A DNA stretch of 44,847 nt, from IMG/VR virus record IMGVR_UViG_3300046500_000124, positions 1-44,847 of that record; one strand, 5' to 3'. Below the pieces are notes generated by a model, which saw nothing but the letters and a program-made list of their open reading frames with translations, searched no databases and was not told the origin of the DNA. The DNA is from a virus. Below are positions 1 through 44,847 of the stretch, piece by piece (positions within the stretch are counted from its first letter, which is position 1; each line of letters starts with the position of its first letter). Both the position numbers and the translations under genes were made by a program.

Positions 1-225
1 GCTGACTTGGAGCGCAATCGCGCCGAGGCGTCGGGGAAGAAGCTATCGAAGCGAGAGCTAAAGGAAGTGGGTAATCGTCCATTGTCAGATTCAGGCCGCC
101 GCACGCCGACCGATGATCTCAAGGCCGCCCACAAACCGCTCGAAGTATTCCTTGCTGAAGAGGCCGAGACCAAGCCGCGAAGTGAGGCATGGAAGAAGTT
201 GGATGCACTGTTTAGTAAGCCCTAG
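1..225 (+). CDS. C-terminal part of an unidentified protein, cut by the window edge
   Basis: The frame is open from base 1 and ends at the TAG at 223-225, so the visible 74 residues are probably a C-terminus whose start lies upstream; a TTG at 7 could also start it. The product is highly charged (many Lys, Arg and Glu), likely helical, with no domain I recognise and no membrane segment. The stop sits at the foot of the inverted repeat starting at 225. Codon use resembles the neighbouring phage genes. I can offer no function. Confidence 0.5.
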   Translation, partial: ADLERNRAEASGKKLSKRELKEVGNRPLSDSGRRTPTDDLKAAHKPLEVFLAEEAETKPRSEAWKKLDALFSKP

Positions 226-313
226 CGTTCTGAGGCGTAACGATTGGCCCTCCTCCGTTGCCTGCTGCTCGCTGTGAAGCGCCAGCCCGCCAGTCGTTAC
301 GACCTCAGAGCGC
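225..313. other. Large structured element: imperfect 19-bp inverted repeat with inner GNRA hairpin
   Basis: Bases 225-243 pair with 294-313 over about 19 bp, broken by one G-U type pair and one bulged base. Inside the roughly 50-base loop, CGCT-GTGA-AGCG (270-281) forms a hairpin with a GNRA-type tetraloop. No T tract follows, so it does not look like an intrinsic terminator. It fills the gap between the first stop codon and the small gene at 323. A structured RNA or a protein-binding DNA site are both possible. Confidence 0.6.
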
Positions 314-322
314 TACTCCGGA

Positions 323-502
323 ATGACCATGAGTAAAAGCAAGCCGAACACGTACGCGCGCCTGGTTGACGCTCTGGCGTCTTACCCGCATGGCGACGTA
401 AAGCCGCCGAGCAAATGGCCACAGAAGAAAACGCACCGCTTCTCGTGCGCGGGTCGCCGGCCGAACGAGTCCGAATGGCTTAGAAGGCTGGCGCTGTCGT
501 GA
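323..502 (+). CDS. Small basic hypothetical protein (59 aa)
   Basis: ATG at 323 (a second in-frame ATG at 329) runs to TGA at 500-502. The product is rich in Lys, Arg and Pro (MTMSKSKPNTYARLVDALAS and onward) and ends in a tryptophan-bearing basic stretch. The codons look phage-like. A weak GGA lies just upstream of the second ATG, so residue 3 may be the true start. It sits between two strong inverted repeats. No family is recognised. Confidence 0.45.
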   Translation: MTMSKSKPNTYARLVDALASYPHGDVKPPSKWPQKKTHRFSCAGRRPNESEWLRRLALS

Positions 503-513
503 ACGACTCCCCC

Positions 514-564
514 GCCTCCCTCGTCAGCCGGTAGGCCCGGCAGCTTGTCACGGACGAGGGAGGC
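514..564. other. Perfect 12-bp inverted repeat with stacked inner hairpin
   Basis: GCCTCCCTCGTC at 514-525 is exactly complementary to 553-564. Within the loop, GCCGG (527-531) pairs with CCGGC (537-541). There is no T run afterwards, so an intrinsic terminator is unlikely. The 3' arm contains GAGGGAGG, which would serve as a ribosome-binding site for the candidate TTG start at 572, so the fold could hide that site. Confidence 0.6.
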
Positions 565-571
565 ACCTAAT

Positions 572-718
572 TTGTACCTCGCGGGCATCGAGAATTGGCT
601 AAATCGGCTGATCCGGTGGCCCGAGAGCATCTTCATGCATGGCGGTTGGCCTAGCAGGACGCCAAGGGATCTAGGCGGATCACCCTTGTCGCGTGAGAGC
701 CGCCATCCACGAGGGTGA
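572..718 (+). CDS. Possible small protein (48 aa, TTG start)
   Basis: A TTG at 572 preceded by GAGGGAGG opens a frame to the TGA at 716-718. The product begins with a helix-like, tryptophan-rich stretch (LYLAGIENWLNRLIRWPESI) and ends basic. The frame could also begin at TTG 545, inside the hairpin. The unusual start and lack of a family make this tentative. From here to 895 I see no other gene or RNA I can support. Confidence 0.3.
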   Translation: MYLAGIENWLNRLIRWPESIFMHGGWPSRTPRDLGGSPLSRESRHPRG

Positions 719-895
719 AAAGCCGCAATCGACCATTGATGCGCCAACCGGGGCCCAAATTCCAGGGTCGAGCGCATTGCCGCATGTGATGTGGCTCACT
801 AGATTGCGCCGCCGCTTCTTAGGCTAGGACGCGAAATAACGTCAGTGCTGTTTGCGGACTCCCTCGCCTACCCCTTCTCATCTTCTGATGAGATT

Positions 896-920
896 GCCGC
901 CTAGAGCGGCTTTTTATTTT
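896..920 (+). terminator. Intrinsic terminator
   Basis: GCCGC (896-900) and GCGGC (906-910) form a stem with a 5-base loop, followed by TTTTTATTTT. It would end transcription from the small upstream genes just before the gene starting at 930. Confidence 0.7.
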
Positions 921-929
921 GGCGGCTCG

Positions 930-1142
930 ATGGCTCGCAAACCCAAGGTTATCGAAGTCGCCGAGCGTACAGAAATCTGCCGTGAGTGCCGATTCGCGCA
1001 CTTCGGTGACGAAGTAATCACCTGTCGCCGTCATCCGCCTATACCGGTCTTCGACATCAGCGAAGGCGAGATCATTTCGACCTTTCCGATCACCGCTCCA
1101 GATGTGTGGTGCGGCGACTTCGGGCCAAAACTAAGTTCTTAA
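930..1142 (+). CDS. Small four-cysteine, probably zinc-binding, hypothetical protein (70 aa)
   Basis: ATG at 930 has GGCGG about 6 bases upstream; the stop is TAA at 1140-1142. The product holds a CxxC pair (ICRECRFAHF), a later CRRHPP and a C-terminal WCGDF, giving four cysteines plus a histidine that could coordinate one zinc ion. An earlier in-frame ATG at 852 would run through the terminator and lacks a ribosome-binding site. It lies 9 bases before the metallophosphoesterase gene, so the two may be co-transcribed. No specific function is known to me. Confidence 0.7.
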   Translation: MARKPKVIEVAERTEICRECRFAHFGDEVITCRRHPPIPVFDISEGEIISTFPITAPDVWCGDFGPKLSS

Positions 1143-1151
1143 GGGGAAACC

Positions 1152-2324
1152 GTGGCAATAGACGAAAACCTTCGCCAGTTTGCCACGCCGAGGCAACTCG
1201 AATTCCTCGAGGTCGTAGATCGGCTGGGCTCCGAGCGGAAAGCCGCTGCTGAGTTGGGCCTGAGTCACGGCACGATCGGGAATGCCATTGCGTCGCTGAA
1301 GAAGAAAGCGGCAAAGATGGGTTACGCGCCTGAGTGCCATATGACTCGCGCCGTACCCGATGGCTTCTTTCTGCGCGGCACATCGACTTACTTCAATAAA
1401 GATGGCGAGGTCGCCGGTCAATGGGTCAAGAACCAAATTGACCATGACAGGCAGCGGGAAATATTCCAGGCTGCGTGCGATGCATTTTGCGAGACGATTC
1501 CGCGCGTCCGCCCCAGACCCGCTCAGGCACACGGTAACGCCGATCTGCTGAATTGCTTTGTTATCACCGATTTCCACTTGGGCATGTTGTCCCATAAAGA
1601 AGAGACTGGCGCCGACTGGGACATCAAGATAGCCGAGAACATGATCATTCGGTGGTTCGAGCAAGCGATTGCTCAGTCGCCGGATGCAGAAACGGCAGTT
1701 TTCGCGCAACTCTCGGATTTTTTACACGCGGATTCGGTAGAAGCCCTTACCCCAGCGTCAAAACACGTTTTAGACGTCGATACTCGATTCCATAAGGTAG
1801 TTCGTACGGCAATCCGCATCCTGCGAACCGTGATTGACATGCTGCTCGCGAAGCACAAGCGGGTGCATATCGTCATGGCGGACGCAAACCACGATCCCGT
1901 CAGCCAGATATGGATGCGCGAGTGGTTCTCTGCGCTCTACGAGAATGAGCCGCGGATCACGGTAGACCGCAGCCCGTCCCCGTACAACGCGTATGAGTTC
2001 GGCAAGACGGTGCTGTTCTTCCATCATGGCCATAAGCGCAAGGTGACGAACGTATCCGAAGTCTTCGCGGCACAGTTCCGCGAGATTTTTGGTCGTACCA
2101 AATACGCATATGCCCACACTGGACACCTCCACAGCATCGACGTGAAGGAAAACAACCTGATGGTGGTCGAGCAGCACCGTACGTTGGCCGCTCCGGATGC
2201 TTACGCCGCTCGAGGTGGCTGGTTGTCGGGCCGCGATGCGAAGGTGATCACCTACCACCGCGAGTACGGCGAGGTCAGCCGCGTGACCATCAACAGCAAT
2301 ATGCTTATGCCGGTGGCCGCATGA
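1152..2324 (+). CDS. Helix-turn-helix plus metallophosphoesterase protein
   Basis: The GTG start at 1152 follows AAGGGGAAACC. Residues about 10-55 form a helix-turn-helix (RKAAAELGLSHGTIGNAIAS). The remainder carries calcineurin-type phosphoesterase motifs in order: DFHLG near 139, SDFLHAD near 188, an NHD near 245, HGH near 291 and GHLH near 323. These supply the Asp, His and Asn ligands of a two-metal site. The likely role is a phosphodiesterase or nuclease acting on a specific DNA site; proteins of this make-up occur beside terminase genes in tailed phages. The substrate cannot be read from sequence. The stop overlaps the next gene as ATGA. Confidence 0.85.
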   Translation: MAIDENLRQFATPRQLEFLEVVDRLGSERKAAAELGLSHGTIGNAIASLKKKAAKMGYAPECHMTRAVPDGFFLRGTSTYFNKDGEVAGQWVKNQIDHDRQREIFQAACDAFCETIPRVRPRPAQAHGNADLLNCFVITDFHLGMLSHKEETGADWDIKIAENMIIRWFEQAIAQSPDAETAVFAQLSDFLHADSVEALTPASKHVLDVDTRFHKVVRTAIRILRTVIDMLLAKHKRVHIVMADANHDPVSQIWMREWFSALYENEPRITVDRSPSPYNAYEFGKTVLFFHHGHKRKVTNVSEVFAAQFREIFGRTKYAYAHTGHLHSIDVKENNLMVVEQHRTLAAPDAYAARGGWLSGRDAKVITYHREYGEVSRVTINSNMLMPVAA

Positions 2325-2677
2325 CCTACCCCAGCACTCAGAACGCCAGCGCAGGCGCAATCCCCGTCTACATCGTCTCGCAGCCAACCAGCGGACCATG
2401 GCCGAATAGCCAGAGCAACGCAAACGGCGCGATTCCCGTTGTGTTCGTGTCGCAGCCCGGCGCCGGACCGTGGCCGAATGACCAATCGAAGGCGGGAGGC
2501 GCGATCCCGGTTCGTGTCGTGAGCGCACCGACAGGCAATAGGCCATTCCCGAGTGACCAGGGGCAGAACGGCGCTATACCGGTGTGGGATGCAACGACCT
2601 TGCCGGCGCATGCTGCGTCGTATCCGAATGGACAGAACAAGGCCGGTGCGGCTATTCCCGTTTGGCGAATTAATTGA
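2321..2677 (+). CDS. GAIPV tandem-repeat protein (118 aa)
   Basis: The ATG overlaps the upstream stop (ATGA at 2321-2324), suggesting translational coupling. The protein is built of about five repeats of 20-25 residues, each ending near GAIPV or AIPVW and separated by linkers such as GPWPNSQSNANG. Proline, asparagine and glycine dominate, and there is no signal peptide or membrane segment. Such short beta repeats would suit a surface or adaptor protein, but I know no assigned function. It lies directly before the terminase genes, probably in one operon with the metallophosphoesterase. Confidence 0.75.
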   Translation: MTYPSTQNASAGAIPVYIVSQPTSGPWPNSQSNANGAIPVVFVSQPGAGPWPNDQSKAGGAIPVRVVSAPTGNRPFPSDQGQNGAIPVWDATTLPAHAASYPNGQNKAGAAIPVWRIN

Positions 2678-2730
2678 GATAGAAGTCTCGGCCGCTCGCA
2701 AGTGCGGAAGACGATTCAACCTAAAAGAAT

Positions 2731-3387
2731 ATGGCGCAAGAAAAGAAACCTGCGCCGGACTGGGAGCGCATCGAAGCTGACTACCGGGCCGGCGTTCTGT
2801 CGATTCGGGAAATAGCCGCATCGCAGGGCATTACCGACACCGCGATTCGTAAGCGCGCAAAGCGGGACGAATGGGTCCGCGATCTTGCTGAGCGCATACA
2901 GGCAAAGGCTGACGCGCTGGTTCGCGCTGCACAGGTTCGCAGCGAGGTTCGCACGGGAAACTCGATTCCTGAGCGCGAACTGATCGCCAGCAATGCCGAG
3001 ACGGTTGCGACCGTAAAGCTGACGCAGCGTAGGGATATTTCCCGCGCGCGCACGCTTGCCATGTCCCTGCTGGGTGAGTTGGAGGCACAGACCGTCGATA
3101 TCACGCTCTTCGAAGAGCTGGGCGAAATCCTCCGCTCCGACGATGACAAGGGGCAGGACAAGCGAAACGACCTTTACAACAAGGTCATCTCCAGCGCTGG
3201 GCGGATTGACAGCATGAAGAAGCTGTCTGACACCCTAAAGACATTGATAGGGCTTGAGCGCGAAGCTTATGGCATCTCGGCGCCTCAAGAGGTCAACGTG
3301 AACGCTACGGTGAACAGCAAAGGCCCGCGCGAACTAACAGACGAAGAACTGGCCGCCGAGCTTGCCAAATATGGGATCGAACCATGA
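2731..3387 (+). CDS. terS: Terminase small subunit
   Basis: The 218-residue product starts with a helix-turn-helix (IREIAASQGITDTAIRKRAK, residues about 25-45), the DNA-recognition part of many small terminase subunits. A long charged helical middle, probably the oligomerisation core, follows. The C-terminus (ELTDEELAAELAKYGIEP) is of the kind that binds the large subunit. Its place directly before, and overlapping, the ATPase gene supports the call. It would select phage DNA for packaging. The ATG at 2731 has only a weak ribosome-binding site. Confidence 0.85.
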   Translation: MAQEKKPAPDWERIEADYRAGVLSIREIAASQGITDTAIRKRAKRDEWVRDLAERIQAKADALVRAAQVRSEVRTGNSIPERELIASNAETVATVKLTQRRDISRARTLAMSLLGELEAQTVDITLFEELGEILRSDDDKGQDKRNDLYNKVISSAGRIDSMKKLSDTLKTLIGLEREAYGISAPQEVNVNATVNSKGPRELTDEELAAELAKYGIEP

Positions 3388-4864
3388 AAAGCTTGCTCTT
3401 CTAAAGGAAGCAAGGCTACGCCAGTGTCGCGCCGACTTTCTGACGTACCGCAAGACCATCAACCTGACGGCTAAATGGGGCTGGTGGCAAATAGAGATTG
3501 CGAAAGAGCTTCAGCAGTTTTACGAAGACCTGATTGCAGGAAAGCGCCCGAAGCTGGTCATCCAGGCGCCCCCGCAGCATGGTAAGTCGGTTCAGATCAT
3601 CGACTTCATTTCGTGGGTAGCCGGCAAGCATCCAGAGTTCAGGACGATCTACACATCGTTTTCGGATCGACTTGGTATTCGCGCTAACCTTCGGCTGCAG
3701 CGGCTCTATGACTCGGAACTCTATGCCGAGATATTCCCCGGGACCACGATAAACCGCTCCAACGCGGTCACTCTGTCTGGGCAGTATCTCCGCAACCGGG
3801 AGATTCTAGAGTATGTCGGGAAGGAAGGATTCTTTCGAAACACGACTGTCCGCGGTTCGATCACTGGCGAGTCGCTAGACCTTGGCGTGATTGATGACCC
3901 GATCCGAGGGCGTCAGGACGCGAACAGCCCGACGATCCGCGATGCAGCCTGGGATTGGTTTACAGACGACTTCTTCACGCGATTCAGCGAAGAGGCTGGA
4001 CTGCTTGCGATCCTGACGCGCTGGCATGTGGATGATCCGATCGGGCGATTGATCGATCGCTACCCCGACGTCAAGGTGCTCAGTTACCCGGCTATCGCCG
4101 AAGTGAACGACGAGCACCGGAAGGCCGGTGATGCCCTGTTCCCTGAGCATAAATCGGTCGAGTTCCTGCGGGAGCGCGAATCGATCATGGACCGGGCGAA
4201 CTGGCTAGCCTTGTACCAGCAGCGCCCAACAGCGTCCATGGACGGCACATTATTCAGCGTCGAAAAGATGCTGGTCGACGGTCAGCCTGTCCAGATACCG
4301 AAAGGATGCGACTACGTTTTTGCTGTCATGGACTCCGCTTTCAAGGCGGGAGATAAGAACGACGGTACGGCTGTTACGTACTTCTTGCGTAATCGCCACA
4401 TCGGACATCCATTAATCATTCTGGATTGGGAAATCGTCCAGATTGAAGGCGACCTCATTGCGAACTGGTTTCCGTCGATCACTGCGAGGCTTGAGGCGTT
4501 GGCGAGGGAGTCCGGCGCGCGCATGGGTAGCGCGGGATGTTTCGTTGAGGACAAAGCCAGCGGCATCCTTCTTCTGCAGCACGCTGCACGCAATGGATGG
4601 CCTGCGCATCCGATCGACAGCAAATTGACCGCAATGGGCAAGGATGCACGCGGCGTGGCCGTCTCCGGTTATGTCTACCAGGGACAAGTCAAGATGAGCG
4701 AGCTGTCGTACAACAAGGTCCTTAAATACAAGGGTCGCACGCAAAACCATTTCATGACGCAGGTATTCGGTTATCAGCTTGGGGTTCCCAACCAGAGCGA
4801 TGACCTATTTGATACCGCAACTTACGGCATTGCAATCGCCTTGGGCGACGGCGACGGGCTCTAA
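3371..4864 (+). CDS. terL: Terminase large subunit (packaging ATPase/nuclease)
   Basis: A Walker A-type motif (QAPPQHGKS) lies at residues about 65-73 and a Walker B-like LGVIDDP near 178. The C-terminal half has acidic residues of an RNase H-like nuclease (FAVMDSAFKAGDKNDGTAV, later EDKASG and DDLFDTATYG). It cuts concatemeric DNA and drives it into the prohead through the portal. The ATG at 3371 overlaps the small-subunit gene; a TTG at 3362 is the alternative start. At 497 residues it has the usual family length. Confidence 0.95.
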   Translation: MGSNHEKLALLKEARLRQCRADFLTYRKTINLTAKWGWWQIEIAKELQQFYEDLIAGKRPKLVIQAPPQHGKSVQIIDFISWVAGKHPEFRTIYTSFSDRLGIRANLRLQRLYDSELYAEIFPGTTINRSNAVTLSGQYLRNREILEYVGKEGFFRNTTVRGSITGESLDLGVIDDPIRGRQDANSPTIRDAAWDWFTDDFFTRFSEEAGLLAILTRWHVDDPIGRLIDRYPDVKVLSYPAIAEVNDEHRKAGDALFPEHKSVEFLRERESIMDRANWLALYQQRPTASMDGTLFSVEKMLVDGQPVQIPKGCDYVFAVMDSAFKAGDKNDGTAVTYFLRNRHIGHPLIILDWEIVQIEGDLIANWFPSITARLEALARESGARMGSAGCFVEDKASGILLLQHAARNGWPAHPIDSKLTAMGKDARGVAVSGYVYQGQVKMSELSYNKVLKYKGRTQNHFMTQVFGYQLGVPNQSDDLFDTATYGIAIALGDGDGL

Positions 4865-4879
4865 CTTAAATCATCCCCC

Positions 4880-6295
4880 ATGGCAGAAATCACAATCGCA
4901 GGATCAAAGCTGTCTTCGGCTTTGGCCGATCTGCTAATGGCGGATGAAATCGTTCCGGGCGCGGAGCCGAGTTATCAGTTGTGCAAGCAGATATACGCGT
5001 ATCACCCGCTTGGCTCAAAGATTGTCGATCAGCCGATCAAGATCGCGATGAGCCAGCGGCGCAAGATAACAGTCCCCGTTGTAGATGAAGAGCGCATCAC
5101 CGAGGCATTCGAGCGCAAGTGGGACGAACTAACCATCGACGACAAGATTGCAAATACGTGGCGTCTGAGCAAGATCTACGGCGCTGCAGCAATCGTCTTC
5201 GGTGCGAAGGATGTCGATACAAAGTCGCCCATTAAACCGGAAGACCTGGCGAAGCTCGAGGCGACGCTATATTTCAATGCGCTCGACCCGCTTAATACTG
5301 CGGGTTCGCTGGTGTTGAATCAGGATCCGAATGCGCCGGACTTCCAGAAGCCGACCACGGTAACCGCTGCTGGGCAGACGTATCATCCTTCCCGCTCGCT
5401 GGTTCTGTTTAACGAGGCGCCGCTGTACATCGAATACAGCAATTCAGCATTTGGCTACACAGGCCGCTCCGCCTACCAGCGCGCCCTCTTCCCGTTGAAG
5501 TCATTCGTGCAGACGATGATTGCAGACGATATGGTCGCGCGCAAGGTGGGTGTGATCGTTGCGAAGATGAAGCCAGCCGGATCGATTGGCGATCGCGCAA
5601 TGGCAGTCCTGCAGGGCATCAAGCGAAACGTCGTCAAAGAAGCGCAAACCAACAACGTTATCAATATCACACCCGAAGAGGCGATTGAGACGCTGAACCT
5701 TCTCAACGCAGATGGTGCACTGACGACGGCCCGCAAGAACATCCTAGAGAATGTCGCCGCGGCAGTTCCGCAGCCGGCGAAAATGCTCAATTCGGAATCT
5801 TACGCCGAAGGGTTCGGCGAAGGCACTGAAGACGCGAAAGAAGTAGTTCGCTATATCAATCACGAACGCAAGACGGTCAAGCCGCTTTACAGTTTCTTCG
5901 ACGCCATCGTCATGCGACTGGCGTGGAGCGAGGAATTCTTCGAGACGGTTAAGGCTGAGGTCAAAGAATACCGCGGCATGTCGTACACCGAGGCGTTCTA
6001 TCAGTGGAAAAACGCGTTCTCCGCTGAGTGGCCGAATCTGCTTGAAGAGCCTGAATCGGAGATGGTGAAGGTCGAGAAGGTCAAGTTCGAAGCTTTGACT
6101 GCGGCACTGGAAGTGCTCAAGCCAGATTTGGACCCAGACAATAAGGCGCGGCTCATCGAGTGGTTTGCGAACAATGCGAACGAATCGAAGAAACTGTTTG
6201 TCAGCCCTCTGAATCTCGACTACGACGATTTGCGCAACTACGAGCCGCCGACACCCGACCCCGAGCCGATCGAACCGCATCCGAAAAATATTTGA
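4880..6295 (+). CDS. Portal protein, DUF1073 type
   Basis: This 471-residue protein lies between the large terminase and the minor head protein, the usual portal position. The N-terminal part (YQLCKQIYAYHPLGSKIVDQ), the WRLSKIYGAAAIVFG segment and the ALDPLN motif are typical of the DUF1073 portal family. A long helical C-terminus ends in a Pro/Glu-rich tail. It would form the dodecameric DNA channel at the capsid vertex. The stop overlaps the next start (TGATG at 6293-6297). Confidence 0.85.
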   Translation: MAEITIAGSKLSSALADLLMADEIVPGAEPSYQLCKQIYAYHPLGSKIVDQPIKIAMSQRRKITVPVVDEERITEAFERKWDELTIDDKIANTWRLSKIYGAAAIVFGAKDVDTKSPIKPEDLAKLEATLYFNALDPLNTAGSLVLNQDPNAPDFQKPTTVTAAGQTYHPSRSLVLFNEAPLYIEYSNSAFGYTGRSAYQRALFPLKSFVQTMIADDMVARKVGVIVAKMKPAGSIGDRAMAVLQGIKRNVVKEAQTNNVINITPEEAIETLNLLNADGALTTARKNILENVAAAVPQPAKMLNSESYAEGFGEGTEDAKEVVRYINHERKTVKPLYSFFDAIVMRLAWSEEFFETVKAEVKEYRGMSYTEAFYQWKNAFSAEWPNLLEEPESEMVKVEKVKFEALTAALEVLKPDLDPDNKARLIEWFANNANESKKLFVSPLNLDYDDLRNYEPPTPDPEPIEPHPKNI

Positions 6296-8085
6296 TGGCC
6301 GCCCAATCCTTCTATCAGGTCGTCAGCGAGGCAATCCGCGAGTTTGAAGAGTTCGGCTTCGATTCTGTCGAGCGCCTTCAATACTGGACAGAGCGTATCC
6401 GTAAGGCCGCAGTCGAAACGCTGACGCCTGAAAGCGTGCTCAATAGCGAACTGACACGCGTCCTGACTGGCACGTACAAGCGGCTCATTGACGACGGCCA
6501 GATCCTCAAGGCACATCCGGGCATCGCACGATTCACCGTCGATCGCCTGAAGCCAAAGCTTCGCACCGAGTTGGACCGGCGCCTGATGGTGTCGCGCAAC
6601 TTGATCAATCTGAACCGCGAGCAGGCCATCGACAAAACGGTACAGCGCTTCGCTGGCTGGGCTTCGTCGGTACCCGCTGGCGGAAGTCGCGCAGTAGATG
6701 TGAAGGACGCGAAGGACAATATCCGGAAGGCTCTCACTTCACTGTCGTTTGAAGAGCGCCGGGTTGCGATCGACCAATCGCATAAGTTCGTCGGGGCACT
6801 GAACGAGATTATCGCGGTCGACGGCGGCGCAATCGCCATGCGCTGGAATAGCCAATGGCGGCGTCGTGGGTACGGCTACCGCGTCGAGCACAAAGAGCGC
6901 GACCAGAAGATTTATCTACTCCGCAGTAGTTGGGCGAAGGATAAGGGTCTGGTCAAGCCTGGTCCTGCTGGCTATTACGACGACATCACCAAGGTTGGCG
7001 AGGAAGTCTATTGCTTCCCCGGCGACTCAAAAGTCCCATACGCTGGTCTCGTTGAAAAAGCGTTCCGCCGTTGGTACGAGGGCGCTCTTACCGAAATCGT
7101 CACGGACTCTGGAAAAACGATTCGAGCTACACCGAATCATCCAGTCCTGACGAGCACTGGCTGGAAGGCTATTGGTTCGCTCAATGAGGGCGACGACATC
7201 ATTGAAGTTGCCGAAGAACTGATCAAGCCGCTTGAAGAAAACCAATATCACGGCGTAGCCAGCATTGCGGAGATATTCGGCGCGCTCGAGAAAAATGGCA
7301 TCGTTGAGACGCTTGACCTCAGGCCCGCAGATTTCCACGGCGATGGTCGGCAAGGCAACGTCGATGTTGTACTTCCCGCACGGGAACTGACTTTCGACTA
7401 TATGACCTCGCCCGCTAAGAGCGGCGATCAGTTCGGGCTCACCGAATCCCACGGCACGGGCGCGGGATTGGGCCATCTTGATCAGGGAGTCTTCGCTTCT
7501 TTTGCTTCCGCGCACAGCATTATGCGCATTGGCAACAAGTTCCGCCTTTTCTTGATTAGAAAGCTTCGCCATGCGGTTAAATCCGGCCGCCACAGCATCG
7601 CGCAACGGAACGCCGGCATTCTTGAGGCATTTCGTAATTGGGCCGCGTGTAACTCCAAGGCGCTTGGCAATGGACAGCACGCTTTCTCCACCGAGATAGG
7701 CGTCGACGATACCTTGTGTGTCGAGTTTAAGTATGCGTCGTTCGACAGCAACATTGCGACCGACATCAAATCCAGTAGCCTGGATTCTATTCACGAGAGT
7801 ATGGAAGTTGATTCCGATGATGTCAGCAATCTCAGGAACGGTCTTCCCTTCGCCTCGCAATTGGCGTACGTGGTCAAAGTCAACAGGAGTTGGTTTTCTG
7901 GGCATGTCTTCAACCTTCAAACAGAACATTCGTTGTACGTAGTGAATGGAATTATAGCGCACAACTGTTCTTGCTTCGCGACTTGGCTATATAACTTGAG
8001 AGATTTACCCGAAGACATGATCACGGTGGCCGGGAAGAAATCATTTGAAGACGCCCGCGCGAAAATCGCCGCTATGAGAACCTGA
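6295..8085 (+). CDS. Minor head (Mu gpF-like) protein interrupted by an intein
   Basis: The 596-residue precursor has a helical N-extein (residues 1-239) ending in a conserved stretch ([20 protein letters not shown] to EEVY). The C-extein (558-596) begins [18 protein letters not shown], the CxC-type C-terminal motif of Mu gpF-like head morphogenesis proteins. Residues 240-557 are an intein, described separately. Excision would give a 278-residue mature protein that sits with the portal inside the prohead. The start overlaps the portal stop. The first C-extein codons after the insertion are unusually AT-rich (CTA, TTG, AGA, TTA). Confidence 0.88.
7027..7905 (-). CDS. Putative homing endonuclease encoded antisense inside the intein
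   Basis: The 292-residue product has a first helix-turn-helix (residues about 15-45, [20 protein letters not shown]) and a second (about 63-95, [20 protein letters not shown]) ending in the [10 protein letters not shown] signature common in homing nucleases. A Vsr/DUF559-like PD-(D/E)XK region follows (about 155-225), with E157, D182 in KYNIDVAL and E191 in TIAVEICG. The start at 7905 has GAAGG 8 bases upstream on its own strand; an in-frame ATG at 7962 lacks one. It begins inside block F and ends at the TGA opposite block A. Its codons pair exactly with sense codons. Such proteins cut intein-less alleles; activity here is inferred. Confidence 0.75.
   Translation of the reverse strand: MPRKPTPVDFDHVRQLRGEGKTVPEIADIIGINFHTLVNRIQATGFDVGRNVAVERRILKLDTQGIVDAYLGGESVLSIAKRLGVTRGPITKCLKNAGVPLRDAVAAGFNRMAKLSNQEKAELVANAHNAVRGSKRSEDSLIKMAQSRARAVGFGEPELIAALSGRGHIVESQFPCGKYNIDVALPTIAVEICGPEVKRLNDAIFLERAEYLRNAGYAVILVFFKRLDQFFGNFNDVVALIERTNSLPASARQDWMIRCSSNRFSRVRDDFGKSALVPTAERFFNETSVWDF
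7951..7956 (-). promoter_or_regulatory. Candidate -10 element for the antisense endonuclease
   Basis: The reverse strand reads a perfect TATAAT here, 45 bases upstream of the endonuclease ATG at 7905. It is formed by the ATT-ATA isoleucine codons of intein block G. No good -35 hexamer stands at 17 bases, so the promoter might be weak or need an activator. The AT-rich C-extein bases just beyond could act as an upstream element. Confidence 0.4.
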
Positions 8086-8086
8086 T

Positions 8087-9997
8087 ATGCCATTAGAGAA
8101 AGGATCGTCGCAAGCGGCAATCAGCGCCAACATAGCGACTGAAGTGAACGCCGGGAAGGATCCGAAACAGGCTGCCGCGATTGCATACAGCGTGGCAGGC
8201 AAGAGCAAGGCTGACTCGGAAACAGTGAAAGCCGCCGGCACGCTGGTCGTCGCAGACGGCAACGTGCTGTTCCTGCGCCGCGGCAACGGTGGCGATCACC
8301 CGGGCGAATTTGCATTTCCTGGCGGACACATCGAAGTTGGGGAAACTCCCGAAGAAGCCGCCCGTCGCGAGACACAGGAAGAAACCGGCTATGAGCCGCA
8401 CAAGCTCATCGAGTTGGGCAAGTCCGATGACGGCACGGCCGAGTTCACCACGTTCTATAACGAATGTCGGCCGTTCGATGTCGCACTGAGCGACGAGAGT
8501 ACGGAGTTTCTGTGGTCGCCGCTAGGATCGTGGCCCGAACCTCTGCACCCTGGCTGCCGCTTCGTGCTCGAGTCGGATGCATTCAAGGCGATCCGCAAGG
8601 CGCACATGACCGAGACGGACCTCGCACGCGCGATGGTCGCGGGCGATTATTCGTCGCCGCAGTTCTTCGTGAATATGTGGCTGTTCGACATTCGCATCAC
8701 GGGCACAGGAACCTCTTACCGATCGAAGGACGAGGAATACGTCTACCGGCCGCCAGAGGAATATCTCAACGATGAGTTCCTGGCGCGCTGCAATGGCTTG
8801 CCGGTCATCGTCGACCATCCGGAGAACTCGAATCTGAACTCCGAAGAGTTCAAAAAACGTTCTGTCGGGTCGGTCATGTTGCCCTACATCAAGGGCGACG
8901 AAGTCTGGGCCATTGTCCGAATCTACGACGAAGCGACCGCGACTCTCATGTCGAAGGAGCAACTTTCCACGTCGCCGAACGTCGTCTTCCGGAATCCGAA
9001 GCTGGAAAACACCGTTGTAACCCTCGACAACGGCGAGAAGGGTCTTATTGAGGGAAACCCAAAACTGCTCGACCACATCGCGATCTGCGAGGTTGGCGTG
9101 TGGGACAAGGGCGGTCCGCCTACTGGCGTATCTACCACCAACGTTCAGGAACCTGAAATGAATGAAGAAGAGCGTAAGGCCAAGGCGGACGCCGAGGCAA
9201 AGCAGGAACTCGAAGCGAAAGCCAAGGCCGATGCAGAGGAGAAATCCAAAGCAGACGCTGAGGAAGAAAAGTCCAAGGCTGACGCAGAGCGCTGGGACAA
9301 GTTGATGTCGGCTGTCGACTCGCTGGCAAAGCGCATGGACTCGATGGAAGAAAAGGACAAGCCTAAGGCGGATGCCATGCCGGGCGAAGAACTTCCGGTG
9401 GCCGACAAGAAGGCTGACTCGGAGAAAGAATCCGAGAAAAAGGCCGACGCCGAAGAAGAGAAGAAGGAAGAGGAAGCGAAGGCCGACGCTGCGAAGCGTG
9501 AAAGCGCCCTGTTCGATCGCATCAGCCAACTCGAAAAGATGCTGGTGCAGACCGCGCAGCTGGCTGTGAAGCCGCTCACCGACGCTGACCACGCTGCATT
9601 CGCTGACGTGCAAGCCAAGGCCGATGGCATCTATTCGGCGTTCGGCAAGCAGGCATCGCGCGCGCTCAACGGCGAAGACGTGCTGGCGTACCGCAAGCGC
9701 CTCGCCGCTCCGATGAAGTCGCACAGCGCCGCGTGGAAGGATGTCGATCTGACCAAGCTCGAGGCCTCGGTGTTTGATATCGCCGAATCCGCCATTTACG
9801 CTGATGCAGCACAGGCCGCCAATCGGCCGGTCGATGGTTTCGAAAATGGCCCGCGCGCACGTACGCGTCAACTCGCGACAGGCCATACGGTGACGGAATT
9901 CTTCGATAACCGCCCGTCGTGGATGGACAGTTTCCGTACGCCGCGCGTCATGAGCAAGAAATCCGATCTGCAAAAAGTCGCTAGCAACACCCACTGA
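8087..9997 (+). CDS. Nudix - DUF2213 protease-like - scaffold fusion protein
   Basis: Three parts are visible in 636 residues. A short N-terminal segment ([14 protein letters not shown]) is followed by a Nudix hydrolase domain (about 48-165) with a full Nudix box starting [20 protein letters not shown] at residue 80. Residues about 190-360 resemble the DUF2213 prohead-protease-like domain, with a conserved LSTSPNV and a later DHIAICEVG that could supply Ser and His. Residues about 358-490 are a charged coiled coil with repeated KADAE units, as in scaffolds, followed by a conserved C-terminal domain. The likely role is prohead scaffolding and maturation. The Nudix substrate is unknown. Confidence 0.8.
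9158..9997 (+). CDS. Possible nested scaffold product (internal start)
   Basis: An in-frame ATG at 9158 has AGGA at 9147-9150, 7 bases upstream, exactly where the protease-like domain ends and the coiled coil begins ([17 protein letters not shown]). This matches the lambda C/Nu3 arrangement, where a scaffold is made from an internal start within the protease gene. It would give a 279-residue scaffold without the Nudix and protease parts. This is inference from the site and the domain boundary. Confidence 0.4.
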
Positions 9998-10020
9998 GAC
10001 GCATTCGTCGCAATCACGAA

Positions 10021-10044
10021 GCCCGCTTGATGCGGGCTTTTTTC
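10021..10044 (+). terminator. Intrinsic terminator after the scaffold gene
   Basis: GCCCGC (10021-10026) and GCGGGC (10032-10037) form a 6-bp stem with loop TTGAT, followed by six T residues. It separates the protease/scaffold gene from the decoration and major capsid genes. Confidence 0.85.
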
Positions 10045-10062
10045 ATTTCAGGATAGGAAAAA

Positions 10063-10947
10063 ATGGCAATTAATACGCCTTTCTACCCGTACGCGACTAC
10101 GAATGCTGCTCAGTCGTTCTCCGTACAAAGCGCGGGTTACGTTCAGGGTGTGTATCAAGACGCTCCGGCCCTTCGATATTCGCTCATGACCGGCACGCTT
10201 TCTGCCAACGCAACCGGCCCGGTATGGGGCGGCATGGCGATTTCGGAAAGTATCGCGCCGGCATCGGGCTATGACCGTACGCAGGGCGGCACTATCGCGG
10301 CTGCTACAGCTGTCGCGAACGTCACGGGTTTCTCGGTGTTCAACAACGCCTATGCATGGCCCGGTTCGCCGCAAAGCCCGGTTCCGATGGCCGGCGCTTC
10401 GGGCATGACGATCCCGTTCTTTCGCATGGGCTCGGGTATCGAGATCCCGGTTGCAATGGACCAGTCGCTCGTTTCGCTCAGCGGCGGCCTGATCACGCAA
10501 CAGGTTTCGTGGGACCTCAATAACCAGATTCTGGTGCCGTTCAACGCATCGACTGGTACGGTCAGCGTTACCTCGATCACCTCGTCGTTTGCGAGTGGCG
10601 TCTATACGTTCGCCGTTGTGACGGCTGCTGCAGCCAATGTCGGCGCTGTCGGTGACGAAATCTTCGTCGCTGGCGTGACCGGCACGGGCGCCGCGCTTGT
10701 CAACGGCTCGCAAACGCTTACGTCCTTCACCGACAACCAGCATTTCAGCTTCCAGGTGACCGCGGCTTCGGGCGCGATCGCGACTGGCGCGCTGACGGGC
10801 ACGATCACGCTGGTTCAAGGCACGGGCGCACTGCCGGTGAAGATCGTCGACATCAATGTCGGCAACAGCATGACGGTTGTCTACAACCCCACCACTGGTG
10901 CGGCTACCTGGAATCGCCAGGGCTCTACCGCTCTCATCCAACTCTGA
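10063..10947 (+). CDS. Probable capsid decoration/cement protein
   Basis: The 294-residue protein sits directly before the major capsid gene. It has no charged coiled coil and is rich in Gly, Ala, Ser and Thr. The N-terminal part (PFYPYATTNAAQSFSVQSAG) and the core resemble phage structural cement proteins. Residues about 165-260 are a beta-rich module (VTSITSSFASGVYTFAVVTA) like those in the sheath and baseplate J proteins here, probably surface-exposed. A good AGGAAAAA ribosome site precedes the ATG. It probably stabilises the capsid lattice; position is the main evidence. Confidence 0.65.
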   Translation: MAINTPFYPYATTNAAQSFSVQSAGYVQGVYQDAPALRYSLMTGTLSANATGPVWGGMAISESIAPASGYDRTQGGTIAAATAVANVTGFSVFNNAYAWPGSPQSPVPMAGASGMTIPFFRMGSGIEIPVAMDQSLVSLSGGLITQQVSWDLNNQILVPFNASTGTVSVTSITSSFASGVYTFAVVTAAAANVGAVGDEIFVAGVTGTGAALVNGSQTLTSFTDNQHFSFQVTAASGAIATGALTGTITLVQGTGALPVKIVDINVGNSMTVVYNPTTGAATWNRQGSTALIQL

Positions 10948-10956
10948 GGTTAAACC

Positions 10957-11976
10957 ATGGCGAATCTTGTACCCGCACAGATTCGGGTCAGCCCGCATTA
11001 CCTGATCCCCGAACTGCTTCTTCAATACCAGCAGGCATCCGGCGCATTCGACCTGATTGCAACGGGTGACCCGCTCGTGCGCCTCGGCGAGGGTGACCTC
11101 GCTGTCTACGGCAAGCGGATGGAAGTCCGTACCGCCGTGCAGACCGGCCAGTTCGTTTCGAACGCCGTGCCGAGCTGCACCGTCGTCTACAGCGAATTCA
11201 GCACGCCGACGTACATGATCCGTTCGCGCGCTGAGTATGACCATCACGACACGGCCGCACTCGGTCGTGTTGGCGCGTCGTCGGTCGAAGCCCATCGTCT
11301 GGCCATGCGTCAGGCAACGTTCCAGCAACAACGGAACCTGCTGTTGTACGGCGCGAATCCGGCGAACGGCGAAGGCCTCGTCAATGCGAACGGCGCGACG
11401 GCAATCAACCTGCCGGCAGACTCGAATGGAAATTCGACCGTCTCGACGTATGACAATGGTCAACTCGCGTTCTTCCTGCTGCAGCAAATGGGCAACATCA
11501 AGCGCCGGACCATGCAAATCGGTGTTGGCGTTCGCTTCTCGGTGACGACCACGCAGGAAATTCTCGAGCAGATTTCCTATCCAGGCATCGTGCAACTCAC
11601 GCAGTTCCAACGCACTGGCGCTGGCTCGGAGACGACCCAAGGCCTCGTCGAAGACGTACTCGCACGGAACGACGATGCGATCACCTGGGGTGCGGATGAC
11701 ACGCTCATTGGCAAGGGCGCAGGCGGCACGGATCTGATCATCATTTCCATGCCGGAGGTGAAGAAGCCGAAGGGTGGCCGTATCAACACCAACGAGTTCG
11801 CGGAACTCACGCCGGGTCTCCAGGCTTGCGCGCTGCAACTCGTCGACCGTGCCGCTCCGACCGAAATTACCGCGCCGCTTCCCGCGGGTGCTGTTGACGT
11901 CGTGTCGGAATTGCGTTCGACCTCGGGTTGGTCGACTCGCCCGGAAAGCTTGACGCTCATCTCGGCCGGTTTCTAA
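10957..11976 (+). CDS. Major capsid protein, DUF2184 type
   Basis: At 339 residues it has the expected size, and it follows scaffold and decoration genes. The opening (PAQIRVSPHYLIPELLLQYQ), the aromatic YMIRSRAEYDHHDTAALGR region and the C-terminal ELTPGLQACALQLVDRAAP stretch match the DUF2184 major capsid family of myophages, an HK97-fold group. It forms the capsid shell. The ATG lies 9 bases after the decoration gene stop with a GAGGT-like site. A structured RNA element follows. Confidence 0.85.
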   Translation: MANLVPAQIRVSPHYLIPELLLQYQQASGAFDLIATGDPLVRLGEGDLAVYGKRMEVRTAVQTGQFVSNAVPSCTVVYSEFSTPTYMIRSRAEYDHHDTAALGRVGASSVEAHRLAMRQATFQQQRNLLLYGANPANGEGLVNANGATAINLPADSNGNSTVSTYDNGQLAFFLLQQMGNIKRRTMQIGVGVRFSVTTTQEILEQISYPGIVQLTQFQRTGAGSETTQGLVEDVLARNDDAITWGADDTLIGKGAGGTDLIIISMPEVKKPKGGRINTNEFAELTPGLQACALQLVDRAAPTEITAPLPAGAVDVVSELRSTSGWSTRPESLTLISAGF

Positions 11977-11983
11977 CGGTCAA

Positions 11984-12039
11984 GTCCGTGGATAGGTTGC
12001 GCAACTGACAAGCACGCCCCCTGTCGTGTTTCCACGGAC
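11984..12039. other. Three-way-junction RNA-like element after the major capsid gene
   Basis: GTCCGTGGA (11984-11992) pairs perfectly with TCCACGGAC (12031-12039). Enclosed are the palindrome GTTGCGCAAC (11996-12005) and a second hairpin, AAGCACG with CGTGTTT (one G-U pair). The result is a closed three-helix junction. There is no T tract. It fills the gap between the capsid gene and the next gene, whose AGGG ribosome site lies downstream. Confidence 0.6.
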
Positions 12040-12071
12040 TCCGATACAGGGATTAACAAACAGGGAAAATC

Positions 12072-12581
12072 ATGTCTCTCTACGTCGCAAATCTGACGAA
12101 GTTCAATTTCCAACTCCAGTTTTGGGTTGAAGGCGTCAATAAAGCAGTCATCGTGAATTTCACTCCGGGCGAGCAAAAAAACGTCTATCCGGAAGGGAAT
12201 GCGGTTGATCACCAAAGGATCATCGATCAACACCGCGTCTACGGCATGACTCCGTGGGCCGAGGTTGCGCGGCAACGAGGATTTATCGGTCAGTGCTATC
12301 AGTTCGATGCGACGATGCCCCTCAATGGCATGATCGAAGCGATGCTCAAAAATGAAGATGTTCTGAACGATCAGGCTCACGAGCGACGCAAGGAAATGGC
12401 TGCCGCCTCCGATGATCTGATGCAGAAGACTGCCCAAGAGACCGATACCAAGATCAATAGCTTCGAAGTCGAAATCGAGGAAGTTGAGCAGAAGGGTGTT
12501 GATCCCCAGATACACGAAATCATCTCGGTCGGCGAAGACAACCCTGAACCCCGTCGCCGTGGTCGCCCGCGTCGCAACTAA
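12072..12581 (+). CDS. Head-region hypothetical protein with basic tail (169 aa)
   Basis: The protein starts with a beta-rich segment (SLYVANLTKFNFQLQFWVEG) and a short GEQKNVYPEGN motif. A helical, acidic middle follows, and the C-terminus is strongly basic (EPRRRGRPRRN), an AT-hook-like or nucleic-acid-binding tail. It lies between the capsid and neck genes, so it may be a minor head protein. AGGGAAAATC precedes the ATG. I cannot assign a family. Confidence 0.6.
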   Translation: MSLYVANLTKFNFQLQFWVEGVNKAVIVNFTPGEQKNVYPEGNAVDHQRIIDQHRVYGMTPWAEVARQRGFIGQCYQFDATMPLNGMIEAMLKNEDVLNDQAHERRKEMAAASDDLMQKTAQETDTKINSFEVEIEEVEQKGVDPQIHEIISVGEDNPEPRRRGRPRRN

Positions 12582-12589
12582 GAGGCAAT

Positions 12590-13093
12590 ATGAGCGCGTT
12601 CTGTTTCCCCCCGCTGCCGGGCATGGGCGCGCTCGCCCCCTGGCAGACGCAGACGAAGCCAAACGTCACTGATCTGACAACGTTCCTGCAGACCATCGCA
12701 GGAATTCCGACGTCGGCGCTTCCTGCAAACAGCCCCTACATTCCCTGGGCGCTGAGCTACGCCGAGGAAAAGACACTGCTCGTGCTATACGCGATCGGGC
12801 AGGATTACTACTGCTTCGCGGTCTACCTGCTGGCCACGTCATTCCTGATTAACTGGTGTCCCGATCAGGTCGGGATAACGTATTTCCAGGATCTGCGTAA
12901 GCAGTGGGACATCAACGGATTCGTCGGCGGCATCATCCAGTCGACGGCTGACGCGAGCACGTCTGAATCGATGCTGATGCCCAAGTTTCTGGAAGGGTTG
13001 ACTCTCGATCAGTTGCAACTGTTGAAAGACCCATTTGGAAGGCAGTGGCTTGGCATGCAGCAGTCACTAGGCGCCGTGTGGGGCATTAGCTAA
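12590..13093 (+). CDS. Probable head-tail connector (neck) protein
   Basis: The 167-residue protein follows the capsid genes by position. It is mostly helical and hydrophobic (IPWALSYAEEKTLLVLYAIG), with a tryptophan/glycine-rich C-terminus ending at the GRQWLGMQQSLGAVWGIS region. Size and place fit the small adaptor proteins that plug below the portal. GAGGCAAT precedes the ATG. It overlaps nothing and is 8 bases from the previous stop. The role is inferred from order. Confidence 0.55.
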   Translation: MSAFCFPPLPGMGALAPWQTQTKPNVTDLTTFLQTIAGIPTSALPANSPYIPWALSYAEEKTLLVLYAIGQDYYCFAVYLLATSFLINWCPDQVGITYFQDLRKQWDINGFVGGIIQSTADASTSESMLMPKFLEGLTLDQLQLLKDPFGRQWLGMQQSLGAVWGIS

Positions 13094-13102
13094 GGATAGG
13101 AC

Positions 13103-13690
13103 ATGGCCGCCAGAGACTACGCAACTCCGCAGGCCGATGGCGGCGGCAGTTATTCTGCACCCAAGGTTTTCGCGAAGAATGCGCCGGCTGGCCTCGTCCT
13201 GAATTTAGGCGTGATAGTCGTCCCGTACGCCAACGAAGCGCAGCCGGAGAAAATCCCGCAAGCCAAGAAGGGCAAAGCCAACAAGCCGGTCAAGCCCAAA
13301 TCGGCAAGCGGCACGCAGACAACGGGGGACGTGGCGGAAATCCTCGAGGCGAAGTACGGCGTGATGGATACGTTCGCCTTTGCGATGCTTCCTGATATTG
13401 CCAAGGATCTCGAGGAATCGCTGGCCGGCGCACTCGAAACACTGATGATGGGCGGCCAGCCGAGCGCAAATCCTTTTGCCTCTGCTGAATCTGCCATTAC
13501 CGCCCGGTTCAAGAACTTCCTAGCAACAGGCGCAATCGAGCATATGGGCATTGAGGGTGTGCCGACGCAGGCCGCACTAGACGGCGTCAATCACCGCCTC
13601 AAACACCCGTATGCGAAGAGTAACCCACGGCGTGAGTCTTTCATCGACACCGGCATGTATCAGTCGCACTTTATCGCCTGGATGTCCTGA
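13103..13690 (+). CDS. Probable neck / virion morphogenesis protein
   Basis: Residues about 50-75 form a Lys/Pro-rich linker. The C-terminal RRESFIDTGMYQSHFIAWM stretch resembles the end of minor tail or neck-completion proteins of the gp10 group. At 195 residues it lies between the connector and tail-terminator candidates. A GGATAGGAC site precedes the ATG, and its TGA overlaps the next ATG (TGATG). The role rests on position and that C-terminal resemblance. Confidence 0.55.
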   Translation: MAARDYATPQADGGGSYSAPKVFAKNAPAGLVLNLGVIVVPYANEAQPEKIPQAKKGKANKPVKPKSASGTQTTGDVAEILEAKYGVMDTFAFAMLPDIAKDLEESLAGALETLMMGGQPSANPFASAESAITARFKNFLATGAIEHMGIEGVPTQAALDGVNHRLKHPYAKSNPRRESFIDTGMYQSHFIAWMS

Positions 13691-14643
13691 TGCCATCCAT
13701 AGCCGAGTCAATTGGTAACCAGTCACAACTGGCAAACGGTCTGGCGGCAGGCGTCAATACCCTGTCGCAGTACCAGACGATCACGTTCACGCAGTATATT
13801 CAGCAAATCGTCGCGCCGGATGCCTACGTCTTCTGGGTCAATACCGGACAAACGACGACCGTAGAAGGATCGCTTCACTACGCGACGAATCAGCAGCAGA
13901 ACGAAGACGAGACGATCGCCGTCAACCGCGTGATTCTCACGGCACTAAGCCAGATCGATGATTTCAACAGCATCGCACCGGACGCGATCTGGATAGGCAC
14001 GTTTGAGGGCATCCAGTTCTCGTTCAACACGCGCGGATCGTTCTACCAGCAAGCTAATCTGTACCACTACGAGGGCAATGCGGTTTATCCCGCCCTCGCC
14101 TCGCAGCTTGTTGACAGCATCGAAGATTTGCCCGTTGGCCCGATCGTCTCGAACAGCTTGCCGATCTGGCTGACGCAGACGACGGTAGGAACGGCCACGG
14201 TCCCCGTTTATCCGTCGTATCTCGTGCCGGCCAATGTCGTGCCGCCGTATGTTTCTGCCCACGTCGAGCCAGATCTAACCGAAGTCCCATCGTTTCCCAT
14301 CTACGGATGGCCCGGCGTCACCGAACCGGGCTCGCCGGCACCTCTCCACGATCTGCCCAGCTCGCAACTGGCTAAAGATCGGGTCAGGTTGACGCTGTAC
14401 GGCTTCACGAATCAGATGGCGATCCAGTACCTGGTCTCGCTGATTGAGTATTCGCTGGACAGCAATAACTTCGGGTTCGGCAATTCGCCAGCCATCAAGG
14501 ATCAGAAACGCACGCAGTCAGAGCTGGCTGTCATCGCCATGAAAAAGACGATCGACATTGATGCCTGGTATTTCCAGTCAACGGCCGATGCGATTGCGCG
14601 ACGCCTGATCCTCTCTGCCGGATTCAGTTCTATCAACACCTAG
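13690..14643 (+). CDS. Phage structural protein, possibly tail terminator or neck
   Basis: This 317-residue protein starts at the ATG overlapping the upstream stop. It is predicted mixed alpha/beta, with FWVNTGQTTTVEGSLHYAT and an RLTLYGFTNQMAIQYLVSLI region near 235. A proline-rich middle may be a linker. Its place just before the sheath genes suggests a tail-completion or tail-terminator function. I recognise no catalytic motif. A terminator follows. Confidence 0.55.
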   Translation: MPSIAESIGNQSQLANGLAAGVNTLSQYQTITFTQYIQQIVAPDAYVFWVNTGQTTTVEGSLHYATNQQQNEDETIAVNRVILTALSQIDDFNSIAPDAIWIGTFEGIQFSFNTRGSFYQQANLYHYEGNAVYPALASQLVDSIEDLPVGPIVSNSLPIWLTQTTVGTATVPVYPSYLVPANVVPPYVSAHVEPDLTEVPSFPIYGWPGVTEPGSPAPLHDLPSSQLAKDRVRLTLYGFTNQMAIQYLVSLIEYSLDSNNFGFGNSPAIKDQKRTQSELAVIAMKKTIDIDAWYFQSTADAIARRLILSAGFSSINT

Positions 14644-14669
14644 CGGGGCATGCCCGACTAGCTATCCCA

Positions 14670-14692
14670 CCCCGCCGCGAGCGGGGTTTTTC
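14670..14692 (+). terminator. Intrinsic terminator between neck and sheath genes
   Basis: CCCCGC (14670-14675) pairs with GCGGGG (14681-14686) around loop CGCGA, followed by five T. It divides the head/neck block from the tail block. Confidence 0.85.
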
Positions 14693-14709
14693 TTTTCCAG
14701 GAATCGAAA

Positions 14710-15021
14710 ATGCCCCAAGGCCCAATCGCAGTTCAAGTTATCAGCAACGGCAAAACCAAGCTCAACATCACGACGAAAACCGTCATCAAGACCGGTGCGG
14801 GCCGCGCGCTGAAGTTGTCCGTGATCACTGTCGCGTCCGGTGGTGCTGTCGGCGTCTATGACGCGGCCACTACGGGTGCCGGCGTCACCGCCACGGCGCT
14901 CTTCCAGGTTGGCGCTACGCCGTGGGTTCCCGCTGGCGTTGTCCCCCTCGACATGGCCTACACGAACGGCCTCGTCGTCGATCCTGGCACGGGCGGCGTC
15001 GTCGCGGTCGAGTACATCTAA
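14710..15021 (+). CDS. Small beta-rich structural protein (103 aa)
   Basis: The product is Gly, Ala, Val and Thr rich with alternating beta-strand pattern (VAVEYI at the end, VGVYDAATTGAGVTA in the middle). It has no signal peptide or membrane helix. It lies 18 bases after a terminator stem and 18 before the sheath gene, so it is probably expressed with the tail genes. It could decorate the head or tail. No family is certain. Confidence 0.55.
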   Translation: MPQGPIAVQVISNGKTKLNITTKTVIKTGAGRALKLSVITVASGGAVGVYDAATTGAGVTATALFQVGATPWVPAGVVPLDMAYTNGLVVDPGTGGVVAVEYI

Positions 15022-15039
15022 TAACTGGAGCCCGCCCAC

Positions 15040-16362
15040 ATGGCGACCACCATCACTCCGACGATTGTAACGGTCAATACCACCGTTACGCGCGCGCCGA
15101 CCGTATCCCAGCTTCAGCAAAGTGGTGCGATTGTGTCGACGGGCGGGACTACCCTCACCCCTGGCACGTATCAGTATTGCGGCAACCTCGCGCAGACGCA
15201 GGCCATTCTCGCGGCGCCCCTTTCGTTGACCGGTATCACATGGTCAACGGGTACGGCTACGGCCACGACGACTGCAGCCATTTCTCTGTCTACCGGCCAG
15301 ACGTTCACGACGACGATTGCCGGGGCTGTGCCCGCTGCTTACAACGGCACCTATACGGCTACCGTAACCGGCGCAAACACTTTCACGTTCGCTATCACGA
15401 CGAATCCGGGAACGGAAACGACGCCGGGCACGTACACGCCTCCCGGGTCCGCGTTCGTCAACAACTGCGCGACGACCTTTTTCGCGCAAGGTCAGACGGT
15501 TGGCGTCTATGTGCTGGAACTGGGTTCTGCCACGACGGCTGCGACCGCAATCACGGCCCTCCAGACGTGGATCACGGGTAACAGCAATCCGCAGGTGTTC
15601 TACGCGTATTTGCTGCCTGCTTCATGGGATTCCTCGTCGTCGGCTGCGCTGAACACGATGACGGCGAACTACGAAAGCCCGAGCGGTCAGACGTACTTCT
15701 TCATCACGACCAACGTCACCAACCTGCCGACATACGCGTCGAACAAGGCTGTGTTCGCACTCGTGCCGAGTCCGACACAGGCCAACACGGAGCATCAGGC
15801 CGCGTCGAGCTTCTATCAGTGGCTCGTGAATAATCCCGGCCCGGCCAATCCGCTGGCTCCGATGGCGTTCCGCTACGTGTTTGGCGTCACGCCGTGGTCG
15901 CAAAACGGCAACCAGACGAACATCAATACCGTGCTGACGAACTACGGCAACCTGATTCTGACGGGTGCCGAGGGCGGCGTTTCGACTGCTACCCAGTTCA
16001 AGGGCACGCTGATGGATGGAGAGCAGGCGTCCTGGTGGTATGGCATTGACTGGTTTCGCATTCAGGTCAAGCAGGCACTGGCGAACGCAGTCATCAATGG
16101 CTCGAACAGCAATCCTCCGCTGCTGTACAACCAGGCGGGCATCAACACGCTTCAGGCCATCGCCCAGAACGTTGCTGATTCGGCTGTCAAGTACGGCTGC
16201 GCCTTGAGTGCTGTCGTCTCTGCAGTCCCGTTCTCGACGTACACGACTGAAAATCCGAGCGACTACAACAACGGTATCTACAACGGGTTCTCGGCGGTCG
16301 TCGTTGGTCAGAATGGATTTTTGACCCTGCAATTCAACCTAGACGCACAGCAGTTCGCGTGA
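15040..16362 (+). CDS. Contractile tail sheath protein (DUF3383-like)
   Basis: The 440-residue protein precedes a tube-sized gene, as in myophages. The N-terminal handshake-like region (VTVNTTVTRAPTVSQLQQSG) and C-terminal NGFSAVVVGQNGFLTLQFNL segment fit the sheath fold. Residues about 64-135 are an inserted beta module (AAYNGTYTATVTGANTFTFA) of the type seen in E1 FCCH-like domains, probably on the sheath surface. The sheath contracts to drive the tube through the envelope. Confidence 0.85.
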   Translation: MATTITPTIVTVNTTVTRAPTVSQLQQSGAIVSTGGTTLTPGTYQYCGNLAQTQAILAAPLSLTGITWSTGTATATTTAAISLSTGQTFTTTIAGAVPAAYNGTYTATVTGANTFTFAITTNPGTETTPGTYTPPGSAFVNNCATTFFAQGQTVGVYVLELGSATTAATAITALQTWITGNSNPQVFYAYLLPASWDSSSSAALNTMTANYESPSGQTYFFITTNVTNLPTYASNKAVFALVPSPTQANTEHQAASSFYQWLVNNPGPANPLAPMAFRYVFGVTPWSQNGNQTNINTVLTNYGNLILTGAEGGVSTATQFKGTLMDGEQASWWYGIDWFRIQVKQALANAVINGSNSNPPLLYNQAGINTLQAIAQNVADSAVKYGCALSAVVSAVPFSTYTTENPSDYNNGIYNGFSAVVVGQNGFLTLQFNLDAQQFA

Positions 16363-16377
16363 TAAGGAGAAAACAAA

Positions 16378-16821
16378 ATGGCTAATCCTTATCTCGTAGC
16401 GGGCCCGTTGAATCGAGTCCGATGCCATGTCGTCATCGCAGCAATTCCGACGCTGAATATCACCTCCAGTTTCATGGGCAAGTCATTCGCCCACATCGAG
16501 TTCGAAGGTGACTTCGTTCAGCAGATCGAAGTCGGCACAGGGGTCGTGAATTCCCCCGAGCCGTATGTAATGGCGTCGATCACTGTTGGCTTGCTTCGCT
16601 CGCAAACGCTCGCTTCCGCCTGGCTGTCGCAGTCTCAGGATACGGGCGTGTTGGGCGATGTGACGATTCACAGCGATACGTCGGCGTTTCCGGCGATCAC
16701 GTTAAACGATGCGGCCATCCGCTCGATAAGCCCCGGAAGTTATGACGGTACTGATCCTGTCGTCAGGCTGACCATCCGCGGCACGTTCAACGTGAACGGA
16801 AATTTGTGGTCCTTTACCTGA
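16378..16821 (+). CDS. Tail tube protein
   Basis: At 147 residues, directly after the sheath gene, with a strong GGAGAAAAC ribosome site, this fits the tube subunit. The sequence is beta-rich (LTIRGTFNVNGNLWSFT at the end) with a central helix-poor region, as in the DUF3277-like tube family. It polymerises around the tape measure to form the inner tail tube. A structured RNA element lies downstream. Confidence 0.75.
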   Translation: MANPYLVAGPLNRVRCHVVIAAIPTLNITSSFMGKSFAHIEFEGDFVQQIEVGTGVVNSPEPYVMASITVGLLRSQTLASAWLSQSQDTGVLGDVTIHSDTSAFPAITLNDAAIRSISPGSYDGTDPVVRLTIRGTFNVNGNLWSFT

Positions 16822-16833
16822 TGTAGTGCTTCA

Positions 16834-16888
16834 TGCTGCGGCTAGGGACGCGACCCGAAGCGCCGGCCCCTTACCGGCTGCCGCAGCA
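16834..16888. other. Three-way-junction RNA-like element after the tail tube gene
   Basis: TGCTGCGGC (16834-16842) pairs perfectly with GCCGCAGCA (16880-16888). Two hairpins lie inside: GGG/CCC (16845-16847 with 16854-16856) and GCCGG/CCGGC (16862-16866 with 16874-16878). No T run follows. The layout repeats that of the element after the major capsid gene, though the sequence differs. Confidence 0.6.
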
Positions 16889-16915
16889 CCTCCTAAGGCT
16901 CAATAAAGGGTTGAG

Positions 16916-17554
16916 ATGAAAATCGACGAAAAGAGAAATCTGGTCCTCCCTATCGTGACTGAGAAAGTCACGAAGAAAGTAGACGGGAAAGACGTAACTG
17001 AGGAAGTCGTGAAGCTCTGGGCGTATCACACGCCCATCTCACGGGAAGTGTGGGAGCAACACTTCCGGGTTCTGTCCGCGACAAAATCGGCGCTGGCCAG
17101 CAAAGGCGCGCACTACCTGATGTCATCCGGTCCGCGCATTGCCGCGTTGACGCTGCGCGACGAAGGAAGGAAAGACGCAGCAGTGCGCGGCTCGTTCGAC
17201 GAACAGGGCAATGTGCTCGACGACGAGACGCAATCGTTCTTCGCCGAACTCAAGCGCCTGACGATGGTGCTGTGCCCTGGCCAGCATGGCTGGGACATGC
17301 TCCCGATCGATACCGCTATCTCCGCCGGCAAGATCGATGCTGAAGACTTCGAGGAGCTGGCATCGGCCATTGTTTTTTTTACCTGCAACTATGCGATGGC
17401 GAGAAAAGCCGATCGCGAGACGACGGCGAGAGCCACCGCTTCTGTGCTGGGGGCGTCGATTTCGCAATTAAATCCTACGGAATTCGGCGCCTCTTTGCCG
17501 AGCTTGATGCAGGCCGAACCTACGAAACCGGCAGCATCCTCGATTCCATCTTAA
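16916..17554 (+). CDS. Tail assembly chaperone, upstream (0-frame) product
   Basis: The 212-residue 0-frame product lies between tube and tape-measure genes, the classical chaperone position (lambda gpG). It starts with a beta segment (NLVLPIVTEKVTKKVDGKD) and continues with helical domains. A second coding frame overlaps its 3' end in the -1 frame. It helps assemble the tape measure and is absent from virions. GGGTTGAG precedes the ATG. Confidence 0.75.
   Translation: MKIDEKRNLVLPIVTEKVTKKVDGKDVTEEVVKLWAYHTPISREVWEQHFRVLSATKSALASKGAHYLMSSGPRIAALTLRDEGRKDAAVRGSFDEQGNVLDDETQSFFAELKRLTMVLCPGQHGWDMLPIDTAISAGKIDAEDFEELASAIVFFTCNYAMARKADRETTARATASVLGASISQLNPTEFGASLPSLMQAEPTKPAASSIPS
17449..17455 (+). 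promoter_or_regulatory. Candidate -1 ribosomal frameshift site (G GGG GCG)
   Basis: Five G residues at 17449-17453 sit at the codons CTG-GGG-GCG. A -1 slip would join the 0-frame chaperone to the downstream frame as SVLG-GVDFAIKSYG, with protein-like sequence on both sides. A run of eight T at 17373-17380 (GTT TTT TTT) is the rival site and closer to textbook heptamers, but the -1 frame just after it reads less like protein. Confidence 0.5.
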
Positions 17555-17667
17555 GTTTCATCACGGGCGAAGGGTTCGTCGAGACGTTTGAACGATACGA
17601 CTCGCCATACCGATCGGCGCTCGAGTACCGCCAGCGCTATCTAATTGAATCTGCGAAACGACAATGA
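17452..17667 (+). CDS. Frameshift extension of the tail assembly chaperone (gpGT-like)
   Basis: The -1 frame is open to the TGA at 17665-17667, giving GVDFAIKSYGIRRLFAELDA and a C-terminus rich in Tyr, Arg and Glu (YDSPYRSALEYRQRY). It has no start codon with a ribosome site, and its stop overlaps the tape-measure ATG (ATGA at 17664-17667). This argues that it is translated as a fusion with the upstream gene: about 250 residues in all. This is the common G/GT arrangement of tailed phages. Confidence 0.65.
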   Translation, partial: GVDFAIKSYGIRRLFAELDAGRTYETGSILDSILSFITGEGFVETFERYDSPYRSALEYRQRYLIESAKRQ

Positions 17668-19265
17668 CAGCAAAGAGCGTTATCCAGATTGACGTCGATG
17701 ATTCGAAATTCAGAGAGTTCCATGAACTTTTCTCTGAATACCAACGGCGACTTTCGGAAATGCCAGATGACTGGCAAAAGGTCGTCGGTGCAATAGATGA
17801 TGCCAATGACCCTCTGGACCACTTTGCCAAGTCGTCGCACTCGTCTAAAGAATTCCTGATGATCGCAGCCATTCAGGCGGATGCGATCTCGAAATCGATG
17901 GGACGCGCTACCGGCGTCCAGGACAAGTTCAACACAAAAGCAAAAGACGGCGCAATCCAGATGACCCGGATGCAGAAGGCGTCTGCGGCCATGCATAAAT
18001 CGATCGCAGGCATGAGTTCGGTTCTGCTCAAATTGGGCACGGTAGGCGCAAGCGGTATCGGGTCGGCTATTGCGGCGATCTATGGGGCAACCAGTCAGCT
18101 GGCCGGTCAAAACCTCCAGGCCCGCGGCCTGGGTCTCAAGATCGGGCAAACGCAATCGTTCGGTGCGAACTTCGAAAAGTTCGGTTTAGGCGCGTCCGAT
18201 CTTGGCAATTTCGCCAATGCACAGAGTGACCCTACGAAGTGGCGCGCCCTCATTGCAGCCGGCCTGACGCCGCAGCAGATCCAGAACGAAGATGCCGAGC
18301 AGTTGACGTATGACTTTGCTCGAGCGGCAAGCGGCAAGTATCGCGATTGGCAGAAATCCGGCATGCCTGCGGGCTCCATGGCGCAGGCTTATGGTTTCAC
18401 AGATTTCCTGTCGCTCCAGCAACTTCGTACTGGCGCAAGCTACGACGACTCCGAGTGGATGAAGGCGCAGCAGAAAGAGATCGCAGACGCCAAAAGGAAC
18501 GAGATCAATCAGGGTACCGCCGATCAGGCATCCGATGTCAAGGCTGCGTTGAAATCCGACTGGGCCCAGGTATTAAACGAATTCAATAGTCAACTCGCAT
18601 CCGCAGCTCCCGAACTGAAGACGATGGGCGATGCCGCCGCGGCAGCAGCCGTGAACCTGCTCAAGGTTGCCGGGCCGGAAGCCAAGGCGGTTCTTGACGC
18701 CCTTGAAGGTCCACCAGTTTCGCGCGCAGATGCTGCCAATCCTGACAAGACTGGACGGGTGGCTAGCGGATTGGCTAGATTCGGTTATGGCATTCGAGAT
18801 TTCTTTTCGGGCAACGGAGGCACGCAGACCGCCCCTACGATGAACGCCCTGATTGACTCTCAATACTCGGTCGAATCAAGTCGCGGAAAGCACGCCTTGT
18901 CACCCAAGGGTGCGATGGGTCCGATGCAGTTCATGCCGGACACCTGGAAGGAATGGGGTCATGGCAACGTCAATAACCTTACCGATTCCCAGGATGCCGC
19001 ACGCCGTTACGACGCATTTCTTCTGAATCGGTATGGGGGCAACGTCAAAAAAGCTCTTGCCGCCTACAACTGGGGGATGGGTAATCTGGACAAGGATATC
19101 CAGAAGAATGGCCAGAACTGGGAATCGCATGCACCGCGAGAAACGCGCGACTACATCGCCAAGATCACACAGTTAATGCTCCGACAAGGTCAGAACGTCA
19201 ACATCAACATCACGAATTCGACGGCCGCCAAGGTGGCGACATCAATGAACGCGGCGCCGCACTGA
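17664..19265 (+). CDS. Tape measure protein with C-terminal lytic transglycosylase domain
   Basis: The N-terminal half is helical with a hydrophobic Gly/Ala-rich segment (SSVLLKLGTVGASGIGSAIA, near 115-140). Residues about 393-500 are a soluble lytic transglycosylase domain: ESSRG with the catalytic Glu, GAMGPMQFMPDTW, and ALAAYNWG. It sets tail length and probably cuts peptidoglycan during DNA entry. At 533 residues it is short, implying a tail of roughly 80 nm by the usual 1.5 angstrom per residue rule. The start overlaps the frameshift stop. Confidence 0.85.
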   Translation: MTAKSVIQIDVDDSKFREFHELFSEYQRRLSEMPDDWQKVVGAIDDANDPLDHFAKSSHSSKEFLMIAAIQADAISKSMGRATGVQDKFNTKAKDGAIQMTRMQKASAAMHKSIAGMSSVLLKLGTVGASGIGSAIAAIYGATSQLAGQNLQARGLGLKIGQTQSFGANFEKFGLGASDLGNFANAQSDPTKWRALIAAGLTPQQIQNEDAEQLTYDFARAASGKYRDWQKSGMPAGSMAQAYGFTDFLSLQQLRTGASYDDSEWMKAQQKEIADAKRNEINQGTADQASDVKAALKSDWAQVLNEFNSQLASAAPELKTMGDAAAAAAVNLLKVAGPEAKAVLDALEGPPVSRADAANPDKTGRVASGLARFGYGIRDFFSGNGGTQTAPTMNALIDSQYSVESSRGKHALSPKGAMGPMQFMPDTWKEWGHGNVNNLTDSQDAARRYDAFLLNRYGGNVKKALAAYNWGMGNLDKDIQKNGQNWESHAPRETRDYIAKITQLMLRQGQNVNINITNSTAAKVATSMNAAPH

Positions 19266-19266
19266 T

Positions 19267-20010
19267 ATGGCAATCTCTGACGCATTCCGGTCGACATATG
19301 ACCTCGCCTTCCAGTGCAGCCCAATTATCCTGGTCGACGGCATCGCGTCGAACACGCTTGGTGGGATGCTGCCAATTATCGCCCTGGTTGGCCAGTCGGC
19401 AGCATTCCTGCAGGGCGCGTTGTCCAGTGGCAGCTTCTCGACCAGCGACTTTTTCGCGCGCTTCGTGCCGATTCCCGGTTCGACACTGGTCAATCAGCAG
19501 ATCGCGACGTATTCATTCGCTAACCAGCAAACGGCGGCCAATGCGACGATCCAGCAGCCGTTGAATATTTCGCTGCACATGATCTGCCCGGTGAAGGATA
19601 CCGCCGGCTATCTCACCAAAACGGCCATCCTGACGAGTCTGCAAAATTCGCTGGTGGCGCATAACGCTGCTGGTGGCACCTACCATGTGGCCACGCCCGG
19701 CTACATCTATAAGAACTGCATCCTCCAGTCGATCACTGACACAACGGGCGGCGACACAAAGCAACAGCAGATCAGTTTTCAATGGGACTTCCAGCAACCG
19801 TTAGTAACGGGCCAGCAAGCCACGTTGGCGTATAACTCGCTCATGTCAAAGCTTGCTGGTGGCAATGCCGTATCGGGCGCAACGCCAGCACCTGGCACAT
19901 CCATCTGGTCGAATTCCGCAGTTGCAGTCGGATTTGCCGCGCAAAACGCCGTGCAGGGGGTCAGCCAACTATCTGGCGTTGTCAATCAATTCCTGAGCTC
20001 GCCACTGTGA
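19267..20010 (+). CDS. Baseplate/tail hub-associated protein
   Basis: The 247-residue protein follows the tape measure. Its hydrophobic, Ser/Ala/Gln-rich sequence contains PIILVDGIASNTLGGMLPII near the start and a PLNISLHMICPVKDTAGYL core, similar in style to the T4 gp53/Dit-level hub proteins of Burkholderia myophages. The GTG of the next gene overlaps its stop. The exact role is unknown; location supports a tail-tip or hub function. Confidence 0.55.
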   Translation: MAISDAFRSTYDLAFQCSPIILVDGIASNTLGGMLPIIALVGQSAAFLQGALSSGSFSTSDFFARFVPIPGSTLVNQQIATYSFANQQTAANATIQQPLNISLHMICPVKDTAGYLTKTAILTSLQNSLVAHNAAGGTYHVATPGYIYKNCILQSITDTTGGDTKQQQISFQWDFQQPLVTGQQATLAYNSLMSKLAGGNAVSGATPAPGTSIWSNSAVAVGFAAQNAVQGVSQLSGVVNQFLSSPL

Positions 20011-20282
20011 CGATCATCGCCTTCGCGCCGAACAACCTCTCGTCGCCGCCCTTCTCGACGCCTCTGACGCTTGATGGCACGAGCTACGTCGGGAATGTGA
20101 CATGGAACATTGCCGGGCAACGCTACTATCTGACGATCACTGATGCGCCCGGAAACGTCGCATGGTCTGGCGCAATGATCGGCTCGCCGCTCGGCTATGA
20201 CATCCTTCTAGCGCCTGGTGTGTTTTCCAGTTCTACCATCTTGTACCGCGAAGATACGGGAAACATCGAGGTCAGCCCTTAA
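20007..20282 (+). CDS. Small baseplate protein (91 aa)
   Basis: A GTG start overlaps the preceding TGA (GTGA at 20007-20010), indicating translational coupling. The product is all-beta in appearance (TLDGTSYVGNVTWNIAGQRY), a pattern seen in small hub proteins that precede the hub gene in myophages. It has no membrane segment. The assignment to the baseplate comes from its neighbours. Confidence 0.6.
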   Translation: MTIIAFAPNNLSSPPFSTPLTLDGTSYVGNVTWNIAGQRYYLTITDAPGNVAWSGAMIGSPLGYDILLAPGVFSSSTILYREDTGNIEVSP

Positions 20283-20285
20283 ACC

Positions 20286-21248
20286 ATGTCGCGTTACTAC
20301 GAACTCTCTTTGACGCCTCAAGGCAGCACGACGCCGATCAGGACATGGACATCACACCCGGGCGGAATCTACGATCCAGCAGCGCTCAACATTGAGTATG
20401 ACGCCTTGGTTGGCCCATACGGCACTCCATCGGGCGCATCGACAGTAACGCTGCATGGCATATCCCTGCAAGATCTGACGCAGCCGCAGCAGTTCGCCGG
20501 CATGGTGCTCGAGCTAAAGTCTGGTATGAGGGCGGGTCTCCCGCTTGTCAATCCGACGCAGGCTGGGACGATCCTCAAAGGGCAGGTATTCCAGTGTTTT
20601 GGCAACTGGGAGGGCTTGGAGCAAACGCTCGATTTTGTGGTGATCCCCGCAGGATACACAGTCGACAATCCGGGTAATTTCATCCTGAACTGGCGTGCCG
20701 GCACGAAACTTTCTGATGCGTTGCTTCAGGCATTGGATGTGGCATACCCGAATACGCCGATCTCGATCAATATCAGCAGTGGTCTCGTTCAGAGCTATGA
20801 CGAGATTCACGTTTGCGGCACACTGGATCAGTTTGCCCAGATGGTCGGAGACATCACCGAAGGCGTCTTCGATAATCGCGTCAATATCGGGATTCAGGGC
20901 GGCAAGATCATTGTCTTCGATGCGACCTATTCTCCCTCGCCTATCCAGCTTGTATTTACGGATTTCGTTGGGCAACCCACATGGGTAGCCGTCAATACAA
21001 TTCAGTTGAAGATGGTCGCGCGCGCTGATCTGGTCATGGGCGGAAAGGTCAGAATGCCGCAAGGGCTGCAAAACGCCCCAGGATTCGTGGTGACAGGACA
21101 AAGCGCGTTTCCCTCGAGCATCAAGTACCAAACGACATTCCAGAACAACTTTATCGTCAATGAGTTGCGACAGGTTGGTAGCTTCCGCTCCGCCGACGCG
21201 ACGCAATGGGTCACGATCGCTAACTGCCTGATGAATCCAAATGGCTGA
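20286..21248 (+). CDS. Baseplate hub protein (gpD/gp27-like)
   Basis: The 320-residue protein lies before the spike gene. Its pattern of strands (YYELSLTPQGSTTPIRTWTS at the start, then NIEYDALVGPYGTPSGASTV) and the IHVCGTLDQFAQMVGDI region fit the hub that links tube and spike. The 3' end overlaps the spike start by 8 bases. The assignment rests on order and general resemblance, not on a diagnostic motif. Confidence 0.6.
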   Translation: MSRYYELSLTPQGSTTPIRTWTSHPGGIYDPAALNIEYDALVGPYGTPSGASTVTLHGISLQDLTQPQQFAGMVLELKSGMRAGLPLVNPTQAGTILKGQVFQCFGNWEGLEQTLDFVVIPAGYTVDNPGNFILNWRAGTKLSDALLQALDVAYPNTPISINISSGLVQSYDEIHVCGTLDQFAQMVGDITEGVFDNRVNIGIQGGKIIVFDATYSPSPIQLVFTDFVGQPTWVAVNTIQLKMVARADLVMGGKVRMPQGLQNAPGFVVTGQSAFPSSIKYQTTFQNNFIVNELRQVGSFRSADATQWVTIANCLMNPNG

Positions 21249-21924
21249 CAACTACGCAAAGCTATGGGTCCAGAGAAGCGCAAACCAGCTCGCGATTAAC
21301 CGGGCCCAGCAGGCTATCGCCAACACGGGACGCGCTCTTCCATGTCGGGTGGTGAGTGTTTCTGGGTCTATCGTCACGGTTGCCTTTGAGGTCAACGCCG
21401 CTCCCTTCACGTTGCCGAATATCACGATCCCCAAGGCCGAGAGCCCGTGGATCCGGATGCCGACGCAGGTAGGCGACAAGGGTGTGACGATGCCGGCCGA
21501 TGCCTATCTGGGCGGCGTGTCGGGGCTTGGCGGCGGCGTAGCAAATATGACGCGGCCGGGCAACCTGAGCGCCTTGGTCTTTGTGCCTGTCAGCAATGCT
21601 TCGTCAGGACCAATTGACCCTGATGCGGCCCAGATTCAAGGTCCGAACGGTGCGATTATCCAGACGACGACGGGTACGACGTCATCGATCGTGACTGACC
21701 AGAACGGGACAACCGTAACGTTCGGATCGGTATCACTCGTGGTGAACGCGTCGGGGGTTACGATGACGGCGGGGGGCCAGACGTTCACGTGGGGCGCTTC
21801 CGGTGCAGATTCGACCATGCCTATCACGGCGCCTGATGTCATCCTGCCGAACGGTGCTGTCAACGGCCACTACCACCCTGGCGTACAGACTGGATCCGGC
21901 AACACCGGAAATATGACAGGCTAA
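21241..21924 (+). CDS. Baseplate spike protein (gpV-like) with HxH tip
   Basis: Residues about 30-115 look like an OB-fold N-terminal domain (PCRVVSVSGSIVTVAFEVNA). The rest is a repetitive beta stretch typical of a trimeric beta-helix (GAIIQTTTGTTSSIVTDQNG, SLVVNASGVTMTAGG). It ends at GHYHPGVQTGSGNTGN. The HxH pair near the tip is the motif that binds iron in Mu and P2 spikes. It pierces the outer membrane. Its stop overlaps that of the convergent gene (21921-21924). Confidence 0.8.
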   Translation: MADNYAKLWVQRSANQLAINRAQQAIANTGRALPCRVVSVSGSIVTVAFEVNAAPFTLPNITIPKAESPWIRMPTQVGDKGVTMPADAYLGGVSGLGGGVANMTRPGNLSALVFVPVSNASSGPIDPDAAQIQGPNGAIIQTTTGTTSSIVTDQNGTTVTFGSVSLVVNASGVTMTAGGQTFTWGASGADSTMPITAPDVILPNGAVNGHYHPGVQTGSGNTGNMTG

Positions 21925-22256
21925 TGGCGGGAATACGCTCCTTTGAGCCCGCCATGACGATCTTCCCACATGCTGAACTTGTAGCCGTAGTCGACCGTTC
22001 CATTGTTCCAGTGAACCGTTATATAGCAATCGATCCGGTAGAACCCGGGCCAGTATTCGTATGCTGGCGTTCCGCCGATCGTTTCGATGCGGGATATCTT
22101 CGCTGCACTCTCGCCGAGATCCAGTAGCAGCGGGATATTCGACATTTCCATGTCATTCGCCAGAGGTGCCCTGCAGTTCTGCGGGACTCCGGCGAGGTCG
22201 ACGCCTTGCGCTAAAGCAATGGTGGGAAACAGCAGCGCGAGTATGAGGGGCTTCAT
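21921..22256 (-). CDS. Secreted protein of a reverse-strand moron cassette
   Basis: The ATG at 22256 gives a Sec signal peptide (MKPLILALLFPTIALAQG, cleavage likely after ALA) and a mature part of about 95 residues with two cysteines and a Tyr/Trp-rich C-terminus. A GTG at 22268, overlapping the preceding stop, is the alternative start. It is the last gene of a three-gene reverse operon inside the baseplate cluster. A periplasmic or surface role in the lysogen, such as superinfection exclusion, is possible but unproven. Confidence 0.65.
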   Translation of the reverse strand: MKPLILALLFPTIALAQGVDLAGVPQNCRAPLANDMEMSNIPLLLDLGESAAKISRIETIGGTPAYEYWPGFYRIDCYITVHWNNGTVDYGYKFSMWEDRHGGLKGAYSRH

Positions 22257-22264
22257 GGTTCGAC

Positions 22265-22378
22265 TCACAGTCCACCAGTAGCTATGGCGAATAGCATGAC
22301 GAGTGCGAACAGCACGGCCATCGTTGAGAGAAAGGCGATGAATGTTTGTTTCATGTCGTGGGCAGTGAAGATTTTCAT
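22265..22378 (-). CDS. Single-pass membrane peptide (37 aa)
   Basis: The ATG at 22378 overlaps the stop of the upstream gene (ATGA), and its own TGA overlaps a GTG of the next gene. The product has a short polar start (MKIFTAHDMKQTF) and one hydrophobic helix (IAFLSTMAVLFALVMLFAIA). Coupling on both sides supports that it is real. Small membrane proteins in such cassettes often act in exclusion or toxicity; there is no direct evidence here. Confidence 0.6.
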   Translation of the reverse strand: MKIFTAHDMKQTFIAFLSTMAVLFALVMLFAIATGGL

Positions 22379-23025
22379 GATTTGCGTTTGATTGACGTTA
22401 CCCCGAAATCGTCGGGATCGAACCGCGGGCAGATATCGCAGTATTTCTCGACCCCTTCGGCCTGTATCTGGTCGGGAATCGACGCCGGGTGATCGCGTTG
22501 CGGCCGGAACCATTGCAGCATATGTCGGCATGGGAAAACGTAGGTGCCGTCTTCCGACTTCGCTTCAAAGTGCCGGAAGTATGGCGCGACGTGTTCGAAG
22601 TTCCGGTATGGCGCCAGCGGCTCAAAAGGGTTATCTATCAGCCTGAAGCAGTGGGCGCGATAGTCGCGAACTGAGCAGGAGTCCGCGAAGCATTTCAGGA
22701 CTGCTTCCGTCATGAATGCTTCCCGCATCTCGCCGATGATCATTCGGCCCTGCGCGTAGAAGTGCGTGCCCTTCCATCCGCGCACGTAGTGAATCAGATC
22801 CATCGCCTGCGTCGCACCCTCAAACGTCGGCACGAAGCCAGCAACAAAAATCCTCATCGACTCCAGGTCTCGCTCCGCAAATAGCTGGGCCATCTTTGCA
22901 ACGTCAAACGCCAGTTCAAACGCCTCAGACCGGCTTCGCACGAATAGCACGAGTACCAGATAGTCGCGAGACAGTCGGGCTAGCGACTCGTGCGTGAAGA
23001 AGCTTGGTGGGTGTGTGTTGGGCAT
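22375..23025 (-). CDS. Unidentified 216-residue protein heading the reverse-strand cassette
   Basis: A soluble mixed protein with scattered cysteines and a C-terminal CRHMLQWFRPQRDHP and EKYCDICPRFD region with a CxxC pair that may bind metal. There is no signal peptide. The ATG at 23025 faces the + strand gene at 23043, with only 17 bases between, so any promoter must lie inside the neighbouring gene. It leads an operon with the membrane peptide and secreted protein. I do not recognise the family. Confidence 0.65.
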   Translation of the reverse strand: MPNTHPPSFFTHESLARLSRDYLVLVLFVRSRSEAFELAFDVAKMAQLFAERDLESMRIFVAGFVPTFEGATQAMDLIHYVRGWKGTHFYAQGRMIIGEMREAFMTEAVLKCFADSCSVRDYRAHCFRLIDNPFEPLAPYRNFEHVAPYFRHFEAKSEDGTYVFPCRHMLQWFRPQRDHPASIPDQIQAEGVEKYCDICPRFDPDDFGVTSIKRKS

Positions 23026-23042
23026 ATCAATAGGTCATAAAG

Positions 23043-23390
23043 ATGCGCACATGGGGAAGAACAACCGACGAGCTAGGCAACAAGACATGGGTGGAAGTAA
23101 CGACGGACAGCAACGGCTTTTCTGACAACGTCTTTTTAACCACGCTGGTTCAGGCGCTAAAGCTGAATCTTGGGGAGTCGCCATTCAATGCCAACGTTGG
23201 GATTCCACAGTATCAGACGATCATGACACAGGTCATGCCCGACTTCTACGTGTCGAATATTCAGCAGCAATTCGCCCCCTACTTCGCGTCGCTAGTCATT
23301 ACCCGCGTACAGGGGGCATTTCCGCCGCAATATAACGTAAGTGCCGTGTGCCACTCGGGCGCCATCATCAACGAAACAATCGCGACATGA
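23043..23390 (+). CDS. Baseplate wedge protein (gp25/gpW-like)
   Basis: The 115-residue protein lies directly before the baseplate J gene, the usual place of the gp25-like wedge subunit. It contains FLTTLVQALKLNLGESPFNA, resembling the helix and loop of that family where conserved residues position the first sheath ring. Its TGA overlaps the ATG of the next gene (ATGA at 23387-23390). It would link sheath and wedge. Confidence 0.7.
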   Translation: MRTWGRTTDELGNKTWVEVTTDSNGFSDNVFLTTLVQALKLNLGESPFNANVGIPQYQTIMTQVMPDFYVSNIQQQFAPYFASLVITRVQGAFPPQYNVSAVCHSGAIINETIAT

Positions 23391-24808
23391 CCATTAGCCC
23401 GACTAGCATACCGTTGGTGATGACCGCTGCAGGCCCCGCGGTCACCCCGCCTGCAACGCTATACCAGAACCTGATCAACTATGTTGCCTCGCAAGTCCCT
23501 GGGTACACGGCGAATCTGCCCGCGTCACTCATCGACGACATCAGCGGGACCGACGTCGGCGCGCTCATCACCATCGATCAGGCGCGAGTCGACGCAATCA
23601 ATGCCGTGACGCCTTACGGTGCCAATGCCTTCATCCTCGCCCAACTCGGCGCACAGGCGGGCATCCCGCAAGGCACGTCGGCTAATGCCAGCGTCGACGT
23701 CGTTTTTTCGGGTCCTGCCGGCTACGTGTTTCAGCCCGGCTTCGTCGTTTCAGACGGCACGAACCAATATGCGTTGGTCGATGGCGGCGTCATCCAGACG
23801 GGCGGCACCACTCCGCAGCTTACTGCGGTAGCGACCAATAGCGGCACGTTCGCAATTCCCGCGAACACGGTGACACAGATCGTCACCTCCATTCCGAGCG
23901 CCTATGCGGTGACTGTCGCCAATCCGCAGGCCGGCACGCCAGCGACGACAACCGAGAGCGTTCAGACGTACCGCAGCCGGGTATTGCAGGCTGGTATCGT
24001 CGCCGCCACCGGCACGCCCGCATACCTGAAGACACTGCTTTATAAGATCACTGGTGTCCAGCAACAGCTCGTCTCGATCAACCAGGTAACTGGCGGATGG
24101 CAAGTCATCTGCGGCGGCGGCGATACTTATGCGATCGCCAATGCAATCCTGCAGGGCGTACCGGATATCGCGACTTTGCAAGGCTCGCAACTCGCCATCA
24201 CGGGCATGACCGCGGCGAATCCGGTTGTTATCACGACCAACCTGAATCACGGATACATCGCTGGCCAGACAGTCACGGTTACAGGTGCAACGCCGAGCGC
24301 GTACAACCTGACCTACACAATCGCCTCGGTCACCGCAACGACGATCACGACGACGACAAACGGAAGCGGGTTCGGAACCTACACGGGCGGCGCGAAGCTT
24401 ACGCCTAATCCGCGCAATGTGACGGTATCGCTGTTCCAGAACCCGGATACATACTCGATTACGTTCGTCAACCCGCCTCAGCAGACGGTGACTGTGGCTG
24501 CGCACTGGAACACAACGCTACCGAGCTTTACTGCTGGTACTTCAGTCAATCAGTTGGCGGCACCCGCAATCCAGTCTTATATAAACAGCATTTATGTGGG
24601 TCAACCAATCAACCTGCTTGAAATGCAGGCCGTGTTTCAGAACGCCGTTGCCTCAGTGATCTCGGCACCGAACATCACGACTCTCACATTCGTCGTGACA
24701 ATCAACGGTGTGACGGCCTCACCGACTGCGGGGACAAGCATTATCCCTGGAGACCCCGAGGGGTTTTTTAACGCCTCTGCTACGGCGATCACCGTCACTC
24801 AGGGCTAA
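23387..24808 (+). CDS. Baseplate J-like wedge protein with an inserted beta module
   Basis: The 473-residue product shows the baseplate J signature: ATLYQNLINYVASQVPGYTA, a DVGALITIDQARVDAINAVT helix and an ATGTPAYLKTLLYKITGVQQ segment. Residues about 265-345 are an inserted beta module (GQTVTVTGATPSAYNLTYTI) like those in the sheath and decoration proteins. It forms part of the wedge ring that controls contraction. The start overlaps the upstream stop. Confidence 0.85.
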   Translation: MTISPTSIPLVMTAAGPAVTPPATLYQNLINYVASQVPGYTANLPASLIDDISGTDVGALITIDQARVDAINAVTPYGANAFILAQLGAQAGIPQGTSANASVDVVFSGPAGYVFQPGFVVSDGTNQYALVDGGVIQTGGTTPQLTAVATNSGTFAIPANTVTQIVTSIPSAYAVTVANPQAGTPATTTESVQTYRSRVLQAGIVAATGTPAYLKTLLYKITGVQQQLVSINQVTGGWQVICGGGDTYAIANAILQGVPDIATLQGSQLAITGMTAANPVVITTNLNHGYIAGQTVTVTGATPSAYNLTYTIASVTATTITTTTNGSGFGTYTGGAKLTPNPRNVTVSLFQNPDTYSITFVNPPQQTVTVAAHWNTTLPSFTAGTSVNQLAAPAIQSYINSIYVGQPINLLEMQAVFQNAVASVISAPNITTLTFVVTINGVTASPTAGTSIIPGDPEGFFNASATAITVTQG

Positions 24809-24811
24809 AGC

Positions 24812-25711
24812 ATGGGCGCCATCGAATCATTTTCGACTGTTCCGCTGCAAGAGATAATTCCGAGCTATCTGTATGCCGAGTACAGCGACGACGAGAACCT
24901 GCAAGCATTCGTCGCCGCATACAATTCTCTGTCTCAGGGGTATCTTTCGTGGTTCAACAGCACACCCCTCGGCCTCTACACATCGCCCAACATCAATGGC
25001 CCATTGCTGGACTGGATTGGCAACGGAGTCTACGGAATCCCTCGGCCGGTCCTATCGAACCAAACGAGTGCCGTAACCGCTGGCTATAACTCAACGCCAT
25101 ACAACACACTTCTTCCCTACGACGGAGCAAGTTTCACGTCCTCCGGATCTTCCGCGCTTGCGTCTGACGACATTTACAAGCGGGCGATGACGTGGGATCT
25201 GTACCGCGGCGACGGGCAGATGTTCACGATGGGATGGCTCAAGAACCGGGTCAACCGGTTTCTGAACGGAGCGAACGGTTCGGATTACACGGTACTCGAC
25301 AACCCGCCGTCGATTACGGTATCGGGCAATGTTTTCACGATTTCATCATTCGAAGACTCTGTTTTCACAAGTCTTCAGGAGCTGCTGACCAACAACGCCC
25401 TGTCGGTTCCGTTCCAATACACGTTTGCCTTCATCAACATCAGTTTTCTGAATGACGGCGGTGTTTTGTGGATGACGGCTCCCCTGAACTATCCGACTAG
25501 CCCTGTCGGTCTTGCTGCTGGTGCTGTTTGGTACAACGGAGGCACGGTATCGGTCATTCCTGGCGGCTCTGGAGCGGGCTCACCCGTTTATTTCGGAACT
25601 ATCACTGCTGCCGGGCTTCTTGCTCTTGGTGGTGGCGGTCTACCGACGACAAATCCGAGCAACCCCAACCAGCTGTGGAATAACGGCGGCGTTATCTCAA
25701 TTTCGGCGTAA
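24812..25711 (+). CDS. Tail protein I-like baseplate protein with repeated C-terminal modules
   Basis: It follows baseplate J, the place of gpI. The N-terminal 180 residues (EIIPSYLYAEYSDDENLQAF, then RAMTWDLYRGDGQMFTMGWL) resemble the gpI-like family that attaches fibres. The C-terminus carries two copies of a short module, VWYNGGTVSV and LWNNGGVISIS, each after a PT-x-P segment. The 299-residue length exceeds plain gpI because of these modules. Confidence 0.7.
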   Translation: MGAIESFSTVPLQEIIPSYLYAEYSDDENLQAFVAAYNSLSQGYLSWFNSTPLGLYTSPNINGPLLDWIGNGVYGIPRPVLSNQTSAVTAGYNSTPYNTLLPYDGASFTSSGSSALASDDIYKRAMTWDLYRGDGQMFTMGWLKNRVNRFLNGANGSDYTVLDNPPSITVSGNVFTISSFEDSVFTSLQELLTNNALSVPFQYTFAFINISFLNDGGVLWMTAPLNYPTSPVGLAAGAVWYNGGTVSVIPGGSGAGSPVYFGTITAAGLLALGGGGLPTTNPSNPNQLWNNGGVISISA

Positions 25712-25714
25712 CCC

Positions 25715-26434
25715 ATGACGATTTTCACATTCGCGAACAATATCAATACGACGTTGGCGGGTGCCGCGTCGCCCAGTGCCACCACAATCACACTAGCCAG
25801 CACGGCGAATCTACCGGCTTCAATTCCTGCTGGTGAGGTTCTTGTAATTACGCTGAATGATGTAGCGACGCGCCAGAACTTTGAAATCGTCTATGCCACC
25901 GCCCGGACGGGGGCGACATTAACAGTTGCACGCGCGCAGGAGGGCACTTCGGCATTGGCATGGCTCACGGGCGATTATGCATTCAGCCCGCCCACTGCCG
26001 GGCAACAGGCGTCGTTCGGACAGTTGGCTGCGACTAACGCGTGGGCGGGTAACAATACGTTCTCCCAGTCGCCGGTAGTGCCCAACGCATCAGCGGGGGA
26101 CCAGGCAATGGCCTATGGCCAATTACCAGGGCAATTTTCCAGCTCTCTTGGGACAAATGGCTACAAAAAATATCCCGATCCGAATAGTCCGACCGGTTAC
26201 TTCATTGAGCAGTGGGGATTAGCCACCGTTGCAGCGTCCGGTACAACAAATATCACATTGCCAATTGCGTTCCCCAATGGAGCTTTTGCGCCCACAGGAA
26301 ATTTCCAGGGTGGTGCAGTACCCGCGGCGGCCGGCGGCCTAGGTTTTAGTGTCGTGTCGACGTCCCAGATTTCTTGCCAGTGCAGCTATACCGGCGCTAC
26401 CTATGGCGTCTACTACAACGTGAGGGGGTATTGA
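25715..26434 (+). CDS. Tail fibre protein with a gp53-like receptor-binding C-terminus
   Basis: The N-terminus (FANNINTTLAGAASPSATTI) is a typical fibre opening that attaches to the baseplate. The C-terminal 80 residues (NGYKKYPDPNSPTGYFIEQW, then TTNITLPIAFPNG and a YNVRGY end) match the gp53-like C-terminal domain of receptor-binding fibres. It therefore probably recognises a host surface glycan. Its stop overlaps the next ATG (TGATG). Confidence 0.75.
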   Translation: MTIFTFANNINTTLAGAASPSATTITLASTANLPASIPAGEVLVITLNDVATRQNFEIVYATARTGATLTVARAQEGTSALAWLTGDYAFSPPTAGQQASFGQLAATNAWAGNNTFSQSPVVPNASAGDQAMAYGQLPGQFSSSLGTNGYKKYPDPNSPTGYFIEQWGLATVAASGTTNITLPIAFPNGAFAPTGNFQGGAVPAAAGGLGFSVVSTSQISCQCSYTGATYGVYYNVRGY

Positions 26435-26637
26435 TGACTCAATTCGCACGATTCAACCCTGCCGCAGTATCTCCGTCTCCTGTCACGGGATGGTATGACA
26501 CAGCGGTCTTTGCGTATCCCGATCTTCCTCCGTCCAATGCGCTCGTGCAGACGACCGAGCAGCAGTGGCAACAGCACTTCGACAATCCCAATGGCTGGAC
26601 TGTGAACAGCGGCAAACTGATGGCACCCAATGACTGA
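26434..26637 (+). CDS. Small fibre-associated protein (67 aa)
   Basis: The start at 26434 overlaps the fibre gene stop. The product (MTQFARFNPAAVSPSPVTGW, then TEQQWQQHFDNPNGWTVNSG) resembles the small proteins next to phage tail fibres that contain DUF4376-like or fibre-assembly segments. It may be a fibre chaperone or cap. It overlaps the following gene by 8 bases. The role is inferred from place. Confidence 0.6.
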   Translation: MTQFARFNPAAVSPSPVTGWYDTAVFAYPDLPPSNALVQTTEQQWQQHFDNPNGWTVNSGKLMAPND

Positions 26638-26845
26638 AATCTACGGACTCCCCCAACCGCTGACGGGCGACGAAACCGTCACGATTCATCAAGTGCAAAA
26701 CGGGCAGATTGCGCTTTGCACGATGCCGATTTCGCAACTCGCAACGATCCTAAGTTCTACCGCATGGGCGACAGGTCTGCCTACTACAGAACCAGTCACC
26801 GCTGGCGTCGTGTGGAATAACGCGGGCGTCGTCTCGGTGTCCTGA
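26630..26845 (+). CDS. Small tail-attached protein with WNNAGVVSVS end (71 aa)
   Basis: Translation is coupled to the preceding gene. The last 25 residues (GLPTTEPVTAGVVWNNAGVV) repeat the module at the end of the gpI-like protein (LPTTNP...LWNNGGVISIS). The N-terminal half (TGDETVTIHQVQNGQIALCT) is beta-rich. It is likely a decoration or fibre-tip component. An intrinsic terminator follows. Confidence 0.6.
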   Translation: MTEIYGLPQPLTGDETVTIHQVQNGQIALCTMPISQLATILSSTAWATGLPTTEPVTAGVVWNNAGVVSVS

Positions 26846-26866
26846 TACGCAGCCGATTCAATACAA

Positions 26867-26887
26867 GCGCCTCCGGGCGCTTTTTTA
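26867..26887 (+). terminator. Intrinsic terminator after the fibre cluster
   Basis: GCGCC (26867-26871) pairs with GGCGC (26876-26880), extended by flanking AA/TT, then TTTTTTATT. It separates the baseplate/fibre operon from the large fibre gene. Confidence 0.8.
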
Positions 26888-26900
26888 TTGCCTGGAAGAA

Positions 26901-29219
26901 ATGAAAAAACTATTCGCAATCGTTGTTGCGGGGCTGTTTTCGTCGCTCGCGCTCGCCCAGACATATCCGTCGCCTACCTTTAACAGCCTCACTCTTCAGA
27001 ATCCCCTATCGGCGGCCAATGGCGGTACGGGCGCGACGTCATCTTCGGGCACGGGATCTGCAGTTCTGAATAACGGGCCGACGCTCATTGCTCCCAATCT
27101 CGGGACACCGTCTGCCGTGAACTTGACCAACGGCACGGGCCTCCCTATTTCTACTGGGATTTCCGGCTTCGGCACGGGCGTCGCCGCAGCGCTCTCAAAT
27201 GCTGTCACAGGCTCTGGCTCGCCTGTACTCGCAACTTCCCCGTCTATCGTCAGCCCGACAGTGACGGGCGCATTTACTGCAACCGGCCTCGTCACGACCG
27301 CTGATCTTGCAACACAATCGGCCAATACGGTGCTCGCCAATGTGACGGGCTCGAACGCATCACCAACGGCCTTCGCGATGCCTAGCTGCAGCACGACGTC
27401 CAGTGCGCTGACATGGACAAGCGGGGCGGGTTTTGCGTGTAACGCAGCAATCAATGCCTCGCAACTTGGCGGCGCTACCTTTGCGGCACCGGGGTCAATC
27501 GGGTCGACGACGCCGAATACTGGCGCATTTACGTCGCTATCGGCGTCAGGTACGGTCAGCGGGACGGGCTTCAGCAACTACCTAGCCTCGCCGCCTGCGA
27601 TCGGTGGGGCGACCGCGAGTGCGGGCACGTTCACGACGCTCACGGCGAACACGGCAGCGCTGGGAACGAACACGACGCAAGCCGCCACGACGGCATTCGT
27701 CGTCAATCATCAGGGCTGCAAAAACATCCTCGATTACGGCGGCAACAATATCGGCGGCGGTGCGGCCGCGAATAACACCGCGTGGACGAATGCGATCTCG
27801 GCGCAGAGCGCAAATAATTCGGTATGCATATATTTCCCGCCCGGCTCATATCTGTTCAATTCAACCATCTCATACGCAATCCCGAATCTCGGCTCTACGA
27901 TCACAATCATTGGTGACGGCTCGAGCGTCACGAATCTGGTGTGGCCGAATGCCGTGAATGGGATCGTCCTGACGACGAAGGATTGGACCAGCTCGATTCA
28001 CGTTCGCGGCCTCACGCTGCAAACGCAAGGCGCTGGGACTGCTACCGGCCTCACGATTACGCAGGGTGCAGGTTCCATCAGCAATCCGGCGAATACCGCA
28101 CAAAGCGACATTACCGATGTCACGTTCATGGGCTCCGATGGGTGGACCTCCGGCGGTCCTACATCTGGCACGAAGTATTGGGTAACCGGCACACAGGTCA
28201 CCGCCGTGTCTAATATCAACTATGTAAGTGATATGTGGCTGGGGGCATTCGGCAGCGGCACGGGTCTTGGAAATGGTGTTGTTCTTTCCGGATCGTCGTC
28301 CACACAAGCGGCGGTCGTTCATAACTTTACCGGTTGCAACTTTATCTTTAACAACGTTTCGATCACGATGGGAACCTGGGTTCAGGGCGTCAGCCTGACC
28401 AGCACCAACCTGACTGAGGTGAATCAAGGTGTCGTTGCAAATGGTACAGCCGGCATGGTGCAACTGGCGGTTACGAATTCCCAGTTCTCGACCTACTCAA
28501 ATGACATCGTCATAGGCGGCCCGCTCACCAACGCATCGATTACGAACAACCTTTTCTATGTTGGCGGCTCCAATAGCGGAATCATTATCAACAGCGCATC
28601 CGCAGCCGACTTCAACATTGCGAATAACCAGTTCTTCCCCGGATTCAGCGCGGCCAGCCCAAACGGGGTATTTGTGAATGTCTCGAACTCGGGATCGTCG
28701 AATTACCTTGGCGAAAACATTTTCAACTCGCTCGGTACGGGCGTTACCCTGACGAGCAATGCGCCCAGTTGGACTTTGGGAGCAAATTCGTTCGCTGGCG
28801 TAACGACGAACTACAGCATTGGTACACAGTCTGTAAATTACACTTCCTACCACGCTATCGGCGGGGGTAGTTTCGGGACGGCGATTCCGACGAGCAGCAC
28901 ATACTACGTTGGGACCGCCGGAGCCAACGCGAATATCGGACAGAACCAGCAGGTTATCTCGCAAGTCGGGACCTTGGCTAAACTGACCGTGCAAGCTTAT
29001 GCGACTGTTGGCGCTGGCCAGTCCTGGGTGGCAACGGTCTATCTAAATGGCGTTGCTACATCTATGACATGCACGATTAGCGGGTCTTCAAATGCGGTTT
29101 GCCAGGATTTTACCCATACGGTCGCATTGGCTTCTGCGTCAGATATTACGGTTGGCGTGACCACATCTTCCGGCGCGACAGTGACCGGAGTTATGTGGTC
29201 CGCGCTAGTTGTGCATTAG
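26901..29219 (+). CDS. Large tail fibre / beta-helix protein with an N-terminal signal-like sequence
   Basis: The 772-residue protein starts with MKKLFAIVVAGLFSSLALAQ, which looks like a Sec signal peptide, then low-complexity fibre repeats (GTGLPISTGISGFGTGVAAA). Residues about 270-600 resemble a pectate-lyase-like right-handed beta-helix (CIYFPPGSYLFNSTISYAIP). The C-terminal part (SYHAIGGGSFGTAIPTSSTY) is beta-rich. It is probably a tailspike that binds or cuts polysaccharide. The signal-like start is odd for a virion protein assembled in the cytoplasm. GGAAGAA precedes the ATG. It overlaps the convergent acyltransferase gene by 29 bases. Confidence 0.7.
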   Translation: MKKLFAIVVAGLFSSLALAQTYPSPTFNSLTLQNPLSAANGGTGATSSSGTGSAVLNNGPTLIAPNLGTPSAVNLTNGTGLPISTGISGFGTGVAAALSNAVTGSGSPVLATSPSIVSPTVTGAFTATGLVTTADLATQSANTVLANVTGSNASPTAFAMPSCSTTSSALTWTSGAGFACNAAINASQLGGATFAAPGSIGSTTPNTGAFTSLSASGTVSGTGFSNYLASPPAIGGATASAGTFTTLTANTAALGTNTTQAATTAFVVNHQGCKNILDYGGNNIGGGAAANNTAWTNAISAQSANNSVCIYFPPGSYLFNSTISYAIPNLGSTITIIGDGSSVTNLVWPNAVNGIVLTTKDWTSSIHVRGLTLQTQGAGTATGLTITQGAGSISNPANTAQSDITDVTFMGSDGWTSGGPTSGTKYWVTGTQVTAVSNINYVSDMWLGAFGSGTGLGNGVVLSGSSSTQAAVVHNFTGCNFIFNNVSITMGTWVQGVSLTSTNLTEVNQGVVANGTAGMVQLAVTNSQFSTYSNDIVIGGPLTNASITNNLFYVGGSNSGIIINSASAADFNIANNQFFPGFSAASPNGVFVNVSNSGSSNYLGENIFNSLGTGVTLTSNAPSWTLGANSFAGVTTNYSIGTQSVNYTSYHAIGGGSFGTAIPTSSTYYVGTAGANANIGQNQQVISQVGTLAKLTVQAYATVGAGQSWVATVYLNGVATSMTCTISGSSNAVCQDFTHTVALASASDITVGVTTSSGATVTGVMWSALVVH

Positions 29220-30372
29220 CCGATTTCCATCTGAGGACGCGGCGGCCCAGATCAATGCCGCGTCGCTCGATCAGGTAATAGGTAGCTGCCGAGAGGGCAA
29301 TAACGACCACATACGTGATGAGCGTGACCAGCCAGAAGCGCCCTACCGAGTAAGTCATGTTCGCGCCGAATCTGGGAAACTGCATCAGAGTAACGATGAC
29401 AAGGCCGTGCAGCAGGTAAATGCTGTAACTGATGTTGCCAAGGCGACGTGCGCCGGGCGTCAACAGGGCGCCGAATGCCGTTGCTCCGGATGCGATGAAA
29501 AAGAAAAATAGCCCAAGCATGATGCTTCTTGTATCGGTAAAAGGATCGCCTGGCAGCGCCAATGCGGTTGCTCCCGCAGCAAGCGCGAAGACCGACCAGA
29601 GAATGCCGCCCTTTCCAAAGCCTCGGAATGAGCGAAGCAAGCTGGCCGTTAGCATCCCGAGCAGGAAATTTTCGACAAATGACCGGTATGGCTGGTTGAT
29701 GATAGCCGCTCCAAACAGAAAGAACAGGAGCGTCGCACCGATCACGGCGATAGCTGATTTTTCCCGTGCGAGCACTGCAATCAGTGGGAGTGCCAAGTAG
29801 AACAGCCATTCGTAGTGCAGACTCCACGTTTGCCCGACTATCCCGAGATATTCTGGATGATCGAGAAACGGTGTGGGATGATCGACAGCGCCCAGCGCAA
29901 GCCATTTAGATACTTGCGTCGCAGTTTCGATCGTGAGATTCGCCGGCAAGCCTGAGCGAATAATCACGAAAGCGAAGTAGGCGGCAATGAGGAATAGATA
30001 AAGCGGCGCGATCCGGAACAGGCGGTTGACATAGAAATCCCCCCACTGGATCGATCCTTTCCTGTCGACGAGACGTCCCCAGAACAGATATCCCGTGATC
30101 ATGAAGAAAACCGAAACTGATCCCGGACCAATGAATGCATAGAAATTTGATGGCGGGAGTCCCGTCACCCTATTTTTCAGATCGTAGCCCAGCCACACGA
30201 AATGATGGAAAAACACACCTGAGGCCAGGATGCCACGCAGGCCGTCGATAGAATTAGATCTGTGCTGATGCGCAGCGGGCGCAGTATCCAGAAAAGAAAA
30301 TTGGCGCATCGACAAGGCGCACACAACAAGGCCGATTATTGCAAAAGGCGGCCAGATCGAAAGCATAGTCAT
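29191..30372 (-). CDS. Membrane acyltransferase (acyltransferase 3 / OafA family)
   Basis: The ATG at 30372 has GAGGGG 6 bases upstream; an ATG at 30402 lacks a site. The 393-residue product has about ten membrane helices and the family motifs: SIDGLRGILASGVFFHHFVW near the start with the catalytic-type histidine pair, SVSVFFMITGYLFWGRL, and ISYSIYLLHGLVIV. Such enzymes O-acetylate lipopolysaccharide or other surface sugars. In a temperate phage this would change the host receptor and bar related phages. Confidence 0.85.
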   Translation of the reverse strand: MTMLSIWPPFAIIGLVVCALSMRQFSFLDTAPAAHQHRSNSIDGLRGILASGVFFHHFVWLGYDLKNRVTGLPPSNFYAFIGPGSVSVFFMITGYLFWGRLVDRKGSIQWGDFYVNRLFRIAPLYLFLIAAYFAFVIIRSGLPANLTIETATQVSKWLALGAVDHPTPFLDHPEYLGIVGQTWSLHYEWLFYLALPLIAVLAREKSAIAVIGATLLFFLFGAAIINQPYRSFVENFLLGMLTASLLRSFRGFGKGGILWSVFALAAGATALALPGDPFTDTRSIMLGLFFFFIASGATAFGALLTPGARRLGNISYSIYLLHGLVIVTLMQFPRFGANMTYSVGRFWLVTLITYVVVIALSAATYYLIERRGIDLGRRVLRWKSANAQLARTT

Positions 30373-30437
30373 ATTAGTCCCCTCGGGCGCGGATCTTATC
30401 ATTTCCCGATTCTGTGAGCCGCGCCGCGGTACAACAT

Positions 30438-31487
30438 TCAGTTACCAGACGGAATGAAACGCGGATTGCGCCACGCCTGCACTCCATCAACAGTTAGCTG
30501 GGGCTTCCAGTTATTGATGTGGTAAAAGGCCGGTCGCTCCATTTCGATTGACCAGTCAGCGGACGTGAAAGTATCGTATAGGCGCCCCTCAATGTGCTTC
30601 GAGTGAGTACCGATCAGAACGTAGGCGACCTTTTCATTGAGAACAGATAGGCATGAATCAATCAGATCGGCCTCGCCGCCCTGAATATCGACGTGCAAGA
30701 GATCGATTCTCTCCCTATCTCCGATCGCCGATTCCAGGGAAATCATCGGCAGCAAGTCATGGCTGCCCGTGCGCACCGCTTGATCTTGCTGTTCCTGTGT
30801 AGCGCCGAAAACTGGCTCCAATCCCCAACTGTGACCGGCGTGCTCCTGGCGCGGGAAAAGTGCAATGCCGCCCGTGGCTGCGGCGATGCCGCGGTGCAGC
30901 GAATACTCATCGATCGAAAATCCGTTGCTGGACAGCGACTCGCGGGCAAATCCAATATGCCCTTCGTCACCCTCAATGCCGATTACGTGCACTTTGCGAC
31001 CGGTACGCTTGGCTGCCACGCCAGTATTATTCATCCAGCAACCCCACCCGCACCCCAATTCGATCATGCAAAACGCGTCGGGGCGCGCTAGTTCTACTGC
31101 ATGTAATGCTGAAGCCCACTCCGCGATATCGGCGTGCCAGTTAGACGGCAGCGGGAACTGATCCAGTTTGCCGTCCTGACCGGCCAAAAACGGGAAAAAC
31201 TTAGGATCTACCAACACGCCCAGCCAGTTCGTTTGAAATCCTGGCGTAGGTTTCCGGTCATATACCTCGTGGCGCCGCATACATGCCAGCGCGTCGAAGT
31301 TGGAGAAGTAGGCAAAGAACGGCGAATTGGCGGGTATGCCTGACCGATTCTCCAGGTTCCGGGCTCGCTCTTCGGCATGGCGAGCCCGTTCTTCTGCGGC
31401 TTGAAGCGCCTCAGCTAATGCATTACGGCTATCGTGCAGTCTGCGGATCGGGCCAATCGAACGGCCAAGACTTTTAATCAAGGTCAT
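30438..31487 (-). CDS. FkbM-like SAM-dependent methyltransferase
   Basis: The ATG at 31487 has AGGAG 8 bases upstream. An N-terminal coiled coil (LAEALQAAEERARHAEERAR) precedes the methyltransferase. The SAM-binding motif is MIELGCGWGCWMNN near residue 160, and IDLLHVDIQGGEADLI matches the FkbM signature near 275. Such enzymes methylate sugars or other surface components. It shares the reverse strand with the acyltransferase downstream, separated by about 65 bases, so the two likely form one lysogenic conversion operon. Confidence 0.8.
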   Translation of the reverse strand: MTLIKSLGRSIGPIRRLHDSRNALAEALQAAEERARHAEERARNLENRSGIPANSPFFAYFSNFDALACMRRHEVYDRKPTPGFQTNWLGVLVDPKFFPFLAGQDGKLDQFPLPSNWHADIAEWASALHAVELARPDAFCMIELGCGWGCWMNNTGVAAKRTGRKVHVIGIEGDEGHIGFARESLSSNGFSIDEYSLHRGIAAATGGIALFPRQEHAGHSWGLEPVFGATQEQQDQAVRTGSHDLLPMISLESAIGDRERIDLLHVDIQGGEADLIDSCLSVLNEKVAYVLIGTHSKHIEGRLYDTFTSADWSIEMERPAFYHINNWKPQLTVDGVQAWRNPRFIPSGN

Positions 31488-31563
31488 GCCTGCCACTCCT
31501 GAGCCGGCCCGTTCGGTTGTCACGGGCTCGTGTACGGGTTTCCTTAAGCGCAGCAAGTGTACA

Positions 31564-31589
31564 ACACCGCAGGCCATCAACTGCGGTGT
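31564..31589. other. Hairpin upstream of the methyltransferase gene
   Basis: ACACCGCA (31564-31571) pairs perfectly with TGCGGTGT (31582-31589) with a 10-base loop. It lies about 77 bases upstream of the methyltransferase ATG, so on the reverse strand it would be in the 5' leader. No T tract follows on either strand. I see no gene between 31488 and 31712. Confidence 0.4.
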
Positions 31590-31628
31590 CCGTGGCCCCT
31601 GTCGTCAACCAAGAATTAAGACCAACCC

Positions 31629-31652
31629 AAGCCGCCATCGAGCGGCTTTTTT
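31629..31652 (+). terminator. Intrinsic terminator upstream of the lysis genes
   Basis: AAGCCGC (31629-31635) pairs with GCGGCTT (31642-31648), followed by T residues to 31652. A second, imperfect hairpin with five T follows at 31671-31695, so two terminators may stand in tandem before the lysis genes. Confidence 0.75.
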
Positions 31653-31712
31653 ACGTCCAGACCAAACCCAAGGCCGCCCACTGAGGCGCCTTTTTCATTT
31701 CCGGGGCTCTCC

Positions 31713-32015
31713 TTGAACCATCCACACCCGCACGGCGATGACCGCATCACCGCCCTGGAGCAACGCATGAGCACGATCGAGCAACAGGTCTTTGACTGGC
31801 GCGGCGAGCTATCCGCAAACACTGAGGCGACGTTACGCGTCGAGTTGAACACTCAGGAGTTGGTCGAACTGCTAAAGCTGGCCAAGGGCGGGATTGGATT
31901 CTTCACGGCGACCGGGCGGGTCATGCGGAAGCTCGTGGTTTGGTTTGGGCCTTTCCTGACGGTGGCGGGCGCCATCTGGGCGCTGGCGCATGGGAAGTTT
32001 CCGGGGCAAGGATGA
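31713..32015 (+). CDS. Holin-like protein with coiled coil and C-terminal membrane helix
   Basis: A TTG at 31713 with GGGG upstream gives 100 residues; an internal ATG at 31767 is an alternative. The N-terminal half is a coiled coil (RITALEQRMSTIEQQVFDWR), followed by one hydrophobic segment (LVVWFGPFLTVAGAIWALAH, near 73-92). It overlaps the lysozyme gene by 4 bases (ATGA). Position and topology suggest a holin or similar lysis-timing protein in the inner membrane. Confidence 0.6.
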   Translation: MNHPHPHGDDRITALEQRMSTIEQQVFDWRGELSANTEATLRVELNTQELVELLKLAKGGIGFFTATGRVMRKLVVWFGPFLTVAGAIWALAHGKFPGQG

Positions 32016-32458
32016 ACACCACACTTCTCGAGGCCGAACTGCGCTGCGATGAAGGCGTGCGCTACTGGCCGTACAAGGACACCAAAGGCATTCAGACAAC
32101 CGGCGTCGGCCACAACCTGCAAGCCAAGCCTTTGCCATCGAACTGGGCCTACCCGCTGACGCCAGCACAGGTCACCCAACTGCTCGAGCAAGACATCGCC
32201 GACACGTTCGCCAATCTGGACCGAAACCTTCCTTGGTGGCGCCAGCTCGACGAGGTTCGCCAGCGCGTCATTGCGAACATGTGCTTCAACCTCGGTATCG
32301 GTAAATTACTTGGCTTCAAGAACACGCTTGCGGCCATGCAGCGGGGCTCGTATGCCGTAGCTGCGGCGGGTATGAAGGCCAGTGATTGGCATGGCCAGGT
32401 GGGCGCTCGAGCGGTGCGACTGTGCTCCGCAATGGAAACCGGCGTCATGCCCGCGTAA
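32012..32458 (+). CDS. Endolysin, T4 lysozyme-type (GH24)
   Basis: E14, D23 and T29 stand with the spacing of the T4 lysozyme triad (E11, D20, T26), in CDEGVRYWPYKDTKGIQTTG. Length (148 residues) fits the family, with the C-terminal helical core WRQLDEVRQRVIANMCFNLG. It lacks a signal peptide, so it depends on a holin. The ATG overlaps the holin-like gene's stop. It cuts peptidoglycan at the end of infection. Confidence 0.92.
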   Translation: MNTTLLEAELRCDEGVRYWPYKDTKGIQTTGVGHNLQAKPLPSNWAYPLTPAQVTQLLEQDIADTFANLDRNLPWWRQLDEVRQRVIANMCFNLGIGKLLGFKNTLAAMQRGSYAVAAAGMKASDWHGQVGARAVRLCSAMETGVMPA

Positions 32459-32513
32459 ATATCTGCTACACGAATATTTGCAGAATATCTGCCACACGCA
32501 TAAACCTCATCCA

Positions 32514-32538
32514 GCCCGCCCAGTGCGGGCGTTTTCGT
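32514..32538 (+). terminator. Intrinsic terminator after the lysozyme gene
   Basis: GCCCGC (32514-32519) pairs with GCGGGC (32525-32530) around CCAGT, followed by GTTTTCGTTT. The gap 32459-32513 also contains three copies of AATATYTGC (32458, 32473 and 32484). Confidence 0.7.
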
Positions 32539-32553
32539 TTCTGGAGCCAATGA

Positions 32554-33117
32554 ATGAACGCTTCCCAGTCTGGTGTGGGCGTAGCCCTGTCCGCTTACTG
32601 CGCCCTCTACAACAGTGGCTCACTGGTTTTCCTGACGGGGACGATGCCCGCGACCCCCGAAACGGCGCTTAGCGGCAACACGACGTTATGTACTGGCGTC
32701 TATTCGGCTACTGCCTACGGCGCACCCTCTTTCAGCACCCCAAATATGGTCACGACCGCGAGTTTCACGGCGGGCTCGTATAACCCGGTTGCCGGGGGCT
32801 CATGCACCTTTGCTCGCGGCTACAAGTCGGATGGCACCACGGTTGAGGGTGACTTCACGGTCGGCTCCGCATGGATCGCCTCGCAGGCCGTGGTGCTTGG
32901 CCAGTACTGTACATCCAGCGGCAATACGTACAAATGCACGACTGCTGGCACGTCGAGCACCACAACGCCGAGTGGCACGACGACCTTTACAGACGGCACT
33001 GCTGTCTGGACGTATCAGGGCGCCGGCCAGCTTTTCGACGTCCTGATTTCTAACCCGATTATTCAATTGGGCGTCCCCGTCAGTGTGTCGCAGACGATGA
33101 AGATGCCTGCGGTCTGA
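32554..33117 (+). CDS. Phage surface/fibre-like protein (187 aa)
   Basis: The product is Ser, Thr, Gly and Ala rich with beta character (VGVALSAYCALYNSGSLVFL at the start). A C-terminal WIASQAVVLGQYCTSSGNTY / YKCTTAGTSS / WTYQGAG segment resembles short carbohydrate-binding repeats found in phage fibres. It begins an operon with the two following fibre-like genes. GGAGCC precedes the ATG. It probably forms part of the virion surface. Confidence 0.55.
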   Translation: MNASQSGVGVALSAYCALYNSGSLVFLTGTMPATPETALSGNTTLCTGVYSATAYGAPSFSTPNMVTTASFTAGSYNPVAGGSCTFARGYKSDGTTVEGDFTVGSAWIASQAVVLGQYCTSSGNTYKCTTAGTSSTTTPSGTTTFTDGTAVWTYQGAGQLFDVLISNPIIQLGVPVSVSQTMKMPAV

Positions 33118-33140
33118 TAACTCACGTTTGAGGGTTCACT

Positions 33141-34577
33141 GTGGGTAGCCTATCCGGTTCAACCGTTGTCAACACGTCCGCGGTAAATCTCTCGTCGCCC
33201 GCGCAGACGGACTGGATCCAGTTCCCGCAGAGCGCGACCGCCCCCAACCGAAAGAGTGGCGGAGGCTCGACCATCTCTTTGCCTACCGCTATCGGTACTG
33301 GCGTCACGCTTGGCGGCTATGGGCCCGATGTACGCAGCGTCACTTGGACAGACGGCACGCCGACCGCCAGCGCCACGAGCGGGGACGGGATCTTCACCCC
33401 GGCGTCAGGTTCGGCGGTGGTCGGCAATGGGCTTCAGTTCACCGTCCCCGCCGATACCACGACACGCACAGTCGTCATTGCGTGGGGGATGTACGGCGGC
33501 GACACTGGGGCGAATACTGCTGCCGCGAAGCTGGTCGCCACACTGTCGGATGGCAGCGCTACTGCGGTAACGCACACGCCCACTGGTGTAGCGGCTGGCG
33601 TATCCACTGACTATCTCACGACGCTCACGTACAGCGCAAACAGCGCGAGTCAGACGCTCAATCTCGCAGTTACGCTAACCACGGTCAACGCGGGTGCCGG
33701 GAACTTCTGTAACGTCACGGTCCAAGCTGCGAAGGTGCTTGCGTCGGCGAGCAATAGCGCAGTCGCAAGCGGAACGCTGGGAGGTCTGAACTCGTCGGCT
33801 ACCGCCGCCTCATCCCGTTCCGCATTGGCCTCCGGAACACTGGGGGCATTCGCATCTTCTGCGACAGCGGTAATCGCCGCAGCGGCTGTTTCGATGTCGT
33901 CGCTCGGCGGCCTGTCTTCGCAGGGAGTCGTATCACAGTCGCGCATAGCTTCGGCGGCGAGTGTGATGGGTGCCGTTTCGTCTAGCGGCACTGGCGCGCA
34001 ATCTCGGACCGGTGCCGCGAACAGTTCACTTGGCGCACTCTCGTCGAGCGCCATTGCAAGCAACACATCGAACACAACGGCAGTTGCAACTTCAGTTCTA
34101 GGGGCGCTTTCTTCAAGCGGGCAGGCCGTGCAGGCATCGTCTGCAGCGGCTTCGCCGGCACTCGGCGCACTTGCGTCGGGCATCACAGGAACGCAGCATC
34201 GCTCCGCGGCGGCAAACAGTTCGCTTTCGTTGCTTGCTGCGGGATCGGCGACACAGAATTTGGCGGCGAATGTCGGATCAACGCTTGGTGCGCTGTCATC
34301 CAGTGCATCAGTGATTGCTGTCCCGAACAATTGGGCCATAGCATCCGGCGCCCTAGGCGCCTTGCAGTCGGCCGGTTCGCTTGCCTGCTTGCAGAGCGCT
34401 TATATATCGACCGGACTAGGCGCGCTGTCGTCATCGGTTGAAGCTCGTTCGATTCCGCCGATCGTCCTTGATGCGGACATCTACCACGTCTACGCAGAGA
34501 ACCGCTTATTCGCGGTCGCAGGCGAAACACGGACCTACGCCGTGCTACCTGAAACACGAGTGTTCAAAGTCGGATAA
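33141..34577 (+). CDS. Ser/Ala-rich repeat fibre-like protein (478 aa)
   Basis: The GTG at 33141 follows GAGGG. The first 200 residues are beta-rich (SVTWTDGTPTASATSGDGIF). Residues about 205-430 carry about ten tandem repeats of roughly 23 residues centred on SSLGALSSS or LGALASG. The C-terminal 40 residues (YHVYAENRLFAVAGETRTYA) differ. Repeats of this kind could form a triple-stranded or beta-solenoid fibre shaft. The repeat DNA also creates long antisense open frames, which I do not call genes. Confidence 0.6.
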   Translation: MGSLSGSTVVNTSAVNLSSPAQTDWIQFPQSATAPNRKSGGGSTISLPTAIGTGVTLGGYGPDVRSVTWTDGTPTASATSGDGIFTPASGSAVVGNGLQFTVPADTTTRTVVIAWGMYGGDTGANTAAAKLVATLSDGSATAVTHTPTGVAAGVSTDYLTTLTYSANSASQTLNLAVTLTTVNAGAGNFCNVTVQAAKVLASASNSAVASGTLGGLNSSATAASSRSALASGTLGAFASSATAVIAAAAVSMSSLGGLSSQGVVSQSRIASAASVMGAVSSSGTGAQSRTGAANSSLGALSSSAIASNTSNTTAVATSVLGALSSSGQAVQASSAAASPALGALASGITGTQHRSAAANSSLSLLAAGSATQNLAANVGSTLGALSSSASVIAVPNNWAIASGALGALQSAGSLACLQSAYISTGLGALSSSVEARSIPPIVLDADIYHVYAENRLFAVAGETRTYAVLPETRVFKVG

Positions 34578-34602
34578 CAGGCCGCACGGCCAGGAACTAA
34601 CC

Positions 34603-34887
34603 ATGGTTGGCCTTCCAAACAATCGCATCTCGCCGAAAGACCCGATAGCGAACCTTCCCTATGCGTTCGAGTGGGCCGCCGAGCTGGCGCTCGGCGCAAC
34701 GCTGACGCAGGCAACGATCACCGTTCCGACCGGCATCACGCTATCTCAAGCTGGCGTCATCGAAGGAACGCAAGTCGTGTTCTGGCTATCCGGCGGAACG
34801 ACCGGCGTCGCCTACGAAATCGCATGCGTCATCACTGATAGCACCGGCGCCACGAATCGGAAGTGGTTCCTGCTGCAAGTCACCTGA
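34603..34887 (+). CDS. Small Ig-like structural protein (94 aa)
   Basis: The ATG at 34603 has AGGA about 8 bases upstream. The product opens NRISPKDPIANLPYAFEWAA and continues with a beta-sandwich-like pattern (GVAYEIACVITDSTGATNRK ending WFLLQVT), as in small phage fibre-to-tail or decoration proteins. It ends the fibre-like trio before a strong terminator. Confidence 0.55.
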   Translation: MVGLPNNRISPKDPIANLPYAFEWAAELALGATLTQATITVPTGITLSQAGVIEGTQVVFWLSGGTTGVAYEIACVITDSTGATNRKWFLLQVT

Positions 34888-34908
34888 TCTAGTCCCACTC
34901 CTTATGAG

Positions 34909-34931
34909 GCCCGCGTTTGCGGGCTTTTTTT
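34909..34931 (+). terminator. Intrinsic terminator touching the next start codon
   Basis: GCCCGC (34909-34914) pairs with GCGGGC (34919-34924) around GTTT, followed by seven T. The ATG of the next gene begins at 34932, the base after the T tract. Confidence 0.85.
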
Positions 34932-35438
34932 ATGCCCGTAGAAACCGCGCACGAACTCAAAGACACACTCACCGCTGACTATTTCGTTCCCGGTCACGAA
35001 GAGCGCAAGACGACTGCCCTCTTCGAGCGCTCAAAGAAGTTGCTGAACGAGCGTGAAGGCGGTCGCTGCTTCGTCACCAACATGACCGCAGAGGAACTGG
35101 GCGCACCGCTTCAAGCGCATCACTTTCCTGTAGAGCGTTGCTTTGCGACGGCATGGGACTGGCCACGTTTCGCAGAGGATTGCCGCGCTGGCATATGGGG
35201 CCCGCATGCACAAGCGTTCGATTGGGATTCGTTCCTGTCTGCGAAGCCCTTCGACCCCTACCGCTTCGTCGACGACATGACCGTCAACGGCATGTTGCTC
35301 GGCCTTGGCCCGCATATTGGAAAGGACCAAGGAATTCACAGATTGCCCTTCCCCGTTTGGCTGTTCACCAAGTACGCGGTCGAGGGCTATCAATTCTCCC
35401 CGACCGAAGTCATCCATCACGATCCGGAGCATCTATGA
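34932..35438 (+). CDS. HNH-like hypothetical protein (168 aa)
   Basis: The frame starts right after the terminator T tract, so its ribosome site could only be GCGGG within the stem. The sequence has CFVTNMTAEELGAPLQAHHF PVERCFA, with a Cys and paired His reminiscent of an HNH fold, but the second metal ligands are unclear. The rest (FAEDCRAGIWGPHAQAFDWD) is acidic and aromatic. The stop overlaps the next ATG (ATGA). It may be a nuclease or a structural relative. Confidence 0.5.
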   Translation: MPVETAHELKDTLTADYFVPGHEERKTTALFERSKKLLNEREGGRCFVTNMTAEELGAPLQAHHFPVERCFATAWDWPRFAEDCRAGIWGPHAQAFDWDSFLSAKPFDPYRFVDDMTVNGMLLGLGPHIGKDQGIHRLPFPVWLFTKYAVEGYQFSPTEVIHHDPEHL

Positions 35439-35656
35439 ACCAAACCTCTGCCGTCGTCACTGGCGGCGTAGCAATCTCGACTGCCACGCTAATGCCCGCC
35501 GTCGAATGGGCGCTCGGTCTCGCGTTTCACGTTCCTGTGCCGCCAAGCGTTTCGTCTCTCGTCGCCGGTCTTCTGGTGGCGGGCTCGCATTACGCGCTCA
35601 ACTATCTGTCCGCGCGCGCTGCTGCCAAACAACCCGCCACTCCGCCCGCGCAGTAA
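35435..35656 (+). CDS. Small membrane protein, holin-like (73 aa)
   Basis: Two hydrophobic segments are visible (VAISTATLMPAVEWALGLAF and SLVAGLLVAGSHYALNYL) with a short loop, and a Pro/Ala-rich tail. This is the pattern of class II holins. It starts overlapping the preceding stop. A second holin-like gene exists at 31713, so one may be an antiholin or have another membrane role. Confidence 0.55.
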   Translation: MNQTSAVVTGGVAISTATLMPAVEWALGLAFHVPVPPSVSSLVAGLLVAGSHYALNYLSARAAAKQPATPPAQ

Positions 35657-35680
35657 CTCCCTCTCCCGAAGGTTCTCACC

Positions 35681-36115
35681 ATGAAATCAAAACTTATGCT
35701 GCTTGCGGCAGGCTTCGCCGCGCTCGCTTTCGCCGGTTGCGCATCCGTCACCCAGAACGCCGCGACCTTCCAGGCCCAAGTCGCTAAGGCCTGCTCCGTC
35801 GTCCAGCCGACTGCAATGTCCGTTGCCGCAATGACGACCGACCCAGTTCAAAAGGCCGTGCTCGACAAGTTCGTCACCGATAACGCCGCGGTCTGCGCTG
35901 CCAGTGCATCAGTCGATCCGTCGACCGTCACGAACCTGATCAACACGTCGATTCCCGCGGCGATTCAGGTTATCGCCCTGATCCCGATTGACGACTCGGC
36001 AAAGATGACCGTGCAGATTGGCCTGATCGCATTCCAGACCGCTCTGTCGGCCGCGTTGCTTCAGTACGGTTCGCCGGTCGCTCCGGTTCCTGCTTCGGGC
36101 GCGGTCGCATCGTGA
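35681..36115 (+). CDS. Lipoprotein (144 aa)
   Basis: The signal sequence (MKSKLMLLAAGFAALAFAGC) ends in a lipobox AGC, so the mature protein is probably anchored by lipid at Cys20. The rest is Ala-rich and helical (AIQVIALIPIDDSAKMTVQI). It follows a holin-like gene, so an outer-membrane spanin subunit is possible, but no inner-membrane partner is evident. It could also be a lysogenic surface protein. GAAGG precedes the ATG. The GTG of the next gene overlaps its stop. Confidence 0.7.
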   Translation: MKSKLMLLAAGFAALAFAGCASVTQNAATFQAQVAKACSVVQPTAMSVAAMTTDPVQKAVLDKFVTDNAAVCAASASVDPSTVTNLINTSIPAAIQVIALIPIDDSAKMTVQIGLIAFQTALSAALLQYGSPVAPVPASGAVAS

Positions 36116-36486
36116 GCAAGTTTCTGACTGGCTTGCAAGTTGAGCTCGTCAGCGATGCCACAAACAGCGGGCGTGGGACTTGGCGTCTCACCGCCCCGCT
36201 TGTCTATCAGTCCGACGTGGCAAAGCAGACGTTCACGGTACCAGCGGGATTCGAAACTGACTTCAGTTCAGTCCCAAGAACTCCGGTTGCATTTCTATTG
36301 ACGGCCGATTCTGCTCACGAGGCAAGCGTCGTTCATGACGCGCTCTATTCGTTCCATTGGGTGCCGCGCGACGTAGCAGATGAGGTGCTTCGCGAGGCTT
36401 CGCTAGTTTCGGGCGTCCCAGCATGGCGTGCGGCCCTCATGTTTTATGGAGTTCGCCTATTCGGCGGCTCTCACTGGAACTCCTGA
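36112..36486 (+). CDS. DUF1353 family protein (124 aa)
   Basis: The GTG at 36112 overlaps the upstream stop. The family signature is clear: TFTVPAGFETDFSSVPR, then HEASVVHDALYS and DEVLREASLVSGVPAWRAAL. DUF1353 proteins occur in many phages near lysis or fibre genes; their role is not established to my knowledge. The conserved His and Asp suggest a metal or hydrolase-like site. Confidence 0.8.
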   Translation: MSKFLTGLQVELVSDATNSGRGTWRLTAPLVYQSDVAKQTFTVPAGFETDFSSVPRTPVAFLLTADSAHEASVVHDALYSFHWVPRDVADEVLREASLVSGVPAWRAALMFYGVRLFGGSHWNS

Positions 36487-36487
36487 C

Positions 36488-37231
36488 ATGCACGCACATT
36501 TCAAACTAGGCAAGCAATTGCCGAAGGCAGACCCGCGCGTGCCGCATCTGTCGAAGCACATGATGGCAGTGCAGGCTGCACGATCCGTCGATTGGACGAA
36601 GGCCGTCAAGTCGTGGGGAATGCTCGCAAACGACCTCCATGGTTGCTGTACCGCGGCCGCCGTCTATCACCTGATCCAACTTTGGCTGGCCAATAACAGC
36701 TTTGATTTCGAGCCGACCGACGCCGAGACGTTGGAGTTGTATGCGGCCACGTCAGGCTATCCGAAGGTCGACGAAGGGGCTGTCGAGATGGATGTGCTCC
36801 GCCATTGGAGCCTCGTTGGCGTGCCGTCGTCGATCGGCACCGACACCGTGTCTTTCGCATCGCTCAACCCGCGCGATCTGAACGAACTTCGGCTATCGGT
36901 GCAGTATTTCGGCGGCGTCTATCTGGGCGTAGCTTTGCCTCTGACGGCGCAGACCCAGAATGTTTGGGACGTCATTCCCGGGGCCCCTGAAGCCCTGAGC
37001 GAGCCGAATAGCTGGGGCGGCCATGCCATCTGTGCCGTTGCCTACGATGAGGAAACCTTCACGGTCGTCACGTGGGGCAAACTCGTCAAGGTGACGAACG
37101 CCTTCATGCGGAAGTATTGCGACGAGGCATATGCAGTCGTCTCGCGTGATTGGCTCGCCAACTCTGGTATCTCGCCACCAGGATTTAACTGGGAAGGATT
37201 GCAGCGAGAATTGCAAGCCATTCAGGCCTGA
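36488..37231 (+). CDS. Papain-like (cysteine protease fold) protein (247 aa)
   Basis: The ATG at 36488 follows the DUF1353 stop by one base. Residues about 48-60 read NDLHGCCTAAAVYHL, a catalytic-type Cys at the start of a helix. SWGGHAICAVAYD near 176-188 has the GGHA histidine motif, and VTWGKL near 195 recalls the NSWG of C1 proteases, but with Thr where Asn stands. Start, fold and triad order fit a papain-like peptidase or an inactive relative. Its substrate is unknown. Confidence 0.55.
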   Translation: MHAHFKLGKQLPKADPRVPHLSKHMMAVQAARSVDWTKAVKSWGMLANDLHGCCTAAAVYHLIQLWLANNSFDFEPTDAETLELYAATSGYPKVDEGAVEMDVLRHWSLVGVPSSIGTDTVSFASLNPRDLNELRLSVQYFGGVYLGVALPLTAQTQNVWDVIPGAPEALSEPNSWGGHAICAVAYDEETFTVVTWGKLVKVTNAFMRKYCDEAYAVVSRDWLANSGISPPGFNWEGLQRELQAIQA

Positions 37232-37324
37232 TTCCAGTCGTAAATTGAGTAGTAATCCTATTTAATTTAACTATGACGACAGGCTTGCGGCTGTAAACAC
37301 GCTTAACAAGTGGTAGTCTGTACG

Positions 37325-37415
37325 TGGAGTGAATGTCTAGGCGACGGCCTAGGCAGGCTTGGTATGCGATGCCATAGGACTAGCTTCGCTCGCCGGTTCG
37401 AATCCGGCCACTCCG
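37325..37415 (+). tRNA. tRNA-like element, non-canonical
   Basis: TGGAGTG (37325-37331) pairs with CACTCCG (37409-37415) like an acceptor stem, and GCCGG-TTCGAAT-CCGGC (37392-37408) is a canonical T arm. The 91-base length fits a class II tRNA. But the D-arm place holds a 9-bp hairpin (37334-37355), and the next hairpin has only a 3-base loop (37360-37374), so no proper anticodon arm is seen. It may be a degenerate tRNA, a tRNA mimic, or a relic. The surrounding 37232-37467 has no gene; an AT-rich stretch at 37245-37275 could hold a promoter. Confidence 0.4.
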
Positions 37416-37467
37416 CCCTATCTGTTGTATCCCGTCCGAGGCATTGCGCTTCGGGCGGCACCCCTAT

Positions 37468-37746
37468 CTAGTCCGTATTGCGCGGCGCCATATCAATCTC
37501 AAAGCGACTTGTCTCGAATCGGTGCGTGTCACCCATGCCGCCGCGCAAGTGGAAATTCTCGAAGTCATCGATCATTGCTGACTGAATGAAATGTGCCACA
37601 GTGCCGTCGATGCGTTCCAATGCCACCATAATCCGAGGAGAGCGCGTCAGATAGGCGGCAATGCCGTTGGCGCGTTCTTCTATGCCGCCAGGCAGCGGCC
37701 CATAGCGAAACCCGTCTATCACTTGCTGCACAGTTGGTTCGTCCAT
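37468..37746 (-). CDS. Small hypothetical protein (92 aa)
   Basis: The ATG at 37746 has GGGAGG close upstream. The product (MDEPTVQQVIDGFRYGPLPG, then DFENFHLRGGMGDTHRFETS) has no signal or membrane segment. It is the last gene of the reverse-strand operon starting at 38971. A perfect 12-bp palindrome (GCGCCTAGGCGC, 37757-37768) lies just upstream. The function is unknown. Confidence 0.6.
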   Translation of the reverse strand: MDEPTVQQVIDGFRYGPLPGGIEERANGIAAYLTRSPRIMVALERIDGTVAHFIQSAMIDDFENFHLRGGMGDTHRFETSRFEIDMAPRNTD

Positions 37747-37771
37747 CCCGCCTCCCGCGCCTAGGCGCACA

Positions 37772-38071
37772 TCAATCCAGATTAGCCCGCACGGCATCGC
37801 GGACATGGTTGGGCTTGGATTCGTCGGCTGGTGCGGGCGGTTTATTGGCTAACAGCCACGCGTCGAGATATTCGCCCGTGGCTATGGCGGGAGTGAGGGC
37901 AATCACGGTTTGCTCCCACAGCCTCATCATCAGGCGCGCACGGTAATCGGCGTCTGTCTCGATCCCGTCGCGAGGCAAGTCTATGCCGCGCATCGCACCA
38001 ATCGAGTCAAGCCCATGGCCAGACTCGATAAGCACCGTCTGGCGTGGATCGATCAAAGTCAAACTCAGCAT
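37772..38071 (-). CDS. Hypothetical protein (99 aa)
   Basis: The ATG at 38071 follows GGGGAGGGG; a GTG one codon earlier is the alternative. The product is acidic with an RARLMMRLWEQTVIALTPAI helix and a Pro/Lys-rich C-terminus. No family is recognised. It is spaced 25 bases from the downstream gene start and lies in the same reverse operon. Confidence 0.6.
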   Translation of the reverse strand: MLSLTLIDPRQTVLIESGHGLDSIGAMRGIDLPRDGIETDADYRARLMMRLWEQTVIALTPAIATGEYLDAWLLANKPPAPADESKPNHVRDAVRANLD

Positions 38072-38106
38072 CACCCCTCCCCTAGCCCAGCCTAGCTGGC
38101 GCGTCT

Positions 38107-38454
38107 TTAGCCTGCCTCAAATGGCGGCGCATCCTTAATCCACCGCAATACTTCCTGTCGTTCGCTGAACTTGGGCGCATGAGCCCATGCAGTGAAACGT
38201 TCTTCCCACTCGCCCCACTGATAATCGTCCAGGTCGAACTCTTCGTCGATTTCGCCGGGCCTGTCCTCGTGCAGAAACGCGAATATCAGTTCTCTGCCGC
38301 CCCAGAACGCCACAGCAAAATCTGTCATGTCTGCTGTCGTGCCAATGGGCAGATCGCGCAACAGCATCGAGAGTTGCGATTTGAAGTTTTCGAGTTTCAC
38401 GAGGGTCTCCTGAGGGTGCGGATTATCAGCAGGAACCGGACCCAGGGTGCTCAT
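38107..38454 (-). CDS. Acidic hypothetical protein (115 aa)
   Basis: The ATG at 38454 overlaps the stop of the gene upstream (ATGA). The sequence has a strongly acidic, Trp-rich stretch (GEIDEEFDLDDYQWGEWEER) and a C-terminal APKFSERQEVLRWIKDAPPF. A DNA-mimic or inhibitor role would fit such acidity but is only a guess. Confidence 0.6.
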   Translation of the reverse strand: MSTLGPVPADNPHPQETLVKLENFKSQLSMLLRDLPIGTTADMTDFAVAFWGGRELIFAFLHEDRPGEIDEEFDLDDYQWGEWEERFTAWAHAPKFSERQEVLRWIKDAPPFEAG

Positions 38455-38666
38455 TTAGCCGAATCCTGAGCCGCCCCGAACCCGGACTCATCGTAGCACC
38501 GCCGAGCCGCCTCGAGCTCGGTATCGCCCGTCCAATACTGGCCGTCGTTGGACCTCATCCCGCCCGCCGTCCGCTGCCCGACGCATGCGATGTATTGCCT
38601 GCCGAGTTCCGAATCCTCAATGTAGGCAGTAACGATACCAAACTGGTTCAGGTCATCTAGCGTCAT
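38451..38666 (-). CDS. Hypothetical protein (71 aa)
   Basis: The ATG at 38666 has GGAGG 5 bases upstream and lies 2 bases after the preceding stop; a GTG at 38672 is less likely. The product (MTLDDLNQFGIVTAYIEDSE) has a C-terminal helix rich in Glu and Ala. It may be a small regulatory or anti-host protein. No family is recognised. Confidence 0.6.
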   Translation of the reverse strand: MTLDDLNQFGIVTAYIEDSELGRQYIACVGQRTAGGMRSNDGQYWTGDTELEAARRCYDESGFGAAQDSAK

Positions 38667-38668
38667 AT

Positions 38669-38971
38669 TCACCTCCGTTCGTTCTTCCGCCGTTCCTCTA
38701 TCCTGCGCACGCTCTCATCAATGCGCCGCTGCTGCCGCGGTGTCGGCAGATCGCGGAGGCACGGTTCAGTATCTAGCTCGCGCACGAAACAATCCCACAC
38801 CACCTGAGCAACCGGTGCGCATCCGGCGCACATCTGCCGGATCTGATCGGCCCGACGCACAATTCCGTGCAGCCTTCGTATCTCGCGAAGCAGTTGCAGG
38901 ACTGCGGGCGTCGGATTCCGGTCGTAGATTTCGGCCAGTTGGGCGGCGGTCAGGGGTGTGCGGTCAGGCAT
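38669..38971 (-). CDS. Hypothetical protein next to the SOS box (100 aa)
   Basis: The ATG at 38971 starts the reverse operon, 9 bases from the SOS box at 38981. The product is basic and Cys-containing (QIRQMCAGCAPVAQVVWDCF near the middle, RIDESVRRIEERRKNERR at the end), with a CxxC pair that may bind zinc. LexA bound to the box would block this start or its promoter. The function is unknown. Confidence 0.6.
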   Translation of the reverse strand: MPDRTPLTAAQLAEIYDRNPTPAVLQLLREIRRLHGIVRRADQIRQMCAGCAPVAQVVWDCFVRELDTEPCLRDLPTPRQQRRIDESVRRIEERRKNERR

Positions 38972-38980
38972 GGCGAAACA

Positions 38981-38996
38981 CTGTATAAAAACACAG
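38981..38996. promoter_or_regulatory. LexA-type SOS box
   Basis: CTGT-N8-ACAG is exact (38981-38984 and 38993-38996), and the surrounding CACTGTATAAAAACACAGTA differs little from the TACTGTATATATATACAGTA consensus. It lies in the 85-base gap between the reverse operon and the SRAP gene at 39057, so it could control both. Confidence 0.7.
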
Positions 38997-39056
38997 TATA
39001 GCCAGGATTTGTCCGGGCGCATCTGGCACTATCATGGAACATCCGCGGAGGTTTCC

Positions 39057-39734
39057 ATGTGCACCAACTACCGGCCACTTCAAGCCGATCTGTTCGAGGC
39101 GTTCACCGATTTCCCTATGCCGCTGTTCGACTATCCACCAGAGACCTACAAGGATTACGTCGCGCCGATTCTGCGGCGCGTAGACGGCGCATCATCCACC
39201 GACCCCGCCACGTTCGGCCTTGTGCCGTACAAGCACATTCCCGCTCACGTAAAGAAGTTCGACACGATGAATGCGCGGGCGGAGACGATCGGCGAGCGTC
39301 GCAGCTTCAGCGGTGCGTGGAAGAAGTTGCAACTGTGCCTGATTCCCTGCGCGAGCTTCTACGAGCCGAACTGGGAGGCGGGCAAAGCTGTGAGATGGAA
39401 GATCGGAATGCCCGGTGGTAAGCCGTTCGCGATTGCTGGTCTATGGCGCGCATGGGAGGATCCTGACGGCGTGGCTCTGTCGTTCACGATGCTGACGGTC
39501 AACGCCGACGAGCATCCGCTGATGCGCCGCTTCCATCGGCCCGGCGCCGAAAAACGATCGGTCGTTATCTTGCGGCCGGAGGAATATGGCGACTGGCTGG
39601 GCGCTCGATCAACCGACGAAGCACGGTCGTTTCTGAATCTGTTTCCGGCTGACGAGATGGCGGCTGAGCCGAAGCCGTTGCCGCCCAGGAAGCCCAAAGT
39701 CGGAGACTCGCAGACGGGGTCGCTGATCAATTGA
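39057..39734 (+). CDS. SRAP (YedK/HMCES-type) protein
   Basis: The protein opens MCTNY, with the catalytic Cys2 that must become residue 1 after Met removal and that forms a covalent bond to abasic sites in single-stranded DNA. The family motifs FYEPNW (Glu) and VNADEHPLMRRFHRPG (His) are present, and length (225) fits. GGAGG precedes the ATG. It protects replicating DNA at abasic sites. An SOS box upstream suggests damage induction. Confidence 0.85.
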   Translation: MCTNYRPLQADLFEAFTDFPMPLFDYPPETYKDYVAPILRRVDGASSTDPATFGLVPYKHIPAHVKKFDTMNARAETIGERRSFSGAWKKLQLCLIPCASFYEPNWEAGKAVRWKIGMPGGKPFAIAGLWRAWEDPDGVALSFTMLTVNADEHPLMRRFHRPGAEKRSVVILRPEEYGDWLGARSTDEARSFLNLFPADEMAAEPKPLPPRKPKVGDSQTGSLIN

Positions 39735-39758
39735 TATCGGCACGACCGAGGCAGCTTT

Positions 39759-40006
39759 AGCAGAAAAAGACACACCACCGATTTCAGGTGGCTTCGCAGA
39801 AAACCTTGAAACCCTTACTGGTGGCGTGGTGCCGGGGACGGGACTTGAACCCGTAAGCTGTTAAGCGGCGGATTTTAAGTATTGCTTCACTGTGCGTTTA
39901 CACAGTCGTCAGGCTTGCCACACACGGTAAATCAAGGGTTTCCGGGTCGTTAAATGCTGTATATGCGAACAGTGGCTAGATATGTTTCAGCAGAAAAAGG
40001 CACACC
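39759..40006. repeat. Paired direct repeats flanking the attP core
   Basis: AGCAGAAAAAGACACACC (39759-39776) and AGCAGAAAAAGGCACACC (39989-40006) differ at one base and stand on both sides of the attachment core. A 9-bp inverted pair, GAAACCCTT (39808-39816) and AAGGGTTTC (39934-39942), lies within. These are likely arm-type binding sites of integrase or accessory factors. Confidence 0.6.
39827..39878 (-). other. attP core identical to the 3' part of a tRNA-Leu(UAA) gene
   Basis: On the reverse strand the sequence runs from the anticodon loop (CTTAAAATCC) through the variable arm and a T arm (ACGGG TTCAAGT CCCGT) to CCCCGGC-A-CCA. This is the 3' 52 bases of a tRNA-Leu with anticodon UAA. The 5' half of the tRNA is absent. 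It lies in the 274-base gap between SRAP and integrase genes. Integration would restore a full host tRNA gene. Confidence 0.8.
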
Positions 40007-40008
40007 CT

Positions 40009-41001
40009 CTATCGCTTCTTGCCGATCTCGCTGATGGCACTCGCCAGCTTATCTGTGACCAGATGAGAATAGCGCTTCGTCGACACGACCGACTTGTGCC
40101 CGAGGACGCCGCCAACCGTGAATAGGTCGATTCCTGCGTTGATCATTTCCGATGCGGCGCCGTGGCGCAGGTCGTGAAATTTCGTCCCGGGATGGCCGGC
40201 TAATTCCCGAGCTTTCATCCACTCAGTTTCGAACTGCTTCACCGTGACCGTGAACCGAATCCGGCGCGCTAGTACGGCGATGCGCGGGTGAATTGGCACG
40301 ATACGCGGTCGACCATTCTTTGTGTCTGATAGGGAGAAGCCATTCCGTGCAACCTTGGCTTTCATTATCTCACCTCGGCGCATGCCGGAGTAAAAGGCGA
40401 TCCGTATCGCCGCCCTTACCTGACGATTATTGCAGGCGCGTGCGATTTCCAGCATCTCCTGCCGTTGCGGATAGTGGTGTCGCTCGTTATTGACGGGCGG
40501 GATGACCATGCGAGACGTCTGGTCAATATCCAGGCGCCCGACCTTGTGGGAATACTTGATGGCTGCCCGGATGTACGCGAGGACGTTCCGAATCGCGCCG
40601 TCAGTCAATGGGCGCTTCGGACGTCCGTGGCGGTCCTTGCTGGCTCGTAGATAACCGACAAACCCCTTGGACCAGTTATGCAGGTCTGTTGCGTCCTGAT
40701 GCGCGTATTCTGAGCCCCACTTTTCCAGAATCTGAATTCGCTTCGTGGCGTCCTTCCAATCGCCGCTCTTGTCGGCCACATGTGTGCTCACGCACTCGCC
40801 AATCGTTACGACTGACTTTCTCGTTCCGCTCGCGAGCGCGTATATCTCCGCTTCCCACCTCCTGGCTAGCTCATCTGCTTCCTTGGCAGAAATTCCCGCA
40901 GGGAGAAGCTTGGTTTTTCGAACCTGCTCACCCTCGACGACACGCTTGAAGGTCCAACGGAGGCGCTTGCGGCCGGCCTTTGTAATGGTTTGGATTGACA
41001 T
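40009..41001 (-). CDS. int: Tyrosine integrase
   Basis: The 330-residue protein has an N-terminal arm-binding and core-binding region and the catalytic set: R208 in GMRRGEI, K228 in SDTKNGRPR, H276 and R279 in HDLRH, H302 in GHKS, and the nucleophile Y311 in TKRYSHL. It recombines attP with the host tRNA-Leu attB. The stop lies next to the attP region, as usual. The 5' end overlaps the excisionase-like gene by 136 bases. Confidence 0.95.
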   Translation of the reverse strand: MSIQTITKAGRKRLRWTFKRVVEGEQVRKTKLLPAGISAKEADELARRWEAEIYALASGTRKSVVTIGECVSTHVADKSGDWKDATKRIQILEKWGSEYAHQDATDLHNWSKGFVGYLRASKDRHGRPKRPLTDGAIRNVLAYIRAAIKYSHKVGRLDIDQTSRMVIPPVNNERHHYPQRQEMLEIARACNNRQVRAAIRIAFYSGMRRGEIMKAKVARNGFSLSDTKNGRPRIVPIHPRIAVLARRIRFTVTVKQFETEWMKARELAGHPGTKFHDLRHGAASEMINAGIDLFTVGGVLGHKSVVSTKRYSHLVTDKLASAISEIGKKR

Positions 41002-41174
41002 GATGCGAGGAAGTCGTAGAGAGAATCAAGATCGTAGACGTACGTTTTGTGACCGAGCCGGTATCGCTTGATGTGTTGACCTGCTCTGTCGATCCGACTG
41101 ATTGATGCATAGGGCACGCCGAGGATGGCGGCGGCCTCCTTCGCGCTCACGCGCTTTCCTTCGGCGATACCCAT
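40866..41174 (-). CDS. Putative excisionase / AlpA-like DNA-binding protein
   Basis: The ATG at 41174 has GGGAGG 4 bases upstream. Residues about 8-60 form a winged-helix pattern (RVSAKEAAAILGVPYASISR, then YRLGHKTYVYDLDSLYDFL) as in small excisionases. The 102-residue length and the position directly before int fit. It overlaps int by 136 bases in another frame. Excisionases bend DNA to direct the integrase toward excision. Confidence 0.7.
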   Translation of the reverse strand: MGIAEGKRVSAKEAAAILGVPYASISRIDRAGQHIKRYRLGHKTYVYDLDSLYDFLASCQSKPLQRPAASASVGPSSVSSRVSRFEKPSFSLREFLPRKQMS

Positions 41175-41226
41175 TCAACCTCCCAATCCTTACGTGTTGT
41201 TTCAATCACGCGTTGTGCTTCTTTCA

Positions 41227-41472
41227 TCATGCTGCCTGTTTCTCCTTCCTCATCGGCAGCGTCTGCCACTCATACTGGCAGCAGCGGCAGTGATGTGCGA
41301 GTTGATCGCGTGTCGCGTATTCGTTCCAGCACTCAACGCGCGTCCACTTGCCGGACCGCCCGCCATATTCTTTCGCCTGCCGGCGCGTCTCCTTCGGCCA
41401 AAAGCTGCGCGAGATGTCTGCACTGCCGCACTTCGGGCATGGAAGGTCGCAGGGTTTGATTAGTTCGCTCAT
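41227..41472 (-). CDS. Zinc-ribbon-like hypothetical protein (81 aa)
   Basis: CPKCGS near residue 12 and HCRCCQ near 62 give two Cys pairs typical of a zinc ribbon. Basic residues in between suggest nucleic acid binding. The ATG overlaps the TGA of the gene upstream. It lies at the promoter-distal end of the reverse accessory operon. Confidence 0.7.
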   Translation of the reverse strand: MSELIKPCDLPCPKCGSADISRSFWPKETRRQAKEYGGRSGKWTRVECWNEYATRDQLAHHCRCCQYEWQTLPMRKEKQAA

Positions 41473-41633
41473 CCCCTCACCTCCTGCTCTTCCGTTTCAG
41501 CCTCGGCAATCTTCGCCCGCGCTTCGTCGACCATCGGACCCCAGCGCTGCACAAATTCGCGTGCGCTCACCAGATCGCACTCGCGGCAAGGGCAGGCCCA
41601 CTTGATTCCATGGCTGCATGTTTCACCTAGCAT
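41469..41633 (-). CDS. Small cysteine-rich protein (54 aa)
   Basis: The ATG at 41633 has a perfect AAGGAG 5 bases upstream, and the TGA at 41469-41471 overlaps the next ATG. The product (MLGETCSHGIKWACPCRECD) has five clustered Cys/His residues, likely one zinc site, then a helical acidic tail. It is too short for routine gene calling but well supported by its signals. Confidence 0.65.
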   Translation of the reverse strand: MLGETCSHGIKWACPCRECDLVSAREFVQRWGPMVDEARAKIAEAETEEQEVRG

Positions 41634-41890
41634 TGCGGCTCCTTCGGCGTCGGCACAAACTGCACTGCATTCAGCCGCTCAGCGATGCGCTGCATCTGTC
41701 TCGGTGGCTGGGTTTCGTAGTAGCCGCGACACATCACATCGTTGCCGGCAATGGTGTGCTTATGGCACTGGAAAAACGTATCGTTGCGCCGGCAGTCGCG
41801 GACAATCTGCGCCATGCGCGTTTTGCTGACGATCCGGTTCTCGCTGAACAGACACTGGTTGCAGCGTTCTTCGCAGATTTCAAGTCCCAT
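41627..41890 (-). CDS. Cysteine-rich hypothetical protein (87 aa)
   Basis: Two adjacent ATG codons (41893 and 41890) follow GAGG; the second has better spacing. Cysteines fall in ICEERCNQCL, VRDCRR, QCHKH and VMCRGYY, which suggests one or two zinc sites. It overlaps its neighbours at both ends (7 and 1 bases), as is usual in this operon. The function is unknown. Confidence 0.65.
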   Translation of the reverse strand: MGLEICEERCNQCLFSENRIVSKTRMAQIVRDCRRNDTFFQCHKHTIAGNDVMCRGYYETQPPRQMQRIAERLNAVQFVPTPKEPQC

Positions 41891-42078
41891 CATTTCCTCG
41901 GCTCCCTAACCACATTAATCCCATCCACATTCACCACTACTCGTCCTTCGAAGTCGTCGGCAAGCATCTGAGCAAAGGACGTGCATAAGTCGACGATCAG
42001 TTGCGCCGTGGGCTGGCGGGCTCGGGTATAGGCGTAGGCGGATTCCATGAAGGCACGGCGGTTGGTGATCTGGTTCAC
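41890..42078 (-). CDS. Small hypothetical protein (62 aa)
   Basis: The product (MNQITNRRAFMESAYAYTRA, ending VVNVDGINVVREPRK) has a predicted helix followed by a short beta segment. It overlaps the stop of the gene upstream (ATGA) and the next gene start. No family is recognised. Confidence 0.6.
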   Translation of the reverse strand: MNQITNRRAFMESAYAYTRARQPTAQLIVDLCTSFAQMLADDFEGRVVVNVDGINVVREPRK

Positions 42079-42332
42079 TGCGCCTCCTTCAGGCGGCGCA
42101 AGATCATCCGGACCAACCGATCATGAACGCGTTGTAGCCGTTCGTCCTCGGACCAGTGGAAACCGGGATAGTGAATCATTCCGTAATCGCCGTATTCGGG
42201 GCTTTCGCTCGGGTATTTCCGCTTGATAAGCATTGCCGCTTCTGAACGCGCGGCAGCCTTGGCTGTGAGAAACGACCGGCGACTTGACGGCGATCGGTAG
42301 ACGGTGCGGTGAATCGCCTCGATACCAGGCAT
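42075..42332 (-). CDS. Small basic hypothetical protein (85 aa)
   Basis: The ATG at 42332 overlaps the TGA of the upstream gene (TGATG). The product is basic in its first half (YRSPSSRRSFLTAKAAARSE) and ends in an Arg/Leu-rich helix (HDRLVRMILRRLKEAQ). It has no recognised domain. It is part of the coupled accessory operon. Confidence 0.6.
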   Translation of the reverse strand: MPGIEAIHRTVYRSPSSRRSFLTAKAAARSEAAMLIKRKYPSESPEYGDYGMIHYPGFHWSEDERLQRVHDRLVRMILRRLKEAQ

Positions 42333-42625
42333 CAAGCTTCTCCAAACATGTCAATGGTTCGGGTGTCGCGCTCGGGTTCCGGGTCGATCGGCCCGATGAA
42401 CTTGGCATGGCCTTCCCAGTCCTCGGCCAGCGCCACGACGTGACTCAGGGCGCCACCTGGCCATGTGATGACAACGGCCTCAATGGTCGGAGCCGCCGGC
42501 CCGCTGTTCTGCTTGATCTCGGCGAAGAATTCATTCAGCTTCTCGGCCAGCACTTCAGCCTCGCGCTTACCTGGTGCAGCAATAATGTCGTCCAGGCCTT
42601 GGACGTGGACGGCGTAGAGGGTCAT
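42332..42625 (-). CDS. Hypothetical protein (97 aa)
   Basis: The product starts MTLYAVHVQGLDDIIAAPGK and continues with an amphipathic helix (REAEVLAEKLNEFFAEI), a VITWPGGALSHVVALAEDWE segment and an acidic C-terminus ending TIDMFGEA. It resembles accessory proteins of Burkholderia prophages in style. Overlaps both neighbours by ATGA-type junctions. The function is unknown. Confidence 0.6.
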   Translation of the reverse strand: MTLYAVHVQGLDDIIAAPGKREAEVLAEKLNEFFAEIKQNSGPAAPTIEAVVITWPGGALSHVVALAEDWEGHAKFIGPIDPEPERDTRTIDMFGEA

Positions 42626-43014
42626 GATTGGCCCTGTTGTTTGGCGAGAGCGGCGTCGATGGTTTGCTCTGCGGCATCAAGATCGGCTGCGTGATTGGCA
42701 ATATGCCGATCGATATCTTGTTTCAGGGCATCTCGCTCTGCTTCGAGTTCGGCAATTCGGGCGCTCGCGGCCTCGATGGCAGCGGCAGCTTCCGTTGCGA
42801 GTTCTTCCAACTCAGTAAAAACGCGCTGCTCGACGATGTGGACGCCTTCGCGCTCAAGCCACCTGTCGTAGTCTTTTTTCTGACGTTCGTACCACTCACC
42901 TGCCTCCCACGTCGTCTTGAAGTCAATAAAGTACGCAGACTCGTCTTTATTCATCGCGAACCACTTCACGCGGCCTTGCGATTTCTCGCGCAGTCTCTGA
43001 GCTAGGTCACTCAT
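42622..43014 (-). CDS. Coiled-coil hypothetical protein (130 aa)
   Basis: The ATG at 43014 overlaps the upstream stop (ATGA). The N-terminal half (SDLAQRLREKSQGRVKWFAM) is followed by a long heptad-rich coiled coil (ELEELATEAAAAIEAASARI, then AELEAERDALKQDIDRHI). It probably forms a dimer. No catalytic motif is visible. Confidence 0.65.
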   Translation of the reverse strand: MSDLAQRLREKSQGRVKWFAMNKDESAYFIDFKTTWEAGEWYERQKKDYDRWLEREGVHIVEQRVFTELEELATEAAAAIEAASARIAELEAERDALKQDIDRHIANHAADLDAAEQTIDAALAKQQGQS

Positions 43015-43286
43015 GCTTTGTCTCCAGCGGCAAGGGCGGGGATAGCGGCAGCGCATTCCTCAAATGCTCCGACGACGCCAGGGTAGTAGCGTTCCTGCCT
43101 CGCGTTCTCAGCTTCAGCGTCTACGATGCTGGCGGCTTCCTCCAGCGCAGCGCGGCGGGATGCTTGCCAAATGGCGCGGGCGACGTTGACGAACTGATCT
43201 TCTGTCATGTCTAGCCACGGAGCGCACCCAGGGTGCGAGCATCGGTAGTTCTTGGCAAATTCCAGCAATTGATCGTCACTCAGCAT
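43011..43286 (-). CDS. Hypothetical protein (91 aa)
   Basis: The product starts MLSDDQLLEFAKNYRCSHPG and contains TEDQFVNVARAIWQASRRAA, then an Ala/Glu-rich helix. Two nearby cysteines (CSHPGC) could bind metal. It resembles small phage early proteins with a DQLLEF start. It overlaps the upstream gene by 7 bases. Confidence 0.6.
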   Translation of the reverse strand: MLSDDQLLEFAKNYRCSHPGCAPWLDMTEDQFVNVARAIWQASRRAALEEAASIVDAEAENARQERYYPGVVGAFEECAAAIPALAAGDKA

Positions 43287-43510
43287 GATCGCCTCGTCGT
43301 GCAGTGACAGCCATATCCTTCGTTATCCGGACAACTCGACGGGTCTCCGCTGCAATCAGCCGGTGGGCCGTCGTGCCGTCGAATAATCTCAGTCAGTCGT
43401 TTTGAGATTTCGCCTAGGGTGACGCGTCGATGTCCGCTCGATCCGAGAAGCCACGATCCTTCGGCCATGTCCTGCATCTCTTTCAATGCAATCAGGTCAT
43501 CCTCACTCAC
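43280..43510 (-). CDS. Hypothetical protein with Cys-rich tail (76 aa)
   Basis: The GTG at 43510 has GGAGG 5 bases upstream; an in-frame GTG at 43516 lies within that site and is less likely. The helical N-terminus (SEDDLIALKEMQDMAEGSWL) is followed by a C-terminal stretch with five Cys (PPADCSGDPSSCPDNEGYGC). Coupled to both neighbours. The function is unknown. Confidence 0.6.
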   Translation of the reverse strand: MSEDDLIALKEMQDMAEGSWLLGSSGHRRVTLGEISKRLTEIIRRHDGPPADCSGDPSSCPDNEGYGCHCTTRRSC

Positions 43511-44753
43511 GATCACCTCCGCTTGCTGGTTGCGCGGCGGTCAGGAGGGCGCGGGCGAATGCGTGGTAGAAGATTTGGCCGTCGCAGCGTTTTGTACGGA
43601 TGGTTTCGTGGTAGATAGAGGCAATCTGCACATCCGTCAGCGTCTGCTGCGTCGCCGTGGCTTGCGGGGATGCGGCGATGGCGGTGTTCAGGCGATTGCA
43701 GACGCGCTGCGCCTCCGTCTCGGACTTCCAGCGTTTGAGGCGCCCATCCGGGCAATAACAGACGGTGACGCCGATTTCTTGGCGTTGTAGAACAAATGGA
43801 CGGTGGAAGGCTAGGCCCCGCCCCGCTTGCGGGGCATTCGCGACGCGCCAGAGCGTAGTTGCTCCATCACCTAGCAACGTCACTGCTGGCGTCTGCTCCA
43901 TAAGCTGCGTCCTATACAGCGAGCCATCCTTGGCAACCTTCTTCCCGTAGTTGTGCCCCCGTCCTGTCAGAGGTTCTTTGCCGTTTTTCAGAAGGGAGCT
44001 ATCAACCATCGCGTCATACTCCCCTCCGGTCTGAAACAGACCGCGTTCAATAGCGCTTTCGCGGCACAACTGATACCGGCGCGCGTCATCCAATTGCGCC
44101 GCAAGCACTGGTTGCGCTACTGGTTGCGGGGATGCGGCGCGGGCTTGCCACGACTCCCACTGGTCTTGCGCGCAGATCAGGCCGTATTTGCCGTCGCCTG
44201 CTCGGGACTGCTTGACCAGCCGCATGGCATCGGCCTGGTATTGCTTGGGCATCGTGCTGGCCCACCACGCTTCAAACGCCGCCCGCTCATCGTCCAGCAC
44301 CACGGCAGAGGGCGCAATCTGTGCTGGCTGCGGGGCGGCATAGACGATGCGCACATCGGCCGGGTAATACTTCACGTTGTTGCGGTAGGCGATTTCATCT
44401 TGGTCGCGCCAGTCGCCGCTGGCGAGCTTCAGCTGATAGACCGGCGCCCCCGATTTCGCTGGCGCTGCTGCATCGGTGGGATGCGAGGGGGCGGCAGGGG
44501 ATGCGGCGAGAGGCGTTCGACGCTTGCGGTACTCGGAATGCTCGTATTCTTCCTTCGATACAACCAGCCAGCCACACTGGCCCGTGTACGTCTCGTAGAC
44601 ATACTCCTGCGGCGCGGCAGGTTTGCTTGCAGATAGCAGTTCGAGCGCGCTTGCGGCTTCAACCATCGCGGCTCCGGTGGTTCCTCCGTCGAAAGGTGTT
44701 GCCAGTTCGCGCAGCTTTACGATCAGCGCATCAATTTTCGGTTCGTTCATCAT
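43503..44753 (-). CDS. Modular accessory protein (416 aa)
   Basis: The ATG at 44753 or the next one follows GGAG. The protein is a chain of short modules joined by Ala/Pro-rich linkers: a YTGQCGWLVVSKEEYEHSEY domain, QLKLASGDWRDQDEIAYR, FEAWWASTMPKQYQADAM, and a C-terminal IASIYHETIRTKRCDGQIFY. Mosaic proteins of this type are common in Burkholderia and related prophages, with no clear function. It heads the visible part of the reverse operon. Confidence 0.6.
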   Translation of the reverse strand: MMNEPKIDALIVKLRELATPFDGGTTGAAMVEAASALELLSASKPAAPQEYVYETYTGQCGWLVVSKEEYEHSEYRKRRTPLAASPAAPSHPTDAAAPAKSGAPVYQLKLASGDWRDQDEIAYRNNVKYYPADVRIVYAAPQPAQIAPSAVVLDDERAAFEAWWASTMPKQYQADAMRLVKQSRAGDGKYGLICAQDQWESWQARAASPQPVAQPVLAAQLDDARRYQLCRESAIERGLFQTGGEYDAMVDSSLLKNGKEPLTGRGHNYGKKVAKDGSLYRTQLMEQTPAVTLLGDGATTLWRVANAPQAGRGLAFHRPFVLQRQEIGVTVCYCPDGRLKRWKSETEAQRVCNRLNTAIAASPQATATQQTLTDVQIASIYHETIRTKRCDGQIFYHAFARALLTAAQPASGGDRE

Positions 44754-44786
44754 CGCTCCGTCGATGGTTGTGGGGCGGTCATGGGG

Positions 44787-44847
44787 CTACCCTTGCACGT
44801 TGATTTCGAATACCTCGACAGGCGCGTCGCCGAAGTGAGGGTGGGTG
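44787..44847 (-). CDS. C-terminal end of a protein running off the window
   Basis: The reverse frame is open from the window edge to the TAG at 44787-44789, ending FGDAPVEVFEINVQG. It lies 34 bases upstream of the modular protein gene and is probably in the same operon. Too short to identify. Confidence 0.4.
   Translation of the reverse strand, partial: THPHFGDAPVEVFEINVQG

Follow-up and report, generated by a model that had tools for sequence, protein, structure and literature searches.

A phage intein with a predicted homing endonuclease gene encoded antisense to it

The window analysed here, the whole 44,847-nucleotide stretch of a 44.8-kb IMG/VR virus, contains a MuF-type minor head gene that is interrupted by an intein, and the strand opposite this intein carries a second long reading frame with the features of a nuclease gene. 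We consider it very likely that the insert is a mobile intein in which one strand of the DNA codes for the splicing machinery and the other for the mobility enzyme. The window probably represents a widespread class of phage inteins in which the mobility enzyme is always antisense and in register, the start codon and ribosome-binding site are taken from block F, and the active site is partly dual-coded.

According to the proposed mechanism, the sense frame would be translated together with the head gene and the Hint-fold intein would splice itself out; most of the central sense linker (about residues 130-266) has no confident fold and would exist mainly as the complement of the gene on the other strand. 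That second gene would give rise to a distinct protein, built from one or two helix-turn-helix (HTH) domains plus a Vsr/DUF559-like nuclease; the complement of the block F His, Asn and Leu codons would supply both its start codon and its ribosome-binding site. When two phages infect the same cell, this protein would cut the MuF allele that lacks an intein, near the NC^RC-type site, and repair of the break would copy the intein with both genes. Splicing, expression of the antisense gene, the cleavage site and homing are what we infer from the sequences.

The interrupted head gene and its two reading frames

The head gene starts with an ATG at position 6295, is preceded by a portal-like gene and was matched by the profiles phrog_324 (head morphogenesis, 8.4e-22) and phrog_15127 (2.8e-47). 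The Cys1 codon of the intein occupies positions 7012-7014 and the intein ends with ...IIAHN at 7965, followed by the +1 Cys; TPNH represents block B and GHVFNLQ block F. All hallmarks of a class 1 intein (Cys1, TxxH in block B, C-terminal His-Asn and Cys, Ser or Thr at +1) are present, as the first-pass annotation had claimed, and both a curated intein profile and a Hint fold were found for the sense protein. The profile PF14890 (Intein_splicing) matched with 43.3 bits (cut-off 35.8; 4.4e-11) and TIGR01445 matched the N-terminal splicing region. AlphaFold2 (AF2) placed the two Hint halves at residues 1-128 and 278-318, mostly with high pLDDT, and the nearest structures in Foldseek were known inteins (RecA/RadA/DnaB). 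The intein is predicted to splice itself.

Most of the sense linker was modelled with a pLDDT below 50 and no endonuclease family was detected in the sense frame by family profile search, in agreement with the earlier claim that the linker has no LAGLIDADG or HNH motif. Instead of lying in frame with the intein, as in the canonical type, the predicted endonuclease is located on the opposite strand, in a frame running from an ATG at 7905-7903 to a stop at 7029-7027 and encoding 292 amino acids (Table 1). The boundaries given for the intein (7012-7965) and for the reverse frame (7905-7027) were exact to the base, and the central proposal of the first-pass annotation, a splicing element and its nuclease on opposite strands of the same DNA, is borne out by the frames, their register and the dual selection described below.

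The next structural protein (8087-9997, plus strand) starts with an apparent Nudix hydrolase domain; the same was observed in the relative L001.

Table 1. Positions of the sense and antisense features in the window
Feature	Position	Strand	Evidence
MuF-type minor head / head morphogenesis gene, intein-interrupted	6295..8085	+	phrog_324, phrog_15127
Class 1 intein, 318 aa (Cys1 ... His-Asn318, +1 Cys)	7012..7965	+	PF14890, TIGR01445, AF2
Block B TPNH	7129..7140	+	Sequence; sense residues 40-43 conserved 0.88-0.99, constraint mainly sense
Antisense homing endonuclease gene (predicted), 292 codons + stop, wholly within intein, in register	7027..7905	-	Conservation, fold, homology
Antisense ATG, reverse complement of block F His298 codon (CAT)	7903..7905	-	
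Shine-Dalgarno-like AAGG, 8 nt 5' of antisense ATG, complement of block F Asn-Leu codons	7914..7917	-	
First helix-turn-helix, antisense residues 10-43	7777..7878	-	AF2 helices; HTH_23
Second helix-turn-helix, antisense residues 63-96	7618..7719	-	AF2 helices; HTH_58; antisense-only constraint
Vsr/DUF559-like PD-(D/E)XK nuclease domain, residues 156-245	7171..7440	-	77-sequence alignment; 3hrl, 3r3p matches
Dual-coded motif, sense FHGD (108-111) over antisense 188-191 (x-A-V-E), including putative catalytic E191	7333..7344	both	
Antisense C-terminal tail (246-292) opposite intein blocks A/B	7030..7170	-	Conserved mostly through sense strand

Distribution of the antisense family and evidence for mobility

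Relatives were gathered by searches seeded with the antisense protein alone. Using tblastn, matches were obtained in 118 of 50,697 phage records; among the matches listed, the position falls under genes annotated as head/MuF or hypothetical proteins, and in all loci that were read the annotated gene runs opposite to the antisense match. The relatives derive from phages of Klebsiella, Edwardsiella, Gordonia, Pseudomonas, Vibrio and Salmonella/E. coli as well as from many IMG/VR contigs, and seeds restricted to the antisense core retrieved more than 100 further contigs. The 163 matches found with the endonuclease as seed were classified with HMMs for the N and C blocks of the intein. In 154 of them the endonuclease gene lay antisense to an intein whose two splicing blocks share a single ORF. 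The remaining nine comprise one split locus, loci at contig edges and loci in which the C block matched weakly; a full-length endonuclease that was free-standing or encoded on the intein strand was not found among these 163. Some contigs repeat each other, leaving 107 distinct endonuclease DNA sequences and, after an 85% identity filter, 77 for the alignment. The register was identical in all 147 loci checked, codon position 1 of the antisense frame lying opposite position 3 of the sense frame.

A scan of genome contigs with the window antisense protein gave no match, and a scan with the Pseudomonas-type alignment revealed one prophage, in Atlantibacter. Within 399 genomes of the same phylum, both full-length matches were antisense in inteins, and the other matches were partial, nuclease or HTH proteins lacking intein blocks. 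No match was obtained when phages were searched at the DNA level, and PADLOC reported no defence match. By sequence comparison, the antisense arrangement extends beyond a single gene or site: it recurs at a second MuF site, in a deaminase-like gene and in a Helicobacter prophage.

At the second MuF site, in Escherichia phage fEg-Eco06 (1838-3775), the insertion point of the intein, STT^CRARDG, lies upstream of HPN^CRS, the usual one. The deaminase-like case, Virus Rctr197k (2165-3517), concerns an apparent dCMP/cytidine-deaminase gene with a PCxxC motif which is annotated 'putative head morphogenesis', probably owing to its intein. In Salmonella phage vB_StyS-sam (1388-1789, plus strand), the annotated hypothetical protein ORF43 corresponds to a fragment of the antisense gene.

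Exact empty alleles at one site were found. Intein-free close relatives of the window head gene read GEEVYCSCF, in which GEEVY is joined exactly to CSCF, and Kagunavirus fEg-Eco19 is without exactly the 272 codons of the Snoke intein. The element was also less diverged than the flanking host gene: between Snoke and BPS11Q3 the intein differs by 0-17% and the N-extein by 13-53%, and a Klebsiella pair and the Vibrio phages 1.113/1.197 showed the same tendency, although such low divergence could partly reflect double coding and not recent transfer. The Gordonia trio showed no lower divergence for the intein than for the extein. Taken together, the exact empty alleles and the low intein divergence support homing.

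Distances of endonuclease, Hint domain and extein were correlated (r 0.53-0.64; endonuclease versus extein, Mantel r 0.62), so vertical descent with the phage lineage is also common. Long retention in lineages, which this correlation makes conceivable, would suit a nuclease that is real and mainly serves the phage, by excluding intein-free competitors or by regulating the head gene, and it is a general property of phage homing enzymes that they put competitors at a disadvantage. We consider a role of this kind in place of homing unlikely, as the exact and scattered intein-free alleles in close relatives and an intein divergence below that of the extein point to transfer, and exclusion would use the same cleavage and is compatible with homing. 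The antisense nuclease very probably spreads the insert, and from sequence and structural models we strongly infer that it deserves the name of a mobility enzyme.

The antisense nuclease, its start signal and selection on both strands

Family searches with the single window antisense protein yielded weak matches to HTH_23/HTH_58 and MTES_1575, so that the family became clear only by alignment: MTES_1575 was matched by 13 of 18 aligned relatives (best 1.2e-6), the window protein itself remaining below Pfam's own cut-off, and the sequence profile of the family matched PDB entries 3hrl (2.5e-6) and 3r3p, which is I-Bth0305I (1.9e-5). The first-pass annotation had proposed AlphaFold as a check of the reverse product. 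The AF2 model (mean pLDDT 91.3) comprised two HTHs and a nuclease fold, its C-terminal part being less certain because the alignment carries sense-derived conservation into this region. The two HTHs already recognised in the first pass correspond to modelled helices and to HTH_23/HTH_58; the first is missing from short members of the family. In Foldseek, the homing endonuclease I-Bth0305I was the top PDB match (probability 1.00, target TM 0.71, E 7.5e-3) and 3hrl was a further top match.

Six residues (M1, E156, Y179, N180, D182 and E191) were invariant in the 77 sequences. E156, D182 and E191 form the E...D...E constellation of Vsr/DUF559/MTES_1575 proteins, and 3hrl aligned over all three. 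The strict PD-(D/E)XK motif is lacking, with no conserved Lys two residues after E191: the window has Cys at position 193, and the relatives vary there. The earlier description as a Vsr/PD-(D/E)XK-like segment therefore holds for the acidic residues and the 3hrl and 3r3p matches but not for the motif Lys. With respect to the EDxHD type, the I-Bth0305I catalytic domain was matched in sequence and fold; in the 77-sequence alignment E, D and a further E were conserved, and no invariant H and D were found. These data support the assignment of the antisense product as a Vsr/DUF559-like nuclease with HTH DNA-binding domains and predicted activity.

An antisense ATG or GTG lies opposite the block F His in 116 of the 124 loci with a recognised block F. 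This His is encoded by CAT in 60 of 65 nonredundant loci compared to 27.2 expected (z 9.4), the block F Leu by CTC in 48 of 62 compared to 10.6 expected, and an SD-like 4-mer was present in 51 of the 65. Among 64 relatives, most have the ATG 60 nt from the end of the intein, and the antisense frame stops inside the intein in 61. The codon bias at the start and SD positions indicates translation of the antisense gene. Small genes on the endonuclease strand end just upstream of it in Klebsiella phage RCIP0054 and Edwardsiella phage MSW-3, so that transcription from outside would be possible there; a sigma-70 scan of the window revealed no sigma-70-like antisense promoter near the antisense start.

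In the homologous inteins, which had been suggested for comparison in the first pass, the reverse frame was kept open; the one clearly disrupted copy (L107, ~948-1695) carries a frameshift, or an assembly error, that breaks both frames at one point. Neither of the refuting outcomes named in the first pass, a reverse product unlike any nuclease and a reverse frame interrupted by stops with the sense frame intact, was observed. Homing endonucleases often decay after fixation, and together with this frameshifted copy this might suggest that the antisense gene was active ancestrally and is now decaying in the window. Such decay is very unlikely: the window copy retains all invariant residues, the start and the SD-like site, and its linker is more similar to that of L001 in the antisense (identity 0.70) than in the sense frame (0.53). 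Even less probable is that the reverse transcript acts mainly as an antisense RNA on the head-gene mRNA, with a protein of little weight; a transcript of the antisense gene would pair with the MuF mRNA, but selection acts at the amino-acid level and the codon bias at the start and SD positions points to translation. We retain a translated antisense nuclease as the preferred reading.

The length of the frame is uninformative alone, as antisense ORFs of 415 and 454 codons also occur elsewhere in the window. These two (10048-11295 and 8522-9886, respectively, minus strand) lie over structural genes and are probably open by chance in GC-rich DNA. Across the 14,750 codons of overlap in 75 loci, neither frame contained a TTA, CTA or TCA codon, where extein codon usage predicts 314 (sense stops) and 461 (antisense stops), a result that is somewhat inflated by the requirement for an open sense ORF, although 154 of the 163 endonuclease-seeded matches already had one. 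In all 13 pairs compared, the exteins vary mainly at sense position 3 and the linker mainly at sense position 1, which is the antisense wobble position, and in every pair antisense identity exceeded sense identity in the linker; for the N-extein of the window and L001, antisense identity was 0.35 and sense identity 0.72. The frame is open even in AT-rich members (the Helicobacter prophage and Aaphi23). As controls, the topoisomerase intein of Staphylococcus LY01 showed antisense stops throughout, and the SPbeta RNR intein 16 in-register antisense stops and a LAGLIDADG-like domain in the sense frame. The latter was considered as an earlier example of an antisense endonuclease and rejected, being an ordinary intein with an in-frame endonuclease.

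A dual-coding map, generated by randomising synonymous codons column by column, located the constraint along the two frames. It falls on the antisense frame only at antisense residues 70-182, on both strands at residues 184-192 and 208, a span that includes E191 and the sense FHGD, and mainly on the sense frame at residues 238-292, opposite blocks A/B. In the FHGD/E191 columns z was 7-12 for sense and 3-21 for antisense; in the antisense tail (246-292) it was mostly 9-16 for sense and mostly low for antisense. Sense residues 79-128 belong to the region that is folded in the model of the intein. The sense motif F.A...DFHGDG (7276-7344, sense residues 89-111) is conserved beyond what antisense coding explains. 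Since the last ~50 antisense residues are conserved mainly via the sense strand, the independently conserved enzyme is, by this column test, about residues 1-240, a minor correction to the first pass, where the whole 292-residue frame was described.

Judged by these substitution patterns, the antisense frame is not a chance ORF and purifying selection acts on each strand. The notion of a non-coding shadow of the conserved sense intein, held open by GC bias and the in-register frame, could draw on the long chance antisense ORFs of the window and on the C-terminus, which is largely such a shadow, but it can practically be dismissed and was rejected by the codon-position pattern, linker substitutions favouring the antisense wobble position, in addition to the E/D/E residues invariant in 77 divergent sequences, the confident fold with nuclease matches, and a frame open in AT-rich members when control inteins are full of antisense stops.

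Relation to known systems and implications

With canonical inteins such as PI-SceI, PI-PfuI and the SPbeta RNR intein, the window intein shares the Hint domain, an endonuclease located between blocks B and F and, as predicted here, mobility by cutting of the empty allele. In those inteins the sense protein itself includes the endonuclease as one of its domains, described as nested at a single conserved point of insertion (PMC6801210), whereas here it would be a separate antisense protein. Enzymes of the I-Bth0305I type have DNA-binding modules attached to the nuclease (PMC3943268). The antisense family shares the nuclease fold and sequence similarity with I-Bth0305I (EDxHD/Vsr-like; 3r3p; Taylor 2011; Dassa 2009, 'Fractured genes') but differs in its N-terminal HTHs, its E-D-E set and its dual coding with an intein. 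We know of no description of I-Bth0305I-type enzymes in which they overlap a second coding frame.

In nuclear rDNA group I introns, antisense genes for His-Cys homing endonucleases are known, and their expression and cleavage have been demonstrated (PMC9548176). These share the position of the endonuclease gene opposite the splicing element; there, however, the host is an RNA intron and the gene lies in a peripheral loop, so that two proteins are not doubly encoded. An insertion in phage ShiLan is open in the host frame and hides an overlapping HNH endonuclease in another frame (PMC11855218). The ShiLan enzyme is encoded on the same strand, with no splicing domain and no RBS detected (PMC11855218), whereas the type found in the window is antisense, Vsr-like, located inside a real intein and equipped with an SD-like site.

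The antisense-endonuclease intein is a mobile intein, and as such of a known kind, with an apparently new arrangement whose closest precedents are the rDNA introns and ShiLan. Two works, by Gosselin, Arsenault & Gogarten (2025, bioRxiv, 'Actinobacteriophage Inteins ... Non-Canonical Architecture') and by Gorbalenya (1998, 'Non-canonical inteins'), could touch on an antisense arrangement, going by their titles and by their citation for overlapping frames in PMC11855218. Our literature search revealed no antisense intein endonuclease, although Gosselin 2025 or Gorbalenya 1998 may anticipate one. A survey of mycobacteriophage inteins (PMC5050341) does not mention antisense coding.

If true, the arrangement would constitute a new genetic architecture for inteins and would allow the nuclease to be expressed independently of the late capsid protein. 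One DNA stretch would encode two unrelated proteins in opposite directions in many tailed phages, providing a rare and statistically clean case of a long antisense protein overlap, with more than 100 distinct loci, one fixed register and selection that is measurable per strand. The antisense gene takes its visible start signal from a catalytic motif, block F. Such antisense genes lie unannotated beneath genes labelled 'head morphogenesis', in phages that are in culture and infect model hosts. Six-frame, conservation-based scans are worthwhile for inteins that seemingly lack an endonuclease.
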